Source: Methylobacter tundripaludum
GTDB lineage: Bacteria > Pseudomonadota > Gammaproteobacteria > Methylococcales > Methylomonadaceae
DNA length: 40,736 nucleotides
Direction: 5' to 3'
NCBI RefSeq assembly: GCF_002934365.1
Contig: NZ_PTIY01000019.1
Location: forward strand, 1 to 40,736
In this document: positions 1 through 40,736 of the stretch, piece by piece
Layout of the letters: each line of letters begins with the position of its first letter
How positions within the stretch are numbered: position 1 is the stretch's first letter
Translations under genes and position numbers: made by a program
The notes under the pieces: model-generated
Seen by the model: only the letters and a program-made list of their open reading frames with translations
Database searches by the model: none
What the model was told of the DNA's origin: nothing

Positions 1-88
1 AACGATCCCTCTGATGAGGGCTTGAGGTTAAATTTTAATTGTTTTATCGGGGGCTGTTCAGCGGGGTGTTCTCCGCGGTAGCGGCTTC

Positions 89-211
89 GTCCAACACAGC
101 GGTCAAAGGGACGCGCCGCCCGTTGGCGGTTTTGAAGTTCAGTTTTTTATCAAGGTTCGGCGGCTTCGTTTCGCGTTCGTTAGCGGCGCGCCCCTTACCG
201 TCACGTTAGGA
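89..211 (+). other. attC-like recombination site 1
   Basis: The left core GTCCAAC (89-95) fits RYYYAAC. The right core GTTAGGA (205-211) fits GTTRRRY except for the last base. The inner arms pair: GGTCAAAGGGACGCGCCGC on the left against GCGGCGCGCCCCTTACC on the right. The unpaired centre is variable. At 123 bp this is a normal length for a long chromosomal-integron attC. Confidence 0.75.
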
Positions 212-221
212 TGCACTTCTT

Positions 222-683
222 ATGCTGAAAGATGATGGTGACATTGTGAGAGGGTTGGGCTTCGTATCTATGTATTCGGCGTGGGTAGAAGAAGACATTG
301 ATGACATCCTTAGACTCCTTGATCCAGTCGAGCCTTTCGAGGTAAAACAGCAACGCTGGCCAATTAGCCGAAAGTTAGACCATGCAGCGAAGATTGTGCA
401 CAGCCTTGAAAGTAATGAATTAAAGAACTTACCAGATGCGTTGAAAAATGCGGTAACGTTATTTGATAGAAGAAATGAAGTTATTCATGGACGAATTTAT
501 GCGAGTTTTGAAAAAGTAGACTATGTGCAATCGGGCCGCCCTAACGTACCTACTCGCCAAATCACCTCAGCGGAGTTATATGAACTCGCCAATGATTTTT
601 GGAATTACCGAGGAAATTTTATTGGGCCACAGATTTTCCGTTTGCCGCGTGCTATTCAGAAGTATGTAGTCAAATGCTCCTAA
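222..683 (+). CDS. Cassette-borne HEPN-like protein of unknown function
   Basis: This 153-residue protein starts 17 bases after the right core of attC site 1 and stops inside the left core of site 2, so it fills one cassette. No clear ribosome binding site precedes the ATG. Near residues 81-90 it has FDRRNEVIHG, which contains the R-x4-H pattern (R84, H89) with N85. That pattern is typical of HEPN domains, which are common in toxin, abortive-infection and RNase proteins. The rest is helical and charged, with no signal peptide or membrane segment. The HEPN assignment rests on that one motif and the predicted helical context, so function as an RNase or toxin is only a possibility. Base composition is more AT-rich than the chromosomal genes further right. 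Confidence 0.7.
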   Translation: MLKDDGDIVRGLGFVSMYSAWVEEDIDDILRLLDPVEPFEVKQQRWPISRKLDHAAKIVHSLESNELKNLPDALKNAVTLFDRRNEVIHGRIYASFEKVDYVQSGRPNVPTRQITSAELYELANDFWNYRGNFIGPQIFRLPRAIQKYVVKCS

Positions 684-799
684 CATGGCGGTCAAAGGGA
701 CGCGCCGCCCTGATGCGGTTATGAAGTTTTGTAATAAATTCGGGTTCGTCAGCTTCGTTTAACGTCCGTGAGCGGCGCCCCCTTACCTTTACGTTAGAC
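678..799 (+). other. attC-like recombination site 2
   Basis: The left core TCCTAAC (678-684) overlaps the stop codon of the preceding gene, and the right core is GTTAGAC (793-799). The arms GGTCAAAGGGACGCGCCGC and GCGGCGCCCCCTTACC are imperfect complements with extra bases on one side, as in folded attC bottom strands. Sequence and length (122 bp) match site 1 closely. Confidence 0.78.
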
Positions 800-817
800 G
801 ACAAGGCGTAATTCTTC

Positions 818-1888
818 ATGACAATATCAACCATTTTCTTCGATGAGTCAGATAATACGGGAGCGTATTTATTAGACGCTAATCAACCGATCTTTACGCT
901 TGCCTCAGTAGATTACAATCCAGATGAATGCTCGGGGCTTTTATTCTTGGTTTCATCCCATCAAGCTTCCGAAGCTAAATTCCGTAGCCTCCAAGGCAGT
1001 GAAGCAGGACGTAGAAAAATATTGGATTTTGTTAGCTCGCCAATACACTCTGAAAAACGTGTCAAAACGATGATTGTGCATAAGCGTTTTAATGCAGTCA
1101 CTCAGCTTGTTGACATCATAAAAGAAACGCTTATGCGTAGGGATGGAATCGATATTTATAAGAATGGCGGCAATATTGTATTAGCGAATTTGCATTGGTA
1201 TTTAACGCCGCATTTTTGTGGAGAACAGCAATTTAATGATTTTCTGGGCTGTTTTGTTGAAATGGTCAGAAGCCAGTCCAATGAATCTAAAAGCAAGTTT
1301 TTCACTAGCGCCAAAGTGCTATACGATAATTGCACAGATGAGGACCATAAATCTATGCTTGCTCCTTACATTTATGCGGAGCATTTTATAGATGACATTC
1401 TCAATGGTATTGACAAAACATATCATATCGATCCTGCTATCAGTTCGTTCTTTTGCCATCTAACTGAATGGGGAAAACAGTTAAATGAACCGCCTATCGT
1501 TATCTATGACGAATCAAAACCTATTACTGCGTCGCAACCTATTTTTATGAAAATGATGGATAGTTCGATTCCACCTGAGATAATTGGTTACGGTCAAAGA
1601 AAATTTGAATTTCCTTTAAAGATTAAAGAAATCCGACCAGGGATCTCAAAACAATATCCAGCCCTCCAAGTTGCCGACCTAATAGCAGGGGCAACAAGAT
1701 ATTATTATTCGGCATTCTTTCGTAATGAAGACGATCCGTTTGCGATTAAGCTTAAAGATGCCGGAATTGAGCGCTTCGTATTTGGAGCTATTGGTCCGCG
1801 AGATTTAGAACATTTTGTACCAGACGATTTGAAAACCAGTGATAATGATATAAATCCGGCTGACTATATGACCAAATTCTGTTCATAA
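818..1888 (+). CDS. DUF3800 domain protein
   Basis: This 356-residue protein has the DUF3800 layout: an N-terminal acidic motif in a beta strand (FFDESDNTG, D9 and E10), a central DES motif near residues 231-233, and a C-terminal VADLIAG motif (D287). DUF3800 proteins are thought to have an RNase H-like fold, with these acidic residues likely binding metal. They are frequent in mobile and defence-associated regions, but their activity is not established. The gene begins 18 bases after attC site 2. No convincing attC follows it: a right-core-like GTTAGGT lies at 1941-1947, just before hicB, but no partner core is evident. The gene is AT-rich, which supports acquisition by transfer. Assignment to the family is fairly sure; function is unknown. 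Confidence 0.82.
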   Translation: MTISTIFFDESDNTGAYLLDANQPIFTLASVDYNPDECSGLLFLVSSHQASEAKFRSLQGSEAGRRKILDFVSSPIHSEKRVKTMIVHKRFNAVTQLVDIIKETLMRRDGIDIYKNGGNIVLANLHWYLTPHFCGEQQFNDFLGCFVEMVRSQSNESKSKFFTSAKVLYDNCTDEDHKSMLAPYIYAEHFIDDILNGIDKTYHIDPAISSFFCHLTEWGKQLNEPPIVIYDESKPITASQPIFMKMMDSSIPPEIIGYGQRKFEFPLKIKEIRPGISKQYPALQVADLIAGATRYYYSAFFRNEDDPFAIKLKDAGIERFVFGAIGPRDLEHFVPDDLKTSDNDINPADYMTKFCS

Positions 1889-1951
1889 AAAATCGCAGCA
1901 AGGAGAAATATGATTTAGTTTCTAATAACCAGTTGAAGAGGTTAGGTTAAT

Positions 1952-2161
1952 ATGAAAGTTTACACGGCGATTATTGAAAAATGTCACGACACTGGTTTAT
2001 ATGTGGGTTTCATTCCTGGATTTACTGGAGCACATAGCCAAGCGGAATCATTGGATGAGCTTAATCAAAATCTTCGGGAAGTCATTGAAATGTTGCTTGA
2101 GGATGGTGAGCCGATACTGGAAGCCGAGTTTGTTGGCACTCAAAATGTAGTCGTCGCTTAA
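1952..2161 (+). CDS. hicB: HicB-family antitoxin
   Basis: This 69-residue protein has the short HicB antitoxin fold. Its N-terminal stretch YTAIIEKCHDTGLYVGFIPG is followed by a SLDELNQNLREVIEMLLEDG helix. HicB proteins neutralise HicA by binding it and often repress their own operon. The C-terminal DNA-binding domain of longer HicBs is absent. The ATG lies 4 bases after a GTTAGGT sequence that resembles the start of an integron cassette. hicA follows after 2 bases, so the two are co-transcribed. Cassette-borne toxin-antitoxin pairs are known to stabilise large cassette arrays. Confidence 0.88.
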   Translation: MKVYTAIIEKCHDTGLYVGFIPGFTGAHSQAESLDELNQNLREVIEMLLEDGEPILEAEFVGTQNVVVA

Positions 2162-2163
2162 GC

Positions 2164-2391
2164 ATGGGAAACATACCTGTTCTTAAACCTCGCGAAATTG
2201 TCGCTTTGCTTGAAATACTAGGATTTACAGAAATCCGGCAACGCGGTTCACATAAACAATTTCGTCATCCTGATGGTAGATGCACAACAGTGCCATTTCA
2301 TGCAGGGCGTGATATTTCACCAATTTTGCTTCGGCAAATCGCTAAAGATATTGGCTTGACAGTTGGAGAGTTACTTAAATTTCAAGCCTAA
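2164..2391 (+). CDS. hicA: HicA-family mRNA interferase toxin
   Basis: This 75-residue protein matches the HicA double-stranded-RNA-binding-like toxin. It has KPREIVALLEILGFTEIRQR, then the conserved GSH motif with the catalytic His (H30) in RGSHKQFRHPDGR, then VPFHAGRDI and a LLRQIAKDIGLT helix. HicA toxins cleave mRNA and stop translation until HicB binds them. The length is typical for the family. The gene follows hicB directly, and its stop codon is inside the left core of the next attC-like site (2386-2419). Confidence 0.9.
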   Translation: MGNIPVLKPREIVALLEILGFTEIRQRGSHKQFRHPDGRCTTVPFHAGRDISPILLRQIAKDIGLTVGELLKFQA

Positions 2392-2419
2392 CGCTACTCG
2401 GCTGAGCTTTACGTTAACC
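2386..2419 (+). other. Short attC-like site 3
   Basis: The left core GCCTAAC (2386-2392) fits RYYYAAC and the right core GTTAACC (2413-2419) fits GTTRRRY. Between them CTCGG and CTGAG can form a short stem. At 34 bp it is shorter than usual attC sites (about 57 bp and up), so it may be a shrunken or inactive site. Confidence 0.5.
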
Positions 2420-2436
2420 CATAAGCGGAGATAAAA

Positions 2437-2979
2437 ATGTCCGATGCAAATTCATTGATATATCAGAACGCCAATACTTATCGTCTGCACGCAGATAATC
2501 TGCGCTGGGTGCTGTTAGGCGGATACGCTACATTTTTAGTAGGTATGTTATCCACTCAAAACAATATATTAGAGTCCCCAGTTGTGGCTATTGGACTCGC
2601 GGCAATTTCTTTTTTATACCTGCTAATACTTGCCGTTCAAAACTGGTTCTATAATTTATTTGCTCGTTTCGTTGATGAATGCGAGTCACGCCTTGCGAGC
2701 AAAGAAAATCTTAGACCGCTGCAAGAGTTTGCAAAAGAAAAGGGCAAGGATATAACGCCGTTTCATCCCGCATTCTATTTTGCGTTGGTGATACAGCCCC
2801 TTGGCATTACAATCTTTCTTTACAAGGGATTTGCAGCCATTTGCAAAACCGAAATGCCATTATTGTTATGGTCAGCAGTATTCTTTGCAATTTTATTGGT
2901 AATGCATTTTTTATTTAAAGGATGGAATAAATTTATTTACAAAGGTTTGATAGTAAAATTATCAAATCTTTATGCTTAA
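2437..2979 (+). CDS. Four-helix membrane protein in a cassette
   Basis: This 180-residue protein has four predicted membrane segments, near residues 24-42, 49-70, 113-130 and 138-156. A charged loop between the second and third holds a helix rich in Glu, Lys and Arg (about residues 78-108). A ribosome binding site (GCGGAG) lies about 8 bases before the ATG. The gene starts 17 bases after the short attC-like site and its stop codon lies in the left core of attC site 4, so it forms one cassette. I do not recognise the family; helical membrane proteins of this size are common in integron cassettes. Confidence 0.7.
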   Translation: MSDANSLIYQNANTYRLHADNLRWVLLGGYATFLVGMLSTQNNILESPVVAIGLAAISFLYLLILAVQNWFYNLFARFVDECESRLASKENLRPLQEFAKEKGKDITPFHPAFYFALVIQPLGITIFLYKGFAAICKTEMPLLLWSAVFFAILLVMHFLFKGWNKFIYKGLIVKLSNLYA

Positions 2980-3032
2980 CTCCTGCCGGACGAGGCATGT
3001 TGCCCGTCCGAAACGTTTGGCGTTGGTTAAGT
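2974..3032 (+). other. attC-like recombination site 4, last in the array
   Basis: The left core GCTTAAC (2974-2980) and right core GTTAAGT (3026-3032) both fit the attC consensus. CGGACGAGGCA and TTGCCCGTCCG in the centre form a strong stem. The length of 59 bp is at the lower end for attC. It is of a different type from sites 1 and 2, as expected for a cassette of separate origin. Confidence 0.62.
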
Positions 3033-3070
3033 ATCGCCATGTAGCCCGGACATCGCAGAAACATTATGAC

Positions 3071-3087
3071 CGGGGTTGCAAACCCCG
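3071..3087. repeat. Small palindrome
   Basis: CGGGGTT and AACCCCG pair around a 3-base loop. It lies just downstream of the minus-strand flavoprotein gene, between it and the cassette array. It may act as a terminator-like or REP-type hairpin, but no T-run follows it. Confidence 0.4.
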
Positions 3088-3121
3088 TCCCGCTTGGAGG
3101 CATACCCTATACGAGACTAAA

Positions 3122-4300
3122 TTAACAATATTGCCCCGCACACCAAGCCGATGACCATGCCCATTGAAAATTATAGCCGCCCAGCCAACCGGTCACATCC
3201 AGCACCTCTCCGATAAAATAAAGCCCCGGCACCTGCTTGCTTTCCATGGTTTTGGACGAAACCGCATCGCAGTCAATCCCACCGACAGTCACTTCGGCGG
3301 TGCGGTAGCCTTCCGTGCCGTTGGGCTTGATCGTCCAGTTATTAAGCTGACTTGCAACCTGCATGATCTGCTTGTCCGACACATCCTGAATCGACAAATC
3401 CAGCAAATTTTCATCCAGAAAAGCGCTGATCAGGCGCTTGGGCAAATAGCCTTCCAAAATCGTTTTTAACTTGTTTTTGATTTTTTGCTGGCGTTTTGCT
3501 TTCAGCTCCGCGTCCAGATTGACTTGCGGCAGCAAGTTAATCGAAATCTCTTCCCCGGCGCGCCAATAGGATGAAATCTGCAAAATCGCGGGACCGCTCA
3601 GGCCGCGATGCGTAAACAACACATTCCCGCTAAAACTCTGCCTTTTGTTGCTGACCGCTGAAGGCACGGCGATACCCGATAATGCCGAGAATTTTTCTTT
3701 ATCTTCCGGCTGCAAGGTAAACGGAACCAGCCCGGCGCCGGTAGGCAATACATTAATGCCGAATTTCCCGGCAATTTTGTAGCCCAATGGCGTCGCGCCC
3801 ATTTTGGGTATCGACAAGCCGCCTGTCGCAACCACTAAGGACCGGCAACTAAAATTGCCCTTGCTGGTTTTAAGATGGAACCGGTCGGCCGGCCGTTCGA
3901 CTGAATCAATCCGGGTATTAAGCTGCACAACTACGTCGGCCTTGTCGCATTCCGCCAGCAACATATCGAGAATATCCCTTGCGCTTTCGTTGCAAAACAA
4001 CTGCCCGTGATCTCTTTCATGAAAAGGTATCCGGTATTGGCCGATTAACGCCAGAAAATCCCACTGGGTATAGCGGCTCAGCGCCGACTTGCAAAAATGC
4101 GGATTACTGGAAATATAGTTGCTCGGTTCAATCGAATAATTGGTGAAATTGCAGCGCCCGCCGCCGGACATCAGGATTTTTTTTCCGGCCTTGTTGGCAT
4201 GATCCAGAACCAGCACTTTGCGGCCGCGCTTGCCCGCCTCAATCGCGCACATCAACCCCGATGCGCCTGCGCCTATGATGATGACATCGGTTTCAATCAT
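3122..4300 (-). CDS. HI0933/BaiN-family FAD-dependent oxidoreductase
   Basis: This 392-residue flavoprotein begins with a Rossmann dinucleotide-binding motif (GAGASG near residues 11-16). It then has AGKKILMSGGGRCNFTN, the signature of the HI0933/YhiN/BaiN family, and a C-terminal GLYFIGEVLDVTGWLGGYNFQ segment typical of the same family. Members bind FAD and are annotated as NAD(P)/FAD-dependent or aminoacetone oxidases; the physiological substrate is usually unknown. The protein is full length. The gene lies 109 bases downstream of the DUF748 gene on the same strand and could be co-transcribed with it. It marks the first ordinary chromosomal gene after the cassette array. Confidence 0.9.
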   Translation of the reverse strand: MIETDVIIIGAGASGLMCAIEAGKRGRKVLVLDHANKAGKKILMSGGGRCNFTNYSIEPSNYISSNPHFCKSALSRYTQWDFLALIGQYRIPFHERDHGQLFCNESARDILDMLLAECDKADVVVQLNTRIDSVERPADRFHLKTSKGNFSCRSLVVATGGLSIPKMGATPLGYKIAGKFGINVLPTGAGLVPFTLQPEDKEKFSALSGIAVPSAVSNKRQSFSGNVLFTHRGLSGPAILQISSYWRAGEEISINLLPQVNLDAELKAKRQQKIKNKLKTILEGYLPKRLISAFLDENLLDLSIQDVSDKQIMQVASQLNNWTIKPNGTEGYRTAEVTVGGIDCDAVSSKTMESKQVPGLYFIGEVLDVTGWLGGYNFQWAWSSAWCAGQYC

Positions 4301-4409
4301 GGTTTTCGATTAGAATGAAGTTATCGGCGATGCGAAAAATAAAAGGAAAAACAAGATCATTTTTAACTGGTGGTTGATGATTGGCGTATTGCGCCGTATG
4401 TTTGAGGAA

Positions 4410-7352
4410 TCAATCCGCTCTCAAAGACAACAAGCTGACAATCCCGTTGCCCTCCCTTTGAGGATCGATCGCCGTATCCAGTATAAATATCCGTTCGTTG
4501 GCGATGCCGCCTTTTTGCACGATATAGTTGGCAATCGCCTGCGCCCTTTCTGCGGCCAAGCTTTTCAGCCGTTGCTCTTCCGGTTTAATGATGGCCGACA
4601 GCTTCTGCTTGGCGACCGCATAAAACTCGTCTGTACTGGTGTCGGCCTTGCTGCCGACCAGACGCGTTGCGCCCAGCAAGGATTTTTCCACCATCAGCGG
4701 AAATTTTTCCACAAACAGCTGCTCCATCAATCGCCTGTAATCCTGGTCGGAAATCACAACATGTTCCGCGCGTATTTTTCTGCCGCCCTGTTTGTTAATC
4801 TCGGCGGCTTTTATTCTTTTCAGCTGGTCATATAATGCGTCGTCGCTGACCTCGGGCCAATCCTGCTCCTGAAAAGCAGCGCCTTTAATTTCCAAGTCTA
4901 GGACAGAACGCGTTTTTAACGCCTTGGCTAAATCATCCAGCTTGCCGATTTGTTGCTTGGATAATACCGCATCGCCCGCAGCAAAGCTGATCGTGCTTAA
5001 ATCCTGCTCGCTGCCTATCAGCGAAGCCAGCGCACGAAAGGGCGAGCTAATCACTTTGCCGATTGAATTAACCAACGCATCGACAACGATATGGCTCACG
5101 CTGAACTTGGGGTCGTCCAGGCTGCCGGTAATGGGGACGTGCAGTTTTATTTTACCGTCGGCATCTTTCATCAACGCCACCGCCAGCTCCAGCGGCAATG
5201 ACACGGCGTTGGGGTTTTCAACTTTTTCGCCCAACTCGAACTTGTCAATCAATATATTATTGGATGCCGTCAGTTCTCTGTTGGCAACCTTGTAATTCAG
5301 CTCCAGCGTCATTTTGCCTTTTTCGACTTTGTAACCGGCAAATTGCACCATATACGATGAAATCAACGGCATCGGCATGCCGGTAAATTTCACCGTCACA
5401 TCGTAATCGCCAAGATAGGGACTGATTTCGCCTTTGACGTCGACCGGCGCCAGATCATAGGCAGTCCCCTTCAAATCGACTTTGACCGTTGATTTTTGAT
5501 CCGAGGAAATGTGGCTTGCGCCGCCGTCCAGGCTTTTGATTTGCGCGGAGAACGGCAAGATCAGCGACAGGTCGGAAAAATCGGAAGAGCCGTCTACGAT
5601 TTGAATCTTGCCCAGTTTAAATTCGGGCTTGCTGATTTTTGCCTGAGCGCTTTTAGCGGCTTGAACGTTAGCGTTATGCTTGCCTTTCCGAACGCTTTTA
5701 TCGGCTATCAGAATGTCGCCGAAATTAACCGTCTTATCCTGTTTAATGATGACTCTGGCATATGGTTTATTAATCGTCAGCGTTTCGGCGCTGTATTGAT
5801 TGGCCGTCAAATCAACATCAATGCCGCTCAGCGTCAAGTTCTCCCATTTTACAAAATCCTTGTTCTTTAACTGATCGCGGGTTAATAACCTGGCAATTTG
5901 GCTATTGCCGGTAAACTTAATATCCAGTTTATCCTCGGCTGATTTGGCGACAGCGACCTTGCCGTCAACGGCCAGCGTCCCGTCGATCACATCCAGTCTG
6001 GCGAATTTATCGACATAAGCCTGGAAATTTTCCAGCGCAATGTCTTTGACATCAACGGCCAGCTGCGCGGACAAGGGTTCGATAACGGCGTTGCCGTCCA
6101 GCTTTATAGATCCGGTTTCATTAACCTGGGCGTTGAGCTGAAAAGGCAGACTTGCACCGGCTGTATTGCTGAAATTTTCCAGTTTAAGATTGATCGGCTT
6201 GGCGGTCAGGGTAACCGGTTTTTTTAGCGTCCGGTCCTCAAAGCTAAGCCCGAAATTATCCAGCACAATGTTGCCGACCTTGATATTCCACGGCGTCTGT
6301 TCCGGTTCGGTAGGTGTTGCGCCTGCTTTAGCAACCGGCAATAAAGCCTGATAATTTAAAACACCTTCAGCATTCAGCCACGCCTTAACATCGGCATCAT
6401 TGGCCGAAACGGATTCGATCGTCAGCTCGTGCTTTTCCAGATTGAAACCGATTCCGGTTACAGCGAACTTAAGCATTTTAACCAGTGCTTTATCCTGGGC
6501 CGTTTCTGAAACCTGAAAATCGCGCAGTTCAAATTTGCCCTGATTGACGCTAACGTTAAATTTATCATCAACATAATCGGCCTTGTAATCGGCTTCGAGC
6601 AGCTCATAACCCTGTAAATCCTGTTGCACCACATCCTGCAAGGCCAGCGCCCGGATTCTCGGCAACGGCACGTTATCCAGCTTGATACGCCCTGATGAAG
6701 ACAGCGGATTAAGGCCGATAACACCTTGCCAATCGAGCTTGCCGCCTGAATTCAATTCCAGTGTTAAGCCGAAATTGGATGAGTTGTCCGCCGCCTGGGT
6801 CGTGAAATTTTCAATATTGAGATTGATAGGATAGACAGTCTCCTTTTCGGGACTGTTAAAATGGACATCTTCCCAGTCCAGTTTGCCTTCGGTTATCGAC
6901 AGTTTTGCGATGTTTAGCGGGAAAACCGCAGTATCCTCCCGCTCGGCTTCGTTGTTGCTCTTAAACAGGTCTTTAAAATTGAACGCCCCACCCTTGTCTC
7001 TGGCGATACGGACAACCGGCTTGTTCAGGGACACTTTATCAATAACCAGAGCCGACTGGCTGATCGATTGCAGCGCATCGATGTCGATATAAAAATCATC
7101 GAAGAGGGTAAACGGCTGCCCGTCCGGCTCTTGGAGCTCAAATCCCTGTAAACTTAATTGCAGCGAAAAAGGATCGAAACTAACCGCTGCCAGCGATGCT
7201 TTTCTGCCGGTTTCCTGCTCGACAAATGCCGGTAGTTTCGATTTGACCAGCATCGGCAACACATAAAAGCCCAGCGCCGCATAAATCCCCAGAAGACCGG
7301 CGACTATAAAAACAGCTATTTTGATTTTAGATACTGTATGTCGAATTTTCAT
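4410..7352 (-). CDS. DUF748 (AsmA-like) envelope protein
   Basis: This 980-residue protein has one N-terminal membrane segment (about residues 11-33), followed by a long beta-rich body that fits DUF748, a relative of AsmA and the repeating-beta-groove lipid transfer proteins. The body is rich in alternating hydrophobic strands such as VSFDPFSLQLSLQGFELQEP, which is typical of this family. The last 80 residues (LAAERAQAIANYIVQKGG and onward) resemble the end of OmpA-like domains. It is likely anchored in the inner membrane with the bulk in the periplasm. A role in envelope or lipid homeostasis is inferred from the AsmA superfamily. No strong ribosome binding site is visible before the ATG. The downstream neighbour is the flavoprotein gene. 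Confidence 0.88.
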   Translation of the reverse strand: MKIRHTVSKIKIAVFIVAGLLGIYAALGFYVLPMLVKSKLPAFVEQETGRKASLAAVSFDPFSLQLSLQGFELQEPDGQPFTLFDDFYIDIDALQSISQSALVIDKVSLNKPVVRIARDKGGAFNFKDLFKSNNEAEREDTAVFPLNIAKLSITEGKLDWEDVHFNSPEKETVYPINLNIENFTTQAADNSSNFGLTLELNSGGKLDWQGVIGLNPLSSSGRIKLDNVPLPRIRALALQDVVQQDLQGYELLEADYKADYVDDKFNVSVNQGKFELRDFQVSETAQDKALVKMLKFAVTGIGFNLEKHELTIESVSANDADVKAWLNAEGVLNYQALLPVAKAGATPTEPEQTPWNIKVGNIVLDNFGLSFEDRTLKKPVTLTAKPINLKLENFSNTAGASLPFQLNAQVNETGSIKLDGNAVIEPLSAQLAVDVKDIALENFQAYVDKFARLDVIDGTLAVDGKVAVAKSAEDKLDIKFTGNSQIARLLTRDQLKNKDFVKWENLTLSGIDVDLTANQYSAETLTINKPYARVIIKQDKTVNFGDILIADKSVRKGKHNANVQAAKSAQAKISKPEFKLGKIQIVDGSSDFSDLSLILPFSAQIKSLDGGASHISSDQKSTVKVDLKGTAYDLAPVDVKGEISPYLGDYDVTVKFTGMPMPLISSYMVQFAGYKVEKGKMTLELNYKVANRELTASNNILIDKFELGEKVENPNAVSLPLELAVALMKDADGKIKLHVPITGSLDDPKFSVSHIVVDALVNSIGKVISSPFRALASLIGSEQDLSTISFAAGDAVLSKQQIGKLDDLAKALKTRSVLDLEIKGAAFQEQDWPEVSDDALYDQLKRIKAAEINKQGGRKIRAEHVVISDQDYRRLMEQLFVEKFPLMVEKSLLGATRLVGSKADTSTDEFYAVAKQKLSAIIKPEEQRLKSLAAERAQAIANYIVQKGGIANERIFILDTAIDPQREGNGIVSLLSLRAD

Positions 7353-7416
7353 AAAACCCGGTGGCCCGCTTTAACTGAGCACCATTATATACGGGTGCTG
7401 ACTCCAAAAAATGTCA

Positions 7417-7633
7417 TTTATTTTTACCATGAAGAGCATGAAGGACTTGAAGATATGACTGTATTGGCTTCATGTGTGATATTGAGACGGTTCATAAAAC
7501 ACTCGGCCAATTCCAGCAATCCAAAACCAAGTGTATTCCGCACTTCAATTACGCAGGCAATCACCTTAGTCGACAAACCACTCAATTCTCCTCCCTTCAT
7601 TATCTTCATGTCCTTCATGGTAATAAAAATAAG
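7417..7633. repeat. Inverted-repeat element around the GxxExxY remnant
   Basis: The left arm (about 7417-7453) contains TTTTTACCATGAAGAGCATG and the right arm (about 7603-7633) contains its near complement, CTTCATGTCCTTCATGGTAA. The arms consist of ACCATGAAGG-type units, a variant of the ACCACGAAGGCACGAAGG repeats at 21496-21524, 25994-26065 and 26164-26195. The two arms enclose the broken gene, like a small non-autonomous element. Apart from this element and the amtB terminator, nothing else is seen in the 7353-7724 gap. Confidence 0.55.
7424..7618 (-). pseudogene. GxxExxY-family gene remnant
   Basis: The open frame encodes 64 residues. Residues about 10-40 (GELSGLSTKVIACVIEVRNT, then LGFGLLELAECFMNRLN) match the start of GxxExxY proteins, where the usual form is LSGxVIGAAIEVHxxLGPGLLExxYExCL. 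The motif is degraded (GFGLLELAE for GPGLLESAYE), and the usual remaining 70 or more residues are absent. The N-terminal MKDMKIMKGGE is encoded by a repeat, and the frame runs into an inverted copy of that repeat, so it is almost certainly not a working gene. Confidence 0.6.
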
Positions 7634-7672
7634 TTATAAGCATTATGTAGCATCAACCCTCTTATAAACAGA

Positions 7673-7706
7673 AAAGGCGGCTCTCAGATACTGAGGAGCC
7701 GCCTTT
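7673..7706 (-). terminator. Rho-independent terminator of amtB (second copy)
   Basis: AAAGGCGGCTC and GAGCCGCCTTT form an 11-bp perfect stem with a 12-base loop. It lies 18 bases past the stop codon of the minus-strand amtB gene. Confidence 0.75.
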
Positions 7707-7724
7707 GGATGCTATTGACCAAAC

Positions 7725-9020
7725 TTATAAATCGAGATACCCGGTCTCTTCGTGCAGAACGGTATCCAGACCCTGCACTTCCTCATCGGAAGTTACCCGC
7801 AGGCCTATCAATTTATCCAGGCATTTCAAAATCAGGTAACTGAATAATCCGCTCCAGGCCGCAGTAACGACTATTGCCAAGGCCTGAACGCCGACCTGGT
7901 CCATGATTGAAACGCCCTCGGCCAGACCAAGACCGCCCAAGCCGCTTGCCGCAAAAACGCCGGTCAATAATGAGCCGGTCACGCCGCCTACGCCGTGGAC
8001 GGAAAACACGTCCAGCGAATCATCGATTTTCAAGACGCGTTTTACATACTGGGTCGCGTAAAAACATACGGCGCCGGCGGTAATGCCGATCACCAAGGCT
8101 CCTGCGGGACCGACAAAGCCGGAAGCGGGCGTGATGGTGCCCAGTCCTGCGACCATGCCGGTCACAATGCCCAATACGCTGGGTTTGCTGAACCGTTTCC
8201 ATTCGATAAACATCCAGGTCAAAGCGCCGGAAGCCGCACCGATATGCGTCACCAGCATCGCCATCCCGGCGCGGCCGTCTGCGGTCAACGCGCTGCCCGC
8301 ATTAAATCCGAACCAACCGACCCACAACATGCCCGCGCCGGTAACCACCATGGTCATGTTATGCGGCGGCATGGCCGTGTTGGGGAAACCTCTTCTTTTG
8401 CCCAATACCAGCGCGGATACCAAAGCCGCAACACCGGCATTAACGTGAATGACGATACCGCCGGCAAAATCCATTGCACCCAAATCGGCCAACCAGCCGC
8501 CGCCCCACATCCAGTGACAGATCGGCAGATAAACCATGATTAACCATAAGCCGCTAAACCACAGCATCGCCGAGAACTTCATCCGCTCGGCGAAACCGCC
8601 AACGATCAGCGCTGGGGTGATAATCGCAAAGGTCATCTGAAACATGAAGAAAACTGTTTCGGGAATATCGCCTTTCAATGAGGCTACGGCTATGTCCGGC
8701 AGAAACGCTTTTGAAGCGCCGCCGATCAGCTTTTGCCAGTCTCCGCCGTCGGCGAATATAAAACTGTAAACCCCGGCCAGCCAAAGCATCGAAACCAGAC
8801 AGGCAATCGCAAAGCACTGCATTAATACCGACAGCACGTTTTTACTTCTAACCAATCCGGCATAAAACAGCGACAATCCCGGTAGGGTCATAAACAAAAC
8901 CAGAGCTGTCGATGTTAAAACCCAAGCCGTATTGGCCTGGTTTAATTGATCCGCAAAAGCCAGATCGGGTAACAGCATGAGGCCTAAAAACAGCCTTCTA
9001 TTTATTATTCTCAACAACAT
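7725..9020 (-). CDS. amtB: Ammonium transporter AmtB (second copy)
   Basis: This 431-residue Amt/Rh-family channel moves ammonium across the inner membrane. It has a probable N-terminal signal peptide (about 23 residues, ending LAFA), then eleven membrane segments starting at NTAWVLTSTALVLFMTLPGL. The Amt signature FAGGIVIHVNAGVAALVSAL and the pore histidine region FSVHGVGGVTGSL are both present. A ribosome binding site (AGGGA) precedes the ATG. Its glnK partner ends 29 bases upstream, the usual coupling by which GlnK blocks AmtB when nitrogen is plentiful. It differs clearly from the other AmtB here (431 against 465 residues, many substitutions), so the two pairs are not a recent duplication. 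Confidence 0.96.
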   Translation of the reverse strand: MLLRIINRRLFLGLMLLPDLAFADQLNQANTAWVLTSTALVLFMTLPGLSLFYAGLVRSKNVLSVLMQCFAIACLVSMLWLAGVYSFIFADGGDWQKLIGGASKAFLPDIAVASLKGDIPETVFFMFQMTFAIITPALIVGGFAERMKFSAMLWFSGLWLIMVYLPICHWMWGGGWLADLGAMDFAGGIVIHVNAGVAALVSALVLGKRRGFPNTAMPPHNMTMVVTGAGMLWVGWFGFNAGSALTADGRAGMAMLVTHIGAASGALTWMFIEWKRFSKPSVLGIVTGMVAGLGTITPASGFVGPAGALVIGITAGAVCFYATQYVKRVLKIDDSLDVFSVHGVGGVTGSLLTGVFAASGLGGLGLAEGVSIMDQVGVQALAIVVTAAWSGLFSYLILKCLDKLIGLRVTSDEEVQGLDTVLHEETGYLDL

Positions 9021-9049
9021 TTTTTTCCCTTGCGCCTTTTATAAGGCGT

Positions 9050-9400
<351 letters not shown>

Positions 9401-9525
9401 TTAGATAGCAAAAAGTATGGTAATCGGCTGCAATCATAGTGAATTATCAATCAACATACAATTGATAGACCGGATAAAAACGCCAACCTAACGTGTTTTT
9501 TCTATCCTACCGGCGTTTTTTAAAC

Positions 9526-9552
9526 GCAAAAACGGGCGCATTAAGCGCCCGT
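9526..9552 (-). terminator. Rho-independent terminator of amtB (first copy)
   Basis: ACGGGCGC (9532-9539) and GCGCCCGT (9545-9552) form a perfect 8-bp stem with a 5-base loop. It is followed on the minus strand by a T-run (9527-9531). It sits 45 bases past the first amtB and separates the two glnK-amtB pairs. Confidence 0.75.
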
Positions 9553-9596
9553 CTTTTCTCGAAAGACTTATTTTTTAAGTACAGCTCATCATTAAA

Positions 9597-10994
9597 CTAA
9601 AGGTGATACGCTGTTTCTCCATGCTCGGAAATATCAAGCCCTTCACGCTCAACTTCTTCGCTAACGCGAAGCCCGATCGACATATCCACGATCTTGTAAG
9701 CGATAAAGGATACTACCGCGGACCAGACGATACAGACGCCCACGCCCCAAGCCTGGCTCGTGATTTGACCGATCATGCTGTATTCGGCCACGCCGTTGGC
9801 AACATAATCCCAAACGCCGGTGCCGCCCAGTGCCGGACTGGCGACAATGCCGGTACCCAACGCACCGATAATGCCGCCGATACCGTGAACACCGAAAGCG
9901 TCCAGAGAGTCGTCATAACCCAGCGCGCTTTTCAGGCTGGTTACCGCCCAGAAACAAATTGCGCCGGCGACTAAGCCTAACAAAATAGCACCCATCGGGC
10001 CTGACCAGCCGCAAGCCGGCGTAATGGCGACAAGACCTGCAACCGCGCCGGAAGCTCCGCCCAACATGCTGGGTTTGCCGCGCAACAGCCATTCCGCCCC
10101 TACCCAGGCAAGAGTCGCGGCCGCGCTGGCCAGTAGCGTGTTTATGAAAACCAAGCCGGCAAGACCGTTGGCTTCCAGACCGGAACCAACGTTAAAGCCA
10201 AACCAGCCGATCCACAATAAAGAAGCGCCAATCATGGTCATGGTTACACTGTGCGGCGCCAACGATTCCTTTTTGTAACCGATGCGTTTGCCTATCATCA
10301 AACAACCTATCAATCCGGCGATACCGGCGTTGATATGCACGACCGTGCCGCCGGCGAAATCCAGCGCACCTTTTTGGAACAAAAATCCCGCCGTTGCGCC
10401 GGCCGCTTCAGCAGCCGCAGCGTCAGTATAAGCATCGGGACCGGTCCAATACCAAACCATATGCGCCATCGGCAGGTAGGAGAACGTGAACCAGATGAAC
10501 ATAAACAACAACACCGCCGAAAACTTAACCCGCTCGGCAAAAGCGCCAACGATCAGCGCCGGCGTAATGGCCGAGAACGTCAACTGGAACGCAACGTAAA
10601 TATACTCAGGGACATAGACGCCTTTACTGAAAGTCGCCGCAAGCGAATCCGGCGTTATGCCTTTAAGAAACATCTTGCTAAAGCCGCCAAAGAAGGCGGT
10701 ACCTTCGGTAAATGCGATGCTGTAACCGTAAATCGCCCACAAGATGGCCATCATCGAGAAGATTACAAACACTTGCATCAACATGGACAGCATGTTCTTG
10801 GCCCGCACCATGCCGCCGTAGAACAGTGCCAAGCCAGGTATGACCATCAGAGTAACCAGCACGGTCGCGACGATCATCCACGCCGTATCGCCTTTATTGG
10901 CGGCAGGTGGAACCGGAACAGCAGCATCGGCAAAAGAAAATCCTGCATAACCGAGCAAAGCAAACAGGATGAAGGTAGTTAAAAGTTGTTTCAT
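9597..10994 (-). CDS. amtB: Ammonium transporter AmtB (first copy)
   Basis: This 465-residue ammonium channel has a signal peptide (MKQLLTTFILFALLGYAGFSFA) and then the eleven-helix Amt core: DTAWMIVATVLVTLMVIPGL, the signature DFAGGTVVHINAGIAGLIG, and the pore segment FGVHGIGGIIGALGTG. A longer loop around residues 180-205, rich in Ala and Asp, accounts for the extra length compared with the second copy. The ribosome binding site AGGGGGAA precedes the ATG. It follows glnK by 14 bases and is probably transcribed from the sigma-54 promoter at 11389-11403. Confidence 0.97.
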   Translation of the reverse strand: MKQLLTTFILFALLGYAGFSFADAAVPVPPAANKGDTAWMIVATVLVTLMVIPGLALFYGGMVRAKNMLSMLMQVFVIFSMMAILWAIYGYSIAFTEGTAFFGGFSKMFLKGITPDSLAATFSKGVYVPEYIYVAFQLTFSAITPALIVGAFAERVKFSAVLLFMFIWFTFSYLPMAHMVWYWTGPDAYTDAAAAEAAGATAGFLFQKGALDFAGGTVVHINAGIAGLIGCLMIGKRIGYKKESLAPHSVTMTMIGASLLWIGWFGFNVGSGLEANGLAGLVFINTLLASAAATLAWVGAEWLLRGKPSMLGGASGAVAGLVAITPACGWSGPMGAILLGLVAGAICFWAVTSLKSALGYDDSLDAFGVHGIGGIIGALGTGIVASPALGGTGVWDYVANGVAEYSMIGQITSQAWGVGVCIVWSAVVSFIAYKIVDMSIGLRVSEEVEREGLDISEHGETAYHL

Positions 10995-11008
10995 AGTTCC
11001 CCCTAATA

Positions 11009-11362
<354 letters not shown>

Positions 11363-11388
11363 TTAAGTTACTTGTCGATTTTTATAAA

Positions 11389-11403
11389 GCATAGACTGTG
11401 CCA
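11389..11403 (-). promoter_or_regulatory. Sigma-54 promoter of glnK-amtB
   Basis: On the minus strand TGGCACAGTCTATGC gives the -24 element TGGCAC, five spacer bases and the -12 element ATGC, with GG and GC exactly 10 bases apart. The predicted transcript start, at about 11377, leaves a 30-base leader to the glnK ATG. Confidence 0.8.
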
Positions 11404-11467
11404 AGCCTGAGCTGCCGGAAATAGCCTTGCCTGCATGGCCCACACTCGCGTTATTCAAGCCAAATAC

Positions 11468-11482
11468 GCACCATAATGGCTC
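11468..11482. promoter_or_regulatory. Probable NtrC binding site
   Basis: GCACCATAATGGCTC matches the NtrC palindrome GCACCA-N3-TGGTGC in one full half and part of the other. It lies 65 bases upstream of the -24 element of the glnK promoter, a normal position for a sigma-54 activator. Confidence 0.5.
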
Positions 11483-11539
11483 TTGGAATAATTTCTTGAA
11501 CCGAAGTAGTGCGCGCAGATTTAATTTTTAATCGATACT

Positions 11540-12060
11540 ATATATAAGGTATGACCGCCTCTCTCTTCGGCCGCCGCTTTAGTCCTCCGACAGGCTCAGC
11601 ACGAAACGTTAAAGTATTGATTACGCTCGCGGCGAGCTCTTCGGCTTCGCCTCCCGGTGATCCTTGCCGAACCCATCAACGAAAGCGATTTGTTCCGCGC
11701 CCCGTTGACCTGAGAACGCCCTCTTTAGAGAAACCGCGTCAATAAAAAACAACACCTTCAAATTGCCCAAATATGAGCAGCTGAAATCAATCCGGCAAAC
11801 ATGGCTTTTTAAATTCTACTTTGTCATATTTAATGAACACACATATCCAGGATCGTCATTCCGGCAGGGATTCATGTCAGGCTATCCTGCCTGACACCCT
11901 TCGGGTTAATGCAAATCCGTTCCAGACGGATTTGTGCCGGAATCCAGGCTCCATGGATGAATTCAAGCTTCCCATCCATACCATTGGATACCCATTGCCC
12001 GGCGGGCATGACGAGCTTGCGTATAATCTAACAACGTAGAATTAAGCCGGCTTTAATAGC
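11540..12060. repeat. Repeat-rich intergenic stretch
   Basis: The gap between glnK and the porin gene has no credible gene. At about 11580-11610 it holds the widespread CCGACAGGCTCAGCACGAA repeat. From 11855 to 12013 there is an imperfect palindromic element that starts CGTCATTCCGGCAGGGAT and ends GGCGGGCATGACG. Nested hairpins inside it include GTCAGGC/GCCTGAC (11876-11895), AAATCCGT/ACGGATTT (11912-11932) and ATTCCGGCA/TGCCGGAAT. These look like dispersed bacterial repeats rather than regulatory sites. Confidence 0.5.
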
Positions 12061-12094
12061 GTTACCGTAGCTTATCGTCGCCTGTGCGGACAAA

Positions 12095-12121
12095 AAAAAT
12101 GCGCCCTAATGGCGCATTTTT
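12095..12121 (-). terminator. Terminator of the porin gene
   Basis: AATGCGCC and GGCGCATT form a perfect 8-bp stem with loop CTAAT, flanked by A and T runs that extend the pairing and give a T-run on either strand. It lies 37 bases past the stop codon of the porin gene. Confidence 0.75.
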
Positions 12122-12157
12122 ATCGTTTCGAGCAACATCCCTGTTGCGCGGATTGAT

Positions 12158-13519
12158 TTAAAAGTTGACTACAAAATCGCTGGAGAACAGGAACTGATCT
12201 TCTTTGTTATTACCGAATGGGCGGTAGCCACCTGTGGCTGTCGTACCATCGACCCAGTCATAGCGGACGTTCGGCCGAACATTCAGCCATTTCACCGGCT
12301 TCCAGTTGATACCCGCAGTAATCGCGTAATAGCTGGCGGCGTTACAGGTGCTGTTATTCGCAGCCCCTCCAATCGCATGACTATTGCCGGAATTATCGGT
12401 CGCAGCGGCTACACGTCCCGGAGAACAAACCCTGAAACCGTTTTGATCGCGGAACCACTCACCACGCAAACCCGCTGTCAGATTATCCTTAACGTCATAG
12501 GTCAAATGCGTGTTAAGGCCATACCATTCGGTATCCGTAGAAACGCCACCCAATAAGATGCCATTGGCGAAACCGTGGTCATGTTGCATCATCAAATGTG
12601 TTTTGTCGGTAATGTTGTGTTTCAACACCACGCTGTATAAAGCCCAGGCCTGACTGCTGTGTTCAGAGGTACCGCTGAACGTGCTGCTGACATTGGCCGA
12701 CGTACCTTTGTCATCGCTGGTCCAGGTGACGCCGCCGAGGCCGCCCCAGTTACCGAGTTGTTTGTCCCAGCCGCCATCCCAGCCGCCGGTCGCGCTGCCG
12801 GTGACGGCGCCGCCCATGACAGCCCAGTTTTTATCGACTGTGTAATTGCCCATCACGCCGGTATGGGTAAACGGTTCGCCATACTGCATGGTGTAGGCAT
12901 GGGTGTAGAAAAAGTTATCGGGCGCAGGAACCGTCTCGTAACCGATCGGCGTATAAAAATGACCGGCCTTGATGTTCAAGCCGTTACCGATAGGCGCATA
13001 AGCTTCGGCATAAGCTTGCGGAAGCGCAATATCGTAAAAACGATTGTCATTGCTACCGAGAAAGTTAAGATCCCATGTGCTTCTATTCATAGGTACCCCG
13101 GAATTCACATCAAATGAAGGCACACCGTAGGCTTGAGTGAAAATAGAATCCGTTCCGAACATCGCATCGAAACGTCCGCCGAAATCCCAAGCATCGCCTT
13201 CTGTAGCCACAGCCCGTTGCACGAACAAATTCAACTGATTCAACTGCACTTCGCCGGCACGGTCGCCAAATGTCACCGGGCCGTTGAAATTATTGTCAGG
13301 ATTCGCCGCATTATAAGTAATACCGGCATTGGCCCAACCGCCGACTTTCAGCCCCCATTTTTTCATGAACTGGCTTTCATTGGGATCGCCTACGGTTTCC
13401 AATAGAGTAGTTGCTTCTGTCAGACTCTTCGCCTCTGCCGCCCCCATCGCGGAAATTAACGCCAAACCCAGCGCTAACGGCTTCAGCCCAAAACAATCAG
13501 GGGTAAAATGGTTCTTCAT
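12158..13519 (-). CDS. Outer-membrane beta-barrel porin (OmpL/BBP2-like)
   Basis: This 453-residue protein begins with a long signal peptide containing LKPLALGLALISAMGAAEA. The barrel body alternates aromatic and polar strands and ends in DQFLFSSDFVVNF, with a C-terminal Phe as in outer-membrane proteins. The pattern (GGWANAGITYNAANPDNNFN, then TEWYGLNTHLTYDVKDNLTA) fits the putative porin-2 (BBP2) family. The start is set by CGAGGAG seven bases ahead of the ATG; a frame extension to 13570 lacks such a site. The gene is divergent from glnA, so the porin may take part in uptake of a nitrogen compound. That is only suggested by position. Confidence 0.85.
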   Translation of the reverse strand: MKNHFTPDCFGLKPLALGLALISAMGAAEAKSLTEATTLLETVGDPNESQFMKKWGLKVGGWANAGITYNAANPDNNFNGPVTFGDRAGEVQLNQLNLFVQRAVATEGDAWDFGGRFDAMFGTDSIFTQAYGVPSFDVNSGVPMNRSTWDLNFLGSNDNRFYDIALPQAYAEAYAPIGNGLNIKAGHFYTPIGYETVPAPDNFFYTHAYTMQYGEPFTHTGVMGNYTVDKNWAVMGGAVTGSATGGWDGGWDKQLGNWGGLGGVTWTSDDKGTSANVSSTFSGTSEHSSQAWALYSVVLKHNITDKTHLMMQHDHGFANGILLGGVSTDTEWYGLNTHLTYDVKDNLTAGLRGEWFRDQNGFRVCSPGRVAAATDNSGNSHAIGGAANNSTCNAASYYAITAGINWKPVKWLNVRPNVRYDWVDGTTATGGYRPFGNNKEDQFLFSSDFVVNF

Positions 13520-13788
13520 AAATAACTCCTCGTTGATTACATTCAATGCACAATATTCGATACTCGACAAAATATTAGCAAAGATGATGCCAGTTGTATT
13601 TATGCCAATATTATTGGCTTTAACGCAACAAGCCGTGAATGAATTGCACGATTACCGGTCAAACCCGCCCAATCATGCACCATAAAAGAGCAAAAAATTG
13701 CACCCAGTATACTAATAAGATCGCCGCGTCTTGTCGGCTATTTTTTTAGTGGCTAATCCAACAAAAAAAATGGTATCGTTACTCCCGC

Positions 13789-13816
13789 TTGGTATAAAAC
13801 CCAGATTCCATATAAC
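13789..13816 (+). promoter_or_regulatory. Possible sigma-70 promoter of glnA
   Basis: TTGGTA (13789-13794) and TATAAC (13811-13816) lie 16 bases apart, about 25 bases ahead of the glnA start codon. The rest of the 13520-13840 gap is AT-rich with NtrC-like half sites (GCACCATAA near 13676, GCACCCAG near 13700), but no sigma-54 promoter with correct GG-N10-GC spacing is present. Confidence 0.35.
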
Positions 13817-13840
13817 CTATATCTCCAGGAGACAACATAA

Positions 13841-15250
13841 ATGTCTGCAGCAAAAGTACTTAAATTGATCAAAGAAAACGACGTCAAATTCGTCGATTTT
13901 CGTTTTTGTGACACCCGTGGAAAAGAACAACATGTAACATTCCCTGCTCATACTATCGATGAAGATACCTTTGAAGAAGGCAACATGTTTGACGGCTCTT
14001 CAGTTGCAGGCTGGAAACACATCAACGAATCGGACATGATCTTAATGCCTGATCCATCCACAGCGGTTATGGATCCATTCTTTGATGACAACACATTGAT
14101 CTTGCGTTGCGACATCATTGAACCCAAAAACATGCAAGGTTACGAACGCGACCCACGCTCTATCGCCAAACGCGCAGAAGCTTACCTGAAATCAACCGGC
14201 ATTGCAGACACAGCGTTTTTCGGCCCTGAAAACGAATTTTTTATCTTTGACGATGTCCGTTGGGGCACCGATATGAGCGGCTCTTTCTACAAAGTCGATT
14301 CAGAAGAAGCGGGCTGGAACTCAGAAAAAGTTTATCCAGACGGCAACACCGGCCACCGTCCCGGCGTTAAAGGCGGCTATTTCCCCGTGCCTCCTGTCGA
14401 TTCTTTCCAAGACATGCGTTCTGCAATGTGCTTGACGCTGGAAGAAATGGGCCAAACGACCGAAGTTCACCATCACGAAGTAGCGACCGCCGGTCAGTGC
14501 GAAATCGGCGTGAAGTTCAACACACTGGTCAAAAAAGCCGACGAAGTTCTGGAATTGAAATATGTCGTCGCCAACATTGCACACGCCTACGGCAAAACAG
14601 CCACTTTCATGCCTAAACCACTGGTTGGCGACAACGGCAGCGGCATGCACGTACACCAATCTTTAGCTAAAGACGGCGTTAACCTGTTCACTGGCGATTT
14701 GTACGGCGGCCTGTCTGAAACCGCTCTGTTCTACATCGGCGGCATCATCAAACACGCTAAGGCATTGAACGCTTTCACCAACTCATCAACCAACAGCTAC
14801 AAACGTCTGGTTCCCGGTTTTGAAGCGCCTGTTATGCTGGCTTACTCCGCACGCAACCGTTCGGCTTCCATCCGTATTCCTTTTGTCAACAACCCAAAAG
14901 GCCGTCGTATCGAAGTTCGTTTCCCTGACTCGACTGCAAACCCTTATCTGGCGTTCTCAGCCATGATGATGGCCGGCTTGGACGGTATTCAAAACAAAAT
15001 CCATCCTGGCGATGCAATGGATAAAGATTTGTACGACTTGCCTGCCGAAGAAGCGAACAACATCCCGCAAGTTTGCCACTCGTTCGACCAAGCATTGGAC
15101 GCTCTGGACAAAGACCGTGAATTCTTGACTCGCGGCGGTGTTTTCACTGACGACGCTATTGACGGCTTTATTGCGCTGAAAATGGAAGAAGTGACCCGTG
15201 TTCGCATGAGCACACATCCTGCTGAATACGATATGTACTACAGCTTGTAA
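13841..15250 (+). CDS. glnA: Glutamine synthetase type I (GSI-beta)
   Basis: This 469-residue enzyme makes glutamine from glutamate, ammonia and ATP, the main ammonium assimilation step. Its length equals that of the E. coli enzyme. The N-terminal beta-grasp domain holds [17 protein letters not shown]. The catalytic domain has [10 protein letters not shown], the [13 protein letters not shown] region, [11 protein letters not shown] and NRSASIRIP. The adenylylation tyrosine lies in [11 protein letters not shown], so GlnE control is expected. AGGAG precedes the ATG. A terminator follows the gene, so it is transcribed alone, without ntrBC next to it. It is divergent from the porin and next to two glnK-amtB pairs. 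Confidence 0.98.
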
Positions 15251-15296
15251 AAAGAGACGGGACGATACACGTCGTCCGCCCCTGCTGCAATACAGA

Positions 15297-15320
15297 ACGC
15301 CCCTTAATGGGGCGTTTTTT
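15297..15320 (+). terminator. Terminator of glnA
   Basis: ACGCCCC and GGGGCGT form a 7-bp perfect stem with a 5-base loop followed by six T. A weaker hairpin (GGACGA/TCGTCC) lies just upstream at about 15260-15277. The rest of the gap up to 15554 shows nothing I can name. Confidence 0.85.
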
Positions 15321-15554
15321 ATGCCTGAAATTGACCGCTGAAGCCGCATTAGACGGCAAAATTTCCGTCATTAGCCGGCTCTCATCCGTTTCGATCACAA
15401 ACAGCGGACCAACCAGCCCCACGATTGCGCAATTACAAAAGAAATTGACTTGAGCGCCTGCTATGGAACAATGAAATCACCTTCCTTGATCCAATTCCGG
15501 TTTCACAAGCTACCCGCCAAGAGACTGGAGATACTTGCTATCGGTCTAGTCTCT

Positions 15555-18500
15555 ATGACTCAACAATCTTTAGCCGAATTACGAAAAGCCGTTAACCGGG
15601 CTTATCTGGCCGATCAGAAACAGCTCATCCCTGAGTTATCAGCTGCACTGGACGGTTACGATCCAACGCCTATCGGCGACTGCGCAGAAACGCTGGTCAC
15701 CGCAGTCAGGAAAAACCAACATCGGCAGACCGCGATTGAAGCCTTCCTTCAGGAATACCGGCTTAATTCTGATGAGGGCGTTGTTTTAATGGGGATTGCC
15801 GAAGCCTTGCTGCGCATTCCCGACAGCCGCACCCAAGACCTGTTTTTACAGGAAAAACTGACCGCCGCAGACTGGCAAAGCCACATACAGCATAGCTGCT
15901 CCCCGCTGGTCAATTTAGCCACCAAAGCGCTGCTGTTTGCCGGGGACCTGGAGGCTGCGCATCATGGGCCGCAAGTCTTCGAACAACTGTTGTCCCGCAT
16001 CGGAGCGCCATTGATACGCACCGCAATAAAGCAGGCCACGCAGCATCTGGCGTTGCAGTTCGTGTTTGCGGAATCCGTACAGAATGCCATTCGCCGCAGC
16101 GGACAGGACCCCGTGTTTCGCTACTCTTTCGATAGGCTCGGGGAAGCGGCGTTGACGCAGGCCGATGCCGAACATTATCTCAAGGCGTATCGCTCGGCTA
16201 TTAATGCGCTGGCTGGACATGCAATCTCTGCCGATATTCACGCCAATCCGGGCATATCGATTAAATTATCGGCGCTATGCCCCCGTTACGAACCCTTGCA
16301 GCATATCCGTGCGGTCAAGGAATTGAGCGACAGACTGCTGGCGCTGGCGCAGACAGCCCGCGAGGCCAATATTGCGATCACGGTCGATGCGGAAGAGTCC
16401 GAACGCCTGGACATGTCGCTCGATATTTTTGCCGCGGTTTTTAACCATCCCGATTTAAATGGTTGGCCGGGACTGGGTTTGGCCGTGCAGGCCTATCAAA
16501 AAAGAGCGCTGCCGGTGCTCCTCTGGCTGGCCGGATTAGCCGAATACCGACATAAGAAGATCCCGTTGCGCCTGGTCAAAGGCGCTTACTGGGACAGCGA
16601 AATAAAACGGGCGCAGGAAAACGGCCTGAGCGATTACCCGGTATTCACCCATAAGTCGGCGACCGACTTGTCTTATCTGGCTTGTGCTCAGTTTATTCTA
16701 TCCAAACCGGATGCATTTTATCCCCAGTTCGCCAGCCATAATGCGCATACCGTCGCAGCTGTCCATCAATTCGGCCGGCAACATCCGGGTTATGAATTCC
16801 AGCGTTTGCACGGCATGGGCGAGCCGCTGTACCGGGAAATCATCGAAATCCAAAACTGGCGAATTCCGTGCCGCGTTTATGCGCCGATCGGCGATTATCA
16901 TCAGCTGCTGCCTTATCTGGTCAGGCGCTTGCTGGAAAACGGCGCCAATACATCGTTCATCAATCAGATCAGTCATCCCGATATAAGCGTCGCCGACCTG
17001 GTTCGCGATCCGGTGGCGGCGGCAACATCGTCTACGCAATCGTCAATCGCATTGCCCCGCAATTTGTTCGGCGAGCGGCTTAATTCTTCCGGCTTAAATT
17101 TGGCCGACCCCGAGCAGCTGGAATCGTTGCAGCAAGATCTGGATGCATTGGCGGCCAAACACTGGACCGCAATGCCGCTAATAAACGGCAGTCCGTGTTC
17201 CGGTAAGGAGCGCCTGATCGTTAATCCCTACGATAACCGATTAATTGTCGGATCTGTGATTTTCGCGGAACCGGAAGTTATTGAAGAGGCGCTAAGCGGC
17301 GCGTCCGAGGCATTTGCCGACTGGCGGCTTTGCCCTGTTGCAAAACGCGCCGGGTGTTTGAAGCAGGCCGCCGACCTTCTGGAAGAACATCGTCTGGAAC
17401 TGGTGTCTTTGTGTGTACGGGAAGGAGGACGCACGATTAAAGACGCGTTGGCGGAAGTCAGGGAGGCCGTCGATTTTTGCCGCTATTACGCCCAGTCCGC
17501 GTTGGACTTGTTCGGCGAACCGATCCGACTGCCCGGCCCTACCGGCGAGGAAAACCTGCTCTATCATTACGGCCGCGGCGTCTATGTCTGCATCAGCCCG
17601 TGGAATTTCCCGATCGCGATTTTTATCGGCCAGATAGCCGCGGCGCTTGCCGCCGGTAATACCGTTATCGCCAAACCGGCCAGCCAAACCGCATTGACCG
17701 CGATGCGCTGTATCCGGTTATTGCATCAGGCCGGTATACCCGAATCGGTGTTGCAGTTTATGCCGGTGAGCGGCAGCGTATTTGGACAGCACCTGCTTCC
17801 CGATCCCCGAGTTGCCGGTGTTGTGTTCACCGGCTCCACCGCGACGGCGCAGTCCATTAACCTGCAATTGGCCCGGCACCATCAGACTATTGTGCCGCTG
17901 ATTGCCGAAACCGGCGGACAGAATGCGATGATTGCCGACAGCTCGGCGTTGCTTGAGCAGCTTGTGCAGGATGCCGTCACCTCGGCTTTCAACAGCGCCG
18001 GACAGCGTTGTTCGGCGTTGCGGGTTTTATTCGTGCAGGAGGACATAGCCGATAAAACCATCGCGATGCTGATCGGCGCGATGCAGGAATTAAATGTCGG
18101 CAACCCCGGCGTCTATCAAACCGACATCGGCCCGATCATCGACCATGCCGCACTATCGCCATTGGCCGCGCATCTGGAAGCCATGCAAAACCAGGCGCAA
18201 CCGCTTTACCAGCTGCCGCTGTCGGATGGTTTGGAACATGGCGGCTTTTTCCCGCCCAGCCTGATAGAACTTCGGTCGTTATCGCAATTAAACCGGGAAG
18301 TATTCGGGCCGGTGTTGCACCTGATCCGCTACCGCGAATCGGAACTCGACCAAGTCATCAGCGCAATCAATGCGACCGGCTACGGATTGACGCTGGGCAT
18401 ACACAGCAGGATAGGCACCTTCGTCAATACCATCCGGCAGAACGTAAAAGTCGGCAATATCTATGTCAACCGGAATATGATCGGCGCGGTGGTCGGCGTA

Positions 18501-18650
18501 CAGCCTTTCGGCGGTATGGGGCTTTCCGGCACCGGCCCGAAAGCCGGCGGCCCCGATTATTTGCGTCGTTTCGTTATCGAGCAGACCGTCACAACCAATA
18601 CCGCTGCGATAGGCGGCAATGCCGGTTTGCTCGCCCAGAATTTACGCTGA
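15555..18650 (+). CDS. putA: Bifunctional proline dehydrogenase / P5C dehydrogenase PutA
   Basis: This 1031-residue protein oxidises proline to glutamate in two steps. The first half is the FAD-dependent proline dehydrogenase barrel (about residues 60-480, with RYSFDRLGEAALT, ISIKLSALCPRYEP, RLVKGAYWDSEIKRAQ, RRLLENGANTSF). The second half is the NAD-dependent aldehyde dehydrogenase (about 540-1000, with ISPWNFPIAIFIG, VFTGST, the catalytic Cys in NSAGQRCSALR, and VNRNMIGAVVGVQPFGG). It lacks the ribbon-helix-helix DNA-binding domain and the C-terminal extension, so it is a minimal PutA like that of Bradyrhizobium and does not repress its own gene. The chosen ATG matches family length. In-frame TTG (15450) and ATG (15471) starts would add 35 or 28 residues, and no candidate has a strong ribosome binding site. 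It converges on the GlcF-like gene. Confidence 0.95.
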   Translation: MTQQSLAELRKAVNRAYLADQKQLIPELSAALDGYDPTPIGDCAETLVTAVRKNQHRQTAIEAFLQEYRLNSDEGVVLMGIAEALLRIPDSRTQDLFLQEKLTAADWQSHIQHSCSPLVNLATKALLFAGDLEAAHHGPQVFEQLLSRIGAPLIRTAIKQATQHLALQFVFAESVQNAIRRSGQDPVFRYSFDRLGEAALTQADAEHYLKAYRSAINALAGHAISADIHANPGISIKLSALCPRYEPLQHIRAVKELSDRLLALAQTAREANIAITVDAEESERLDMSLDIFAAVFNHPDLNGWPGLGLAVQAYQKRALPVLLWLAGLAEYRHKKIPLRLVKGAYWDSEIKRAQENGLSDYPVFTHKSATDLSYLACAQFILSKPDAFYPQFASHNAHTVAAVHQFGRQHPGYEFQRLHGMGEPLYREIIEIQNWRIPCRVYAPIGDYHQLLPYLVRRLLENGANTSFINQISHPDISVADLVRDPVAAATSSTQSSIALPRNLFGERLNSSGLNLADPEQLESLQQDLDALAAKHWTAMPLINGSPCSGKERLIVNPYDNRLIVGSVIFAEPEVIEEALSGASEAFADWRLCPVAKRAGCLKQAADLLEEHRLELVSLCVREGGRTIKDALAEVREAVDFCRYYAQSALDLFGEPIRLPGPTGEENLLYHYGRGVYVCISPWNFPIAIFIGQIAAALAAGNTVIAKPASQTALTAMRCIRLLHQAGIPESVLQFMPVSGSVFGQHLLPDPRVAGVVFTGSTATAQSINLQLARHHQTIVPLIAETGGQNAMIADSSALLEQLVQDAVTSAFNSAGQRCSALRVLFVQEDIADKTIAMLIGAMQELNVGNPGVYQTDIGPIIDHAALSPLAAHLEAMQNQAQPLYQLPLSDGLEHGGFFPPSLIELRSLSQLNREVFGPVLHLIRYRESELDQVISAINATGYGLTLGIHSRIGTFVNTIRQNVKVGNIYVNRNMIGAVVGVQPFGGMGLSGTGPKAGGPDYLRRFVIEQTVTTNTAAIGGNAGLLAQNLR

Positions 18651-18663
18651 TTTGTAAGCATCA

Positions 18664-19902
18664 CTACGTGACCGGCAACTGCCGGGCCAACAGCTGTAAA
18701 GGATGCTCTACCCTGCCCTGATTGGTGCTGAGAAAAACCGCGCAACCAAAATTACCGCTGACGACAACATCCGCCGAGGCAGCGGTGATGGCTTGCTGTT
18801 TTAAAGCCCGCAGCTGTACGGCATTGCCCGGATGAGTCAGCATGTAGCTGCCGCCCGCCCCGCAGCAGATGGAGTTATCGGGCAACGGGGCTATGCTGAG
18901 GCCGGGGATTTTTTGCAGCAGCGCATAAACGGCTTGCTGGTTTTTAAGGACGTTGCGCTGGCTGCATGGCTCGTGTACTACGACTTTCAGCTCGGATGTG
19001 GTCAGTTGCAGATCGTCCGGCCAGTGTTTCAGCAAAAAATCGCTGATGTCGTACAGGCGCTGCCGGAACAGCTGTCCCGCTTCATCATCAGTTTGATACT
19101 CGCTTAACATTGCCCCGCAACCGGTAGCCGTGTGCAGCACGGCGTCGACGTCCAGCGCGTTGAAAACACGGATATTGTTGTCCATCAACCCGGCGGCGGA
19201 CTGGCCGTTGTGCTGGTGTATCGCCCCGCAGCAGCCTTGCTTCGGCGGCACCAGCACCTCGTAGCCTATCGCGTTAAGCAGCTTGATCGCCGCCTGCAAG
19301 GTCTCGCGGTCGAAATGTTCGGCGATACAACCGGTGAACAGTGCGACCCTGCCGCGTTTCGCGCCGTCGGCAGGATAAGAAACAGCCAATGCCTGCAATG
19401 CCGGTTTAGCCATCAAGGCTTCGGCATCCGCCAAATGCAGTTTCTTCAGCAAGCCGGTGCTTCGCAACGGTTTTTGCAGGCCCGATTTCAGATAGACCGC
19501 AAGCAACGGCATTAGCCGCGTCCGCCAACGCTTACGTTCAATCAAGCCGAACGCCAGTTTCGCCAACCAACCCGGATTAATCTTTAGCCCGGCCTGAGCC
19601 TGATCGAATAACTGTCCGTAAGCCATCCGGCTTGGGCAAACGGTTTCGCAGGCCCGGCATTGTACGCAGTTATCCAGATGCATGCGCTCCTCGGCGCTGA
19701 TCGGCAGGTTTTCAACCAGAATTTTGCTGATCGTGCGGATGCGTCGGCGTGGGGTTTCTTGATCGATCTTGAACAATCGAAAGGTCGGGCAACTGCTTAC
19801 GCAAACGCCGCAACGCATGCACTCCCCGCCATCCGGTATATACGGCCCCGATGCTATTGGCTCGCCGGGCTCATCGTAGCCCATGTCCATGAAGTCAAAC
19901 AT
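18664..19902 (-). CDS. GlcF-like Fe-S protein (heterodisulfide reductase-type CCG domains)
   Basis: This 412-residue protein has two [4Fe-4S] ferredoxin motifs (C28-x2-C31-x2-C34-x3-C38 and C79-x2-C82-x2-C85-x3-C89). Two CCG cysteine-rich domains follow (QGCCGAIHQHNG, and ICCGAGGSYMLTHP). Length and order match the glycolate oxidase iron-sulfur subunit GlcF. No glcD or glcE flavoprotein is in the window. Instead the gene starts 7 bases after the 145-aa gene and reads as the last gene of the operon that begins with the SIR2-like gene. It probably passes electrons from a flavoprotein encoded elsewhere to a quinone. The location suggests, but does not prove, a link with nitrogen fixation. Name and substrate should be treated as provisional. 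Confidence 0.85.
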   Translation of the reverse strand: MFDFMDMGYDEPGEPIASGPYIPDGGECMRCGVCVSSCPTFRLFKIDQETPRRRIRTISKILVENLPISAEERMHLDNCVQCRACETVCPSRMAYGQLFDQAQAGLKINPGWLAKLAFGLIERKRWRTRLMPLLAVYLKSGLQKPLRSTGLLKKLHLADAEALMAKPALQALAVSYPADGAKRGRVALFTGCIAEHFDRETLQAAIKLLNAIGYEVLVPPKQGCCGAIHQHNGQSAAGLMDNNIRVFNALDVDAVLHTATGCGAMLSEYQTDDEAGQLFRQRLYDISDFLLKHWPDDLQLTTSELKVVVHEPCSQRNVLKNQQAVYALLQKIPGLSIAPLPDNSICCGAGGSYMLTHPGNAVQLRALKQQAITAASADVVVSGNFGCAVFLSTNQGRVEHPLQLLARQLPVT

Positions 19903-19909
19903 CTAAAAC

Positions 19910-20347
19910 CTACATTACCTTGGTATAGGCGCGGCGCAACAGCTCCATTTCCGCAGGCGGCCTGCCGCGCAGTTCCGGCAAGGTTCTCATCCGGCAATCC
20001 CGGCTTTGCATCAGTTTGTGCGGCGGGTCGAGCAGCATGAAGCGCGCCATGTGGACGGTGATAATGCCGCCGGGAGCGTCGATTTGTTCGCTAAATTCCG
20101 GTTCGACGCGCAGCAGGTCGTTGTCCAGTTGCAGCAGCCGGTTGATCGCGTTGACCAGCACGGCCGGATGCGTACTGACTTTGCTAGGCTTAAACTCTTC
20201 AGGCTCCAGTGCGCTGGACAACGCAGGCAGCGGCTCTGGAAAGCAGACGCTGCCGTTGCCGTGCTGGGCGAACAGAATCAAGGCGCTGATGTCGCCTTTG
20301 TAGTAAAGCAGCAGACGGTGATTGGCGAATGTGTCGGACTGGTTCAT
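19910..20347 (-). CDS. Unknown protein in the SIR2-like nif-divergent operon
   Basis: This 145-residue protein has no domain that I recognise. It has no signal peptide or membrane segment. A hydrophobic core around residues 11-27 (LLYYKGDISALILFAQHG) and a basic tail (RDCRMRTLPELRGRPPAEME) are visible. Its ATG overlaps the stop of the SIR2-like gene (TAATG), so translation is probably coupled, and the GlcF-like gene begins 7 bases after its stop. The tight packing argues that the three products work together. Confidence 0.8.
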   Translation of the reverse strand: MNQSDTFANHRLLLYYKGDISALILFAQHGNGSVCFPEPLPALSSALEPEEFKPSKVSTHPAVLVNAINRLLQLDNDLLRVEPEFSEQIDAPGGIITVHMARFMLLDPPHKLMQSRDCRMRTLPELRGRPPAEMELLRRAYTKVM

Positions 20348-21186
20348 TAGACAAGCACGGTAGCCAGTAGTTCTTCAACATCCACATCCAGGATTTCCAG
20401 ACCTATTTTTTTACAATAGCGTATTTCTTTATCGGTCGGGTTCTTGTTTAAGACCCACCCTTTTTTCTCTGCCGCACCATAAACGATGTCGCTCATCACC
20501 ATGCGTTCCGAGTCCCTGTTCAGCGGCACGCCTATAAACAGGTATTGTTTGCCCTTGCGGTACTCTTTAAGGAAATCGGGGATCGCAAAGCCTCCCATTA
20601 ACTCGGTGATGTAATCGACATAATCGGCATCGGAAGCGATATAGTTGGCTTCCGGCCTGGGCGTACCCATCGGTTTAAATAAAATGGGAAATCTATGATC
20701 GACCTGTTCCTGGGGTATTTCGAAATAATCGCTGCCGTCGAAGTGATAGATTTTAAAGCGGAACTGGCTGGCGCTGATTCTTGCGACCCCGACAATCAGC
20801 GTATGCTCTTCATCGGAATAGGTATCCTGCAATTGGGTGTCCCTGTTTATGTCGATGACATACGCAGGCCGCCATTCCGCCAGCCAATCATGTACGGCTG
20901 CACGCGTATATTCGGTCTCGCCATAAAGCTTGGTCAGAAACTGGCCCAGAAAATTCCTGCCTCTTTTTAGCTCCTGATTCATCGCCGCCCTGGGAAACTC
21001 ATACATCAGCTTGGGCGCCATCGGATTGCCGTTATTCATAGCCAAAATCAGGCTGTTGCTGTCGGCAGGCATCGGTGCTCCGGTTTGCTTATTGGTTGCA
21101 TCGAAAAGTGCGCCCGGCCCCAAGTAAGGTACGACTTTGTTATCGTACAACCCATCCAGTATTTCAGAAAAATCAGTAGAAGACAT
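20347..21186 (-). CDS. SIR2-like domain protein, divergent from nifH
   Basis: This 279-residue protein has the start of a SIR2-type NAD-binding fold. KVVPYLGPGALFD replaces the usual GAG motif near residues 17-30. A strand AYVIDINRD corresponds to the TNYD-like motif, and a later strand-loop (FRFKIYHFDGS) corresponds to the K-x-HG region. SIR2-like domains bind or consume NAD; members include deacylases and NADases. Which activity applies here cannot be told. Start: ATG at 21186 has GGAG 7 bases ahead, while the two in-frame upstream ATGs (21198, 21210) lack one. A sigma-54 promoter sits 41 bases upstream and a NifA-type site further out, so expression under nitrogen-fixing conditions is likely. 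Confidence 0.82.
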   Translation of the reverse strand: MSSTDFSEILDGLYDNKVVPYLGPGALFDATNKQTGAPMPADSNSLILAMNNGNPMAPKLMYEFPRAAMNQELKRGRNFLGQFLTKLYGETEYTRAAVHDWLAEWRPAYVIDINRDTQLQDTYSDEEHTLIVGVARISASQFRFKIYHFDGSDYFEIPQEQVDHRFPILFKPMGTPRPEANYIASDADYVDYITELMGGFAIPDFLKEYRKGKQYLFIGVPLNRDSERMVMSDIVYGAAEKKGWVLNKNPTDKEIRYCKKIGLEILDVDVEELLATVLV

Positions 21187-21226
21187 TGCAAACTCCATTA
21201 TTAAGTACATGTATCCTTGTACTTAA

Positions 21227-21241
21227 GCAATATTTAATCCA
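21227..21241 (-). promoter_or_regulatory. Sigma-54 promoter of the SIR2-like operon
   Basis: On the minus strand TGGATTAAATATTGC has GG and GC 10 bases apart and a perfect -12 TTGC; the -24 element is TGGATT rather than TGGCAC. The expected transcript start is about 21215, which excludes translation from 21210 and fits the 21186 start. Confidence 0.6.
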
Positions 21242-21329
21242 GTTTCCAACGGTTTCTTATAAACAATATAAGTAATTGATTTAAATAAACTTGAAAGACA
21301 TATTCATTAAAGAGGCACTGCTGGTATTT

Positions 21330-21345
21330 TGTAGTGTTTGTAACA
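21330..21345. promoter_or_regulatory. NifA-type upstream activator site 1
   Basis: TGTAGTGTTTGTAACA fits TGT-N10-ACA exactly. It is 89 bases from the sigma-54 promoter of the SIR2-like operon and over 320 bases from that of nifH, so it most likely serves the SIR2-like operon. Confidence 0.65.
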
Positions 21346-21495
21346 ACCCTCTATTAATTAACCCCCTCTACAAGCACAAAATCTTCATTACACTTGCCTA
21401 TCTATAGAATAGCCGCTGCAACTTTAAACGACATCGGCCCGCGCTCTGTCACTGCCGAGTCCAACGCAGGAACCTCATAAACTGCAATGATAAAA

Positions 21496-21524
21496 CTTCG
21501 TGTCCTTCGCGTCTTCGTGGTGAA
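21496..21524. repeat. CACGAAG-type repeat in the nif control region
   Basis: CTTCGTGTCCTTCGCGTCTT followed by CGTGGTGAA is the reverse form of the ACCACGAAGGCACGAAGG repeat also found twice between nifK and nifT. It lies between the two NifA-type sites. Confidence 0.6.
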
Positions 21525-21557
21525 CGAATATTTTCGAGCAACGTCGAATAACCGCAC

Positions 21558-21573
21558 TGTTACTAAGCCTACA
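21558..21573. promoter_or_regulatory. NifA-type upstream activator site 2
   Basis: TGTTACTAAGCCTACA fits TGT-N10-ACA exactly and ends 97 bases ahead of the nifH -24 element, the usual distance for NifA acting through a DNA loop. The DNA between them (about 21610-21665) is very AT-rich, as expected of a bend site, although no exact IHF consensus was found. Confidence 0.75.
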
Positions 21574-21669
21574 GAACATAACAAAATGTTTGAAACACAA
21601 CGCTGTCTACGCTAACAAACAATAAAAATAACCAATATAATTCAATAGGATAATCTATATTTTAGCTTA

Positions 21670-21684
21670 TGGCACACCCCTTGC
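21670..21684 (+). promoter_or_regulatory. Sigma-54 promoter of nifHDK
   Basis: TGGCACACCCCTTGC is a perfect -24/-12 sequence (TGGCAC-N5-TTGC). The transcript is expected to start near 21696, giving a leader of about 38 bases that includes the AGAGGAG ribosome binding site. Confidence 0.9.
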
Positions 21685-21721
21685 TTTATCCCTAATGTCA
21701 TCAACAACAACGTCCTAATAA

Positions 21722-22615
<894 letters not shown>

Positions 22616-22626
22616 TAAATGACCAA

Positions 22627-22656
22627 CGTAGAGACGCGATAAATCGCGTCTCTACG
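22627..22656. repeat. Perfect 14-bp hairpin between nifH and nifD
   Basis: CGTAGAGACGCGAT (22627-22640) and its exact complement (22643-22656) are split by two A. It is a dispersed-repeat type seen in many bacteria. In the transcript it would form a strong stem just after nifH, which could protect nifH mRNA or lower read-through into nifD. Confidence 0.75.
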
Positions 22657-22716
22657 GATTCCCATCCTAAAACCTGTCTGTTGGGGGATTACCCACGGCA
22701 CAAGTAGGAGATACTC

Positions 22717-24198
22717 ATGGCTGCTCTAACAAAAGAAGAGACCGAAGCGCTTATTCAAGAAGTGCTGGAAGTCTATCCCGAACAAGCAAGGAAAGATCGC
22801 GCTAAGCATTTGGCAGTTAACGATCAGTCTTTGGAAAAATCGAATAAATGTATTACTTCAAACCGTAAATCCCAGCCCGGCGTAATGACCATTCGCGGTT
22901 GCGCTTACGCGGGTTCCAAGGGCGTGGTTTGGGGTCCGATTAAAGATATGATTCATATCTCGCACGGCCCGGTCGGTTGCGGACAGTACTCGCGCGCCGG
23001 TCGCCGCAACTATTATGTCGGCACCACCGGCATCAATACCTTCGGCACGATGAACTTTACTTCCGACTTTCAGGAGAAAGACATTGTTTTCGGCGGCGAT
23101 AAAAAGCTGGCCAAAATCATGACTGAAATCGAAGAATTGTTTCCATTGAACAAAGGCATCAGTATTCAATCGGAATGCCCGATCGGTTTGATTGGGGACG
23201 ATATTGAAGCGGTCGCCAAAAAAGCCAACAAGGAAATCAACAAACCTGTGGTGCCGGTTCGTTGCGAAGGTTTTCGCGGCGTTTCCCAATCGCTGGGCCA
23301 TCACATCGCTAACGATGCGATTCGCGACTGGGTATTGGAAAACCGTGACGGCGACGAAAGCTTTGCCACAACACCTTATGATGTCGCGGTGATCGGCGAT
23401 TACAACATCGGCGGCGATGCCTGGGCTTCGCGTACTTTGCTCGAAGAAATGGGCTTGCGTGTCGTTGCTCAATGGTCCGGCGACGGTACCATTGCGGAAA
23501 TGGAAAAAACGCCCAAGGTGAAATTGAATTTGATCCATTGCTACCGCTCGATGAACTACATTGCGCGGCACATGGAAGAAAAATACAAAATCCCCTGGAT
23601 CGAGTACAACTTCTTCGGCCCCACCAAAATTGCCGAATCGCTACGCAAGATTGCCGCATTATTCGATGAAACGATTCAAGCGGGCGCTGAAAAAGTTATC
23701 GCCAAATATCAGGCTGAGTACGATGCGGTTATCGCCAAATACAAACCGCGTCTGCAAGGCAAACGCGTGATGTTGTATGTCGGCGGCTTGCGTCCGCGTC
23801 ATGTGATCGGTGCGTATGAGGATTTGGGCATGGAAGTGGTCGGTACCGGTTATGAATTCGGTCACAACGACGACTACGACCGCACAATCAAAGAAATGGG
23901 CAATGCGACGTTGATTTATGACGACGTGACCGGCTATGAATTTGAAGAGTTCGTCAAGAAAGTCCAGCCTGACCTGATCGGTTCCGGCATCAAGGAAAAG
24001 TACATTTTCCAAAAAATGGGCATTCCGTTCCGGCAAATGCATTCCTGGGATTATTCCGGCCCTTATCACGGTTATGACGGCTTTGCCATCTTCGCCCGCG
24101 ATATGGACATGACACTGAATAATCCTTGCTGGAAACAGGTGAAAGCACCTTGGAAAACAGCTGAGAGTTCAGACGTAGCAGTCGCTGCAAGCGCTTAA
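22717..24198 (+). CDS. nifD: Nitrogenase MoFe protein alpha chain NifD
   Basis: This 493-residue subunit carries FeMo-cofactor. The cofactor ligands are present at the Azotobacter positions: Cys275 (LIHCYRSMN) and His442 ([10 protein letters not shown]). So are the active-site Gln191 and His195 (VSQSLGHH). P-cluster ligands Cys62 (RGCAYAG), Cys88 (PVGCGQ) and Cys154 (SECPIG) are intact. The protein is therefore a standard Mo-dependent form rather than VnfD or AnfD. TAGGAG lies ahead of the ATG. The gap to nifH is 101 bases and holds a hairpin. Confidence 0.99.
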
Positions 24199-24213
24199 TT
24201 TTGTGTAGGGGGC

Positions 24214-24321
24214 AAAAAGCCCTCTCCAGAGGGAGAGGGTTGGGTGAGGGGAAATTAAATGAGGAAAAAATTATTTATATCCCCTCATCCCAACCTTCTC
24301 CCTGAGGGAGAAGGGGCTTTT
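24214..24321. repeat. Large REP-type inverted repeat between nifD and nifK
   Basis: The left arm (24214-24251) contains CCCTCTCCAGAGGGAGAGGG and the right arm (24281-24321) contains its near complement CCTTCTCCCTGAGGGAGAAG. Each arm also folds by itself (CCCTCTCC with GGAGAGGG). It is the GAGAGGGTTGGGTGAGGG-type REP found in many gammaproteobacteria, here in a head-to-head pair that nearly fills the 211-base gap. It could stabilise upstream nifHD mRNA or reduce transcription into nifK. Confidence 0.75.
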
Positions 24322-24409
24322 ACTCTTAGTAATTATGTAAATGCCCACCCAAATACAATATTTTTCCTTCAACCGTCGTCCACAGATTAGTGGCGCGTAG
24401 GAGATTATC

Positions 24410-25981
24410 ATGAGTCAAGAAGTCGAAAACATACAACCGAGTTATCCTTTATTCCGTAACGATGAATACAAGGAAAGCCTGGCAAACAAACGTGAAGCTT
24501 ATGAAGAGCGTCACCCCCAGGAAAAAATTGACGAAGTATTTCAGTGGACCACCACTAAGGAATACCAAGAACTCAATTTTAACCGTGAAGCGTTAACCGT
24601 AAACCCGGCTAAAGCCTGCCAACCCTTAGGCGCCGTGCTTTGTGCGCTGGGTTTCGAAAAAACCATGCCTTATGTCCATGGCTCGCAAGGCTGCGTCGCT
24701 TATTTCCGTACCTATTTCAACCGTCATTTCAAAGAACCTGTTGCCTGCGTTTCAGACTCGATGACCGAAGATGCGGCGGTATTTGGTGGTCAGAAAAACA
24801 TGATGGCGGGCCTTGAAAACGCCAAAGCCTTGTATAAGCCTGACATCATTGCCGTATCGACAACCTGTATGGCCGAGGTTATCGGTGACGACTTAAACGC
24901 CTTCATCAATAACGCCAAAAAAGCCGGACATATCGAACAGGAGTTTCCAACGCCTTTCGCCCATACGCCAAGCTTTGTCGGTAGCCACACCACCGGCTGG
25001 GACAATATGTTCGAAGGCATGTTGCGTTATTTCACCCTGAATCACATGGCCGACAAGAAAGTCGGTTCAAACGGCAAGATCAACCTGGTTCCGGGCTTTG
25101 AAACCTATCTGGGCAACTTCCGCGTCATGCACCGCATGATGAAGGAAATGGGTGTTGATTACACATTACTGAGCGATCCTTCCGAAGTTTTGGATACGCC
25201 TGCCGACGGCACTTTCCGCATGTATGCAGGCGGCACTACCCAGGCTGAAGTTAAAGACGCGCCCAATGCGATAGATACTCTGTTGCTGCAACCCTGGCAG
25301 TTGGAGAAAACCAAAAAGTTTGTCGATACGATCTGGCATCAACCCGCTACAGCCATCAATATCCCGATGGGCCTGGAATGGACCGATGCATTCCTGATGA
25401 AAATCTCCGAACTGACCGGCAAACCGATCCCTGCTTCGTTGGAACTGGAACGCGGCCGTTTGGTTGATATGATGACCGACTCGCACGCATGGCTGCACGG
25501 CAAGAAGTTCTCCTTATACGGCGATGCGGATTTCGTGATGGGCATGACCAAGTTCCTGCTCGAAGTAGGTGCAGAACCGACTGACGTGTTGTGCAACCAT
25601 GCCAACAAGCGTTGGAAAAAAGCCATGGACAAAATGCTCAAAGATTCGCCTTACGGACAAAAAACCGAAGTTCATATCGGCAGGGATTTGTGGCATTTCC
25701 GTTCATTGGTCTTCACCAACAAACCGGACTTCATGATCGGCAACTCTTACGGCAAGTTCATCCAGCGCGATACTTTCTATAAGGGCGAAGAGTTTGAAGT
25801 GCCGTTGATACGCATCGGTTTCCCGATCTTTGACAGGCATCACCTGCACAGAATGACGACTATGGGTTATGAAGGCGCTATTTATATGCTGACAACCCTG
25901 GTTAATGCGGTGCTGGAGCAACTGGATAAAGAAACCAAAGGTATGGGTACAACTGACTATAACTACGATTTAATTCGTTAA
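24410..25981 (+). CDS. nifK: Nitrogenase MoFe protein beta chain NifK
   Basis: This 523-residue beta subunit shares the P-cluster with NifD. Its ligands Cys70 (PAKACQP), Cys95 (SQGCVAY) and Cys153 (STTCMAEVIGDD) match Azotobacter numbering. The N-terminal extension (IQPSYPLFRNDEYKES) and the C-terminal MGTTDYNYDLIR end are typical of Mo-nitrogenase beta chains. TAGGAG lies ahead of the ATG. The 211-base gap after nifD, filled by a REP pair, is wider than is usual for nifDK, where the two genes are commonly under 120 bases apart. No sigma-54 promoter of its own was found. Confidence 0.99.
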   Translation: MSQEVENIQPSYPLFRNDEYKESLANKREAYEERHPQEKIDEVFQWTTTKEYQELNFNREALTVNPAKACQPLGAVLCALGFEKTMPYVHGSQGCVAYFRTYFNRHFKEPVACVSDSMTEDAAVFGGQKNMMAGLENAKALYKPDIIAVSTTCMAEVIGDDLNAFINNAKKAGHIEQEFPTPFAHTPSFVGSHTTGWDNMFEGMLRYFTLNHMADKKVGSNGKINLVPGFETYLGNFRVMHRMMKEMGVDYTLLSDPSEVLDTPADGTFRMYAGGTTQAEVKDAPNAIDTLLLQPWQLEKTKKFVDTIWHQPATAINIPMGLEWTDAFLMKISELTGKPIPASLELERGRLVDMMTDSHAWLHGKKFSLYGDADFVMGMTKFLLEVGAEPTDVLCNHANKRWKKAMDKMLKDSPYGQKTEVHIGRDLWHFRSLVFTNKPDFMIGNSYGKFIQRDTFYKGEEFEVPLIRIGFPIFDRHHLHRMTTMGYEGAIYMLTTLVNAVLEQLDKETKGMGTTDYNYDLIR

Positions 25982-25993
25982 GTTAGAAAAGAC

Positions 25994-26065
25994 TTCACCA
26001 CGAAGGCACGAAGGACACGAAGGTTTTACTTTTGGTTCTTCGTGAACTTCGTGTTTTCGTGGTGG
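25994..26065. repeat. CACGAAG inverted repeat after nifK
   Basis: CACCACGAAGGCACGAAGGA on the left and CTTCGTGTTTTCGTGGTGG on the right pair around about 20 bases. This is the hairpin form of the repeat family also at 21496-21524 and 26164-26195. GxxExxY genes in many genomes sit next to the same kind of repeat. Confidence 0.7.
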
Positions 26066-26163
26066 TGCATCAATGTATATAAATTTCCCACGTAGCGCGT
26101 GGTAACGAGAAGGAAATATTTCGAGCAGGGCAACCGCTGGAAACGCACAAAGACCTACTTTGG

Positions 26164-26195
26164 TTTCTTCGTGTCCTTCGTGCCTTCGTGGTGAA
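26164..26195. repeat. Third CACGAAG repeat arm
   Basis: TTTCTTCGTGTCCTTCGTGC followed by CTTCGTGGTGAA is almost the exact complement of the arm at 25994-26022. Between them lies CCCACGTAGCGCGTGGTAACG (about 26088-26108), another common repeat type. A small hairpin (GGGCGA/TCGCCC, 26223-26240) follows before nifT. Confidence 0.65.
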
Positions 26196-26272
26196 TTAAT
26201 ATCCTTAAATTGATGTGTATGAGGGCGACCATAATCGCCCGCACCCTTAAATGCGTGTAACCGGAGAACTCA

Positions 26273-26497
26273 ATGCCTAGTGTCATGTTGAAAAAAAATG
26301 CAGAAGACAAATTGGTCTTCTACGTTCCCAAGAAAGATTTGGAAGAAGTGGCCGAATCCATTGAATTCGACAGCCCCGATAAATGGGGCGGCGAAGTCCT
26401 GCTCAGCGACGGTTCAAGATATTATTTCGAACCGATGGACGAACAGCCGGATTTCCCCATTACCTTGCGCGCAAAACGTTTAGATTCAGGAGAATAA
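26273..26497 (+). CDS. nifT: Nitrogen fixation protein NifT
   Basis: This 74-residue protein belongs to the NifT/FixU family (MPSVMLKKNAEDKLVFYVPKKDLEE, then WGGEVLLSDGSRYYFEP). It is usually found right after nifK, as here, though the 291-base gap is filled with repeats. The function is unknown; mutants in other diazotrophs show little phenotype. CGGAG precedes the ATG. The ferredoxin gene starts 2 bases after the stop codon. Confidence 0.93.
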   Translation: MPSVMLKKNAEDKLVFYVPKKDLEEVAESIEFDSPDKWGGEVLLSDGSRYYFEPMDEQPDFPITLRAKRLDSGE

Positions 26498-26499
26498 TC

Positions 26500-26700
26500 A
26501 TGGCCTTATATATTGTTGAAGCGGATTGCATTTCATGCGGCGACTGCGAACCCGTGTGTCCGACCAACTCGATCACCGAGGGTAAAATTGTCTTTAAAAT
26601 CGATGCAAAAACCTGCACCGAGTGCGAAGGTGATTTTGACGTACCGCAGTGCGTCAAGGTTTGCCCGGTCGATAATTGCATTTTGCCTTTAGAGGCATAA
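26500..26700 (+). CDS. 2[4Fe-4S] ferredoxin of the nif cluster
   Basis: This 66-residue ferredoxin has one cluster motif C10-x2-C13-x2-C16-x3-C20 and a second with an insert, C39-x2-C42-x8-C51-x3-C55. The inserted second motif is typical of nif-linked ferredoxins of the FdxN type. It probably donates electrons to NifH or to cofactor assembly. The start is the ATG at 26500, after AGGAG; the frame stays open upstream across nifT but without reason to use it. nifY/nafY follows after 4 bases. Confidence 0.92.
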   Translation: MALYIVEADCISCGDCEPVCPTNSITEGKIVFKIDAKTCTECEGDFDVPQCVKVCPVDNCILPLEA

Positions 26701-26704
26701 ACAG

Positions 26705-27400
26705 ATGAACAGCCAGGCTATCTCACGAGAACTGGCTTTACGTATCGGGCTGGCGGCTCGCGCTCTGCCCGATACCGACGCCAAACGCCTGCTTTCAGTG
26801 TTGACTGATTGCATCGGCCTTCCCCTCACCGAACAAAAGATTGCCGGCATTGATCTTAATGCTCTCAAGAGCGCAAAAGCGGGAGAGTTTGCCGATGTCG
26901 ACGAGCCTTTATTGACCCATGCCTTAAGCATTCTTAAATCCGGTCTTAATGCTCCCGAACGACAAGCCTATACCGACGGCGATATGCCCGGCTCCGTTCG
27001 TATCGCCTGTGCCAGTAATGACGGCATTAACGTTGACGGCCATTTCGGTTCTTGCAGTCAATTCCTGATCTATCAGGTTTCAGCCGATGAAGCCCGGTTA
27101 ATCGACATCCGCAACCCTGATATACCGGATGGTTTGGAAGTGGATGATAAAAACGCCTTCAGGGCTGAACTGATTCAGGATTGCCAAGTACTTTATATTG
27201 CCTCGGTAGGAGGCCCTGCGGCGGCAAAGATCGTCAAACTGGGTATCCATCCGATGAAGCTGCCCGGCATTGAAACCATTGCCGACATCATCAAGCAACT
27301 GCAAACCGTTATTGCCGGCACACCGCCGCCCTGGCTGGCTAAAGTCATGGGTGTTGAAGCCAGTGACCGGTTTCATTTTGAAAGGGAAGCGACAGGATGA
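26705..27400 (+). CDS. NifY/NafY-type FeMo-cofactor binding protein
   Basis: This 231-residue protein has two domains. An N-terminal helical domain (about 1-90, ISRELALRIGLAARALPDTD) resembles the apo-dinitrogenase-binding part of NafY. A C-terminal NifX-type domain (from about 97, VRIACASNDGINVDGHFGSC) has His113 in DGHFGS, the place of the cofactor-binding His. It is thought to hold FeMo-co or escort apo-NifDK before cofactor insertion. Position after nifT agrees with nifY in Azotobacter. NifY and NafY cannot be told apart from sequence alone. Its last four bases overlap the next gene (ATGA). Confidence 0.9.
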   Translation: MNSQAISRELALRIGLAARALPDTDAKRLLSVLTDCIGLPLTEQKIAGIDLNALKSAKAGEFADVDEPLLTHALSILKSGLNAPERQAYTDGDMPGSVRIACASNDGINVDGHFGSCSQFLIYQVSADEARLIDIRNPDIPDGLEVDDKNAFRAELIQDCQVLYIASVGGPAAAKIVKLGIHPMKLPGIETIADIIKQLQTVIAGTPPPWLAKVMGVEASDRFHFEREATG

Positions 27401-27663
27401 TTACTACCGAGCAAGTCAACGCGATCGCGGCGAAAATCGAAACAATGGGTGTCGATGAAGCCACGGTTTCGGTGCTAAGACAGCAATATCAGCCGATCCA
27501 TTTCACCTACTGCATGGACGACGATCTGCCCAATAATACGCCGATCATCGAGCATAAAGACTTCAATCTTTATTTAATCGACGGCCGGGAACACTGTCTG
27601 TGCCTGACCAATGATTATGAGGTTGCAACGGGCATTGTCGTTGCAGAAATCATCCCTGACTGA
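27397..27663 (+). CDS. Small nif-cluster protein (possibly DUF6129)
   Basis: This 88-residue protein overlaps the end of the nifY/nafY gene by 4 bases. Near residues 36-52 it has FTYCMDDDLPNNTPIIE, then a strand-rich stretch (FNLYLIDGREHCLCLTND). It has three cysteines, two as CLC, but no cluster motif. Small proteins like it occur at this place in other gammaproteobacterial nif operons; I recall the family label DUF6129, though this is from memory. No function is known. It may act in cofactor delivery given its coupling to the NifY-type gene. Confidence 0.8.
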   Translation: MITTEQVNAIAAKIETMGVDEATVSVLRQQYQPIHFTYCMDDDLPNNTPIIEHKDFNLYLIDGREHCLCLTNDYEVATGIVVAEIIPD

Positions 27664-27677
27664 ACGGAATTGATTGC

Positions 27678-28445
27678 ATGTCCGATCATGAAAACCCTGT
27701 CAGCGTTCCTATTGCCGATTGCAGCCTGTGTCCATTTCGCGGCAAAACCCTGCTGATGGGCCGCTGCATGCCCGGCGATACCTGCGTATTCGTAGAAAGC
27801 GGGCGGCAGATCGACCGCTTTTTTCGCGTTAACCCAGGCTTTGCCGAGCACTATCTGCACGACAGGTTTTGGGAAAGACGCGCCATTGCGGCCCGCTACG
27901 CGCCGCAAAAGGCGCTGACTGAGATGATCGCTGATGAAGATGAAGTGGTCAGGCGCGCCGTCGCTTATCGCATACCTCAGTCCCAGCTGCACCTGTTAAT
28001 CGACGACGCCGACAGGGAGGTGCGCATGACCGTAGCGGACCGCCTTGCGCCCGAAGACCTGGAAAAGATGGCCGGCGATAAAGACTATATCGTCAGGCTG
28101 ACGATAGCCAAAAGGCTGCCGGAAGGACGCCTGTTCCGGTTTATTCGCGACGAGGACCTGCAAGTGCGCAAGATTGTTGCCGAGCGTTTGCCCGAAGTCA
28201 GCTTAGGTCTGATGGCCCATGACAATGCGCCGGAAGTCAGACGCATTGTTGCCGAACGCATGAACCCGGATGACGCCGTTATCATGCTGAACGATTCCGA
28301 CTGGGTCGTGCGTTATACCGCGGCCCAGCGCGTTGCGCCCGACGCATTAGTCAGTCTGCTTGACGATCCCGAGCCGGATGTCAGGGCGGCGGCTCAGGAT
28401 CGATTAACAAGCATTGCCCATGCGACACATGGGAACGAGAAATAG
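27678..28445 (+). CDS. LRV protein: Fe-S leucine-rich repeat variant
   Basis: This 255-residue protein has an N-terminal Fe-S domain with four cysteines (C15-x2-C18-x11-C30-x5-C36). About eight LRV helical repeats of 24 residues follow from about residue 60 to the end (for example LAPEDLEKMAGDKDYIVRLT and LPEVSLGLMAHDNAPEVRRI). This is the layout of the LRV protein in the Azotobacter nif cluster, whose crystal structure showed a 4Fe-4S cluster and a superhelix. Its role is not settled; protein binding in nitrogenase assembly is likely. The gene starts 14 bases after the previous stop. Confidence 0.9.
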   Translation: MSDHENPVSVPIADCSLCPFRGKTLLMGRCMPGDTCVFVESGRQIDRFFRVNPGFAEHYLHDRFWERRAIAARYAPQKALTEMIADEDEVVRRAVAYRIPQSQLHLLIDDADREVRMTVADRLAPEDLEKMAGDKDYIVRLTIAKRLPEGRLFRFIRDEDLQVRKIVAERLPEVSLGLMAHDNAPEVRRIVAERMNPDDAVIMLNDSDWVVRYTAAQRVAPDALVSLLDDPEPDVRAAAQDRLTSIAHATHGNEK

Positions 28446-28455
28446 GAAACAGCGT

Positions 28456-29418
28456 ATGACTGATCAACCTTTTCAACTCGATGGGCAACAGCTTGCCAAA
28501 ATCTGTAAGCACACCCTGCCCGACCCGGACGATGAATTATTATTATCGAAGCTCCAATCACTGAATCCCGGCTATCCGATCCGATTAGCCAAAACAGGCG
28601 AAGAATGGTACCGGCTGGGCGGCATTGTCGATATGGACGGCAACCGTATCGCCAATAATTTAGTCGAATGGACCGAGCGGACCTATATCGAATGCGGCAA
28701 GAACCTGCAAACCCTGATTGAGCATGCACGGGAACACAAGCTGATCGCCACGCGGCAAACCGGTAACACCCTGCATTTTGTCGTTCAAACCGGCAGTAAA
28801 GCGGAACAGTTCGTCCAGATCGACATCGATAAAACCCATGAGTCCTCGGACCGGTTGCTGGTCGGCGAACACAATCCGCCGGAAGATTTAGAAGAATTTA
28901 TTGATCCACTGGAGCCGGAATGCGTAGAAACATTCTGCATTGGAACGTCGCGTTATTCTTATCGACGTAAAACTGACGTGCCGGTTTTCATGGACGAAAT
29001 CAATAAATACCACATCACAGAGCATCCGGTGCAACGATTCATGGATGACTGGAACCGGAGCAGCGCCCAGCAAAAAGCCGCGCTTTCCAACGACTGGATT
29101 GTCCGGCCGTTCAGGCATACCGGGCGCTTCGGAGAACAAATAATCAACGTTGAACTGATCAACACCCAACAAAAAAACCTGCCGCAACTGGAAGACATTA
29201 GCGGTAAAAAAGGCACCCCGCTGCATAACCTGCTGACCCGTTTCGATCGTCAGGCCGGTTATCCGTTTGCCTGGTTCTTTTATATGGTTAAAGGCAAGCT
29301 GGTTTCCCCGCACAGCGGCGTAGCGGTTTTTAAGGATGTCAGCGGGGATTTTTCTTACTTGCCCGAACGCGATGTCGCAGTCCTTAAAGACTGGATTGAT
29401 ACGCCTTACAGCGTATAG
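28456..29418 (+). CDS. Conserved nif-cluster protein of unknown function
   Basis: This 320-residue soluble protein has no domain I can name. AGGAAA precedes the ATG at 28456; an in-frame ATG at 28414 would overlap the LRV gene and lacks such a site. The sequence has a conserved-looking start (QLAKICKHTLPDPDDELLLSKL), a middle with a single CIGTSRYSYRRKTDVPVFMD segment, and an end containing GYPFAWFFYMVKGKLVSPHSG. Cysteines are few and do not form a cluster motif. It lies 10 bases after the LRV gene, so it is part of the nif operon. A partner role in nitrogenase assembly is inferred only from position. Confidence 0.8.
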   Translation: MTDQPFQLDGQQLAKICKHTLPDPDDELLLSKLQSLNPGYPIRLAKTGEEWYRLGGIVDMDGNRIANNLVEWTERTYIECGKNLQTLIEHAREHKLIATRQTGNTLHFVVQTGSKAEQFVQIDIDKTHESSDRLLVGEHNPPEDLEEFIDPLEPECVETFCIGTSRYSYRRKTDVPVFMDEINKYHITEHPVQRFMDDWNRSSAQQKAALSNDWIVRPFRHTGRFGEQIINVELINTQQKNLPQLEDISGKKGTPLHNLLTRFDRQAGYPFAWFFYMVKGKLVSPHSGVAVFKDVSGDFSYLPERDVAVLKDWIDTPYSV

Positions 29419-29478
29419 CGAACACTGGATTTTTCATCAACTGCATTGCAGTCATTTTCAACAAAAGGAGTAAACACA

Positions 29479-29697
29479 ATGTCAATTGCACAAATTAAAG
29501 CTTTCTCTGAACAGGCTAAATCCGATCCTGAATTAAAGGAAAAGCTGTTAGCGGTACAAAAAATCAGAGAACTGATTGCATTAGGCAAAGAATACAATTT
29601 CGAGCTGGATGAAGTGGAACTCTATCCACCCAACGAACCGCAATTCGTCGAAGAGCAACTTTCTGAAAAAATGGCTAAGGCTTTATTGAGGGTTTGA
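29479..29697 (+). CDS. Nif11-domain small protein
   Basis: This 72-residue protein starts SIAQIKAFSEQAKSDPELKE, followed by KLLAVQKIRELIALGKEYNF, the helical Nif11 (N11P) pattern with FxxxxxxDxxLxxKL. Nif11 domains occur as nif-cluster proteins and as leader regions of RiPP natural-product precursors. Here there is no GG cleavage site, no Cys/Ser/Thr-rich core and no modification enzyme nearby, so it is the stand-alone nif-cluster form. AAAGGAG precedes the ATG. It is the last gene of the nif run. Confidence 0.8.
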   Translation: MSIAQIKAFSEQAKSDPELKEKLLAVQKIRELIALGKEYNFELDEVELYPPNEPQFVEEQLSEKMAKALLRV

Positions 29698-30065
29698 GTC
29701 TTTGTAGGTTGGCGGTGAGGTACGAACCCCAACATTTGCTATTCCGAATTGTTGAGCTTCCTTTCGTCAGCACCAACGCGCTGGAGTGCAGGCTTCGCCT
29801 GCAAGCGCAAGCAAAGCTTGCACTCCCGCTGCTTGCGTATAAAGATACGTAGAGCGTGGAAACGAACAATCGTTCAGTTGGAGCGAAGAAAACCAGCCGG
29901 CGGTACGAATTCAATCCCGTATGCCGCGCCGAGTACCGGAGCTCTCGGCGGGAATAGCCCGTAAGGAGTGCGGCAGGGATGCCGCACGTTGCCGAAGGTG
30001 CAGGAGCCTCTTTCTTCAACCCCCGTCGAAAGCTAGGAACGCAGAGTAGCGTATGCCTTCCTGTT
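29698..30065. repeat. Repeat island after the nif operon
   Basis: This 368-base gap has no credible gene. It holds several hairpin repeats: GTTGGCGG.../CCCCAAC (about 29708-29732), GGAGTGCAGGC/GCTTGCACTCC (29783-29826) and the perfect GTGCGGCA/TGCCGCAC stem (29968-29987). The first could terminate the nif transcript, though it lacks a T-run. The block marks the boundary between the nif cluster and the accessory block that follows. Confidence 0.6.
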
Positions 30066-30539
30066 TTATCGTTGCTCATAAGCCTGCTTTAGCTTTTCGA
30101 TGTCGATTTTCTTCATTTGCAGCATGGCCTGCATTACCCTTCCCGATTTGATTGGATCAGGGTCGCTCAATAATTCAATGAGGACGTTGGGAACAATCTG
30201 CCAGGACACGCCAAATTTGTCGTCCAGCCAAGCGCATTGGTTTTCTTTCCCGCCTTCGGAAAGCTTCTCCCAATATTCGTCCACCTCTGCTTGCGTTTCG
30301 CAGTGTACGACAAACGAAATGGCGGGCGAGAACCTGTACACCGGGCCACCATTAAGCGCCGTGAATACTTGCCCATCAAGTTCGAAACTCGCCGTCATCA
30401 CCGAGCCCTTCGGTCCCGGCCCGGCATCGCCATAACGATTGACGCTCAAGACCTTCGAGTTCTTAAAAATAGAAACATAAAAATTCATCGCCTCTTCGGC
30501 TTGGTTATCGAACCACAGGAACGGGGTGATTTTTTGCAT
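30066..30539 (-). CDS. VOC-family PhnB-like protein
   Basis: This 157-residue protein fits the PhnB/3-demethylubiquinone-methyltransferase-like branch of the vicinal oxygen chelate fold. It begins QKITPFLWFDNQAEEAMNFY and has a conserved CAWLDDKFGVSWQIVP segment and a C-terminal MLQMKKIDIEKL helix. Many members are small metal-binding enzymes with unknown substrate. AGGAG precedes the ATG. It is the last gene of a minus-strand run of six that starts at 32866. Confidence 0.9.
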   Translation of the reverse strand: MQKITPFLWFDNQAEEAMNFYVSIFKNSKVLSVNRYGDAGPGPKGSVMTASFELDGQVFTALNGGPVYRFSPAISFVVHCETQAEVDEYWEKLSEGGKENQCAWLDDKFGVSWQIVPNVLIELLSDPDPIKSGRVMQAMLQMKKIDIEKLKQAYEQR

Positions 30540-30580
30540 AAGGGTTTACTCCTGAATTTAATTTAAATAAGCAACTAGAA

Positions 30581-30964
30581 CTAGATCTTCGGTTCACTCA
30601 TCTCGAAGTAGTGGATAGGGCGGATTTCAATGCCCCAGCCAAACTGCTCACCCCCACTCACTTGCGTGGTCGGATGCAGGGAAGCCACCCGGATCGCTTC
30701 CTCCATGTCCTGTGCTTCTATGAGGAATGCGCTGCCTATCATCTCCCTGGTTTCAATAAAAGGGCCGTCGGTGATCCTCACTTTCCCGTCCACGCGCCGC
30801 AAACATTTGGTCTCCAAGGTGAGACCGGCATCAACGATCACTTGGCCGCTCCTGTAGAGTTCCTCCAGGTGGGGCTGACATTCGCGCATGACAGCATCGG
30901 TTTCGGCCTTGGGACGGGCATCCATTTTCTCTGGATCGAAGTAACCCAAACATAAGTATTTCAC
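30581..30964 (-). CDS. YciI/DGPF-family protein, copy 1
   Basis: This 127-residue protein has the DGPF motif (RITDGPFIETREMIGSAFLI) and ends with a GWGIEIRPIHYFE strand. YciI-like proteins have a ferredoxin-like fold; their catalytic role is unclear, but they are very often encoded next to ECF42 sigma factors. The start is a GTG, with GAGGAA 6 bases ahead. It differs from the other two copies by a longer N-terminal part (FDPEKMDARPKAE). Confidence 0.9.
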   Translation of the reverse strand: MKYLCLGYFDPEKMDARPKAETDAVMRECQPHLEELYRSGQVIVDAGLTLETKCLRRVDGKVRITDGPFIETREMIGSAFLIEAQDMEEAIRVASLHPTTQVSGGEQFGWGIEIRPIHYFEMSEPKI

Positions 30965-30997
30965 AGCTTCCTCACGGTTTGTTCCGGCTCGGAACCG

Positions 30998-31525
30998 TCA
31001 CTGCTTTTCGGCAACAGCCTTCAACCCGGCCAGGCTTTCCTCGAACTTCCCGCCGATCATCTTGTCCATGCTGCACACAAGTCCCATCAATTTCGAGAGG
31101 TAGGGGCTAGGGCCGAAAATCGTCTGCGTGACCCGTGTCGATCCGCCGTCGGCTTGCAGCGTGAACTCCAAAGTGTTCTGGGCTGCGAAAGGTTTGATGA
31201 AATCCATCTTGATCATAATCCTGGACGGCGCTGACTCGATAATCGCCATGCGCCCCTGACCGATCTCCTTGTTGCCCTCCCATTCATACACTGCGCCCGG
31301 GCCGCTGGCCGCGCCGCTGTATGCTCTCTTCATATCGGGGTCTACTTTTTCCCAGGCCGACCAGGTCTGCATGATGTGCAGATCGTTGATCAGCGGAAAA
31401 ATCGTTTCCGGCGACGCCTCGACGCTGATCGAGCGCTGGACACGGAAAGTATCGGGTTGGGTCGCGGCATAGATCAGCACTGCGACAAGTAGCACGGCCA
31501 ATACGATGATTATGGTCTTGATCAT
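30998..31525 (-). CDS. SRPBCC-family lipid- or ligand-binding protein
   Basis: This 175-residue protein has an N-terminal hydrophobic segment (MIKTIIIVLAVLLVAVLIYA), then an SRPBCC/polyketide-cyclase-like domain (FRVQRSISVEASPETIFPLI, and later TLEFTLQADGGSTRVTQTIF). The hydrophobic start suggests it is tethered to or passes the inner membrane. Members bind hydrophobic ligands. AGGAG lies ahead of the ATG at 31525; a frame extension to 31564 overlaps the upstream gene. It lies within the YciI/VOC operon. Confidence 0.88.
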   Translation of the reverse strand: MIKTIIIVLAVLLVAVLIYAATQPDTFRVQRSISVEASPETIFPLINDLHIMQTWSAWEKVDPDMKRAYSGAASGPGAVYEWEGNKEIGQGRMAIIESAPSRIMIKMDFIKPFAAQNTLEFTLQADGGSTRVTQTIFGPSPYLSKLMGLVCSMDKMIGGKFEESLAGLKAVAEKQ

Positions 31526-31544
31526 TGGTTTCTCCTGTAAAGTA

Positions 31545-31898
31545 TTAAATCGGCAAGCCGGCAATCTCGATCACCGGCCTAACTTCGACGGTGCCTTTGC
31601 GCGCCATCGGAATCCGCTCGGCTATGGCTATCGCCTCGTCAAGATCCTTGGCGTCGACAAGAAAGTAGCCGCCCAGTTGTTCGCGGGTTTCCGCGAACGG
31701 GCCGTCGGTCACAAAGCGTTTGCCCTCGCGCACCCGGACGCTGGTCGCCATTGCGGCGGGTTGCAACGGGCTGGCGGCCAGAAACTGGCCGTTAGCTTTG
31801 AGCTGATGCGCAAGCTGGGTGGACTCGACGTAACATTCTTCACGCTCGGCCTCGTCCAGCACATGTTCCTCATGGTAAATCAACAGCATATATTTCAT
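31545..31898 (-). CDS. YciI/DGPF-family protein, copy 2
   Basis: This 117-residue protein begins MKYMLLIYHEEHVLDEAE, carries RFVTDGPFAETREQLGGYFL (the DGPF motif) and ends in GTVEVRPVIEIAGLPI. It has the usual length of the DGPF/YCII group linked to ECF sigma factors. Start: ATG at 31898 with GGAG 6 bases ahead. The open frame runs further upstream into the preceding VOC gene, but the family pattern rules out that start. Confidence 0.92.
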   Translation of the reverse strand: MKYMLLIYHEEHVLDEAEREECYVESTQLAHQLKANGQFLAASPLQPAAMATSVRVREGKRFVTDGPFAETREQLGGYFLVDAKDLDEAIAIAERIPMARKGTVEVRPVIEIAGLPI

Positions 31899-31920
31899 TA
31901 GTATCTCCGCGGTTGCATTG

Positions 31921-32328
31921 TTAGCCCTGGCATGTTGCGCCCGGCTCCATGTAGACCAATTCCCATATATGACCATCCAGATCCTGAAACCCATGCCCAT
32001 ACATGGAGCCATGGTCTTGCGGCTCGTTATAAGTGGTTCCACCGGCGGCGACGGCCTTGCGCACCATTTCATCGACTGTTTCACGGCTCTCGGAAGACAG
32101 GCACACCAGCACCTCTGTGCTTTTCGTGGCATCACAAATTGCTTTGGGCGTGAAAGTCTTGAACTTGTCCTCGGTCAACAGCATGACGAAAATGTCATCG
32201 CTGACAATCATGCAAGCGGCAGTCTCGTCGGTAAATTGCGGATTGAATACATAGCCGAGTTTGATAAAAAACGCCACAGACTGGTTGAGGTTTTTTACCG
32301 GCAGATTTACGAAAATTTGAGCAGCCAT
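31921..32328 (-). CDS. VOC-family glyoxalase-like protein
   Basis: This 135-residue protein has the glyoxalase/bleomycin-resistance fold: IFVNLPVKNLNQSVAFFIKL at the start and a C-terminal GHGFQDLDGHIWELVYME with the typical metal-binding Glu. The substrate is unknown. The start is ATG at 32328 with AGGAG ahead; the frame extends upstream to 32469 in the next gene without need. It is followed 22 bases later by YciI copy 2. Confidence 0.92.
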   Translation of the reverse strand: MAAQIFVNLPVKNLNQSVAFFIKLGYVFNPQFTDETAACMIVSDDIFVMLLTEDKFKTFTPKAICDATKSTEVLVCLSSESRETVDEMVRKAVAAGGTTYNEPQDHGSMYGHGFQDLDGHIWELVYMEPGATCQG

Positions 32329-32389
32329 ATTGGCTCCTGTTAAAAATTGATTGAAAGATGAAATATCGGCAAGTGGGACGCCAGTAGCC

Positions 32390-32866
32390 TCAAACCCGAT
32401 GCGCTGCAAAGAAAGCCTCCATTCTGCCTTGCAGTTCATTCGGCTCGACATCTTCGACATGCGTGGCAATCAGCCAGTGATGGCCGAATGGATCGGTCAC
32501 CGCACCCATGCGATCGCCCCAGAATTGGTTGGCGGGTTGCATGGTTTCCGTAGCACCCGCCTTGATCGCAGCGTCAAAGACAGCGTCGGTATCGGTGACA
32601 TAAAGATGCAGTTTGACCGGCGTTCCGCCCAGTGTTTTAGGCGAAACATCGGTGCACTGCGGATTTTCGTCCGAGAGCATGAAGATTGAATCGCCGATTT
32701 TGAATTCGGCGTGGGCTATTTTTCCGCCGGGGGCATTAAGACGGAACAGCTCGGTAGCGCCGAAGGCTTTTTGGTAGAAGTCAAGCGCATCGGCCGCACC
32801 CTGGACGACCAGGTAGGCGGTTAACGTGTGGCAACCGTCGGGTATGGGTTTGATTTTCGTGGTCAT
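32390..32866 (-). CDS. VOC-family PhnB-like protein (first gene of the operon)
   Basis: This 158-residue protein has GCHTLTAYLVVQGAADALDF, then AEFKIGDSIFMLSDENPQ and DPFGHHWLIATHVEDV, the pattern of PhnB-like VOC proteins often annotated as glyoxalase or bleomycin-resistance proteins. AGGAG precedes the ATG. A promoter with TGTCGA and CGACTA boxes lies 54 bases upstream, so this is the first gene of the unit that runs to 30066. Confidence 0.92.
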   Translation of the reverse strand: MTTKIKPIPDGCHTLTAYLVVQGAADALDFYQKAFGATELFRLNAPGGKIAHAEFKIGDSIFMLSDENPQCTDVSPKTLGGTPVKLHLYVTDTDAVFDAAIKAGATETMQPANQFWGDRMGAVTDPFGHHWLIATHVEDVEPNELQGRMEAFFAAHRV

Positions 32867-32919
32867 GATTATTCTCCTGTTTTAGGGTTGAGTGATTAAA
32901 AAATATTGCCCCGCACCGT

Positions 32920-32948
32920 TAGTCGAATGGCAGATGCCGTAATCGACA
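32920..32948 (-). promoter_or_regulatory. Candidate ECF42-type promoter of the VOC/YciI operon
   Basis: On the minus strand TGTCGA (32943-32948) and CGACTA (32920-32925) are 17 bases apart. As I recall it, the published ECF42 promoter has TGTCGA at -35 and CGA-containing sequence at -10. The same boxes with identical spacing occur ahead of YciI copy 3. Confidence 0.65.
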
Positions 32949-32996
32949 TTCCCGCCAATTTTTTTTACCAAGACTCTCGCTGCCAATATTTTCGCG

Positions 32997-33383
32997 CTAA
33001 CACGAGGCATCGGCAAATCCGAGCGCCTGCAGCGTTTGTTCATCCTCCGCAACCGGCCTCACTTCGACGCAGCCGTGCTTAGCCCCAGGGATTCGCGAAG
33101 CCACTTGTATTGCCTCGTTCAGGTCCCGGGCCTCGATCAGGTAGTAGCCGCCGAACTGTTCCTTGGTTTCCGCGAAAGGGCCGTCGGTCATCGAGACCTT
33201 GCCGTTTCGCACCCGCAGCGTAATCGCGGCACTGGAGGGCAGCAGCCGGTTACAGCCGAGGTAGTGGCCGCTATCCCTGATGGCTTGGGTAAATTCCGAG
33301 TATTCTTCGAAGTGCTTCTTTGCAACGGCTTCTGTCATCTGCTCCATTACGGTTTCGGCACAAATCAGGCATAGGTATTTCAT
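32997..33383 (-). CDS. YciI/DGPF-family protein, copy 3
   Basis: This 128-residue protein starts MKYLCLICAETVMEQMTEAV, has KVSMTDGPFAETKEQFGGYY (DGPF motif) and GCVEVRPVAEDEQTL at the end. The ATG at 33383 is 6 bases after GGAGGAG; an in-frame TTG 6 bases earlier is less likely. It has its own ECF42-type promoter at 33424-33452 and is separated from the next gene downstream by a second one. The three YciI copies in the window differ enough to be old paralogues. Confidence 0.92.
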   Translation of the reverse strand: MKYLCLICAETVMEQMTEAVAKKHFEEYSEFTQAIRDSGHYLGCNRLLPSSAAITLRVRNGKVSMTDGPFAETKEQFGGYYLIEARDLNEAIQVASRIPGAKHGCVEVRPVAEDEQTLQALGFADASC

Positions 33384-33423
33384 GGTCAACTCCTCCAGTT
33401 AGTAAAAAACTGTTCGCATCGGA

Positions 33424-33452
33424 TAGTCGTTCGGGAATGGGCGATTTCGACA
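33424..33452 (-). promoter_or_regulatory. Candidate ECF42-type promoter of YciI copy 3
   Basis: On the minus strand TGTCGA (33447-33452) and CGACTA (33424-33429) are 17 bases apart. The predicted start near 33417 gives a leader of about 34 bases. Boxes and spacing are the same as at 32920-32948, while the spacer sequences differ, which argues for selection. Confidence 0.65.
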
Positions 33453-33521
33453 TGCCCGGCACCGGGCGAGCTAAAATTCTATCCGGAAGGTGCCGAAAGC
33501 GGTTCTCTGGAATGAATTACC

Positions 33522-33875
33522 TCATACATATTTACCCGGTTTTTTCTTCTTCGCGCTTTGTGTACGACATGCAGCTTCATATGAACGACGCGCCCAAATT
33601 GCGGCCTGTTCGCGGTCTTCCATGATCTCAGCTGGCGCCAGGTAGTAGGACATCTTCATGACCTTATCACCCTTCTTGTACTCAAACTTGCCAAACCCAT
33701 TTTTCTCAAAGTGGTTGGCGTTCTCAGCATCCGCCTTCAGGTAGAGCGTGTCGCCGGACACAAGGCCGAACATCAATCCATTGTGATAGATACCATACCC
33801 GCCGAACATCTTTCGGGCGGTGATAGGCCCGAAGAAATCGAAAACTTCATGGAGATATTCAACAAACTCAGTCAT
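33522..33875 (-). CDS. TfoX/Sxy N-terminal domain protein
   Basis: This 117-residue protein matches the TfoX N-terminal domain (ITARKMFGGYGIYHNGLMFG, then DTLYLKADAENANHFEKNGF) with a basic tail rich in Lys. Full-length TfoX/Sxy proteins help switch on competence genes with CRP; short versions with only the N-terminal domain are common and often of unknown role. GGAGG precedes the ATG. It is the third gene in a minus-strand run after the haloalkane dehalogenase and the SnoaL-like gene. Confidence 0.9.
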   Translation of the reverse strand: MTEFVEYLHEVFDFFGPITARKMFGGYGIYHNGLMFGLVSGDTLYLKADAENANHFEKNGFGKFEYKKGDKVMKMSYYLAPAEIMEDREQAAIWARRSYEAACRTQSAKKKKPGKYV

Positions 33876-33965
33876 ATGTGGCAGGGCCTCCGGGTATAAA
33901 TGCTGACAAGTTCAGCGGAATTACCAATCCGAGGAATAGTGTTCATCGATATTCAATTCTAGCGC

Positions 33966-34454
33966 TCAAAAATATGCGGCCTGCCGGTTTGTGCAGATCC
34001 AGTAATTGATGGGTTCGGCGCGCCTATGGCGACGCCAACATGTTCTCCCATCGGCTATTTTTGCGGTTTCAGCAAATTGGTAAGTATCCGTATAGTGTTG
34101 GAATTTCGCCACTTTGCCTGCTGCGATGGTCCAAATATGGGCGAACTGAGCCAGAAAGGGTTTTCCAGTCGATTTGCGGCTGCCGATGTACGCTCCTAGT
34201 GCGACGACTTTATCGCCGGCATCGAGCAGTTCGTCCAGTCTCATTTCGAGGCCGGGGAACTCATTGCCGATAAGCATGAATACCCCTTCGCGCACCTCGT
34301 CCAGACCGTGGTAAGGGCTACCCTTTGCCGCTGGCGAGTTTTCTGCAGCCTGCCATTCAATTTCAGGAGCAAACGAAGCGAACACCGTTTGAACGTCTCC
34401 CATTGCGAATGCAGCATAAATCTTCCCGACCATAATTATGTTTTCTTGCGACAT
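33966..34454 (-). CDS. SnoaL/NTF2-like protein
   Basis: This 162-residue protein is of the SnoaL-like/NTF2 cone fold (IYAAFAMGDVQTVFASFAPE, followed by IEW; AHIWTIAAGKVAKFQHYTDT). AAAGGAG precedes the ATG at 34454; the frame extends upstream to 34739 but that part is not family-like. The last 25 residues (from ADGRTCWRRHRRAEPINYW) are basic and unlike the family and may reflect a late frame change. Ligand or reaction cannot be told. Confidence 0.82.
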   Translation of the reverse strand: MSQENIIMVGKIYAAFAMGDVQTVFASFAPEIEWQAAENSPAAKGSPYHGLDEVREGVFMLIGNEFPGLEMRLDELLDAGDKVVALGAYIGSRKSTGKPFLAQFAHIWTIAAGKVAKFQHYTDTYQFAETAKIADGRTCWRRHRRAEPINYWICTNRQAAYF

Positions 34455-34581
34455 TTTAACTCCTTTGTTGAAATGCTGGCTGCATCCGCCTGCGATGGAT
34501 GAGTCGGCGGACACTGTTTGTACAAGTTGCCCCTTATCAAGTGTTCTTGGTTTGGAGTGGTCAGTCTTTAGACATTTAACG

Positions 34582-35496
34582 CTACAGTTTAGTTGGGTGG
34601 CAAATATTTTCACTGCTAGCAAGCCCAAGCACGAACTTTTGTAGCGCCGTACCGATTTCGACTGGCGAATCTTCCTGAATATAATGAATCCCCTTGACGG
34701 AAACTTCCTGCTGGTTCGGCCAGGTACGGCAAAACTCAAGAGCGCGGTCGGTCAGCAATGCGCCCGGTTCGGCGGAGACAAGCAATTTTGGGATCGAACT
34801 CTTGGACAGCCACTGACCATAGCTCTCGACGATTTCGGCGACATCAGCAGGCGCTCCGTCAATCGGCAATTCTCGCGGCCAGATCAGCGTCGGCAGCCGC
34901 GCCGCAGGCGATTTGAACGGCGCGCGATAGGCTTCCATTTCCTGGTCGGATAGCGTTCGAAGAATACTCTTCGGCAGCACGGTTTCCACGAAAAAGTTGT
35001 CAGCCAGCACCATTTTATCGCCCTTTTCGGAACGAAATGCGCGAAACAGGGTGTCGCGGCCAGGGGGAAAATCCTCCCATTTTCTGGGTTGAACCAGAGC
35101 CTCCATGTAAGCGATGGCTCGAATTTGCCCCGGATGACGGTATGCCCAGTAAAAGCCCAAAGCCGAGCCCCAGTCGTGCAGTACCAATACGACATTTTCC
35201 GTCAGACCCAAAGCCGCAAACCAGGCATCGAGATAGCGCGCATGATCCGTGAACCGATAGGCCTCATTGGGCGACGCGCCGGATTGGCCCATCCCCACTA
35301 AATCCGGCGCAAGGCAGCGGCCGTGCCTGGCGAGAAACGGAATGATATTACGCCAGAGATAAGAGGATGTGGGATTACCGTGCAGGAAAACGATAGGCTC
35401 GCCGACGCCGACATCGACGTAGCTGATCTCGGTATCGAGTACCGGTATGCGTTTGCGTGGATGATTGTCTGTACTGGAAAATTGCGATTCGGACAT
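34582..35496 (-). CDS. dhaA: Haloalkane dehalogenase (HLD-II type)
   Basis: This 304-residue alpha/beta hydrolase has the haloalkane dehalogenase catalytic set: nucleophile Asp108 followed by Trp109 ([10 protein letters not shown]), halide-binding Asn41 ([10 protein letters not shown]), Glu132 (YMEALVQP) and His271 (GIHYIQED). The Asn/Trp pair and the Glu position agree with subfamily II (DhaA/LinB type). The enzyme splits a carbon-halogen bond to give an alcohol and halide. Such genes also occur in bacteria with no known halogenated substrate. AGGAG lies ahead of the ATG. The gene is divergent from the MocR regulator, which could control it. Confidence 0.9.
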
Positions 35497-35681
35497 TTCA
35501 AAGCTCCTTTGTGTGTTTTCTGAATAAATCGTTTAATTCGGGTTGCCATTTACCGCAACAGTCAGCGCTGACCCGCAATCCTATTCCACATCCGTCCTAA
35601 CCTCATCCCAAATGCCCCAGCATATGCTGGAAGAATACGGAAGATAGTGATACATTAAAAGATCCACAATTCTTAAAAACC

Positions 35682-37139
35682 ATGGAACCACTTTTCGATT
35701 TGGCAATCACCCTGCCGCCGCAAGGAACTGGCGATCTGCTTCGTAGCCTGCATCGTCAACTGAGAGAAGCCATCCTCGACGGCCGCTTGCAGGCGGAGTT
35801 ACGCCTACCCTCGACGCGCACGTTGGCGGCGACGTTGGGAATATCGCGCAATACCGTATTGGCAGCCTACGACCTATTATTGAGCGAGGGTTACCTGCTG
35901 GTTCGCCCGGGCTCTGGAACCTATGTGGCAAACATTTCCTCGCTGCAATCACGGTTAAGGTCGCCCGTTAATGACGCATTGCCCGATACGCGTCTGAACG
36001 AATTCTGGCGCGATCCGCGGCCGCTTTTTTCTACGAGCAGGCTTGATTCGTGCCGTTACGATTTGAGGGAGGGGCTTCCCGACAAGACAGCATTCCCGTT
36101 CCATGTCTGGCGGCGATTATCGGCCAGAGCCTTGCGGTCGCTGTCGAAAGCGCCCGCCTCTTATGCAGAGCCGGAAGGACGGGAAGCGTTACGTGCGGCG
36201 ATCACCAAGCATATTTCCTACTCCCGGGCGGTTTCCTGTCTGGCGGAGAATGTGGTGGTGACGGCCGGAGCGCAACAGGCCGTCGACTTACTGGCCCGGA
36301 TACTGGTAACACCGGGCCAAACGCTATTCGCCGTCGAGGAGCCCGGCTATCCGCCGGTACGGGCAGCGTTTGCCGCGGCCCGCGCCAGAATTGTTTCCAT
36401 CCCGGTTGATAGCGAGGGGATGATGGTCGAACGCTTGCCGGACGATACCCGGGTGATCTACGTCACGCCTTCGCACCAGAGTCCGCTTGGCGTTACGCTA
36501 TCGGCGAGGCGCCGGGCCGCCTTGCTGGACTTTGCCCAGAGCCGTGGCGCTGTGGTGATTGAGGATGACTATGATGGCGAATTCCGCTTCAACGGTCGGC
36601 CTCTCGATGCCTTGCAAACCCTGGATCGTAACGAATCGGTGTTTTATGTCGGTACTTTTTCCAAAAGCCTGTTTCCCGCTTTGCGTCTCGGCTTTGTGGT
36701 CGCGCCGCCTTGGGCGCGCCGCGCGCTGATTGCGGCCAAAACTTACACCGACTGGCATTGCGCGGTGCTCACGCAAGATACCCTGACAGCTTTTATCGAG
36801 GAAGGACATCTGGCCCGCCACGTCCGCAAGATGCACAAAATCTATGCCGAGCGCCGCACGATCCTGCTACAGGCCTTGTCCCGACATTGCGGCGACAGAT
36901 TACGTCCGATAGGCGCCGATGTTGGCCTACACCTTGCTGCGGAACTGGCACTCCCGCTGCAGGCAAACGATCTGGTTGCACGCGCGGCCGTTGATGGTGT
37001 CCGGTTACATTCTCTGGATCGTTATGCTAACGAGAATCCAGCACCAAACGGCTTAATGCTGGGGTATGGCATGATCCGAGCAGCCCAGATTGATGCGGCC
37101 ATTTGCCAGTTGGCTCAAACGATGAATGGTATCGGATGA
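35682..37139 (+). CDS. MocR-type transcription regulator (GntR HTH plus aminotransferase-like domain)
   Basis: This 485-residue protein has a GntR winged helix (about residues 17-84, LREAILDGRLQAELRLPSTR, then ISRNTVLAAYDLLLSEG). A class I aminotransferase-like domain follows, with the PLP-binding Lys328 (GTFSKSLFPALRLGF) and DDYDGEFRF. MocR proteins such as PdxR sense PLP or an amino compound. The target here is not known; its divergent neighbour, the haloalkane dehalogenase, shares the 185-base gap and is the first candidate. The ribosome binding site is weak. It ends 46 bases before the end of the convergent sigma factor gene. Confidence 0.93.
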   Translation: MEPLFDLAITLPPQGTGDLLRSLHRQLREAILDGRLQAELRLPSTRTLAATLGISRNTVLAAYDLLLSEGYLLVRPGSGTYVANISSLQSRLRSPVNDALPDTRLNEFWRDPRPLFSTSRLDSCRYDLREGLPDKTAFPFHVWRRLSARALRSLSKAPASYAEPEGREALRAAITKHISYSRAVSCLAENVVVTAGAQQAVDLLARILVTPGQTLFAVEEPGYPPVRAAFAAARARIVSIPVDSEGMMVERLPDDTRVIYVTPSHQSPLGVTLSARRRAALLDFAQSRGAVVIEDDYDGEFRFNGRPLDALQTLDRNESVFYVGTFSKSLFPALRLGFVVAPPWARRALIAAKTYTDWHCAVLTQDTLTAFIEEGHLARHVRKMHKIYAERRTILLQALSRHCGDRLRPIGADVGLHLAAELALPLQANDLVARAAVDGVRLHSLDRYANENPAPNGLMLGYGMIRAAQIDAAICQLAQTMNGIG

Positions 37140-37185
37140 GGGGTAGAATTTCCGCGATTCACCGCCCATAACGGCAATCCCTATC

Positions 37186-38463
37186 TCAATCCCGCAGTTC
37201 GCGCAGTCTGCGCTCGAGAAAGCGCCGCTCCGGCTCCTGGCGAGCCAAGACGAGAGCCTGTTCGTAAGCGGCCCGGGCTTCCGTCGTTTTCCCCAGACGC
37301 CGGCACAGATCCGCCCGCACCGCGTGCGCCAAGTGGTAATCCGCGAGATTGCCGCGCCCGAGAATCGCGTCGACGAGATCAAGCCCGGCGGCTGGCCCGT
37401 CCCGCATCGCCACCGCCACGGCTCGGTTCAGTTCGATCACCGGCGACGAATCGGCTCGCATCAGTATCTCGTAGAGGGCGGCGATTTGCGCCCAGTCCGT
37501 GGCGGCGGCATCCATCGCATTGGCATGCACAGCCGCGATTGCGGCTTGCAAGGTGTAGAGGCCGAACCGCTGCGACAACAACGCCCGTTCCACCAGCGCC
37601 GACCCTTCCGCGATCTGTTCCCTGTTCCACAGTGCGCGATCCTGGTCATCCAGCAGGATCAGCTCACCGCTCGGAGAACTGCGTGCAGCGCGGCGGGATT
37701 CCTGGAGCAGCATCAGCGCCAGCAAACCCTGCGCTTCGGGCTCCGGCAGCAGTTCGACCAGCAGCCTTCCCAAGCGGATAGCCTCTTCCGACAGGTCGTG
37801 CCGGGTCAACAACGGACCGGATGAGGCGGAGTATCCTTCGTTGAACACCAGATAAATTACCCGCAGTACCGCTTCCAGCCGGTCCGGCAACTCGGCGTGC
37901 CCAGGTACCTGATAGGGAATGCGCGCGTCGCGTATCTTCGCCTTGGCTCGCACGATACGCTGGGCCAGCGTCGCAGCGGGCGTGAGGAATGCACGCGCAA
38001 TCTCTTCCGTCGCGAGGCCGCACACCTCGCGCAACGTCAGCGCCACCTGCGCGTCAGGCGGCAGGGCCGGGTGGCAGCAGGTGAAAATCAGCCGCAGGCT
38101 GTCATCCTCGAGGCATTCATCATCCCAGGCTTCTGCATCTTCGCTTGAAGGATCGGCCAGCGCATCTGCGTCTTCCAGAACATCAAACCGGGCGCGTCGG
38201 CGGATGCCGTCGACTGCCTTGAAGCGGCCGGTCGATACCAGCCAGGCCTTGGGATTGGCCGGCACGCCGTCACGAGGCCATTGCTCCAGCGCAATCCTGA
38301 AAGCCTCGTGCAGCGCTTCCTCGGCGATATCAAAATCGCCAAGCAGGCGGATCAGCGTGGCAAAGATGTGGCGCGAGTCGAAGCTGTAGAGAGCATTCAG
38401 CGTCTCGCGCACGGCATTCTCGCTCAGTGGAGACGATTTCGGTTGCTGCTGATTGGTCTTCAC
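37186..38463 (-). CDS. ECF42-type RNA polymerase sigma factor with C-terminal TPR-like domain
   Basis: This 425-residue sigma factor has sigma region 2 (about 29-95, HIFATLIRLLGDFDIAEEAL, DGIRRRARFD) and region 4 (about 127-180, DDSLRLIFTCCHPALPPDAQ, then TLREVCGLATEEIARAFLTP). A long helical extension (185-425) is rich in Ala and Glu and TPR-like (AHAVRADLCRRLGKTTEARA). This is the layout of the ECF42 group, which is linked to DGPF/YciI genes and has no anti-sigma partner; the C-terminal domain is thought to control activity. The start is GTG with GGAGA ahead. Three YciI genes and two matching promoters lie upstream in the window. Confidence 0.93.
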   Translation of the reverse strand: MKTNQQQPKSSPLSENAVRETLNALYSFDSRHIFATLIRLLGDFDIAEEALHEAFRIALEQWPRDGVPANPKAWLVSTGRFKAVDGIRRRARFDVLEDADALADPSSEDAEAWDDECLEDDSLRLIFTCCHPALPPDAQVALTLREVCGLATEEIARAFLTPAATLAQRIVRAKAKIRDARIPYQVPGHAELPDRLEAVLRVIYLVFNEGYSASSGPLLTRHDLSEEAIRLGRLLVELLPEPEAQGLLALMLLQESRRAARSSPSGELILLDDQDRALWNREQIAEGSALVERALLSQRFGLYTLQAAIAAVHANAMDAAATDWAQIAALYEILMRADSSPVIELNRAVAVAMRDGPAAGLDLVDAILGRGNLADYHLAHAVRADLCRRLGKTTEARAAYEQALVLARQEPERRFLERRLRELRD

Positions 38464-38585
38464 GTCCGTTCTCCAAGATAAGCGGGTAAGGTCATATTCA
38501 ATTCATGATAGCGCATGCCGGCCGCAAGTCGAGCGATAGCCCGTTCGCGCCAATATCCGGTTGCGGGCGGCGAAGACGCCGGCTT

Positions 38586-39236
38586 CTACGGACGGCTGCT
38601 CGACAATCCGGCGGCGTTTGCGGAGATTTGGCAAATGTGTTGCCAGGACGGATGCTGTTGCAGGATAGTCAATGCCGATTCAAGCAGAGCGAGGCCCGCT
38701 TCGGTCCGGTGCCAAGTCGACGCACCGGACGGATGCGGCAACGGGATCGCTTCTGTACGGTGGCCGTGGAAAGTGACGGGATGAAGCTTACCGATCACAT
38801 CGTTTAGCTTTTTGACCGGCATCAATTGGCTGATCGCCAGTTTGCCGACCGGCAGGATCAGCTCGGGCTTAAGCAAATCGACTTCCGCTTGCAGCCAGCC
38901 CGCGCAGTTACCGATCTCGGCCGGACTCGGCACACGATCTCCGCCCTTGGGGTTCTTGCCCGGAAAGCAGCGGCACACGGCGGCCATGTAGACGCGCTGC
39001 CGGAAAGTCTCCTCATCAAGCCCGATGCGCTCAAACCATTTGAACATCGTTTTACCGGCCGTCCAGGCAAACGGTTTACCGAAACCGCCTTCTTTGTCGC
39101 CGGGAGCTTGGCCGATCAGTAAAATCTTCGATAGTACAGGGCTCCCGCTGACGACCGGGCCGATCATCTCGGGGCATTTTTTGCAATCCGACAATGCGGC
39201 GCGGTGGGCGCGCATCAGTTGTTCGCGTATAGGCAT
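38586..39236 (-). CDS. Uracil-DNA glycosylase family protein
   Basis: This 216-residue protein belongs to the uracil-DNA glycosylase superfamily (family 4/5-like). It has LLIGQAPGDKEGGFGKPFAW (motif 1 region), several Cys for a possible [4Fe-4S] cluster (C18, C21 near the start and others in CRCFPGKN and NCAGW), and a late PLPHPSGAS motif. Such proteins remove uracil from DNA and start base excision repair. The gene starts 3 bases after the exonuclease III gene, so the two repair functions are probably expressed together. Confidence 0.88.
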   Translation of the reverse strand: MPIREQLMRAHRAALSDCKKCPEMIGPVVSGSPVLSKILLIGQAPGDKEGGFGKPFAWTAGKTMFKWFERIGLDEETFRQRVYMAAVCRCFPGKNPKGGDRVPSPAEIGNCAGWLQAEVDLLKPELILPVGKLAISQLMPVKKLNDVIGKLHPVTFHGHRTEAIPLPHPSGASTWHRTEAGLALLESALTILQQHPSWQHICQISANAAGLSSSRP

Positions 39237-39239
39237 CGC

Positions 39240-40004
39240 TTAAAGATCAATCTCGATGCCGACCGGGCAATGATCCGATCCGTGAATCTCAGGAAGAATA
39301 AATGCCTGCTTAACTTTGCCGACCAGTGCTTCACTGGTCAACACATAATCGATCCGCCAGCCGACGTTTCTTGCCCTGGCGCCGGCGCGGAAACTCCACC
39401 AACTGTACGCGACGGTGTCGGGATGGAAATGCCGGAAAGTATCGACCAGTCCGGCGTCGAGAAACCGGCTGAAACCGTCGATTTCGACCTGGGTGTAACC
39501 GGCCGATTTATTGTAATTCGGCTTAGGGCGCGCAATATCGATTTCCCGGTGCGCGACATTAAAATCGCCGCAAGCGATTAGCGGCTTCTTGCTTTGCAGC
39601 TGTTGACAATAGGCCAGGAATTCGAGGTCCCAAGTTTGCCGGTAATCCAGCCGGGCCAAGGCATCGCCCGAATTCGGCACATACACATTCAACAGAAAAA
39701 AATTCTCGAATTCGGCGACGATCACGCGGCCTTCCCGGTCATGTTCGACAATGCCTATGTCGCTGATAACTTGCAGCGGCTCTTTCCGGGATAAGATCGT
39801 CACGCCGGAATAACCCTTGCGTTCGGCGCAGTTGGAATAAATCCGGTAGCCGTCGATACCCTCAAGCGCCTTGTCGATCTGGTCGGCCTGGGCCTTGGTT
39901 TCCTGCAATAGAATGCAGTCGGCATCGAGCAGCGCCAGCGTTTCGGCAAAGCCCTTGCTTTGCACAGCGCGAACGCCGTTGACATTCCAGGAAATGATTT
40001 TCAT
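39240..40004 (-). CDS. xthA: Exodeoxyribonuclease III (AP endonuclease)
   Basis: This 254-residue enzyme of the ExoIII/APE1 family cuts DNA at abasic sites. It starts MKIISWNVNGVRAV (Asn7), has LLQETKAQ (metal-binding Glu), NVYVPNSGDALARLDYR, the catalytic CGDFNVAHREIDIA and a late GSDHCPVGIEI with the active His. The length is normal. It lies 3 bases ahead of the uracil-DNA glycosylase gene and supplies the next step of the same repair pathway. Confidence 0.96.
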   Translation of the reverse strand: MKIISWNVNGVRAVQSKGFAETLALLDADCILLQETKAQADQIDKALEGIDGYRIYSNCAERKGYSGVTILSRKEPLQVISDIGIVEHDREGRVIVAEFENFFLLNVYVPNSGDALARLDYRQTWDLEFLAYCQQLQSKKPLIACGDFNVAHREIDIARPKPNYNKSAGYTQVEIDGFSRFLDAGLVDTFRHFHPDTVAYSWWSFRAGARARNVGWRIDYVLTSEALVGKVKQAFILPEIHGSDHCPVGIEIDL

Positions 40005-40131
40005 GCGGTGGTTCCTTCAGATGGGTTAGAAGTTGAGGCTTTAATAGTGAATCTGGGAGTTGTGACTTAGAAAGTTTAAGTCACTGAGCTGGATAACAAG
40101 TGCAATTCCATTACACCATTCCCGACTATTT

Positions 40132-40335
40132 TTACGAAGCCACTCGTTTGGCGATTTCAATGTCTTTACGCAATAAATCATTGACTAATAATTGCAAACT
40201 TCCCTGTGTAGTCAGGCATTTTTCATTAAGGTACTGAACAACATCCTTATCTAAATAAATAGGTAATTGAATGTCCTCAACAGGCACATAAAATTTACCT
40301 TGCTCGGCATTAGAAAAATCATATTCGTCTTTCAT
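40132..40335 (-). CDS. BrnA-like antitoxin
   Basis: This 67-residue protein follows the BrnT-like toxin gene with a 4-base overlap (ATGA). Its LPIYLDKDVVQYLNEKCLTT, then QGSLQLLVNDLLRKDIE resembles a ribbon-helix-helix protein, the usual fold of BrnA antitoxins that bind DNA and repress the operon. The sequence match to BrnA is weak; the partner and order support it. Confidence 0.75.
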   Translation of the reverse strand: MKDEYDFSNAEQGKFYVPVEDIQLPIYLDKDVVQYLNEKCLTTQGSLQLLVNDLLRKDIEIAKRVAS

Positions 40336-40616
40336 TTTGTAAGCCTCTTCATATAAGTAGCTGTCTCGGTAGACGTTGCTTTTCTGGCGGAAATTATTCT
40401 AATAACGTCATCATATCGAAAGGTATGAACAACTAACAGCATTTGTTCATTCAAACTTTTGCCCAATAACAGCCAACGGTCTTCCGTTTCCGAATGTTCA
40501 TCGTCCGGTATGCTTAAAGCAAAAGGATCGGCAAACACATAAGCGGCATCGGCAAAATCAATGCCGTGCTTACGAATATTCAGCTGGTTTTTGTTTTCAT
40601 CCCATGTGAATTTCAT
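40332..40616 (-). CDS. brnT: BrnT-family toxin
   Basis: This 94-residue protein has the BrnT signature: MKFTWDENKNQLNIRKHGID, FADAAYVFADP, DRWLLLGKSLNEQMLLVVHT and IRIISARKATSTE at the end. BrnT is a RelE-like ribonuclease that stops translation. AGG lies ahead of the ATG. The antitoxin gene follows with overlap, the usual brnT-brnA order. No attC-like sites lie near, so this pair is not part of the cassette array at the other end of the window. Confidence 0.92.
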   Translation of the reverse strand: MKFTWDENKNQLNIRKHGIDFADAAYVFADPFALSIPDDEHSETEDRWLLLGKSLNEQMLLVVHTFRYDDVIRIISARKATSTETATYMKRLTK

Positions 40617-40736
40617 TGCTGACCTGAGTTTGATTTAAAAGCTTAGATTCAACTCATAAGTGCAATCGGCACTAATCGGAAAAGAAAAAGGTTAGCTGAT
40701 ATAGTTTCACGCTTTTTTCAATCCGACCAAAGACGA

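Follow-up and report, generated by a model that had tools for sequence, protein, structure and literature searches.

A nif-linked operon encoding a SIR2-fold protein, a NafT homologue and a GlcF-like iron-sulfur protein in Methylobacter tundripaludum

Three tandem genes standing divergently beside nifH in Methylobacter tundripaludum encode a SIR2-like protein, a homologue of the nitrogenase-binding protein NafT and a GlcF-like Fe-S protein. We infer that they form a NifA/sigma-54-induced operon for nitrogenase maintenance, i.e. for recognition and repair of the damaged enzyme, and assign this joint mechanism a probability of about 0.5. The middle protein belongs to the NafT family and its sirtuin-shaped neighbour is apparently inactive, and the pair therefore points to such a maintenance kit. 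The window analysed here is the whole stretch of 40,736 nucleotides (contig NZ_PTIY01000019.1), and its relevant features are collected in Table 1.

Operon layout and the predicted NifA-dependent promoter

As seen from the open reading frame listing and its translations, three minus-strand frames lie in tandem at 18664-21186, divergent from nifH. The SIR2-like gene and the gene of the 145-aa protein overlap by 1 base (TAATG), while a 7-base gap precedes the Fe-S gene, which confirms the close packing described in the original prediction. For the SIR2-like gene the ATG at 21186, preceded by a GGAG ribosome-binding site, was taken as start; the listing has the upstream ATG at 21210.

Table 1. 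Coordinates of the operon, its promoter elements and the neighbouring nif genes in the window
Feature	Position	Strand	Description
GlcF-like Fe-S gene	18664-19902	-	412 aa; [4Fe-4S] motifs and CCG domains, two of each
NafT-family gene	19910-20347	-	145 aa; sequence, profile and fold matches to NafT
SIR2-like gene	20347-21186	-	279 aa; SIR2_2
Sigma-54 -24/-12 core of the SIR2 operon, TGG-N8-TTGC, TGGATTAAATATTGC	21227-21241	-	motif match and conservation
NifA-type site, TGT-N10-ACA	21330-21345		104 nt upstream of the SIR2 promoter core
NifA-type site	21558-21573		112 nt upstream of the nifH promoter
nifH sigma-54 promoter, TGGCACACCCCTTGCT	21670-21685	+	consensus match, 1 mismatch
nifH, divergent neighbour	21734-22615	+	TIGR01287, 464.9 bits
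nifD	22717-24198	+	has H195, H196, D200, C275, R277 and Y281 (at or near the Azotobacter NafT interface)

A sigma-54 promoter facing away from nifH had been proposed as well. Upstream of the SIR2-like gene the full sigma-54 consensus was not matched with up to 3 mismatches allowed, and the core alone fits; NifA-type sites are not enriched in the window as a whole (5 sites against an expected 6.35). The promoter was accepted because it is conserved in orthologous intergenic regions. All 35 direct nifH-SIR2 intergenic regions carry a sigma-54 core directed towards SIR2 (shuffle mean 1.17), and 33 of the 35 have a NifA site 60-220 bp upstream (shuffle mean 0.03). The SIR2 operon is, judged from these motifs, a predicted member of the NifA regulon. 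A search against Rfam gave no match in the window.

Distribution, gene order and the draT/draG question

The distribution of the SIR2-like gene marks it as a nif accessory gene. The genomes searched were 61 relatives and two samples taken evenly from larger groups, a class sample of 369 genomes and a phylum sample of 200. Among the 369 gammaproteobacteria 28 of 29 SIR2-gene matches fall in nif-bearing genomes. The 29th (G223), the sole defence-like SIR2 match in the class sample, is weak and represents a distinct gene, which adjoins what we take to be a large ATPase-type protein. In relatives at least 90% complete, the gene was present in 24/24 nifH-positive and 0/23 nifH-negative genomes, so that a prevalence in non-diazotrophs, named beforehand as the outcome that would speak against the link, was not what we observed. 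SIR2 is absent from 23/33 nifH-positive genomes of the phylum sample and from 5/32 of the class sample. Six SIR2-positive genomes (G013, G014, G026, G326, G459 and G482) were considered as possible non-diazotrophs and rejected as such, since all six carry Oxidored_nitro genes of the nifD, nifK, nifE or nifN type (best match 74-98% identical to that of the M. tundripaludum genome); nifH is therefore probably missing from their assemblies.

In each of the 22 genomes with the Fe-S orthologue, its gene stands next to that of NafT. Searches for the Fe-S gene and draT covered 74 chosen genomes, including 43 of the 61 relatives (28/28 nifH-positive and 15/33 nifH-negative), and for this reason Fe-S and draT tallies over all 33 nifH-negative relatives were left unused. 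Two weak NafT matches in relatives were also left out, one partial where contigs end (G003) and one with an E-value of 3e-4 (G051). Apart from the weak G223 match, every searched genome with SIR2 or the Fe-S orthologue also has nif genes, and the same is true of the NafT-like gene with one exception, the complete genome G060, which carries it and has neither nifH nor Oxidored_nitro genes. Distribution and promoter together bear out the proposed link between nitrogen fixation and this set of genes.

A scan for SIR2 loci gave at least 593 stretches, of which 573 were confirmed and the best 80 analysed; close relatives are therefore over-represented in the counts that follow. None of the tested nif-type genes was in view of SIR2 in 9 of these best 80, and Methylomonas methanica, among the 80, has SIR2 with no tested nif-type gene within 10 kb on both sides. 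The three-gene set is a lineage-specific arrangement of two modules. Among the 61 relatives, contiguous SIR2-NafT genes lacking DUF364 are confined to the genus of the window (14 genomes), and the two genes lie apart in 10 of the 27 relatives having both. In other genera a DUF364 gene sits between SIR2 and NafT; here it is found within the second nif cluster beside a NifN-like gene. Our literature search found no papers linking DUF364 to nitrogen fixation, and a strict sigma-54/NifA site pair was not found just upstream of detached NafT modules.

It is possible, on the restriction of the contiguous set to one genus and the separated modules elsewhere, that there is no joint function and that rearrangement in this lineage brought a nif SIR2 gene under the same nif promoter as an independent NafT-FeS pair. 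We regard this explanation as tentative, given that 7 of the best 80 loci show the order SIR2-DUF364-NafT-FeS and that all 13 NafT-like matches of the class sample belong to SIR2-positive, nifH-positive genomes.

The three genes had been expected to occur where draTG is absent, as no draT or draG was in view. That observation stands for the window and fails for the genome, which has draT at C3:274151-274921 and, presumably, a draG-like gene beside it. Moreover, draT is present in 16 of 24 near-complete nifH-positive relatives, and SIR2-positive, nifH-positive genomes of the class sample have it in 13 of 27 cases and lack it in 14. A role as DraTG substitute is thus unsupported and was ruled out by the draTG elsewhere in the genome; the 14 genomes likewise rule out SIR2 as an obligate partner of DraT. 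The SIR2-like protein might still belong to the ADP-ribosylation switch of DraT and DraG, with NAD+ or ADP-ribosylated NifH as a conceivable ligand, since its fold is that of an NAD enzyme and draT lies directly upstream of SIR2 in 12 of the best 80 loci (with divergent nifH beyond in 11). We regard this as quite unlikely, because SIR2 has its own sigma-54 core in 9 of those 12 draT-SIR2 gaps and, besides the SIR2-positive genomes without draT, 4 of 5 SIR2-negative, nifH-positive class-sample genomes contain draT.

Properties of the three encoded proteins

The SIR2-like protein matches Pfam SIR2_2 (E 9.6e-7), and its structure model (pLDDT 89.9) resembles the phage-defence SIR2 NADases KomC (fold E 2.5e-9), DSR2 and ThsA with TM of about 0.6. 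SIR2 NADases are also its closest solved relatives in sequence (KomC, E 2.8e-5). The SIR2 Rossmann-type fold is thus present according to Pfam, the model and the fold search. Unlike those NADases, it is nif-linked and single-domain, and its family has usually lost the catalytic His. An anti-phage role was rejected, as the gene is nif-linked and gave no PADLOC match.

For residue counts, 138 family matches were collapsed to 114 unique sequences (99 of clade A and 15 of clade B), and the rows were thinned to 80 for the tree. The catalytic-His position was fixed through a defence-type SIR2 protein bridging the family to KomC H146 and DSR2 H171 (K-x-H-G). At this position His is missing in 107/114 sequences, replaced by Met, Leu, Tyr, Trp or Ile (M173 in the window protein), and retained in 7. 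Hence the nif SIR2 family has kept the SIR2 fold and mostly lost the catalytic His. The NAD-site Asn (N114) is retained in 99/99 clade A sequences and is Trp in 15/15 of clade B; H148, two residues from the catalytic position by local KomC alignment, is His in 70/99 and 3/15, respectively. Deacylase sirtuins carry a four-cysteine zinc module. The window protein has a single cysteine and therefore no sirtuin zinc site.

Deacylase or NADase activity appears unlikely from the sequences, because the catalytic His is absent in 107/114, and the protein is probably a pseudo-NADase with the SIR2 NADase fold. The NADase or deacylase/deribosylase activity originally suggested is weakened by the missing His and the single cysteine. 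A working sirtuin deacylase or NADase controlling nitrogenase could still be argued from the NADase relatives, the invariant clade A Asn, the common H148 and the seven sequences that keep His. We consider it very unlikely in view of the replaced catalytic residue, located by way of the bridging protein, of the clade B changes at N114 and H148 and of the lack of a zinc site.

The 145-aa protein, called unknown in the original prediction, is a NafT homologue by sequence, profile and fold. Pfam found no domain in it, and Pfam and NCBIfam assigned no family to four NafT-like relatives. Against NafT (8ENO chain E), phmmer gave an E-value of 4.5e-8 and the profile search 1.4e-20, and the fold match had an E-value of 3.0e-10 with TM 0.73/0.85. 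Like NafT in 8ENO and 9CJF (chain E), it is nif-linked and retains the interface Ser and the C-terminal helix positions: S21 (interface Ser14 of NafT) and, in the helix, E133 and R138 do not vary across 23 rows, and the model places a C-terminal helix at 131-144, so that the amphipathic-helix feature of NafT is present. The NifD residues for NafT docking carry the same numbers in the window NifD as in Azotobacter. Differences are also evident, as identity in the fold alignment is 28%, His9, His11 and Arg16 of NafT are Tyr16, Gly18 and Leu23 here, and the operon of the window gene also holds SIR2 and CCG/Fe-S genes.

The next-best fold match of the NafT-like protein was the Nudix fold (Ap4A hydrolase, NrtR) with weak E-values (0.0085 and above), which suggests a Nudix-like NafT fold as far as the model goes. 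The Nudix box reads GX5EX7REUXEEXGU; inspection of the sequence of the NafT-like protein found no such box. One could imagine NafT and nif SIR2 as degenerate NAD/ADP-ribose enzymes turned into a metabolite-sensing pair in a DraTG-independent, redox-linked repair cycle. In that case the status of NAD(H) or ADP-ribose would be sensed by the SIR2-fold protein. NafT, with its Nudix fold, would cap the Fe-protein site of damaged MoFe protein, and electrons for repair would be returned by the CCG/Fe-S protein. We deem this elaborated version unlikely.

The third protein is a nif-linked GlcF paralogue. As in GlcF, the glycolate oxidase iron-sulfur subunit, there are two [4Fe-4S] and two CCG domains: Pfam reported CCG in two stretches (E 3.7e-25) and Fer4 dicluster models, and 16 cysteines are invariant in an alignment of 11 rows, from which L073 was omitted for a stop in its translation. 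Unlike GlcF, it scores 199.8 bits against the NCBIfam GlcF equivalog cut-off of 333, and no glcD or glcE adjoins its gene, the neighbours being putA and the NafT-like gene. An ordinary glycolate oxidase subunit was excluded by score, neighbours and nif-linked distribution. A second, lower-scoring GlcF-type paralogue exists elsewhere in the genome.

Published SIR2-family nif genes and the proposed role of the operon

The system had been put forward as undescribed, which holds in part: several papers mention SIR2-family nif genes, and one of them reports a mutant phenotype, while our literature search for "SIR2 family protein" with "nif gene cluster" found no papers by that wording. In Pseudomonas stutzeri A1501, PST1325 is annotated as SIR2 family and listed beside nifH in the available part of PMC11332353; the accessible text of PMC2820453 gives a 9.68-fold induction and 23% nitrogenase activity for a non-polar mutant. 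Annotation, nifH adjacency in the gene list and nif induction are common to PST1325 and the window gene, which are thus matched by annotation and position; PST1325 differs in being listed next to PST1324 and PST1323. For Zymomonas, sirtuin/NADase-type control of nitrogenase by ZMO1821 has been suggested (PMC8600466).

Clade B comprises proteins from Rhizobium etli and Paraburkholderia nif clusters, which belong to the same family as the window SIR2 by sequence and tree where tested. They are 21-27% identical to it and differ by the Asn to Trp change and a location mostly behind nifT. Rcc03262 of R. capsulatus and msi351 of Mesorhizobium loti were placed in this clade by gene order. Their regulation resembles that predicted for the window operon: Rcc03262 is NifA-dependent, not being found in a nifA mutant (PMC6925177, in the portion available), and msi351, which belongs to the NifA-regulated unit of the nifB promoter, is described as dispensable for symbiosis in the accessible part of PMC3538637.

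The clade B genes stand directly behind nifB-fdxN-nifZ-nifT or within a longer nifB-nifZ-nifT run. Together with the location of the own DUF364 gene beside a NifN-like gene, this is consistent with a role of the SIR2-fold and NafT-like proteins in assembly instead of repair, where they would help to insert FeMo-cofactor or to mature MoFe protein in the manner of NifZ, NifT or NifW; the NafT authors, in the available text of PMC9968304, leave room for a function in biogenesis or cofactor insertion. According to the accessible portions of PMC9968304 and PMC11612016, NafT of Azotobacter vinelandii (Avin_01560) binds homocitrate-deficient MoFe protein at a site overlapping that of the Fe protein, and its structures also show turnover-inactivated MoFe protein bound. 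Damage recognition fits these observations as well, and an assembly role is, in our estimate, a possible explanation held with limited confidence.

Under the preferred maintenance reading, the NafT-like protein would dock on MoFe protein with a FeMo-cofactor site left disordered by the loss of homocitrate, covering the Fe-protein site, and would so pause the damaged enzyme. The SIR2-fold protein may be a partner without catalytic activity that possibly binds NAD(H) or ADP-ribose; it would work on nitrogenase or its Fe protein as part of the same upkeep or assembly. A dedicated electron carrier, supplying or removing electrons during repair, could be provided by the CCG/[4Fe-4S] protein, and the DUF364 protein is a likely fourth member.

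Nitrogenase is fragile, and NafT is a protein caught on a damaged form of MoFe protein. By joining a NafT homologue, a SIR2-fold protein and a proposed electron carrier under a nif promoter, the operon would give NafT named partners; in P. stutzeri, full nitrogenase activity requires the gene that corresponds in annotation and position to the SIR2 gene of the operon. The separate "SIR2 family" annotations in nif clusters may thereby be brought together as a single family, with most members catalytically degenerate.

Gene organization and promoter of the three-gene set

The source of the window is a Methylococcales methanotroph, and judged by the SIR2 gene its nearest named relatives among the matches listed are Methylobacter MAGs. 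The three genes are as tightly packed as originally predicted, with a 1-base overlap followed by a 7-base gap.

Genes of the set and their placement in the window
Gene	Position	Strand	Orientation
SIR2-like gene, 279 aa	20347-21186	(-)	divergent from nifH
NafT-like gene, 145 aa	19910-20347	(-)	divergent from nifH
Fe-S gene, 412 aa	18664-19902	(-)	divergent from nifH

In Pfam, the SIR2-like protein was assigned to SIR2_2 (E 9.6e-7) and the Fe-S protein to CCG (twice) and Fer4 dicluster models, while the 145-aa protein matched no family. Neither of the first two proteins matched a named NCBIfam family (the SIR2-like protein gave only a chance-level match), and the Fe-S protein scored below the GlcF threshold (199.8 vs 333 bits). 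The set gave no PADLOC match. Elsewhere in the window, two tandem gene pairs at 7725-11356 (-) lie a few kb from one further gene; from their translations we take the pairs to be ammonium transporter plus PII-like genes and the nearby gene to be glnA.

The sigma-54-type promoter proposed for the SIR2-like gene was recovered as a -24/-12 core TGG-N8-TTGC at 21241-21227 (-), 55 nt upstream of the ATG, with a NifA-type site 104 nt upstream of the core. A separate -24/-12 promoter and NifA-type site belong to nifH. The evidence from the window by itself is modest: the SIR2 promoter is missing from the list of near-full-consensus -24/-12 matches, and TGT-N10-ACA was no commoner than chance (5 found vs 6.35 expected). 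The conservation of the promoter across relatives is strong. SIR2 directly faces nifH at 35 of the best 80 of 573 confirmed matches, including loci from Marinobacterium, Cohaesibacter, Pseudomaricurvus and Mangrovimicrobium. A core lies within 250 bp of SIR2 at all 35 (shuffled mean 1.17) and is joined by a NifA site 60-220 bp upstream at 33 (shuffled mean 0.03), counts which, with many close relatives among them, do not amount to 35 independent tests. In another 12 of the 80 loci draT (identified by PF07357) stands immediately upstream of SIR2, with divergent nifH beyond in 11, and 9 of the 12 draT-SIR2 gaps hold a core. Among the other 33 loci, a core was found within 250 bp in 21 (in L125 at an unusual 208 bp); nif-type genes were in view in 24, and none of those tested in 9.

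The absence of draT and draG holds for the window and fails for the genome, which has draT on another contig (C3:274151-274921) beside a gene that we take to be draG-like. In the class sample (369 gammaproteobacteria), draT occurred in 13 of 27 nifH+ SIR2+ genomes and in 4 of 5 nifH+ SIR2- genomes. The SIR2 gene is independent of draT.

The NafT homologue

The 145-aa protein, originally regarded as unknown, proved to be a homologue of NafT by sequence, profile and fold. Searched against solved structures, its single sequence matched A. vinelandii NafT (8ENO, 9CJF chain E) at E 4.5e-8, a 23-row profile of the NafT-like family matched the same protein at E 1.4e-20, and the predicted model (pLDDT 90.5) matched 8ENO chain E at E 3.0e-10 (TM 0.73/0.85). 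Because the next fold matches were Nudix proteins, Ap4A hydrolase (E 0.0085) and NrtR, the fold of NafT appears to be Nudix-like and degenerate, a likeness of which the accessible parts of the NafT papers (PMC9968304, PMC11612016) make no mention that we found.

According to those parts, NafT binds MoFe protein that is devoid of homocitrate or that alkaline turnover has inactivated; its site overlaps that of the Fe protein, and the contacts are made by a loop with Ser14 and Arg16 plus the C-terminal helix (PMC9968304, PMC11612016). Ser14 corresponds to S21 of the window protein, which is invariant in 23/23 rows, and E133 and R138, also among the five invariant positions, lie in the C-terminal helix block. 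Arg16 is replaced by Leu in the window protein and is Arg in 9/23 rows, and the two loop histidines of A. vinelandii NafT are Tyr and Gly in the window protein. The window NifD has H195, H196, D200, C275, R277 and Y281 at numbers identical to those of Azotobacter. We favour nitrogenase maintenance, at a probability of roughly 0.5, over an action of the set in nitrogenase assembly, which we consider less probable; the mechanism is inferred from homology and distribution.

NafT-like genes were found in 13 of the 369 class-sample genomes, all 13 being nifH+ and SIR2+. Among 61 relatives (E <1e-30), they were present in 24/28 nifH+ and 4/33 nifH- genomes. Three of these four (G013, G014 and G026) carry other nif genes. 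The fourth, complete genome G060 (E 1.1e-42; L186, G060:C1:3704000-3718000), is without nifH or Oxidored_nitro and is the one true exception to the nif restriction of the gene.

Distribution and active site of the SIR2-like protein

The proposed link to nifH was upheld for SIR2: in the class sample SIR2 occurred in 29 genomes and nifH in 32, with 27 shared (Fisher p 1e-33). As for the two SIR2+ nifH- genomes, the weak 70.7-bit match in G223 is a defence-type SIR2, adjoined by what is presumably a large ATPase-type protein gene; in G326 the SIR2 gene stands at the end of a contig, and nifD (84% identical to the window's) and nifK (81%) are located elsewhere. SIR2 was present in 26/28 nifH+ and 3/33 nifH- relatives, and in 24/24 and 0/23 respectively of those at least 90% complete; the three nifH- carriers (again G013, G014 and G026) reach 77-81% completeness and possess nifK, nifE or nifN. 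In the phylum sample of 200 genomes, SIR2 was found in 12, nifH in 33 and both in 10, and the remaining carriers G459 and G482 hold nifDKEN and nifEN, respectively. As nifH+ genomes without SIR2 numbered 5/32 and 23/33 in the class and phylum samples, the SIR2 gene is nif-restricted in these samples, yet not universal among nifH+ genomes.

An 80-row tree split the family into clade A (64 rows), the type that faces nifH and shares 55-97% identity with the window protein, and clade B (15 rows), with 21-27% identity; the defence-type SIR2 forms a row very distant from both. To clade B belong the genes that follow nifB-fdxN-nifZ-nifT on the symbiosis plasmids of rhizobia, together with those from the nif clusters of Paraburkholderia and of Methylococcus EFPC2. 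The 72 plasmid records that matched SIR2 all came from rhizobial genera, Paraburkholderia or Methylococcus, and the four whose surroundings were examined lie inside nif clusters. At nine proteobacterial loci (L107, L113, L135, L136, L137, L140, L142, L143 and L185), a bacteriohemerythrin-like gene stands directly downstream of SIR2, and its product is a possible O2-linked partner.

The AlphaFold model (pLDDT 89.9, pTM 0.90) matched SIR2 NADases, with KomC (E 2.5e-9) followed by DSR2 and ThsA; KomC was likewise the best sequence match (E 2.8e-5). The catalytic-His position was set by aligning to the H-G of the defence-type SIR2, which aligns with KomC H146 and with the corresponding DSR2 position (H171 per entry names). 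The comparison covered 114 unique family members. At this position, 75 of the 99 clade A proteins carry Met, 21 carry Leu and 3 carry His; the 15 of clade B carry Leu (7), His (4), Tyr (2), Trp (1) or Ile (1). The NAD-site Asn is kept in 99/99 clade A proteins and replaced by Trp in 15/15 of clade B. As the window protein has one cysteine, it has no sirtuin zinc module. Judged from these residues, the protein is probably a pseudo-enzyme, which may retain nucleotide binding. Three observations count against a pseudo-enzyme: His is kept at the aligned position in seven of the 114; a direct local profile alignment to KomC would put the catalytic His at Asp150, 23 residues closer to the N-terminus; and H148, two residues before Asp150, occurs in 70/99 clade A and 3/15 clade B proteins.

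The accessible parts of several reports describe counterparts. P. stutzeri PST1325, a putative counterpart by annotation and position, carries a SIR2-family annotation and appears next to nifH in a gene list (PMC11332353); it was induced 9.68-fold, and nitrogenase activity in its non-polar mutant was 23% of the wild-type level, the smallest value among nine mutants (PMC2820453). R. capsulatus Rcc03262 was not detected in a nifA mutant proteome (PMC6925177), Z. mobilis ZMO1821 was upregulated under N2 fixation and proposed to be a deacetylase (PMC8600466, PMC8594446), and Rhodovulum nif operons include a SIR2-like gene (PMC9412634). Against an essential role, disruption of M. loti msi351, called sirtuin-like, left symbiosis fully effective (PMC3538637). 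Our search on SIR2 or sirtuin and nif, in literature mostly other than subscription papers and partly accessible, found no mechanism proposed beyond the Z. mobilis suggestion.

The Fe-S gene and the wider nif accessory set

A 410-position profile parted Fe-S orthologues (502-800 bits) from other GlcF-like proteins (at most 378 bits), and sixteen cysteines were invariant in 11 rows. The orthologue was present in 22 of 74 genomes searched; among 43 of the 61 relatives (the other 18 being nifH-), it occurred in 19/28 nifH+ and 3/15 nifH- genomes, the latter being G013, G014 and G026 with their other nif genes. It adjoins the NafT-like gene in 22/22 genomes (in G003 via partial matches at contig ends). 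The window's genome has a second, lower-scoring paralogue on contig C1 (305 bits). Two methanotroph contigs (L071, L073) carry, behind SIR2 and in opposite orientation, an Fe-S gene that is less closely related (~50% identical); L073 also has a NafT-like gene (55%), and its Fe-S match contains a stop.

In other genera, the gene order SIR2-DUF364-NafT-FeS was seen repeatedly, at 7 of the best 80 of 573 loci, and elsewhere a hyp119-DUF364-NafT(-FeS) module stands apart from SIR2. In the 27 relatives with SIR2 and NafT, the two genes are contiguous in 14, all of the window's genus, separated by DUF364 in 3 and apart in 10. The DUF364 gene of the window's genome is on contig C25 (L183), in a second nif cluster, beside a gene that we take to be NifN-like, also from its similarity to nif genes. 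The three-gene set is therefore a rearrangement of a broader group of nif accessory genes. That the two modules simply share one promoter is a tentative alternative.

DUF364 (putative metal chelation) and the NafT-like gene, often together with the ~119-aa hypothetical protein, recur as a nif accessory module (L068, L074, L075, L079, L088, L089, L105, L191-L194, L196 and L198, besides L183), and a literature search on DUF364 and nitrogen fixation found no paper. A Methylobacter-like operon (L084, 83% identity) sits on a contig labelled Geobacteraceae, probably a binning error.

The original prediction of an NAD- and redox-linked control or electron-supply system pointed to a real finding, but its own account was weaker than what the analysis indicates, namely a set, under predicted nif control, in which a NafT homologue is joined by a SIR2-fold protein that is probably a pseudo-enzyme and by a putative dedicated carrier of electrons. 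The maintenance, assembly and shared-promoter readings are not mutually exclusive; under the favoured one, the three-gene set would serve nitrogenase maintenance.
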